From Nautiliaceae bacterium (lineage in GTDB: Bacteria; Campylobacterota; Campylobacteria; Campylobacterales; Nautiliaceae): a stretch of 25,158 nt of DNA. The notes below the pieces were generated by a model. It did no database searches, was not told where the DNA came from, and saw only the letters and a list, made by a program, of their open reading frames with translations. How positions within the stretch are numbered: the stretch's first letter is position 1; every line of letters begins with the position of its first letter. This document shows positions 1 through 25,158 of the stretch, one piece after another. Both the position numbers and the translations under genes were made by a program. The stretch is from positions 1 through 25,158 of the forward strand of contig JAMOSM010000163.1 in the NCBI GenBank assembly GCA_027063075.1, given 5' to 3'.

Positions 1-506
1 CCGAAATAAAAACCGAATTTAAAAAAGTTCATTTTAAGGACTTTGAATTTAACGGATTTTCTATAGGATATGAAGATGAAGAAAAAATAGGGGTAAGATT
101 TTTTATAAATACAGACATTCACTCAATTAAACTTGAAGAACTTGAAAAAGTTGATTTAAGTATGATTTTAAATTTTGCAATAGAGTATGTAAGTCTAAAA
201 CAAAATACAAAATTTAAAATCTATTTTGACCCTTCAATTCCGGAAATTTACATAAATAAAAAAGCATTTCTAAATCTTTTATTTGATATTTTTGAAAATC
301 AAAAGGAAATTTATATAGAAACCAAAATTAACATAGGAGAGTATATAAAACTAAACAATAAAAAATACCCTATAATTTCAGTCATCATTAAAACTTTTCC
401 CAAAAAACAGATAAAAAATAATTTCTTTGAAGTAATAAATAAAAAAGACGGATATATTATCCAAATACCACTTATTAAGGAAAAAAATGAAAATAGTAAT
501 TCTTGA
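1..506 (+). CDS. 3' part of a protein with a histidine-kinase-like C-terminus (partial)
   Basis: The reading frame is open from the window edge (first full codon at base 3) to the stop at 504-506, so about 167 C-terminal residues are visible and the start lies outside. The internal ATG at 162 is not a likely start because the frame continues upstream without a stop. The segment reading IPEIYINKKAFLNLLFDIFEN, followed by alternating beta-like stretches and ending in GYIIQIPLI, resembles the layout of a HATPase_c domain: an N-box-like helix, then strands, then the closing 'G-x-x-x-x-l-P' strand. The glycine-rich ATP lid is not visible, so it would be a degenerate or inactive kinase-like domain. 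This is inference; I cannot name the family. The last 20 bases overlap the exonuclease gene, suggesting one operon with coupled translation. Confidence 0.55.
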   Translation, partial: EIKTEFKKVHFKDFEFNGFSIGYEDEEKIGVRFFINTDIHSIKLEELEKVDLSMILNFAIEYVSLKQNTKFKIYFDPSIPEIYINKKAFLNLLFDIFENQKEIYIETKINIGEYIKLNNKKYPIISVIIKTFPKKQIKNNFFEVINKKDGYIIQIPLIKEKNENSNS

Positions 507-1368
507 TACAGAAACCACAGGCAACAAAGATGCTGATAGAATATGTCAGCTAAGTTATATAGTGCTTAATGAAAATCTTGAAATAGAAGAAATTTATAAC
601 GAACTTGTAAAACCTCCTCTTCCTATAAGCTACGAGGCAATGGCAGTTCATCATATTACAAATGAAATGGTAGAAGACAAACCTATTATAAAAGAAACTG
701 AAGCGTTTAAAAGATTAAAAGAATTAAATACTCAAGAAAACTTTATAGTAATTCACAATGCAAAATTTGATTTAGATATGCTTGAAAAAGAGGGATTTAG
801 CTCTTCTTTTAAACTAATAGATACTTTTAGAATTTTAAAACATCTAATACCAGAAGGGAAATTCTCACTTCAATATAATCGTTACGCCCTTGGACTTTAT
901 AAAAAAGAACCGCAGATATGTCAAAAATACAATATCAAAATAAACGCCCACGATGCCTTAGGAGATGTAATAGTTTTATACCTGCTTTTTGATTATTTAA
1001 TAAAAACATATGAAAAAACATTTGAAGAATTAGAAAACCTTACTAAAAAACCTGTTTTATACGACAAATTCTATCAAGGAAAATATAAATTCGAAAAAAT
1101 AAAAGAAGTCTTAATAAAAGACCCAGATTATATTGAATATCTTTTAAACTCAACCGATTTAGACTTAGACGTAAAATATTCAATCGAACATCATTTACAA
1201 AACCTTGATGAACCTATGCAATTTAGATTTAATATAGGAAAATATAAAGGTATGCTTATTGAAGATGTAGCTGAGATTGATATTCAATATTTAAGCTGGG
1301 CTTATCATAATATGAAAATGGGCAAATGGATGAGAAAAAAAATAGGAGAAATTATAGGAAAAGCCTAA
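487..1368 (+). CDS. DEDDh 3'-5' exonuclease (DnaQ/ExoX-like)
   Basis: This 293-residue protein should remove nucleotides from 3' ends of DNA or RNA. The three exonuclease motifs are visible: D7-T-E9 in ILDTETTG, D95 in HNAKFD, and H155 with D160 in HDALGD, which marks the DEDDh class shared with DNA polymerase III epsilon. After about residue 195 comes a second domain containing FNIGKYKGMLIEDVAEID and YLSWAY (about 248-273), like the small C-terminal domain of exodeoxyribonuclease X proteins. That domain and the lack of a polymerase-binding tail argue for a stand-alone exonuclease rather than the replicative proofreading subunit. The start ATG lies inside the preceding gene (20-base overlap) with an AAGGAAAAA stretch just upstream. 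The stop overlaps the converging livF stop by 4 bases. Confidence 0.85.
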   Translation: MKIVILDTETTGNKDADRICQLSYIVLNENLEIEEIYNELVKPPLPISYEAMAVHHITNEMVEDKPIIKETEAFKRLKELNTQENFIVIHNAKFDLDMLEKEGFSSSFKLIDTFRILKHLIPEGKFSLQYNRYALGLYKKEPQICQKYNIKINAHDALGDVIVLYLLFDYLIKTYEKTFEELENLTKKPVLYDKFYQGKYKFEKIKEVLIKDPDYIEYLLNSTDLDLDVKYSIEHHLQNLDEPMQFRFNIGKYKGMLIEDVAEIDIQYLSWAYHNMKMGKWMRKKIGEIIGKA

Positions 1369-2066
1369 TCTATTCCTAAATATTTTTTCTTAATTTCATC
1401 ACTTGCAAGAAGAGCTTTTGCATCATCTTCAAGCACAATTTTTCCATTTTCCATTACATATCCCCGGTTTGCAATTTTAAGCGCAGCCCCAGCGTTTTGC
1501 TCTACAAGCAGAATTGTTACATCTTTTTCTTTGTTTAAATTTATCAAAATAGCAAAAACCTCTTTTACAATTTTTGGCGCAAGCCCTAAAGACGGTTCAT
1601 CTAAAACAAGCATTTTAGGCTCACTCATCAAAGCCCTTGCAATTGCAAGCATCTGCTGCTCACCACCGCTTAAACTTCCTCCGTAACTGTTTCTTTTTTC
1701 TTTAAGACGGGGGAAAAGTTCATACATTTCATTTCTTAATCTTTCATAATTTTCATCATTTAAATAAGCCCCTATTCTTAAATTTTCCTCAACCGTTAAG
1801 TTAATAAAAATCTTTCTTCCCTCAGGCACAAGAGCCATTCCCCTTTTTACAATAAGATGGGTTGGAATTTTAGAGATATCGGCTTCAACAAACTCAACAT
1901 ACCCCTCTTTTTTTACCAGATTAAAAATAGCATTTAAAGTAGAAGTTTTTCCTGCTCCGTTTGCCCCGATAATAGTTACAATCTCACCTGCTTTTACTTC
2001 AAAACCAATACCCCTTACAGCTTCAATTACCCCATATTTAACTTTCAAATCCTTAACCCTCAACAT
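1365..2066 (-). CDS. livF: Branched-chain amino acid ABC transporter ATP-binding protein LivF-like
   Basis: The 233-residue protein is an ABC ATPase of the HAAT (LivF) type, one of the two cytoplasmic motors that power uptake of branched-chain amino acids or related substrates. Visible motifs are Walker A GANGAGKT near residue 33, signature LSGGEQQ, Walker B MLVLDEPS followed by LGLAP, and a switch region LLVEQNA. The phrase MALVPEGRKIF is characteristic of LivF. The start is supported by AGGAG eight bases upstream and overlaps the end of livG by 14 bases, so the two are probably translated together. No livH, livM or binding-protein gene is next to it; the substrate is therefore unassigned. 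It meets the exonuclease gene tail to tail. Confidence 0.88.
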   Translation of the reverse strand: MLRVKDLKVKYGVIEAVRGIGFEVKAGEIVTIIGANGAGKTSTLNAIFNLVKKEGYVEFVEADISKIPTHLIVKRGMALVPEGRKIFINLTVEENLRIGAYLNDENYERLRNEMYELFPRLKEKRNSYGGSLSGGEQQMLAIARALMSEPKMLVLDEPSLGLAPKIVKEVFAILINLNKEKDVTILLVEQNAGAALKIANRGYVMENGKIVLEDDAKALLASDEIKKKYLGID

Positions 2067-2820
2067 CGATATCTCCTAAATAAGCTTTAATCACCGCTTC
2101 ATTTTTCATCATATCAGCAGGCTTTCCTTCAAAAATGGTTTTTCCATAATCTAATACAAGCACCCTATCTGCTATTTTTTGAACAAATTTCATATCGTGT
2201 TCTATAAAAAGAATGGTTTTTTCCTTCTCTTCCCTTAATCTAAAAACAGTCTCAGCAAGTTCGTCAGTCTCTTTAGGATTCATTCCAGCAGCCGGTTCAT
2301 CTAAAAGCAGTAAATCGGGTTCAGTAGCCAAAGCCCTTGCTATTTCAACCTTTCTTTGATTCCCGTAACTAAGAGCCGTTGCATTATGCTCAGCATACTG
2401 TGCTATATTTAAAAACTCTAAAATCTCCATTGCCTTTTCTTTATAAAGCCTCTCTTGCTTAAAAAAGCGAGGAAACCTGAAAACCGCCTCAAAAAAACTG
2501 TATTCATAATGATTATGAAACCCTATAAGCACATTTTCTAAAACGCTCATACTTTTAAAAAGCCTTATATTTTGAAAAGTTCTTGCAATACCTTTTTGAA
2601 CAATTTCAACAGGACTAAGACCTGTTATCTCTTCATCTTTAAAATAGATATGCCCACTTGTAGGTTTTAAAACCCCTGTAATAATATTAAAAAGAGTAGT
2701 TTTCCCAGCTCCGTTTGGTCCAATAAGTCCAAAAATCTCAAGCGGTTTTACATAAAAACTCACATCTTTTATAGCAACAACCCCACCAAATTTTTTAGTT
2801 ACTTTATCAACTTTTAGCAT
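2053..2820 (-). CDS. livG: Branched-chain amino acid ABC transporter ATP-binding protein LivG-like
   Basis: The 255-residue ABC ATPase is the partner of LivF. It carries Walker A GPNGAGKT near residue 34, the LivG-typical sequence GIARTFQNIRLF, the signature LSYGNQRKVEIARAL, Walker B LLLLDEPAAGMN and the H-loop FIEHDM. LivG and LivF normally form the ATPase heterodimer under LivH/LivM permeases. Here the upstream neighbour is an FAD oxidoreductase gene, overlapped by 14 bases, instead of permease genes. The permeases must be elsewhere if this transporter is functional. Confidence 0.88.
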   Translation of the reverse strand: MLKVDKVTKKFGGVVAIKDVSFYVKPLEIFGLIGPNGAGKTTLFNIITGVLKPTSGHIYFKDEEITGLSPVEIVQKGIARTFQNIRLFKSMSVLENVLIGFHNHYEYSFFEAVFRFPRFFKQERLYKEKAMEILEFLNIAQYAEHNATALSYGNQRKVEIARALATEPDLLLLDEPAAGMNPKETDELAETVFRLREEKEKTILFIEHDMKFVQKIADRVLVLDYGKTIFEGKPADMMKNEAVIKAYLGDIDVEG

Positions 2821-3874
2821 TTAAAAACTCCTCTCCAAATTTTCTTGCCCACTTAATAAAAAGCCTTTTTGTATCGATTTTGCCTAAATCTTTATTATTT
2901 ACAATATACTCATATAACATTTCCGAACAAACAACAGCATTAGAAAAGCCTCTTCCTCCCATTCCGTTGATTATATAAAGACCATCTTTATAAAAAATCT
3001 CTTTTGGCAAATCCCCTTTTACAATATGCCTATTTTCTAAAAGAGTTTTCTTAACATCTATTATTTTACCAGCCACAGGAAAATAATCAATACTTGCAGC
3101 TCTAAAGCCCCCTTTTATATCTAAAAGCTCATAATCTCTAATATCAACAATTTCCCTTGCCTTTTTAATAAGTTCTAACGCTTCTTGCTCATTTTCTTGA
3201 CATTCAAAACAATCCCTTTTATGAGTAGCCCCAATTTTTATAACTCCATCAATCTCACCTACCGAACAGTTTTTGTGATAATAATGAGAAAGATTTAAAT
3301 CACTTTTTATCTCAATTCTCTCACCCCATACAGCTCTTATTTTTATATAAGGGATTTTTAAAACCTCTTTAGCCCCGGTTGCTAAAATAATATTTTTTGT
3401 TTTAATTTTTTCATTTATAATCCAGTAATTCTCTTTTTGTTCTATTTTTTTAACTTCTAATTTTTCAAAATTTACTCTTATCTTTTTTTTAACTTCTTCA
3501 GGGTCTATAACACTTCCAATATCAAAGAAAAAACCATTATCCACTTTTTTAAAAGGAAGTCTTATTTCCTTTTCATATTTTTTAAATTTTTCAATATCCC
3601 TCTCGTCTCTTGGTAAAATTAAAACACCTTTTGTATGTGTATTAATTCCTAAACCCTTATAAAAATCAATCGATTTTAAAATGGCATCGTTAATAAAACG
3701 GGTATATGCTGTATCAAATCCAACTTTAGGAAACAAAAAAGCACCAGCCGCCCTGCTTGCATTTGAGATTACATCATCTTTATCAATAAGCAAAGTATTA
3801 AACTCTTTTAATCTATATGCACTCAAAAGTCCAGCAATTCCCGCGCCTATTACAACAAAATCAAAATGTTTCAT
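2807..3874 (-). CDS. FAD-dependent oxidoreductase, DAO family, resembling the C-terminal domain of MnmC
   Basis: About 355 residues. The N-terminus FDFVVIGAGIAGLLSAYRL is the dinucleotide-binding beta-alpha-beta fold for FAD. Later landmarks are RAVWGERIEI, IGATHKRD, KGGFRAASIDYFPVAGKI and, near the end, YIINGMGGRGFSNAVVCSEML. This order and the 'G-x-G-x-RG' ending match the DAO family and particularly the oxidase half of MnmC, which removes the carboxymethyl group from cmnm5U34 of tRNA. No methyltransferase half is fused. The role is inferred; a D-amino-acid or glycine oxidase-like enzyme is the alternative. I start at the ATG at 3874 (MKHFDFVVIG) because a TTG five codons earlier would add residues ahead of the usual FAD-binding start. 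It overlaps the lipoprotein gene by 14 bases. Confidence 0.7.
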   Translation of the reverse strand: MKHFDFVVIGAGIAGLLSAYRLKEFNTLLIDKDDVISNASRAAGAFLFPKVGFDTAYTRFINDAILKSIDFYKGLGINTHTKGVLILPRDERDIEKFKKYEKEIRLPFKKVDNGFFFDIGSVIDPEEVKKKIRVNFEKLEVKKIEQKENYWIINEKIKTKNIILATGAKEVLKIPYIKIRAVWGERIEIKSDLNLSHYYHKNCSVGEIDGVIKIGATHKRDCFECQENEQEALELIKKAREIVDIRDYELLDIKGGFRAASIDYFPVAGKIIDVKKTLLENRHIVKGDLPKEIFYKDGLYIINGMGGRGFSNAVVCSEMLYEYIVNNKDLGKIDTKRLFIKWARKFGEEFLNAKS

Positions 3875-4343
3875 CAAACGCCATTTCAAGTTTTGTTTTA
3901 TCTATGTTTTTTAACTCCTCAAAAATAAATCTTCTAAAATCGTTTTTGTCTATTTTTGCTTCAACATAAAGCATTTTCTCTTTTTTTGAAAACCAGCTAT
4001 CTCCCTGAATTGCATTTACAATTACAAAATTTCTTACAGACTCTTTTAAACGATTTAATTCTTTTTTAGAAAGCCCGACTCTTCTTGCAAAAAGCTCTAA
4101 TTTTGCATTAAGTTTATTAACTAACTCACTAACCCCAACAGAAAATGCCTCTTCTTGTTTTAGTCTTGTAGGCTTATCCGTATGAATTTTACCAATAGAC
4201 TGAAAAGAAGACTGATAACACACCCAAAAAGGAGCTGGAAGTTTATTTATATAACATTTTGTGAAATTTTTTACATTTGTAGAAGTATTACTAATACTAC
4301 ACCCTATAAAAAGAGGAATTACAAACCAGATATACGGCTTCAT
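3861..4343 (-). CDS. LPP20-like outer-membrane lipoprotein
   Basis: The 160-residue protein starts with a short hydrophobic signal ending in the lipobox LFIGC, so Cys15 should be lipid-modified and the protein exported. The mature part has PAPFWVCYQS, an alanine/leucine helix (EEAFSVGVSELVNKLNAKLE), and a closing WFSKKEKMLYVEAKIDK. This order (P-x-W, helical segment, W followed by a Y-V strand and a D-K) is that of the LPP20 family of Helicobacter and Campylobacter, whose members include flagellum-associated lipoproteins such as FlgP. The exact role here is unknown. An AAAAGG ribosome site sits six bases before the ATG, and a TATAAT lies just upstream, so it may be transcribed separately from rpsI. 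Confidence 0.7.
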   Translation of the reverse strand: MKPYIWFVIPLFIGCSISNTSTNVKNFTKCYINKLPAPFWVCYQSSFQSIGKIHTDKPTRLKQEEAFSVGVSELVNKLNAKLELFARRVGLSKKELNRLKESVRNFVIVNAIQGDSWFSKKEKMLYVEAKIDKNDFRRFIFEELKNIDKTKLEMAFDETF

Positions 4344-4349
4344 TATATG

Positions 4350-4369
4350 CCTTTTTTAATAAAATTATA
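4350..4369 (-). promoter_or_regulatory. Compact promoter and RBS of the LPP20-like gene
   Basis: On the minus strand TATAAT (4369-4364) is followed by 8 bases, AAAAGG (4355-4350), 6 bases and the ATG. The same spacing precedes miaA and rsmE in this window, which supports a real promoter and not chance AT-richness. No clear -35 box is seen. The 141-base gap from rpsI otherwise holds only T-rich sequence. Confidence 0.5.
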
Positions 4370-4484
4370 ATATAAAATTAGATAGAAAAAAGAGATTAAA
4401 AATAAAATGAAAAATATAAGACTCAAAACAAGGTATAAGAGCCAGACACTATTTAGCAAAAAATAAAAAAAGAAAAAAAAGAGA

Positions 4485-4883
4485 TCATCTTTTTGAAAAT
4501 TGTGGAGACTTTCTTGCTTTCTTTTTTCCGTATTTTTTTCTCTCAACCACTCTCGCATCTCTTGTAAGAAGACCTGCCGGTTTTAAGATAGCTCTGAATT
4601 CCGGAGCATATTCAACTAAAGCTTTTGAAATTCCGTGTTTAATAGCATCAGCCTGAGCAGCAAAACCACCGCCGAATACTTTAACATCAATATCAAAGTT
4701 ACCTTCTTGTTTTGTAAGTCTAAGAGGCCAGATTACCCTAAGCTTAAGTGCTTCTCTTCCACCTAAAAACTCATCTAAGCTTTGTCCGTTGATTGTCAAA
4801 TTACCGCTACCGTTTTTTAGCCATACTTTTGCTACCGCTGTTTTTCTTTTTCCAGTTGCATAAATTCTTCCGTGCATTTTCAT
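4485..4883 (-). CDS. rpsI: 30S ribosomal protein S9
   Basis: The 132-residue protein matches uS9 throughout: [15 protein letters not shown] at the start, [19 protein letters not shown] in the middle, and the basic C-terminal tail [19 protein letters not shown] whose last residues reach the ribosomal P site in known structures. It is about the normal length. The start ATG overlaps the rplM stop as TAATG, with AAAGG upstream, so translation is coupled to rplM. The conserved rplM-rpsI pair is the usual bacterial arrangement. Confidence 0.97.
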
Positions 4884-5305
4884 TAGTTACCCTTTACTTG
4901 AGCTGTATGAGGATGATTTTCACCTGCATAAACTTTAAGTTTTTTTAGCATTTTTCTTCCAAGTTTAGTTTTAGGAAGCATTCCTCTTGTTGCAAGTTTA
5001 AATAGTTTTTCCGGATTGTTTTTAAGTAATTTTTCTACTGTCTCTTCTTTAACATGACCAAAATAACCTGTGTGTTTGTAGTATTTGTCTTCTAATTTTT
5101 TAGATGTTGAAAATTTAACTTTATCAGCGTTAATAACAACTACATAATCACCACAATCAACATGTGGAGTATAATAAGGTTTATGTTTTCCTCTTAAAAT
5201 TGTAGCAATTTCAGTAATTAATCTACCAAAAGTTTTATCTTTAGCATCTATTAAAATCCAGTCTCTTTTAACTTCTTCAGGTCTTATAGATTTTGTAAAT
5301 TTCAT
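4883..5305 (-). CDS. rplM: 50S ribosomal protein L13
   Basis: The protein of about 140 residues carries the uL13 landmarks [38 protein letters not shown], the GYFGH segment, [20 protein letters not shown] and the ending HPHTAQ. L13 is an early-assembly protein of the large subunit. I choose the ATG at 5305 (MKFTKS) over a GTG two codons upstream because AAAGG lies seven bases before the ATG but almost touches the GTG. It is the first gene of the run that continues into rpsI. Confidence 0.97.
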
Positions 5306-5338
5306 TATCACACCTTTTGTGAATTTTTTAGGTATGAA

Positions 5339-5344
5339 ATTGTA
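5339..5344 (-). promoter_or_regulatory. Probable -10 box of rplM-rpsI
   Basis: The minus strand carries TACAAT about 34 bases before the rplM ATG, preceded by T-rich stretches but no obvious -35 box. Weak -35 elements and T-rich upstream DNA are usual in Campylobacterota housekeeping promoters. It is the best candidate in the 84-base gap. Confidence 0.4.
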
Positions 5345-5351
5345 GTCGCCA

Positions 5352-5390
5352 AAACTTAAAAAAAGCTTAATTTAAGTAAAGTTTAAGTTT
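5352..5390. repeat. Inverted repeat between the coiled-coil gene and rplM
   Basis: AAACTTAAA at 5352-5360 pairs with TTTAAGTTT at 5382-5390, and a smaller near-palindrome CTTAATTTAAG lies between them at 5366-5376. It begins at the stop of the upstream gene and precedes the rplM promoter. It could act as a weak AT-only terminator or simply reflect base composition. Confidence 0.3.
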
Positions 5391-5857
5391 TAGAAATTAG
5401 AAAATTTAAGAACAAGCTCAATTTCACCTGCAGGAATTCTAAGTTCTCTGCTAATTTCCTCAACGGAATATCCTTTTTTGAAAAGAGAGAGTATCTTATC
5501 TTCTTCGTGTTTACTGATGTTTAAACAGTTATTAAGAGGGCTTTTTTTTATTTTATACTCTAAAGACGCTATTTTTTCTTCAACTTTTTTATAAAACTTT
5601 GTATTTTTCTCTTCCATATATTTAATATCATCTACAACTGTTTCTATAATCTCTTCTATTTTCTCAATTGCCTTTATTGACTCATTTTCCTTTAGTTTTT
5701 TCTTAAGTAAAAACACCTCTTTGTTAAGCTCTTCTAAACCTAGCTCAATAGAAGCAAATTTTCTTTCGATTCTCTTTTCAATACTTAAAATATAAAAAAA
5801 AAGAAATAAAATAAAACCGCTAAGACCTATAAAAATAATTAAATACAAATTATCCAT
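5390..5857 (-). CDS. Membrane-anchored coiled-coil protein with C-terminal helix-turn-helix-like segment
   Basis: The 155-residue protein has one N-terminal membrane helix (about residues 5-24, LIIFIGLSGFILFLFFYIL), then a long charged helical stretch (about 27-105) rich in E, K, I and L with coiled-coil spacing, and a short C-terminal domain: DKILSLFKKGYSVEEISREL followed by IPAGEIELVLKF. That ending resembles a sigma-region-4-like helix-turn-helix found at the end of small membrane proteins such as DUF2802-type proteins. The function is unknown. It overlaps the preceding gene by 8 bases and is the last gene of the ubiA-type operon. Confidence 0.65.
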   Translation of the reverse strand: MDNLYLIIFIGLSGFILFLFFYILSIEKRIERKFASIELGLEELNKEVFLLKKKLKENESIKAIEKIEEIIETVVDDIKYMEEKNTKFYKKVEEKIASLEYKIKKSPLNNCLNISKHEEDKILSLFKKGYSVEEISRELRIPAGEIELVLKFSNF

Positions 5858-6356
5858 TTTTTGCTTTCATCTCCCTAATTATCGCTCTTTCCCTTGCAGT
5901 AATAAAAGCATTATAGTCTTTTTCGTCTCTTTCGTGCATATGAAGTATTTTTGCCGTGTTTTCATCTATTGCTTCAAAAATTACAGGCACTTTTCTTTTA
6001 GGAAAAACAGGCAAATCAAATCTTGCATAATATTTTTTGCCTTTTTTAAAAAGTTTGTCTTTTATTTTAAAATATTCAAATCCAATTCCTTGCGTTTCAC
6101 TTTTATATTTTAAAGGAAGCAGTTTTTTTTCCTCGTTTTTTACAATAGAAGTAAGCTCATCCACTTTTCTGTGAAGCGCAACTAAAAGTTCAAGCAAAAC
6201 AGGGTCTGTATCTTTTGTTTCTCCTCTTGCCTTTGCAAGTTTAATATACTGTCCTATCGGGTCGTCACTCTCTCCTGAAAATTTATCAAACTCCTCTTTT
6301 AATTTTTCATTAAACTCATCAAACTCAACCTCAACATAAGCAGGAATTAACCTCAT
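5850..6356 (-). CDS. Conserved hypothetical protein, possibly PilZ-like
   Basis: The soluble 168-residue protein has an acidic N-terminal part (residues 1-50), a helical segment DPVLLELLVALHRKVDEL, and a beta-rich C-terminal half containing GIGFEYFKIKDKLFKKGKKYY, ARFDLPVFPKRKVPVIFEAI and KILHMHERDEKDYNAFITARE. The arrangement of a helix followed by a small barrel with 'YYARFDLP' recalls PilZ-like proteins of Campylobacterota, but I see no standard RxxxR / D-x-S-x-x-G c-di-GMP motif, so binding of that messenger should not be assumed. It overlaps its neighbours by 4 and 8 bases and is co-transcribed with the prenyltransferase gene. Confidence 0.55.
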   Translation of the reverse strand: MRLIPAYVEVEFDEFNEKLKEEFDKFSGESDDPIGQYIKLAKARGETKDTDPVLLELLVALHRKVDELTSIVKNEEKKLLPLKYKSETQGIGFEYFKIKDKLFKKGKKYYARFDLPVFPKRKVPVIFEAIDENTAKILHMHERDEKDYNAFITARERAIIREMKAKNG

Positions 6357-7192
6357 TTTAACGCCTTATCTAAAATAATAAAAACTAAAAATATAATTCC
6401 TAAAAATCCATTGACATCAAAAAAAGCTTTTGGAATATTTTTATAATCTTTATCTACAAGTTTATGTTCATAATAAAGTATAAAAGCAGAAATGATAACC
6501 CCAATCCATGCAAAAAAACCAAGATTAGCATAAGCTACAAACAAAGCCCAAAAAATTACGGCAAAAATATGAAACATTTCTGAAATAAAAAGCGCCCCTT
6601 TATCTCCTATAAGTGCCGGAATTGAATGAAGACCTTCGTTTTTGTCAAACTCCATATCCTGTAAAGAGTATAAAATATCAAATCCTCCAACCCAAAACAT
6701 AACGCCAAGCGCTAAAAAAACACTCCAGCAAGGAATTGTACCGGTAACAGCAATGGCTCCTGCAATAGGCGCAAGCCCTAGAGCAACCCCTAAAACAAGA
6801 TGGGCAAACTCGCTAAAACGTTTAAAATAACTATAAGATGCCAAAACAATTAAAATAGGAATTGAAAGCTTAAAAGCCAAATCATTAATAAGATATGCAA
6901 CCCCTATAAAAATTAAAGCGTTTGCTAAAATAAAAAGCTTCATTTCACTCTCATTAACTTCACCAGTAACTGAAGGTCTGTTTTTAGTTCTCGGATTTTT
7001 AGCATCAATATCCCTATCTACAAGCCTGTTAAAAGCCATTGCAAAATTTCTTGCACTAACAGCCGCTAAAATTCCAAGAAGCAGCAAATCCCATCCAAAC
7101 CATCCGTCAGCTCCGACTATCATAGCTATTAAGATAAAAGGTAGACTAAAAATAGTATGAGAAAATTTTACAAGCTCTAAATATTTTTTCAT
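6353..7192 (-). CDS. mqnP: UbiA-family prenyltransferase, probably MqnP of menaquinone synthesis
   Basis: The 279-residue integral membrane protein joins a polyprenyl chain to an aromatic quinone precursor. Both Asp-rich motifs that bind Mg-diphosphate are present: N55-R-L-V-D59-R-D61-x-D63 and D172-x-x-x-x-x-x-D179-x-x-x-D183. About eight hydrophobic helices are visible. Campylobacterota make menaquinone by the futalosine route, where the UbiA relative is MqnP acting on 1,4-dihydroxy-6-naphthoate, so I prefer that over a 4-hydroxybenzoate enzyme; the substrate is inferred from lineage, not from residues. AAGGA lies upstream of the ATG. It is divergent from miaA across 48 bases. Confidence 0.8.
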   Translation of the reverse strand: MKKYLELVKFSHTIFSLPFILIAMIVGADGWFGWDLLLLGILAAVSARNFAMAFNRLVDRDIDAKNPRTKNRPSVTGEVNESEMKLFILANALIFIGVAYLINDLAFKLSIPILIVLASYSYFKRFSEFAHLVLGVALGLAPIAGAIAVTGTIPCWSVFLALGVMFWVGGFDILYSLQDMEFDKNEGLHSIPALIGDKGALFISEMFHIFAVIFWALFVAYANLGFFAWIGVIISAFILYYEHKLVDKDYKNIPKAFFDVNGFLGIIFLVFIILDKALK

Positions 7193-7214
7193 TCACATCC
7201 TTAAATAAAGTTTG

Positions 7215-7234
7215 TATAATTGTAGCAAAAAAGG
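7215..7234 (+). promoter_or_regulatory. Compact promoter and RBS of miaA
   Basis: TATAAT (7215-7220), 8 bases, AAAAGG (7229-7234), 6 bases, then TTG at 7241. The 48-base gap must also hold the divergent promoter of the prenyltransferase gene; its minus-strand candidates TACAAT and TATACA overlap this -10 box. Confidence 0.6.
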
Positions 7235-7240
7235 ATAATT

Positions 7241-8092
7241 TTGTTTGCCATAATAGGACCAACAGCAAGCGGCAAAAGCGAAATAGCACTTAAACTTGCA
7301 AAAAAACTAAACTATGAAATACTGTCTCTTGACAGTTTAAGTATTTATAAAGAAATTGACATAGCCTCTGCAAAACCATCAAAAAAAGAGTTAAAAGAAG
7401 TAAAACATTACGGAATTAATGAAGTTTATCCAAATGAAAAATTTAATGTTAATAAATTTATAAAAATTTATAAAAAAATCCCTCATAAAAACATTATAAT
7501 AGTAGGAGGGACTGGATTTTATTTAAAAGCTATGATTGAGGGAATTTCCCCTATGCCTGAAATTACGGATGAAATAAAAAAACAGGCAAAAAAACTCAAT
7601 TATGAATTTTTAAAAAAAATAGACCCTCTTTTTGTTTCAAAAATATCTTCAAACGATACTTATAGAATTCAAAAAGGAATTGAAATTTTTCTTGCCACAA
7701 ACCTTCCTCCAAGCCAATATTTCAAAAAACACCCTCCAATTCCAATTTTACCAGAAATTCCTATTTTTGAAATAGAAATCTCAAGGGACGATTTAAGAAA
7801 AAGAATTAAAACAAGAACGGAAAAAATGTTTAAAAAAGGTCTTATAGACGAAGTTGCGTATCTTGAAAAAAAATACCAAGATAGAAGACTACCGGCACTT
7901 AAAGCCATAGGGATTAAGGAAGTTTTAGATTATTTCAACGGGAAATATTCTTTTGAAGAATTAAAAGAAAAAATAATAACCAATACAGCACGCCTTGCAA
8001 AAAGGCAGCAAATTTTTAATAAAACCCAGTTTCCTCAAAAAATTTCAGCTCCCCTTAAGAATCTTGAAGAGATTATTTTAAAACATATTTAA
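7241..8092 (+). CDS. miaA: tRNA dimethylallyltransferase
   Basis: MiaA transfers a dimethylallyl group to N6 of A37 in tRNAs that read U-starting codons. The 283-residue protein has the P-loop GPTASGKS (residues 6-13), DSLSIYKEIDIASAKPS (31-47) in place of the family's usual D-S-x-Q-x-Y and G-T-A-K-P, VGGTGFYLKAMIEG, and the late KAIGIKE and RLAKRQQIF motifs. Length is slightly short of the 300-residue norm. The start is TTG: a TAG closes the frame a few codons upstream, AAAAGG sits six bases before the TTG, and FAIIGPTASGKS must begin here. The stop overlaps the stop of the converging pflA by 4 bases. Confidence 0.95.
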   Translation: MFAIIGPTASGKSEIALKLAKKLNYEILSLDSLSIYKEIDIASAKPSKKELKEVKHYGINEVYPNEKFNVNKFIKIYKKIPHKNIIIVGGTGFYLKAMIEGISPMPEITDEIKKQAKKLNYEFLKKIDPLFVSKISSNDTYRIQKGIEIFLATNLPPSQYFKKHPPIPILPEIPIFEIEISRDDLRKRIKTRTEKMFKKGLIDEVAYLEKKYQDRRLPALKAIGIKEVLDYFNGKYSFEELKEKIITNTARLAKRQQIFNKTQFPQKISAPLKNLEEIILKHI

Positions 8093-10329
8093 AAAAGCTC
8101 CATCGCATCTTTACACAACCCCTTCCAGATTTTTGAATCATCTACTTTTAAACACTCCTGAAGGTATTTTTTATCCCCTGTTAAATTTGCAAGCATAAAC
8201 AACGCCCGTGCTCTCTCTTCTCCTTTTACATGAGGGAGAAGATTTTTAAGTGTTTTTATTGCCTCTTTTTTATTTTTAGTATATTTTGCATATACAAAAT
8301 CAACAAAAGGAGAATAAGGATATGTTTTAAATCTATTTTGAAGGTCTATTATCTTCTTTGCAAAACTTGCAGCAAGTAAATTATCGTTATTATTCAAAGC
8401 CCAATTTACTATTTTAATAAACACATCTACATTCCTTATATCCTGATACTTTTCAATCTTTTTTACAACCTCTAAAGCCTCTTTATAGCGTTTTAACTTC
8501 CAAAGGGCAAAAAATTTATCAAGCATATACTCATAACATTTTTTCTCAACCTGGCATAAATCATCAACCGCTTTTACCACCCCTTCATAATCATTAAGTC
8601 CTTTTAGGGCTTTAATTTTTCTTTTTATCCATTTCACAAAAACCTTATCATCGGGAGAATTTAAATATTTATTGCAGATAACAGAAGCTAACTGAAAATC
8701 TTTTGCTCTTAAAGCGCATTCGTAAAGAATATCATCATATTTTTTCTCAAGGACGATTTTGTAATTTTTAATAATTTCAACCGCCTTTAAACATTTTTTA
8801 TTCTTTAAAAGAGATATTGCATACTCTTTTAAAACACTTTTAATAAATTCATTTTTATTAGGAAAATATTTATCCGGAACACTTTTTAATTTAGGAAGCA
8901 TATTCACAAGCTCTTTATATTTTTTTACTTTATATAAAATTTCAGCCTTTTTAACCAAAGCCTTAAGAGCTATTTCACCTTCATAATCTTCAATAATATG
9001 ATCTATATATTCAAGTTTTTTTGTAAGATTATTTTCCGGAAGGTTAAACAAAATTTTATCCCTCAAAATTTTAGCCAAATCAGAATAATCTCCATACGGA
9101 AACTCTCTTAAATATTTATCAATATAATAAAGAGCTTTTTTATAATCTCCTTTTTTATAAGACCAAACAGCAAGCTTATATAAAAGAGGTTCATACAAAT
9201 CATCAAGTTTTTTAAGTTTCTTTAACAAATCCTCACCTATTTTTAATGCTAAAGAATAAACATTGTGTGAGGCAAGAGTGTTTGCAAGTTCATATGCCTT
9301 TTTTTTGTCTTTTAATAAAAAGTCTTTATTGGCATTATAAATTTTTTTATAATATTCAACAGCCTTTTTTACATCACCCTTATCCATATATTTACTTGCA
9401 AGTCTTGCAGCGGCTAAAGAGGCTACATCTAAATCGGTAGTGGAGAAAAGAGCTTTTTTATAAAGTTTAAAAGCCTTTTTTTCATCTCCTGTTGAATAAA
9501 GCTCATCAGCTAAATAAATCATTGCAAGATATGCATATTTTGAATCAGGATACTCTGTAATAATCCTGTTGTAATAATAACTTGCATCACTTATAAAGCC
9601 CATTTTTGCATAATTTTTACCTATCAAAAGCAGAACTTCCGGAAGCTTTTCGCTAAAAGCAAAATTTTTAATCCACTTTTTCCCAAGCTCTACAACGGCT
9701 TCAGATTCGTTTTCTTTATCTAAAAGTTTTAGCTTTAAATACAAAACATCCGGTAAAAAAAGAGAATTAGGATACCTTTTTATAAAATCATCAATTTCCC
9801 CTAATACATCTCTGCCTTTTTTATATGCTTTTAATATTTCAAAATATTTTATTACATCTTCGCTTTTTATCTCTTTTATCGGATTTAAATTCTCATCAAT
9901 AGCTCCGACATAAGGATATATTGCATCTTTGTAATAAAATCTAAGCCCTGTTTGATTTTCACTGCTTAAAAACTGCTCATTTGCTACAATAACCCATTTT
10001 TTTGCCTTTTTAAGTTTAAAAGGAGTAATTAAAGGGTTATTATATTGATTATCTTTAAAAGCAAAAAGCTTGTATTCACCATTTACGTAAATTTCTATTA
10101 CAAATTTTTTTTTAAAATTAGGAACTATTTTAAAAAAATAGGTTTTATCCTTAAAAACAGGAGTTGATGTTTTTTTATTAAAAACACATTCTATTTTGTT
10201 TTCTTTAGCTTTACACAAAAAAGGAGTTGTATCATATATGGTAAGAACCTCATAAGGCTGTTTTGCTCTTCCATAATCCACATTAATATTAAGAGCATAT
10301 AAAAAAAGAGGCAAAAAGAGAAAAAACAA
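8089..10329 (-). CDS. pflA: Flagellar motor scaffold protein PflA (TPR repeats)
   Basis: The 746-residue exported protein starts with a short hydrophobic signal (MFFLFLPLFLYALN), then a beta-rich N-terminal region to about residue 150 and a long array of helix pairs reading as TPR repeats, for example YLAMIYLADELYSTGDEKKA, AARLASKYMDKGDVKKAVEY and LYKLAVWSYKKGDYKKALYY. In Campylobacter jejuni PflA (paralysed flagellum) is a periplasmic TPR protein of the motor disks that recruit stators; the gene there also lies right after nuoN. Name and role rest on that synteny, the size and the architecture. The start is TTG with AAAAGG six bases upstream. Downstream it converges on miaA. Confidence 0.8.
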   Translation of the reverse strand: MFFLFLPLFLYALNINVDYGRAKQPYEVLTIYDTTPFLCKAKENKIECVFNKKTSTPVFKDKTYFFKIVPNFKKKFVIEIYVNGEYKLFAFKDNQYNNPLITPFKLKKAKKWVIVANEQFLSSENQTGLRFYYKDAIYPYVGAIDENLNPIKEIKSEDVIKYFEILKAYKKGRDVLGEIDDFIKRYPNSLFLPDVLYLKLKLLDKENESEAVVELGKKWIKNFAFSEKLPEVLLLIGKNYAKMGFISDASYYYNRIITEYPDSKYAYLAMIYLADELYSTGDEKKAFKLYKKALFSTTDLDVASLAAARLASKYMDKGDVKKAVEYYKKIYNANKDFLLKDKKKAYELANTLASHNVYSLALKIGEDLLKKLKKLDDLYEPLLYKLAVWSYKKGDYKKALYYIDKYLREFPYGDYSDLAKILRDKILFNLPENNLTKKLEYIDHIIEDYEGEIALKALVKKAEILYKVKKYKELVNMLPKLKSVPDKYFPNKNEFIKSVLKEYAISLLKNKKCLKAVEIIKNYKIVLEKKYDDILYECALRAKDFQLASVICNKYLNSPDDKVFVKWIKRKIKALKGLNDYEGVVKAVDDLCQVEKKCYEYMLDKFFALWKLKRYKEALEVVKKIEKYQDIRNVDVFIKIVNWALNNNDNLLAASFAKKIIDLQNRFKTYPYSPFVDFVYAKYTKNKKEAIKTLKNLLPHVKGEERARALFMLANLTGDKKYLQECLKVDDSKIWKGLCKDAMELF

Positions 10330-10335
10330 ATGTAA

Positions 10336-10352
10336 CCTTTTTGAAAATTATA
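10336..10352 (-). promoter_or_regulatory. Possible promoter and RBS of pflA
   Basis: In the 32 bases between nuoN and pflA the minus strand has TATAAT (10352-10347), 5 bases, AAAAGG (10341-10336), 6 bases and the TTG start. A transcript from this -10 would begin at or inside the RBS, so it may be fortuitous and pflA may be read from the nuo transcript. Confidence 0.3.
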
Positions 10353-10361
10353 TCAAAAAGG

Positions 10362-11693
10362 CTAAAAACTTATAGTAGCGTTAAAAATATCTCCTGCAAC
10401 TATACCAAAATAGAGTGTTCCTGCAAGTAAAATAAGTTGTCCTATAAGACTGCCCGTAGACATTTGAATAACCTCATTCCCTTTTGGCTCATCAAAATAA
10501 ATATGTTTAATAATCCATACATAATATCCCACTGCAAGAGCTGAGTTTAAAAGTGCAATTAACACAACCCACCAAAGCCCTGCATCAACACCTGCATAAA
10601 ATGCTACTGCTTTAGATAAAAATCCTGCAAGCAGAGGAATTCCGGCAAGTGAGAAAAGTTGAATGGTAAATATAAACGAATGAAGAGGCGCTTTTTTATA
10701 AAGACCTTTAATATCTTCAAGATATTTAACGCCAAGTTCTCTTCTTAAATCATTAAGAATTAAAAATACGCTTGTTTGCATAAAAATATATGCCACTGCA
10801 TAATATAAAACCCCTGCATATGAATAAACACTTGCAGCCGCAGCAAAAGGAATCAATGCATATCCGCTGTGCGCTATTGATGAATATGCAAGAATTTTTG
10901 AAACCCTTTTTTGCCATAAAGCCATAAAGTTTGCAAGAGTCATTGTTAAAATTGCAAAGAAACTGAAAATTAATACTGTTGCAAGTGGATATGCTACCAA
11001 AAATTTATAAAAAGCTTTAAATGTAGCAAATAAAACTACACTTTTAATAACCCCACTTAAAATTGCAGCTGCCGCGTGATTTACCTGAGAGTAAGCATCA
11101 GCCGCCCATCCGTGCATAGGTACAACTGTAAGTTTGTAAAAAATACCAGCAAGCATAATTGCAACAGCAATTAATGTATATTTTCCTGCAATATTCATAC
11201 TTGCATAATCAAAACTATCAGTACTAAAACTAAAAAGTGCAAAACCTAGTAAAATAATACCACTTGCCACTGCACCTGCAATAAATGCCTTAATAGCACC
11301 TTCAGCGTTGTAGAAGTTTCTTATGTTTGCAACTAAAATATAAGAAATAATAGCAATTACTTCAAAAAGCACTATATAGATAAAAAAGTTGTTTGTTTCC
11401 AGAAATGCAACTGAAGCACCGGCTAAGAAAAGCATTTGCGCAATTAAAGGTCTCTCAAAACCTGTCAGCGCCAAAGAAACTGCTGCAAGTGTCACAAGTA
11501 ATACAAATTCCATAAGTCTTGTAGCATCGTCTGCTACAAAATAAGGAAAAAGACTTCCAAGACTCTGACCTGCAAAAATAAAATAAGCAGCCATAATAAA
11601 AGCTATAACCGCTATAAGCTTTGCAATTACAATATTATTTTTGTAAAAAATAGGAACTAATAATCCTGCCGCTATTAATACTATAAAACTCAT
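10362..11693 (-). CDS. nuoN: Complex I-like membrane subunit NuoN
   Basis: The 443-residue antiporter-like subunit has about 14 membrane helices and forms one proton path. Pumping residues seen are Glu111 in LFEVIAIISY, Lys187 in FYKLTVVPMHGW, and Lys217 in the helix AAAAILSGVIKSVVLF. It is shorter than the roughly 485-residue E. coli NuoN, losing N-terminal helices as in other bacteria with 14-helix forms. The start overlaps the nuoM stop by one base. It is the last nuo gene and is followed by pflA. Confidence 0.92.
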   Translation of the reverse strand: MSFIVLIAAGLLVPIFYKNNIVIAKLIAVIAFIMAAYFIFAGQSLGSLFPYFVADDATRLMEFVLLVTLAAVSLALTGFERPLIAQMLFLAGASVAFLETNNFFIYIVLFEVIAIISYILVANIRNFYNAEGAIKAFIAGAVASGIILLGFALFSFSTDSFDYASMNIAGKYTLIAVAIMLAGIFYKLTVVPMHGWAADAYSQVNHAAAAILSGVIKSVVLFATFKAFYKFLVAYPLATVLIFSFFAILTMTLANFMALWQKRVSKILAYSSIAHSGYALIPFAAAASVYSYAGVLYYAVAYIFMQTSVFLILNDLRRELGVKYLEDIKGLYKKAPLHSFIFTIQLFSLAGIPLLAGFLSKAVAFYAGVDAGLWWVVLIALLNSALAVGYYVWIIKHIYFDEPKGNEVIQMSTGSLIGQLILLAGTLYFGIVAGDIFNATISF

Positions 11694-13123
11694 TACATTC
11701 CTCCTAGGAAGCTAAATGCTTGATTTGCTAAATCGAAAATAGGCTGAGGATTGATACCAAAATAAACAATCAACACTGCATAAATGGCAAGTGCAAGTCT
11801 TTCAGCAAAACTCATAGAAAAATCTGCTTTTTCCACAATAGGACTCATAGGTCCGTGAATTGCACGTCTAACAGCCCAGATAATATAACCTGCACTAATC
11901 ATTCCGGCAAGTGCAATAATAGCAATCCACCATCCATAAGCTTTAACAGCTGAAACTATAATAGTAAGCTCCCCTACAAATCCCATAGTACCAGGAAGTC
12001 CAAGAGCCGCCATACCTGCTAAAATGAAAATAGCAGCCGCATAAGGTGCTTTTTTCATAATTCCACCCATTTCATCCATATACCACGTATGTGTTTTATG
12101 ATGAAGCCATCCGGCAATTAAAAACAGTGGTGAAATAACAAGTGCGTGTCCAATCATTTCGAATAAAGCCGCGCTAAGCCCGTCATAAGTCATAGTAGAA
12201 ATTGCAACTACAACAAGCCCCATATGAGAAATTGAAGAATATGCAACCATTTTTTTAATATGTTTTTCATAAATTGCAAGCATTCCCGCAAAGAATGTTG
12301 TAATAAGACCGAAAATCAACATATATTTTGCAAACTCAAGTGTTGTAATTGGCATAAGCTCAACTGTAAATCTGATAAGCCCGTATGCACCCATTTTAAG
12401 TAAAACACCTGCTAAAAGCACTGAAATAGAACTTGGCGCCTGAACGTGAGCATCAGGAAGCCATGTATGAAACGGAAATACAGGAAGTTTTGCTGCAAAT
12501 CCTAAAAACATCAGCCACCAGATAAGTGCAGGCGTTGCAAGTGCTGTTTCTTTGATTAAAGTTAAATCCCAATAACCTGTTTGTTTATATAAAAGATAAA
12601 ATCCAACAAACATAAACATCGCAAACACGTGAGTGTAAATAAAGAATTTAATTGCTGCATAAATTCTCTCTTCTGCACCCCAGATACCAACTAAGAAAAG
12701 CATAGGAACCAAAGTTAATTCCCAAAACATAAAAAACCATAAAACATTTGTTGTCATAAACACACCAAAAATAGGTCCGCTAAACATTATAAGAAGACTA
12801 AAATAAGCCGCTTGTTTTTTCTCATTCCAAGAAGTTAAAACTACTAAAATCAAAAGTGCAGCTGTTAAAAGAAGCATAGCTACACTAAGAGCATCTATCT
12901 GCAATGTCAGTTCAAACCCAAACTGAGGAACACTTAAAAAGTTTCCTAAAAATAAAAATCCTCCATCAACCGGTAATTGATGATACCAGTTAAGTGCAAT
13001 AATAAATAGCACCACAAACCATCCAAGCGCTATATATTTAGTTAAATGCTGCGCCCCGCGTGTTAAAAAATACACCAGGGCCGAAAAAACAATTGGTGCA
13101 AAAATAATATCTACCGCTACCAT
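11693..13123 (-). CDS. nuoM: Complex I-like membrane subunit NuoM
   Basis: The 476-residue antiporter-like subunit carries Glu135 in MFWELTLVPMLFLVGIWG, Lys212 in AAKLPVFPFHTWLPDAH and Lys243 in LLAGVLLKMGAYG. These are the signature charged residues of the Mrp-type proton path. Fourteen or so hydrophobic helices are visible. The start follows AAGGGG at the end of nuoL with a one-base gap. Confidence 0.94.
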   Translation of the reverse strand: MVAVDIIFAPIVFSALVYFLTRGAQHLTKYIALGWFVVLFIIALNWYHQLPVDGGFLFLGNFLSVPQFGFELTLQIDALSVAMLLLTAALLILVVLTSWNEKKQAAYFSLLIMFSGPIFGVFMTTNVLWFFMFWELTLVPMLFLVGIWGAEERIYAAIKFFIYTHVFAMFMFVGFYLLYKQTGYWDLTLIKETALATPALIWWLMFLGFAAKLPVFPFHTWLPDAHVQAPSSISVLLAGVLLKMGAYGLIRFTVELMPITTLEFAKYMLIFGLITTFFAGMLAIYEKHIKKMVAYSSISHMGLVVVAISTMTYDGLSAALFEMIGHALVISPLFLIAGWLHHKTHTWYMDEMGGIMKKAPYAAAIFILAGMAALGLPGTMGFVGELTIIVSAVKAYGWWIAIIALAGMISAGYIIWAVRRAIHGPMSPIVEKADFSMSFAERLALAIYAVLIVYFGINPQPIFDLANQAFSFLGGM

Positions 13124-13124
13124 T

Positions 13125-14975
13125 TTATAGCCCCTTTACAATAATTAAAATTGCTATAACGATAATTGCAACACCAAGAACGAATTGTCCCATATATGTA
13201 CCAATTTTACCGCTATGCCCAGCTCTGAAGACTTTATACACCATATATGTAAAGTCCAAAGTTTTATTTACAATATAATCAATTACATATGTATCAAACC
13301 ATCTTGCCGCTTTTGCAACAGCACCCACAATAATATTTTTAGAAATCCAAGTAATCATTGCCTCTACATAGTAACCATTGTAAAGGATTTGATGAATTGT
13401 CTGTACAAAGTGATGCGATGCAATTTTATATAGTAAGTTAAGTCCTTTAACATAAAGCCCAACTACAATTAAGAAAATAATTAGCATACATGTAAGCATA
13501 AACGCACCAAGACCTGCTACATGAGGCTCTATAAATTCTTCTCCTACAATATAATGAACAATATCCATTTGCCAGATGGAAATAAACAGTGTTAAAAATG
13601 CCAAAATTCCAAGAGGCAATCTCATCCATATATTACTTGGTTTATGAACACTTCCTCCCACCTCTTCGTGTCTTGGCTCACCAAGGAAGATTAAAATCCA
13701 AAGTCTTGTAATATATGCAATTGATAAAAGTGCCGCAATAGTTACAAATGTTTTTGTAAATCCGTTACCCCACTCCCAAGCAGCTGCAACTACCATCTCT
13801 TTAGAAAAATATCCACTAAACGGAGGAACACCTGCTAAGCTCAGTGAACCCATTGCCATAAATAAAGCTACAAAAGGAGCTGTTTTAATAAGACCTCCAA
13901 GTTTCCAAGCATCTTTTTGATGGTGTGCTATATAAATAACAGCACCTGCACTTAAGAATAAAAGCGCTTTAAATATTGCGTGGTTTACAAGGTGAAGCAT
14001 ACCTGCTGCAAGAGAACCTACTCCAAGCCCAACAAACGCAATTGATAAGTGAGACATAGTAGAATATGCCAAGATTTTTTTAATCTCTTTTTGTACAAGT
14101 GCAGAAGTAGCCCCAATAAACGCTGAAAGAGCCGCAACGTTTGCAACAATATAAAGTGCATCTGTATAGCTGAAGAAATCAAAAAGTCTTGCAACAATAT
14201 AAATACCACTGTTTACCATTGTAGCACCGTGAATTAGTGCCGATACAGTTGTCGGACCTTCCATAGCATTCATAAGCCATGGATATAATGGAAACTGACC
14301 AGACTTACCAATAGCACCCATAAAGATAAACAGCGCAGCAACTAAAGCAAGTGTTTTATCAAGTTCACCTGCGTTTGCCATCTCATTTAATTTTACTAAA
14401 TCAACAGTCCCAGCATAAAAGAATAAAAGAGCAATTGCCGCTAAAATGAAAATATCACCAAATCTTGTATATAAAAACGCCTGCATTCCGGCATCTGCTG
14501 CCGATTTTTTAAAATACCAGAAACTAATCAAAAGATAACTTGCAAGTCCCATAAATTCCCAACCAACAAAAGCACCGATTAAATCTTTTGTAATAACAAG
14601 TAAAATCATACCACCGATAAAGAAAAGTACTTTTGCATAATATCTCGGTTGGTCCGGGTCTTCTCCCATATAGTCATGGGCAAAGTGAATATCTAAAAAC
14701 CCAAGTCCGGTTGCTACAAGAAGCATTACAATTGAAAGATGGTCTATATAAATTCCAAATGGAAGCTCTAAGTTACCAAAATGTATCCACGTATATGTAA
14801 TATCAATTGGTGTGTCTGAATATTTTAAAAACAGAACAGCACTTGCTAAAAACAGCACAAAGCCTACTACCTCTGCTACCCAAAAGGCAAGTTCTCTTTT
14901 TGCCTTTCCTAAAATATACGCTAACACTGCTCCAACATAAGGAGCGATTAATAGTGTCATTACTGCATTATTCAT
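13125..14975 (-). CDS. nuoL: Complex I-like membrane subunit NuoL
   Basis: The 616-residue distal antiporter-like subunit keeps Glu140 in GWEFMGLASYLLISFW, Lys224 in GKSGQFPLYPWL and His249 in SALIHGATMV. After the antiporter fold, the region beyond about residue 500 includes a long amphipathic stretch and a final hydrophobic helix (GVAIIVIAILIIVKGL), as expected for the lateral helix that braces the membrane arm. Length matches the E. coli protein (613). It overlaps nuoK by 8 bases. Confidence 0.95.
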   Translation of the reverse strand: MNNAVMTLLIAPYVGAVLAYILGKAKRELAFWVAEVVGFVLFLASAVLFLKYSDTPIDITYTWIHFGNLELPFGIYIDHLSIVMLLVATGLGFLDIHFAHDYMGEDPDQPRYYAKVLFFIGGMILLVITKDLIGAFVGWEFMGLASYLLISFWYFKKSAADAGMQAFLYTRFGDIFILAAIALLFFYAGTVDLVKLNEMANAGELDKTLALVAALFIFMGAIGKSGQFPLYPWLMNAMEGPTTVSALIHGATMVNSGIYIVARLFDFFSYTDALYIVANVAALSAFIGATSALVQKEIKKILAYSTMSHLSIAFVGLGVGSLAAGMLHLVNHAIFKALLFLSAGAVIYIAHHQKDAWKLGGLIKTAPFVALFMAMGSLSLAGVPPFSGYFSKEMVVAAAWEWGNGFTKTFVTIAALLSIAYITRLWILIFLGEPRHEEVGGSVHKPSNIWMRLPLGILAFLTLFISIWQMDIVHYIVGEEFIEPHVAGLGAFMLTCMLIIFLIVVGLYVKGLNLLYKIASHHFVQTIHQILYNGYYVEAMITWISKNIIVGAVAKAARWFDTYVIDYIVNKTLDFTYMVYKVFRAGHSGKIGTYMGQFVLGVAIIVIAILIIVKGL

Positions 14976-15276
14976 CGCTCACCGCCTTATCAAGATTATC
15001 TGGAATAATCTCACCTGTAATTCTGTTTGCAAGGATAAAAATCAATACCCCAGCTGCCGCTTCAAGCGTTGCAATAACAATAATTACGTATGCTATCGCA
15101 AGACCTCTTGTAAGCCCAAAGTTATATGCTGCACTTGCAAGAAGCAAAATAACGGCATTTAAAAGCATCTCAAGTGAAAAGAAAATTTTTAAAAAGTCCG
15201 TTTTACTTGTAACTCCGTAAAGACCAACAGCAAAAAGAATAATTGCAGCTATTGCATCAATGTAAAAATGTACCAT
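14968..15276 (-). CDS. nuoK: Complex I-like membrane subunit NuoK
   Basis: This 102-residue protein has three membrane helices. The two membrane glutamates required for proton movement in E. coli NuoK are present at the same numbers: Glu36 in FFSLEMLLNAV and Glu72 in IATLEAAAGVL. AAAGGAA precedes the ATG. It starts 3 bases after the end of nuoJ. Confidence 0.94.
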   Translation of the reverse strand: MVHFYIDAIAAIILFAVGLYGVTSKTDFLKIFFSLEMLLNAVILLLASAAYNFGLTRGLAIAYVIIVIATLEAAAGVLIFILANRITGEIIPDNLDKAVSDE

Positions 15277-15279
15277 TTT

Positions 15280-15747
15280 TTATTCCTTTCCGTGTTTTAG
15301 AGTATGCAGCATCCTAATACTTCCATATAAAACGCTTGCAGCTACAACACCCATAAAAATTGCAATCTCAGCATAAAAATCTGTAAAAATTTTAACTTGG
15401 TCTTTTAAAGGAATAGCTTTTCCTTCATAAGGAATTTCCGGAAGTAAAAACGGAACAATAATAAGACCAATTACAACTAAAGTTACAACAGAAACTGCCC
15501 AAGGTCTAATTTCAAATTTTGGAAACTTCGCCCCAATTACAGTTACACCAAAAAGTGTAAGAACTACAATTCCGCCCGTATATACAAAAATCTGGAAAAG
15601 TCCAAGCAGTTTCTCACCCATAAAGATGTAATAAATTCCAAGTAAAAACATCATTAAAACAAATGCAATTACTGCAGGAACGGTATTTTTTTGAGTTAAA
15701 CTCATAACTGCTAAGATAATCGCTAAAGCCAAAATCAAAACACTCAT
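15280..15747 (-). CDS. nuoJ: Complex I-like membrane subunit NuoJ
   Basis: I start this gene at the ATG at 15747 (MSVLILALAII), giving 155 residues with five membrane helices. The frame continues 24 codons further upstream into nuoI, but AAAGGAG lies six bases before this ATG and the extra residues would be a basic, non-membrane stretch. Helix 3 reads LLGLFQIFVYTGGIVVLTLFGVTVIG, the NuoJ region (Q-x-x-V-Y-x-G-G-I/A) that shifts to a pi-bulge during turnover in known complex I structures. C-terminal residues lie on the cytoplasmic side. Confidence 0.92.
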   Translation of the reverse strand: MSVLILALAIILAVMSLTQKNTVPAVIAFVLMMFLLGIYYIFMGEKLLGLFQIFVYTGGIVVLTLFGVTVIGAKFPKFEIRPWAVSVVTLVVIGLIIVPFLLPEIPYEGKAIPLKDQVKIFTDFYAEIAIFMGVVAASVLYGSIRMLHTLKHGKE

Positions 15748-15748
15748 T

Positions 15749-16351
15749 CTATTCTCCTTTTGCAACAGGCTTATTAGCCTCTTTTTTGTCACTATTCTCT
15801 TCTGGCTTTTTATTCTCATTAGCTTCAGGTTTAGCCTTCGCTTTTGCTTCAGCCTCAGCTTTTGCTTTTGCTTCGGCTTCTGCTTTTTTCTTAGCCATCA
15901 TTTCTCTTTTTTTTCTTGCTTTTTCTTCTTCTTCACGTTTTTTCTGTTCAATCCACTCTTCAGGAATTTCAACCCTCACCCAGAAATTATCAAGTGCATC
16001 AGGAGTTCCTTGTGTAATCATCTCAATATCACCGCCGCTAAGTTTAATTGCTTTTTCAGGTTTTGTAGGACATACATCTTCACAAAGACCGCAAAAAATA
16101 CAAATTGCCAAATTCACTTCCGGAACTATTCTTGGCTTTTTAATAGGAAGAGGCTTCATTTTAATCGCATCAACAGGACAGATTTTATTACACGCATCAC
16201 ACCCAATGCACAGCTCATATTTAATTTCGTGCCTTCCCCTAAAAATAGGAGATTTATGAGCCGGTTTTTTTACTATGTCTTTTGTAGCGATTCTTGGCTC
16301 TGTAAAAGTCTTCATTACCCTTATTATTTTTTCTCCAATATCATAAATCAT
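15749..16351 (-). CDS. nuoI: Complex I-like ferredoxin subunit NuoI with charged C-terminal tail
   Basis: NuoI carries two [4Fe-4S] clusters that pass electrons towards NuoB. Both Cys sets are complete: C48, C51, C54, C58 (CIGCDACNKICP) and C84, C87, C90, C94 (CIFCGLCEDVCP). The fold ends near residue 132. Residues about 136-200 form a tail made mostly of Lys, Ala and Glu (EEEEKARKKREMMAKKKAEA, then more AEAKAK repeats and an Asn/Pro/Lys/Glu-rich end) that standard NuoI proteins of about 160-180 residues do not have. AGGAGC precedes the ATG, one base after the nuoH stop. Confidence 0.93.
   Translation of the reverse strand: MIYDIGEKIIRVMKTFTEPRIATKDIVKKPAHKSPIFRGRHEIKYELCIGCDACNKICPVDAIKMKPLPIKKPRIVPEVNLAICIFCGLCEDVCPTKPEKAIKLSGGDIEMITQGTPDALDNFWVRVEIPEEWIEQKKREEEEKARKKREMMAKKKAEAEAKAKAEAEAKAKAKPEANENKKPEENSDKKEANKPVAKGE
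15828..15893. repeat. Low-complexity GCTTTT/GCTTCA-type repeat inside nuoI
   Basis: Imperfect 6-base units (gcttca, gctttt, gcttcg and similar on the plus strand) encode the Ala-Glu-Ala-Lys run of the NuoI tail. Such a tract can change length by slippage in whole codons. Confidence 0.6.
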
Positions 16352-16352
16352 C

Positions 16353-17324
16353 TTACGCTCCTAAAATATATAATCTTGCAAAAGTCACCCAAACCAAGTT
16401 TAAAACTGCAAGAGGCGCTAAATAACTCCAGCAAAACTTAAGCATCTGGTCAAGTCTAAGTCTTGGGTTTGATGCCCTAATTGCCACCATTACAACTGCA
16501 AGAAGTGCAATTTTTAAAAACAGCCACCAGAAACTGTCAAAGAAAAGTCCTCTGTATCCTCCAAAAAATAAAACAACTGCACTTGCCGATACAACTAAAA
16601 TCTCTGTAAATTCAGCAAATTTAAGCAAAGTATAATTTGTACCCGCATACTCTGTATAAAATCCATACACAATTTCCTGTTCAGCATCCGGAATATGAAA
16701 AGGAGGCTGTTCAAGAATTCCTAGCATTGCAATAATATAAATAATAGCACCCGGAAGTAAAATAAGAGTTGTCAGCCACGTGTTTGAATACATTATTTCA
16801 TATAGATTCATTGTCCCAAACAAAATTGCAGGACTTAACGCTGCTAAAAAGAAAGGCGCTTCCATTGAAAGCATCTGAGCTAAAATTCTCATACCTCCAA
16901 GAAATGAGTATTTGTTATTACTCCCAAAACCTGTAAGGAAAAGTAAAAACGGCTCAACCCCGATTAAAACAACAAGCCCAAGTACTCCATACTCCGTATC
17001 TAAAATTCCATGACCGTTGTTAATTAAAGGAGTCCAAGGAATTAAAATTACAGGCAGTGCCGCAACTAAAGGAGTTATTATCGGAATAATGTTAAAAAGA
17101 TAAGGGTCTGCACTTTTTGGAGTGATTGATTCTTTTGTCAAAAGTTTAAAGACATCATAAACCGTCTGTAAACTTCCAGCAGGTCCGTTGTAATGAGGAC
17201 CTACCCTTTTATGAAGATACGCTAACACTTTTCTTGCAAAATAAAATACAAAAAATGTCCAGGCAAGCAGGAAAAGTAAACCTGGAAAAACTAAAATATA
17301 AAATAGCATTGCTCCTATACTCAT
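16353..17324 (-). CDS. nuoH: Complex I-like membrane subunit NuoH
   Basis: The 323-residue subunit connects the peripheral arm to the membrane arm and lines the quinone tunnel in complex I. Seen are RVGPHYNGPAGSLQTVYDVFKLLTKE (from about residue 40), about eight membrane helices, and the cytoplasmic loop EQPPFHIPDAEQEIVYGFYTEYAG (from residue 205). In canonical NuoH that loop reads E-T-N-R-x-P-F-D-L-P-E-x-E; the EQPPFHIPDAE form is closer to what I recall for group 4 hydrogenase and Fpo/Mbx-type relatives. AAGGAGA precedes the ATG. It directly follows nuoCD, with no nuoG between. Confidence 0.93.
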   Translation of the reverse strand: MSIGAMLFYILVFPGLLFLLAWTFFVFYFARKVLAYLHKRVGPHYNGPAGSLQTVYDVFKLLTKESITPKSADPYLFNIIPIITPLVAALPVILIPWTPLINNGHGILDTEYGVLGLVVLIGVEPFLLFLTGFGSNNKYSFLGGMRILAQMLSMEAPFFLAALSPAILFGTMNLYEIMYSNTWLTTLILLPGAIIYIIAMLGILEQPPFHIPDAEQEIVYGFYTEYAGTNYTLLKFAEFTEILVVSASAVVLFFGGYRGLFFDSFWWLFLKIALLAVVMVAIRASNPRLRLDQMLKFCWSYLAPLAVLNLVWVTFARLYILGA

Positions 17325-17333
17325 CTTCTCTCC

Positions 17334-19007
17334 TTATCTATCTAAGTCACCCTGACAGATATGCATACTACCATAAAGCAGTGGAATATCTGACAGGGTA
17401 TGTCCTGGTAAAAGATTTTCTAACATCATTGTATGATTTACACTTGGCGCTTTTATTTTTAATCTGTAAGGGGATGTAGCTTTATCCTGAGTTACAAGGT
17501 GCATTAAAATTTCTCCCCTTGCCCATTCAATTCTGCTTACCGCTTCACCTGCCGGGAGTCTTTTTGGCATTTTTACTAAGTGGTCTTTTTTAGGATTCAT
17601 TTCACCACTTTCAATGCCTTCTTCAATTTTTTTCATAGCCTGTTTGATTAAATCAATTGATTGATTTACCTCTTTATAAATAATATAAAGCCTGTCTCTT
17701 GCATCCCCATTTTCACAGCTTACATAATCCATCTCAAGCTCACCATAAGCTGCATAAGGCTCATCAATCCTTACATCAATCTTAGCTCCGCTTGCCCTTG
17801 CAATAGGACCTGCAAGATAATACTCTTCTACATCTTCAAGGCTAAACACTCCCGTATCTTTTGCTCTTACCGTCATAAGAGGGTTTTTTAAGAAAATATC
17901 TTCAATATCAGGTTTTGTTTTTTCCCATTTTGCAATAGCCTCTTCTATTTCATTAAACCAAGCCTTATAGTCATTTAGAGGATATCTAACACCTCCCGGT
18001 TCTACACAAGAAGTTGCAATCCTAGCTCCGCTGTAATCTTCAAGTACATCAAGAAAATACTCTCTTACATCAAGACACCACATTAAAAATGTCTGAAGTC
18101 CCATTGTTCCGAAAAATCCACCCATTGAAATAAGGTGAGAGGCAATTCTTCCAGTTTCACCTAAAATCACCCTCATATATTTAGCAAAAGGAGTAATCTC
18201 TTTTCCTGCAATTTCTTCTACTGCTTGAGAGTAACATATCATAGGGTTTGGATTGTCCATAAAACAGATTCTCTCAACCGCTACAATAGTTCCTATAAAA
18301 TCTTTTCTTTCACTAAGATTTTCTAACGCTCTCCAAACATATCCTATATCAGGCTCGACTTTTTCTATATTTTCACCATTTACAAAAACTTTAAGTCTAA
18401 TAGGTCCGCTTGCAGGGTGAGTTGGTCCCCAGTGAAGAACGGTTCTGCTGCCTTCATGGCCTAATGTTTTTTCGTGTTCTTCATATTCTTTATAAAACTC
18501 TTCTGTAATTGAGTTTACATTTTCAATTAAATGCTTTTCATGCTCTTTCCAATCAAAATCTTTTCTAAAAGGAAATTTTCCATAATAATCGCGAGAAATC
18601 AAGAAATATCTGAGATTTGGATGCCCTTTGAATTTAACCCCGAATGTGGAATAAGCTTCAAGTTCGTGATAATTTGCACTTGGCATAATAGGAGTAATTG
18701 AATCAATTTCACATTTTTCAAGGTCTCTATCTAAATCAACTTTTAACCATACATTAACTTTTTCTTTTTCCCTGCTTGAAACAGAAGGATTTAAACTCTC
18801 AAGAAAATAATTTACCTCAATTCTATTCTCATCAATAAAATCGGTAGGAGATACTGTAGAACAGCTCTTAACTCCAGCCTCTTTTAACTCTTTTACAAGA
18901 GAAGTTAAATCTTCTTTGTTTTTGAGTTTTGCTTTTACCCAAGATTTATAATCTTCCACATACTCAACATCATATTTTGAAATTATATTTTTAATCTCTT
19001 CTCTCAT
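17334..19007 (-). CDS. nuoCD: Fused NuoC-NuoD subunit, hydrogenase-like divergent form
   Basis: The 557-residue fusion has a NuoC domain to about residue 155 (ELEAYSTFGVKFKGHPNLRY and FPFRKDF are its marks) and a NuoD domain from about 185 (LHWGPTHPASGP to the C-terminus). The closing GDLDR is complex I-like. Unusual points: the second His of the NuoD H-P-x-x-H-G motif is missing (HPASGP, 197-202); the quinone-site Tyr (Tyr87 of Thermus Nqo4) aligns with Phe249 in RICFMD; and the four positions holding Ni-binding Cys in [NiFe] hydrogenases are C248, D251, C551 and D554. So it is neither an ordinary NuoD nor an active [NiFe] hydrogenase by sequence. AAGGA precedes the ATG. Orthodox Campylobacter NuoC and NuoD are separate proteins. 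Confidence 0.9.
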   Translation of the reverse strand: MREEIKNIISKYDVEYVEDYKSWVKAKLKNKEDLTSLVKELKEAGVKSCSTVSPTDFIDENRIEVNYFLESLNPSVSSREKEKVNVWLKVDLDRDLEKCEIDSITPIMPSANYHELEAYSTFGVKFKGHPNLRYFLISRDYYGKFPFRKDFDWKEHEKHLIENVNSITEEFYKEYEEHEKTLGHEGSRTVLHWGPTHPASGPIRLKVFVNGENIEKVEPDIGYVWRALENLSERKDFIGTIVAVERICFMDNPNPMICYSQAVEEIAGKEITPFAKYMRVILGETGRIASHLISMGGFFGTMGLQTFLMWCLDVREYFLDVLEDYSGARIATSCVEPGGVRYPLNDYKAWFNEIEEAIAKWEKTKPDIEDIFLKNPLMTVRAKDTGVFSLEDVEEYYLAGPIARASGAKIDVRIDEPYAAYGELEMDYVSCENGDARDRLYIIYKEVNQSIDLIKQAMKKIEEGIESGEMNPKKDHLVKMPKRLPAGEAVSRIEWARGEILMHLVTQDKATSPYRLKIKAPSVNHTMMLENLLPGHTLSDIPLLYGSMHICQGDLDR

Positions 19008-19016
19008 ACCCCGTCC

Positions 19017-19490
19017 TTAAAACTTCATTTGTTTCCAGAGACCGCCTTGGCTTGAAGCAGACGGCTCACCTCTTTTGATTTTTTCTTTAAGCTCTTCAAG
19101 ACCTGCAACTATTGCTTCTGGTTTTGGAGGACAACCTGCAACAAAAACATCTGCGGGCAAAATTTCTGTCATATTTTTAATAACCGAAGGAGAATCATTA
19201 TAAGGACCTCCATCATAAGCACACGCACCAATTGCAACAACATATCTAGGTTCTGGCATCTGCTCATATGTTCTAAGAAGAGCTGGAAGTATTTTTTTAC
19301 TAACAAGACCTGTGATAAAAATAATATCAGCCTGTCTTGGTGTTGGAGTCATAATATACCCATATCTCTCCCAGTCATATCTTGGTCCCATTGCCGCAAG
19401 CATCTCAAGCGAACAACAACCGCTACAAAAATGAACTATCCAAGGACTTTTACTTCTTGCATAGTTAAAAAAATCAAGCACTTTTAGCAT
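19017..19490 (-). CDS. nuoB: Complex I-like iron-sulfur subunit NuoB
   Basis: The 157-residue subunit holds the terminal [4Fe-4S] cluster N2. The tandem Cys pair C25-C26 (CSGCCSLEM), C90 (IGACAYDGG) and C120 (AGCPPKPE) supply the ligands. There is an extra Cys22 three residues before the pair, giving C-x-x-C-C, which recalls the C-x-G-C motif of hydrogenase small subunits. ERYGYIMTPTPRQADIIFITG follows, with Thr where canonical NuoB has an R-S before P-R-Q-A-D. AAGGAG precedes the ATG, which lies 17 bases inside nuoA. Confidence 0.93.
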   Translation of the reverse strand: MLKVLDFFNYARSKSPWIVHFCSGCCSLEMLAAMGPRYDWERYGYIMTPTPRQADIIFITGLVSKKILPALLRTYEQMPEPRYVVAIGACAYDGGPYNDSPSVIKNMTEILPADVFVAGCPPKPEAIVAGLEELKEKIKRGEPSASSQGGLWKQMKF

Positions 19491-19812
19491 TTCTATACTC
19501 CTTCATACTAACTGTAATTGCCGCAAACAAAAGCATTCCAAAAATCATCGCCCACTCAAGAGCTTTTGGATTGTCCGCAAATACAAAAAGACTGAAAAAA
19601 AGCCCTGCCATATCAAAAACAATAAAGGCAATGGCAAAAATAAAATAACCAAAGTTTGCCTTCATAGGCACTTCAGAACTTGGTGGAAGACCACATTCAA
19701 AATGGTCGTTTTTAATTTCACCAGGATTAAAAGGCGCTATGATAATCCCTAAAAAATACAAAAGCAAAACACCTGCAAGTATTCCGCTACCATAAATTAA
19801 AATGGTTTCCAT
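19474..19812 (-). CDS. nuoA: Complex I-like membrane subunit NuoA
   Basis: The 112-residue protein has three membrane helices. The loop with HFECGLPPSSEVPMKANFGYF matches NuoA, including the conserved Cys40. In the second helix the canonical F-D-x-E motif reads FDMA (Asp67 kept, Glu replaced by Ala69), and the usual L-Y-P-W after it is FFSLFV. That Glu sits in the acid chain leading from the quinone tunnel in known structures. It is the first gene of the nuo operon, with AAAGGAG before the ATG and a strong promoter upstream. Confidence 0.9.
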   Translation of the reverse strand: METILIYGSGILAGVLLLYFLGIIIAPFNPGEIKNDHFECGLPPSSEVPMKANFGYFIFAIAFIVFDMAGLFFSLFVFADNPKALEWAMIFGMLLFAAITVSMKEYRNAKSA

Positions 19813-19838
19813 TTACTCTCCTTTTTGCAAATATTATC

Positions 19839-19854
19839 AAACTCAAAAGAGTTT
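19839..19854 (-). promoter_or_regulatory. Stem-loop in the 5' leader of the nuo operon
   Basis: AAACTC and GAGTTT form a perfect six-base inverted repeat with a four-base loop. It lies between the nuo promoter and the nuoA RBS, about 10-25 bases after the predicted transcription start. It could be an operator, an mRNA-protecting hairpin, or chance. On the minus strand it is not followed by a T run, so it is not a terminator for nuo. Confidence 0.35.
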
Positions 19855-19871
19855 TTATCTAATTACCACTT

Positions 19872-19900
19872 ATTATAAGAAAAATTTATAAAAGAGACAA
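19872..19900 (-). promoter_or_regulatory. Promoter of the nuo operon
   Basis: The minus strand has TTGTCT (19900-19895), a 17-base spacer and TATAAT (19877-19872), the best full sigma-70 type promoter in the window. It lies in the 144-base gap between the AAA ATPase gene and nuoA, giving a leader of roughly 55 bases. No other gene is in that gap. Confidence 0.7.
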
Positions 19901-19956
19901 ATTTATTCCTCACCGCTTTAGATTAAAGTTACATTAAGTAATAAATGATTATTCAC

Positions 19957-21663
19957 TCAAGCAATAAACCCAACCTCTTTTTCCTTATCAAACGCACTTC
20001 TTTTTTCTTTTTCAATCTCCTCTATAAAATCTATTGTTTTAAAAACAGGATTTTTGCGAATTGCGACTTTCAAAGCAGTATTTTTTACAACAAGTTCAAT
20101 CTGCGCACCTGTAAGTTCATATTTTGCCAGTTTTTTAATATCAAAATCTTCTTCAAAATCCGCATTTTTAGGTAATTTTAACTCCCAAAGCTTAACTCTT
20201 TCTTTAAAAGATGGCTTTGTAAATTCGATTTTATAATCAAATCTTCTTGAAAAAGCATTATCAATTGTCTCAAGTAAATTTGTAGTAGCAATTAAAAGCC
20301 CCTCAAACCTCTCAAGTTGTTCAAGAAAAATATTTTGCATCTGATTATGCATCTTATCCGCACTGCTAAAAGAAGCCGTTGTTCTGGTTGAGAGAAACTG
20401 GTCTGCTTCATTAAGTAACAAAACAGGCTTTGTTTTAAGTTTTTCGCTTATTTCATAATATTCGTCAAACAATCTTCTTACATTTTTTTCACTCTCTCCT
20501 ACATACATAGACAAAATCTTGCTTGCATCAAGAGATAAAATAGGTTTATTTAACTCTTTTGCAATTGAATAAGCTGTTAATGTTTTACCGGTTCCGGGAG
20601 TTCCGTAAAAAATAATTTTTGCTTGAATATCAGAACTTGATTTTATTCCCCATTTTTTAAGAAGATTTAAAACTCTTTTATCAATCTGTTTTAAAAGGGT
20701 ATTTAACATCTCTTTTGTTTTTTTTGGCAGAATTACATCTTCTAAAGAAGTTTTAGGCTCTATTAAATCAAAAATTGTATCTTTTACTAAATGCTCAAGT
20801 TTGTGTTTTTTTCTTGGATGGATTAGCTCATTTAAAACATCTTCATTTATAAAATAAATTCTTGTATATCCTCCAAATCCTCCAAAAATTTCATCGTAAT
20901 CCAAAATCCCCTCACTTACAAGCTTAGAGTTTTCATCAAGAAGCGAGCGGTTTTTAATTCTTTCAATTTCATCAGAACTTATTAAATTTAAAAGATAATT
21001 AAGCTCTCTTAAATTTTCATTTGAGTGCATATACTCCTCTTTTAAAAGAGCTAAAAATATAAGTTTTTCTTTTTCATTAAATTCATTTTCCAGCATAAAA
21101 TTAAAAACCGGCAAATCAATTGTGGTTTTTTTAATTTTTTCTTTTATAGTGTTTTCTATCAATACAAGTTTACTTTGAAGTCTTTTAATAGAGGCAGACT
21201 GAGTTGAGTAACTGTTTTTTAAATTTGCAAGCTGTTCGTAAATTTCTATTTTTAAAAACTCATCGTGTAAATACTCAAGATGGTCTTGATAAGGAGTATT
21301 TTGAGGTATTACTAAATCAAGTTCCCCTTTTTCAAGCAGTTTCAAAAAAGACAAAGACAAAGAAACATTAGAATTAAAAAGCTCTAGCAAGGTTATATCA
21401 CTGCTTTTTACACTAATACCACTCAAAACAATCCAGCCCTCATTTAAAAGATTTTTTATCAAATCTATCTTTTCAAATGCCTCTATATAATTTTTTTTAT
21501 AAATTTCTTCAAGAAGAGTCCTAACCCTTACATCTTCTTTCCCTTCTAAATAACTTTTAAGAAGCTCTTTTAAAATATCAAGCTCTTCGTCTTTTACATT
21601 CAAAAGAGTATATATTTTTGTTTTTTTAGGATTTTCCAAAAAATCTTTTATATTTTGTACCAA
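19957..21663 (-). CDS. AAA-family ATPase with large N-terminal domain
   Basis: This 568-residue cytosolic protein has a 340-residue mostly helical N-terminal region of unknown function and a single AAA module: Walker A GTPGTGKT (354-361), Walker B LLLNEAD (415-421), sensor 1 LLIATTN, and the arginine finger in FSRRFD (471-476). The closing helical subdomain has LTGAQIELVVKNTALK. It resembles the CDC48/FtsH-type ATPase core but has no protease or membrane helix, so it probably remodels or unfolds a partner protein; the partner is not evident. Walker B has Asn418 in place of the usual Asp before Glu419. The start is TTG, well supported by AAAGGAG five bases upstream. Divergent from rsmE. Confidence 0.8.
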   Translation of the reverse strand: MVQNIKDFLENPKKTKIYTLLNVKDEELDILKELLKSYLEGKEDVRVRTLLEEIYKKNYIEAFEKIDLIKNLLNEGWIVLSGISVKSSDITLLELFNSNVSLSLSFLKLLEKGELDLVIPQNTPYQDHLEYLHDEFLKIEIYEQLANLKNSYSTQSASIKRLQSKLVLIENTIKEKIKKTTIDLPVFNFMLENEFNEKEKLIFLALLKEEYMHSNENLRELNYLLNLISSDEIERIKNRSLLDENSKLVSEGILDYDEIFGGFGGYTRIYFINEDVLNELIHPRKKHKLEHLVKDTIFDLIEPKTSLEDVILPKKTKEMLNTLLKQIDKRVLNLLKKWGIKSSSDIQAKIIFYGTPGTGKTLTAYSIAKELNKPILSLDASKILSMYVGESEKNVRRLFDEYYEISEKLKTKPVLLLNEADQFLSTRTTASFSSADKMHNQMQNIFLEQLERFEGLLIATTNLLETIDNAFSRRFDYKIEFTKPSFKERVKLWELKLPKNADFEEDFDIKKLAKYELTGAQIELVVKNTALKVAIRKNPVFKTIDFIEEIEKEKRSAFDKEKEVGFIA

Positions 21664-21670
21664 TAGCGCT

Positions 21671-21705
21671 CCTTTTAATATATATTATAATTTTATCAAA
21701 AAAGG
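21671..21705. promoter_or_regulatory. Divergent overlapping promoters of the AAA ATPase gene and rsmE
   Basis: ATTATAAT at 21684-21691 contains TATAAT on both strands, offset by two bases. On plus: 8 bases, AAAAGG, 6 bases, ATG of rsmE at 21712. On minus: 7 bases, AAAAGG, 7 bases, TTG of the ATPase gene at 21663. The whole intergenic space is 48 bases. Confidence 0.6.
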
Positions 21706-21711
21706 ACTTAA

Positions 21712-22371
21712 ATGCAGTTTTTATATTTTCAAAATCCTACATCCCAAATTGTTCTCACAGGAGATGAACATAAATATCTATTTAAAGTAAGGAGAATAAA
21801 AAAAGACGAAACAGTAAATATAAGAAATTTAAAAGATGATTATCTCTACGTTTATAAAATAGATAATATAAACAAAAAAGAAGCACTGCTTTCACTACAA
21901 GAAAAAATTTTTAAACCACAAAAACCTCATACCTTTTTACATCTTGCTTGGTGCATAATAGACCCTAAAAACATAGAAAAAGCCTTACCAGCTTTAAATG
22001 AAATAGGTGTTAGTAAAATAAGTTTTGTATATTGTGATTTTTCACAAAAGAATTTTAAGTTAAAGCTTGAGAGAATAAAAAAAATTCTTATAAATTCATC
22101 ACAACAGTGCGGAAGAAGTGACATAATAGAAATAGAAATACTCTCTTCAAGCAAAGAATTTTTTGAACAATATCCTGATTTTATAGCGCTAAACTTTAAC
22201 GGTAAAGAGCTAGAATGTAACGAAAAAACAGACTTTCCCATTCTAATAGGACCAGAAGGAGGATTTAGTCAAGATGAAATAAAACATTTTAAAGAAGTAA
22301 GAAAATTAAAAGGATTTATTTTAAAAAGCGAAACAGCAGCTTGCGCCGTTGCTTCTAAAATCTTACTTTAA
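21712..22371 (+). CDS. rsmE: 16S rRNA (uracil-1498-N3)-methyltransferase
   Basis: RsmE methylates N3 of U1498 in 16S rRNA using S-adenosylmethionine. The 219-residue protein has the N-terminal PUA-like domain ([19 protein letters not shown]) and the SPOUT knot domain with [23 protein letters not shown], the SAM-binding [10 protein letters not shown] (about 180-189) and the knot motif [11 protein letters not shown]. It is a little shorter than the usual 240 residues. AAAAGG lies six bases before the ATG. Its stop overlaps the converging rdgB by 9 bases. Confidence 0.95.
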
Positions 22372-22947
22372 AGTATTTAAAATCAGCCTTGCAAGCTCTA
22401 AAGCTTTGCTTCTGTGAGAAATTTTCTTTTTTATTTTAATATCAAGTTCGCCTAATGTTTTATCAAAACCTTTAGGAATAAACATAGGGTCATATCCAAA
22501 ACCTTTATCACCTCTTGCCTCATCAATAACATTCCCTCTCATAAAGCCGTGGGTTGTAAATATTCCGTATGGAGTAGATAAGGCAATTGCCGCTGTATAA
22601 AAAGCGGGGGTTTTTTTTATTTTTCTTTTTTTCAGTTCATTAATAAGCTTATTTAAGTTATCTTTATCTGAAGCATTAACACCGGCATATCTTGCAGAAT
22701 AAATCCCGGGTTCATTATTAAGAACAGGGACGCTAATTCCGCTATCATCTGCTAAAATTATCTCTCCTTTAAGCTTATCAGCTACCGCTTTTGCTTTTAT
22801 AATAGCATTTTCTTTAAAAGAATGTCCGCTTTCTTCAATTTCAAAAGGTTCTATAAGGTCAGTATAAGGAACTACTTTATAATCTTTCAAAATCTCTTTT
22901 ATTTCTTTAATTTTTCCTTTGTTTGAACTTGCGACAACTATTTTCAT
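22363..22947 (-). CDS. rdgB: XTP/dITP diphosphatase (RdgB/HAM1 family)
   Basis: The enzyme hydrolyses ITP, dITP and XTP to monophosphates and pyrophosphate, keeping deaminated purines out of nucleic acids. The 194-residue protein carries [10 protein letters not shown] at the N-terminus, [14 protein letters not shown], the metal-site [28 protein letters not shown] and SHRSKAL near the end, in the family order. AGGAG precedes the ATG. Upstream on the same strand lies the transposon remnant, so any transcript from it could run into this gene. Confidence 0.95.
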
Positions 22948-22952
22948 ATTTG

Positions 22953-22970
22953 CTCCTGGTTTAAAATATA
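22953..22970 (-). promoter_or_regulatory. Possible compact promoter and RBS of rdgB
   Basis: Minus strand: TATATT (22970-22965), 7 bases, AGGAG (22957-22953), 5 bases, ATG. It resembles the compact layout seen before miaA and rsmE but with a weaker -10 box. Confidence 0.4.
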
Positions 22971-22995
22971 GAACTTAATTTTACAATATTTTATT

Positions 22996-23160
22996 GTGAA
23001 CTACCCTGACTAAATCAGAGCCACACTAACCCTACCAGCAAAGCTAGTGCCAAAGTCAGGGCTTCCTGATTCACAGACCCTCTTATGAAGCGTCTCCACA
23101 GGCTCAACGGGCTGTTCCGTCCCTATTTGCAACTTTGTTATCGTTGCTTAGCTTTCGCTA
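22996..23160 (-). ncRNA. Candidate omega RNA (TnpB guide RNA scaffold)
   Basis: Read on the minus strand, the segment folds into several short stems: TAGC-GAAA-GCTA (23160-23149, a GNRA-type loop), GCAAC/GTTGC, ACGG/CCGT, and the long terminal stem CCCTGAC/GTCAGGG (about 23063-23057 and 23010-23004) enclosing CACTA/TAGTG. In TnpB systems the scaffold RNA lies at the right end of the element and the guide is the next 16-20 bases outside it, here 22995 downward. No expression evidence can be drawn from sequence alone. Confidence 0.5.
23010..23147 (-). pseudogene. Possible relic of the tnpB 3' end
   Basis: An open stretch of 45 codons between stops overlaps the structured RNA and contains GTEQPVEPVETL and CESGSPDF. 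PVE- and SGSP/EAGSP-type endings are common where tnpB reading frames run into their omega RNA. There is no start codon context, no RuvC motif and no zinc finger, so this is at most the decayed tail of the gene. Confidence 0.4.
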
Positions 23161-23210
23161 CTTTTAGTTATTAAATCACAAAATACTTACTAACGCAAGA
23201 GCAAATTCAT

Positions 23211-23240
23211 CTCCCTCTAATTATTCCTATTTAGAGGGAG
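23211..23240. repeat. 10-base-pair perfect hairpin after the RND gene
   Basis: CTCCCTCTAA (23211-23220) and TTAGAGGGAG (23231-23240) are exact reverse complements around a 10-base loop. On the minus strand it starts about 18 bases after the RND stop codon. No T run follows, which is poor for a terminator, and AAAG precedes it with TTAC close by, as in IS608 left ends. It may serve either role. Confidence 0.65.
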
Positions 23241-23258
23241 AATTCTTTGGTAATTTGG

Positions 23259-25158
23259 TTAAATTTCTTCAAGTCCGTATTTAATATGTTTTTCTTTTTT
23301 ATGTTTAGAGATTAAATATCTCCAATACAATATAGGCACAACAATAACAGAAAGTAAAGTAGAAGCTAACACACCAAAAATCAGTGCAACAGCAAGCCCT
23401 TGCCATACAGGGTCTAATACAATAACAAATGATGCTAAGATAATAGCAAAAGCCGTTAAAATAATCGGTCTAAATCTTGTAGCCGCCGCTTCAATTACAG
23501 CTTCATTTATACTTCTGCCCTGTTTTATAAGCTCATCAGTAAAATCAATAAGTAAAAGAGAGTTTCTAACAACAATACCGGCAAGAGCAATAAAACCTAT
23601 CATACTTGTAGAAGTAAAATACGTCTTTGAATCAAATAAAGCAAGAGTAATCCAGTTCATTAAAGCATGTCCTGGAAGAACTCCTATAAATGTTAGAGGA
23701 ACCGCCGCAAGCACTATTCTAGGAACCCTGAAATTTTTATAATAAGCAACCATTAAAAGATAAATTAAAATAATCGCAACTATAAACGCACCTCCTAAAT
23801 CCCTAAATACGTCAAATGTAAGCTCCCATTCTCCTCCCCAGATTAAATCATACTCTTTTCCGGTTTTTTCTTCAATAGCTTTAAGATTAAGTCTTGGATT
23901 TCCATCATAAATAATTTTATATCCAGGAATTCCTTTTTCTCTTAAATAATTAAAAATATCAAGAAGTGCATATAAACTTCCTCTTTTATCCATCTCTCCA
24001 GTCACCATAACCATAGGGCGAAGGTCTTTGCTTGTTATCATTCCATCAAATGCAACAGCTTCAATTTTTACAACCTCTTTTAAAGGAACAAGTCTTCCTG
24101 TAACAGGTGACATAAGTTTAATTTTATCAAGAGCTTCAATAGAATTTCTTGCCTGTTTTTCAAACCTTACAAAAATTCCAACCTGTTCTTTTTCACTTGG
24201 AATATGAGCAACACTTACAACCGCACCTCTTATACCCATTCCAAGAATTTTTGCAATCTGGTCTGTGCTTATTCCAAGAGTAGCTGCTTTTTCTTTATCC
24301 GGAACAATTTTATATTTGATAATTTGTCTGTCTCTCATAATATCAATATCAACAACTTTTGGAGTTTTTTTATAAATTTCTTCTATATAGTTTGCAAGTT
24401 TAAGTCTTCCTTCTTCATCTCCTCCGAATACCTGCATTAAAAGTGTTGCAATTACAGGTGGTCCTGGAGGGTCTTCTACAAGTTTAATATTTGCATTATG
24501 CATACTACACTGAGACTGAATAATAGGTCTTAGGCGGCTTACCATATCAATTGAGCTCTCTTTTCTACCCTCTTCTTTAGGGAATAAATTAACTCTTATT
24601 TCTCCGTAATTTTCCCCCTGTTTCATAGAACTACCTCTTAAAAGTCCGTTAAAATCAACAACCCCGCTAATTCCTATAAATTGTTCAAAATCGTGAATTT
24701 CAGGCTCTTTTTCAAGAATTTTCGCCACACAGTTGCTAACTTCTGTTGTTGCATCAATACTGCTTCCTTTTGGAAGGTCAATTGTAATATTAAAAGTATT
24801 TTTATTAGCACTTGGAAGCATTTTAAATAAAACTATCTTAAATACAGGTAAAGCCATACTTCCAAGCAGCGCTAAAATTAAAACTGTAAAAAATAGTGCT
24901 CTTTTTGCAGTTGAATTTAAAAGAGGGTCTAAAATTGAATGGAAAATTTTAAATGTTTTTGTTTTTCTAATATCAAAAGGCTCTTTATGTTCGTGTTTAT
25001 GTTCTGGCAGAAATTTAACAGCAGCCCAAGGTGTAAAGATATAAGCCACTACAAGTGAAGCTATCATAGCAACAGGAACGTTAAAAGGAATTGGTCTCAT
25101 ATAAGGACCCATCATACCTGTAACGAAAAACATAGGCACAAACGCTAAAATAATAGCC
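23259..25158 (-). CDS. RND-family efflux pump inner-membrane subunit (partial, C-terminal part)
   Basis: The frame stays open to the window edge, so the N-terminal part of the gene is missing; about 632 residues are present. They begin inside a membrane helix (AIILAFVPMFFVTGMMGPYM) and contain the second periplasmic domain, then the C-terminal membrane bundle with FIALAGIVVRNSLLLIDF, AAATRFRPIILTAFAIILAS and FGVLASTLLSVIVVPILYWR. These are marks of AcrB/CusA-type proton-driven pumps, which work as trimers with a periplasmic adaptor and an outer-membrane channel. The substrate cannot be read from this part. The HEHKHEHKE-like cytoplasmic loop is His-rich but this alone does not prove metal transport. 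The stop is followed by the hairpin at 23211-23240. Confidence 0.9.
   Translation of the reverse strand, partial: AIILAFVPMFFVTGMMGPYMRPIPFNVPVAMIASLVVAYIFTPWAAVKFLPEHKHEHKEPFDIRKTKTFKIFHSILDPLLNSTAKRALFFTVLILALLGSMALPVFKIVLFKMLPSANKNTFNITIDLPKGSSIDATTEVSNCVAKILEKEPEIHDFEQFIGISGVVDFNGLLRGSSMKQGENYGEIRVNLFPKEEGRKESSIDMVSRLRPIIQSQCSMHNANIKLVEDPPGPPVIATLLMQVFGGDEEGRLKLANYIEEIYKKTPKVVDIDIMRDRQIIKYKIVPDKEKAATLGISTDQIAKILGMGIRGAVVSVAHIPSEKEQVGIFVRFEKQARNSIEALDKIKLMSPVTGRLVPLKEVVKIEAVAFDGMITSKDLRPMVMVTGEMDKRGSLYALLDIFNYLREKGIPGYKIIYDGNPRLNLKAIEEKTGKEYDLIWGGEWELTFDVFRDLGGAFIVAIILIYLLMVAYYKNFRVPRIVLAAVPLTFIGVLPGHALMNWITLALFDSKTYFTSTSMIGFIALAGIVVRNSLLLIDFTDELIKQGRSINEAVIEAAATRFRPIILTAFAIILASFVIVLDPVWQGLAVALIFGVLASTLLSVIVVPILYWRYLISKHKKEKHIKYGLEEI

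Follow-up and report, generated by a model that had tools for sequence, protein, structure and literature searches.

The window analyzed here, a 25,158-nucleotide stretch of a Nautiliaceae contig, carries a complex I-like operon in the order nuoA-B-CD-H-I-J-K-L-M-N, encoding ten polypeptides that represent eleven modules. All genes lie on the (-) strand: nuoA (19474..19812), nuoB (19017..19490), the fused C/D subunit gene nuoCD (17334..19007; 557 aa), nuoH (16353..17324), nuoI (15749..16351), nuoJ (15280..15819), nuoK (14968..15276), nuoL (13125..14975), nuoM (11693..13123), and nuoN (10362..11693). There is no NADH module in the operon, as neither nuoE, nuoF, nor nuoG is among the operon genes here or in the related loci read. 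We found the same gene order in 10 of 12 related loci; of the other two, the stretch fetched for L099 stops after nuoI, and the frames of L017 run together. We refer to this operon and its relatives as the family.

NuoL passed the TIGR01974 cut-off and NuoB passed two NuoB models; NuoH, NuoD, NuoC, and NuoI scored below the cut-offs of theirs. NuoCD was read from its open reading frame (ORF) and its relatives, and the naming of NuoA, J, K, M, and N relies on the resemblance between ORFs of the window and those of related operons rather than on curated models, with nuoA matched in all 12 loci. NuoI, the presumed point of electron entry, has two 4Fe-4S motifs and ends in an Ala/Lys/Glu-rich tail of ~70 residues. 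The listed nuoJ ORF overlaps nuoI and probably starts too early, as relatives of 147 to 158 aa suggest a later start. Campbell et al. described a Nautilia operon without nuoE, F, G, and K and suggested reverse electron transport to NAD(P)H (PMC2628731, available excerpts); unlike in that description, nuoK is present in the window.

All seven genes of a complex I-type membrane arm (NuoA, H, J, K, L, M, and N) are in the operon. Charged motifs with a recognized role in antiporter-like subunits are present in all three subunits of this kind, and the membrane anchor NuoH has NuoH models as its best profile matches. We also encountered true MBS-type clusters in other Campylobacterota (L104, L105, and L106), with MbsL-like CxxE/CxxE motifs (RICVPEPD, and ICPPEIER or ICPPEMER) and NuoB-like proteins that read AYGTGCGA, without a counterpart of MbsJ C25. 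Against the window NuoH and NuoL, these clusters scored 36-46 and 82-107 bits, respectively, versus 93-131 and 236-273 bits for canonical subunits.

The window NuoB contains the motif HFCSGCCSLEM, in which C22, C25, and C26 provide the complex I Cys-Cys pair and a Cys in register with MbsJ C25. All 54 family rows have the pattern HFC[ST]GCCS; several of these rows come in duplicate from the same genome. The Cys-Cys pair makes four ligands available for the proximal cluster. Among PDB entries, NuoB matched MbsJ best (145.4 bits), with mitochondrial NDUFS7 practically level at 144.8 bits. Judged by its motif, NuoB is a hybrid of the two types.

Elsewhere in the window, MqnP, a menaquinone prenyltransferase, is encoded at 6353-7192 (-) (458.7 bits; cut-off, 375), and the organism probably makes menaquinone. 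An AAA ATPase gene (19957-21663, -) lies just upstream of nuoA; its best curated match, the anti-phage ATPase IteA, reached 112.6 bits against a cut-off of 510. An RND-type permease gene (23259-25139, -) lies at the window edge, with a best curated RND score of 172.9 against a cut-off of 1250. The neighbor comparison covered the TPR and AAA genes, and both recur beside the operon in 1 of the 12 loci (L103).

Residues at the nickel-ligand columns of NuoCD

The D half of NuoCD contains two motifs, R246-I-C248-F-M-D251 and S547-M-H-I-C551-Q-G-D554-L-D-R557, the latter followed directly by the stop codon. To place these residues, we aligned 15 family, 21 MBS, 14 canonical NuoD, and 7 hydrogenase rows, anchored on an Arg conserved without exception across the four groups (window R246, Nqo4 R84, MbsL R83, and MbhL R66). 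C248, D251, C551, and D554 fall on C68, C71, C374, and C377 of Pyrococcus furiosus MbhL, which are its four NiFe ligand cysteines. The ORF reading and the anchored alignment together bear out the sequence-only reading, which had placed Cys-Asp-Cys-Asp at the nickel-ligand positions. The C248 codon (18264..18266, -) shares its column with MbsL C85 and Nqo4 D86, the D251 codon (18255..18257, -) with MbsL E88 and Nqo4 H89, and the C551 codon (17355..17357, -) with MbsL C385 and Nqo4 V403; the column of the D554 codon (17346..17348, -) is acidic in canonical NuoD as well. In soluble hydrogenases, nickel is bound terminally by the leading Cys of a pair, and the other Cys is a bridging ligand, so the terminal-ligand cysteines are those kept in NuoCD. 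By homology, the four columns would surround one pocket rather than lie far apart, which had been named beforehand as a sign against the reading. The predicted model is least certain at this site, with a mean pLDDT of 57 for residues 191-200 and 65 for residues 551-557.

The four residues are nearly invariant among relatives. CDCD was found in 119 of 120 relatives at 70-92% identity (best 120 of 408 matches). A search started from a distant member (best 120 of 584 matches) added 115 relatives, 114 of which have CDCD; the exceptions, P0107 in the first set and P0245 in the second, have broken C termini. Other cysteines of the D half (C258, C311, C334, and C431) are mostly replaced in the second set (n = 115). 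Free variation of the four columns among close relatives, named beforehand as a sign against the reading, did not occur, and on the alignments the CDCD set is under strict constraint, beyond chance. The C terminus of the family ends in DLDR. In L020 (genome G411) and P0245, the broken C terminus lacks the second Cys/Asp pair, through either an assembly error or a real frameshift.

The same columns in the 14 canonical NuoD rows hold Asp (9) or Asn (5); Ser (8), Ala (5), or His (1); Val (8) or Ile (6); and Glu (13) or Asp (1). Thus, the contrast with canonical NuoD drawn earlier holds for three columns, and D554 is no departure. The His taken as canonical in the first pair belongs to a single one of these sequences, that of Thermus. 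The idea of a set intermediate between hydrogenases and complex I survives insofar as the columns are homologous, fixed in the family, and hold two cysteines where group 4 enzymes have four and complex I has none, but the set is not singular, as MBS and MBX are alike in this respect.

The Cys-acid pattern is in fact the rule among MBS-type proteins. P. furiosus MbsL, the MBS large subunit, reads R-I-C85-V-P-E88 and C385-P-P-D388. In a set made up of the best 120 of 5048 matches plus MbsL and the window, both cysteines were present in 122 of 122 rows and acids occupied the other two columns in 120 (CDCE, 87; CECD, 19; CDCD, 12, window included; CECE, 2; CECR, 1; CECG, 1). C248 and C551 were invariant across 63 aligned family and MBS proteins. 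We therefore rejected the notion that the set is peculiar to NuoCD, since MbsL-type proteins as a rule have Cys-x-x-acid in both motifs. A missing C-terminal maturation peptide was likewise rejected as evidence, because 9 of 10 distinct Nautiliaceae hydrogenase ORFs also end in DPCxSCTxR with no extension.

The quinone site and related enzymes

Residues of the quinone site are replaced throughout the family. Counterparts of Thermus Nqo4 His38, Tyr87, and Asp139, the last of which we take to be a quinone-site residue, were absent from all 15 family rows and present in all 14 canonical NuoD rows. At S200-G201 (18405..18410, -), the loop is shorter by one residue and lacks a counterpart of His38. 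F249 (18261..18263, -) occupies the Tyr87 column, with Phe in 120 of 120 and 115 of 115 listed relatives, and T301 (18105..18107, -) occupies the Asp139 column, where the family has Thr, Asn, or Ser. The His, Tyr, and Asp were also absent in 21 of 21 MBS rows, and the accessible part of the MBS study likewise reports the His38 and Tyr87 counterparts absent (PMC7684303).

H549 (17361..17363, -) lies in the column of the canopy Asp (Nqo4 D401), which is His or Tyr in nearly the whole family: His prevails in the first set of relatives (113 of 120) and Tyr in the second (112 of 115), each set being drawn from the best 120 matches. The canopy Asp is described as strictly conserved in the accessible text of a paper on FHL (PMC9474812); we found Asn in 10 of the 14 canonical rows, and the column is hence less strict than stated there. 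An Arg at the canopy position was present in all 15 family rows and all 7 hydrogenase rows versus 2 of 14 canonical rows.

Of the known systems, MBS and MBX (P. furiosus MbsL/MbsJ, PDB 6u8y) share with NuoCD the two hydrogenase cysteines, acids in the other two columns, and the lack of quinone residues. MBS differs in that its arm is Mrp-like and three cysteines hold its proximal cluster (PMC7684303, in the portion available); the family has a complex I arm, a fused C/D subunit, a NuoB Cys-Cys pair, and a NuoD in its own clade. The group 4 [NiFe] hydrogenases MbhL and HycE share the fold and two of the four NiFe ligands, but the other two ligand columns are acidic in NuoCD. Ehr complexes are also hydrogenase relatives without Ni- and Fe-coordinating residues, and are set apart by their description with Mrp antiporter-like subunits rather than by sequence comparison (PMC6349859, excerpts).

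Two types of complex I also lack NADH input. The 11-module enzyme of Desulfitobacterium shares modules A-D and H-N and has no NuoEFG in its operon. It is discussed as quinone reducing in the available sections of PMC11238625, whereas the window has two cysteines and no quinone residues; this contrast is drawn from the description of the enzyme. The epsilonproteobacterial complex I of the flavodoxin/ferredoxin type is from the same phylum (PMC4585668, as far as accessible) but differs in its canonical His, Tyr, and Asp pocket in the copies examined from Campylobacterota. A Campylobacterota clade made up of a complex I-like variant is reported in PMC12361115, whose accessible portion does not mention two-Cys pocket residues, and we found neither a description of a two-Cys complex I variant nor an experiment on one in the open-access literature searched, some of it available in part. 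What is novel is the combination of a complex I arm and NuoH with a NuoB Cys-Cys pair and absent quinone residues; the two-Cys/acid pattern itself is already known from MBS and MBX. Based on these comparisons, the complex is very probably a relative of complex I in architecture with an MBS-type two-Cys pocket, at the place where quinone binds in complex I and NiFe sits in hydrogenases.

Distribution and branching order

All 21 genomes of the window's taxonomic family, taken as Nautiliaceae from protein names and papers, carry the two-Cys type, 19 with a full CDCD frame and two with a C-terminal piece that has CD in the last two columns; nine of the 21 are incomplete or contaminated. We found no canonical NuoD in these 21 genomes, in which the top PF00346 match reached 214.4 bits versus 336-391 for ten canonical copies elsewhere. 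None passed the TIGR01962 NuoD cut-off, which is a weak test, as only 5 of 11 matching control genomes pass it. NuoF was absent from 12 of 12 near-complete Nautiliaceae genomes, and over all 21 there was one 16.8-bit match, far below the cut-off. Nautiliaceae also carry true group 4-like hydrogenases, for which the names Ech or Coo are inferred from protein names and papers. The NrfD-type subunit profile PF14589 matched 17 of 21 Nautiliaceae genomes and 0 of 14 controls, but is too loose to name PsrC. Nautilia is known for H2-driven reduction of sulfur and nitrate and for CO2 fixation by the rTCA cycle (PMC2628731 and PMC10092268, accessible excerpts).

In 397 Campylobacterota genomes drawn evenly across the phylum, 15 have the two-Cys type, ten of them Nautiliaceae. 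A contig scan by two peptide patterns confirmed 20 loci, and the family's outer edge lies beyond the best 120 matches taken from each protein search (of 408, 5048, and 584). Carriers include Thiovulum, Thiotrichales, and Sulfurovum, the last of which has both kinds of NuoD, and among the matches listed the sources of relatives also name Sulfurimonas and Hydrogenimonas. We examined nine carriers outside Nautiliaceae: the five from the 397-genome set plus L017 (Thiomicrospira cyclica), L019 (Thiotrichales), L020 (Helicobacteraceae), and L021 (Thiovulum). In each of the nine, a canonical NuoD accompanies the two-Cys copy, and the ten canonical copies all keep the His38, Tyr87, and Asp139 counterparts; among the nine two-Cys copies, that of G411 is broken near the C terminus. 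Two NuoD copies with opposite pockets in one genome argue for different reactions.

In NuoD trees, the family forms one clade (100/100) and the MbsL rows form a separate clade (100/100), with the family not inside the latter. When rooted with hydrogenases, trees placed the family outside MBS plus canonical NuoD, with support of 98/92 and 99/96 for NuoD, 92/88 for NuoB+NuoD, and 87/60 with MbhL as the only outgroup. The four tests gave p-AU values of 0.158, 0.017, 0.125, and 0.113 for family plus canonical and 0.074, 0.048, 0.33, and 0.135 for family plus MBS, so that the alternative topologies fell below p 0.05 in one data set only, and the family and MBS may be sister clades. The tree program flagged long branches, and HycE was removed from the second NuoD tree for this reason. 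Canonical sampling is thin, at 13-14 NuoD rows, ten of them from Campylobacterota, with no FpoD or cyanobacterial row.

NuoH suggests a different placement from NuoD, namely with canonical complex I: the family joins canonical NuoH at 99/97, and family plus MBS has a p-AU of 0.021, in a tree in which the hydrogenase rows did not form one side of a branch. The trees cover NuoD, NuoB+NuoD, and NuoH, with none for NuoC, I, J, K, L, M, or N. If the arm gives the true placement, the simplest story would be that the two-Cys pocket is ancestral to MBS, the family, and complex I, and that canonical complex I later lost the cysteines and gained the quinone residues. A regain of both cysteines from canonical NuoD would be less simple. 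A bolder possibility, which we regard as speculative and fairly unlikely, is that the family is a surviving stem lineage of complex I whose three-pump arm formed while the pocket was still of the two-Cys, pre-quinone kind, and that it now works without quinone as a sulfur-linked ferredoxin reductase driven by proton-motive force, or in reverse.

Possible functions

The pocket and the distribution suggest that the complex probably acts on something other than quinone. The putative substrate is most likely sulfane sulfur or polysulfide. Ferredoxin would donate electrons at NuoI, from where they would reach the proximal cluster of NuoB, beside which the non-quinone partner, likely sulfane sulfur or polysulfide, would react, and the membrane arm would move protons. 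In rTCA autotrophs, the complex may run in reverse, with proton-motive force pushing electrons from sulfide-level donors onto ferredoxin; such operation would be possible because three antiporter-like subunits suit a large energy gap. This direction may apply given general knowledge of redox potentials and rTCA autotrophy. Taken as a whole, the reading of a complex I relative that is linked to ferredoxin, pumps protons, has an MBS-like pocket, and plays a putative role in sulfur rather than quinone chemistry is, in our estimation, evenly balanced between right and wrong. Because NuoB keeps the complex I Cys-Cys pair, the open-iron cluster chemistry of MBS is not directly transferable.

The enzyme might still be a ferredoxin:menaquinone oxidoreductase, in which other residues, such as His or Tyr 549, hold and protonate the headgroup and the two cysteines are relics. 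The complex I-type arm and NuoH would fit such an enzyme, and four further findings favor it and count against the sulfur reading: the NuoB Cys-Cys pair, the MqnP gene in the window, the conservation of a His or Tyr at column 549 that could serve quinone, and the fact that no other complex I-like complex was found in Nautiliaceae. We consider menaquinone reduction a serious contender but unlikely overall, as the three quinone-site residues are jointly lost in all 15 family rows and the nine other carriers all keep a canonical copy alongside.

It had also been proposed that the two Cys and two Asp bind a metal. A single Fe, Ni, or Zn ion, catalytic or structural, held by these residues would account for their near invariance in both relative sets, and the homologous columns bind NiFe in hydrogenases. 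This proposal is weakened by the finding that an MbsL C85A/C385A double mutant had activity comparable to that of the wild type (PMC7684303, in the accessible text), which speaks against a metal site, since the same Cys pair is dispensable for MBS activity; moreover, the D554 column is acidic in canonical complex I too. We view a metal site as improbable, and the two cysteines were more likely inherited with the pocket. That the complex is a group 4 [NiFe] hydrogenase is hardly credible despite the canopy Arg shared with hydrogenase rows and the presence of true group 4-like hydrogenases in Nautiliaceae, and we rejected a [NiFe] site because the CxxC pairs are incomplete, with two of the four Cys ligands missing in every complete member.

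In published schemes, complex I evolved from hydrogenase via MBS, whose arm is Mrp-like. The family pairs a complex I arm with an MBS-like pocket, unlike MBS in these schemes, and confirmation of the branching order would mean that the pumping arm arose before the quinone site. The family would allow the question of whether pumping by complex I depends on quinone chemistry to be put to a natural test, and carriers include cultivated species. Some vent and sulfide-loving bacteria carry a two-Cys variant of complex I, and metabolic models of vents may assign the wrong reaction to the Nautiliaceae enzyme of this kind, which is annotated as an NADH:quinone oxidoreductase.
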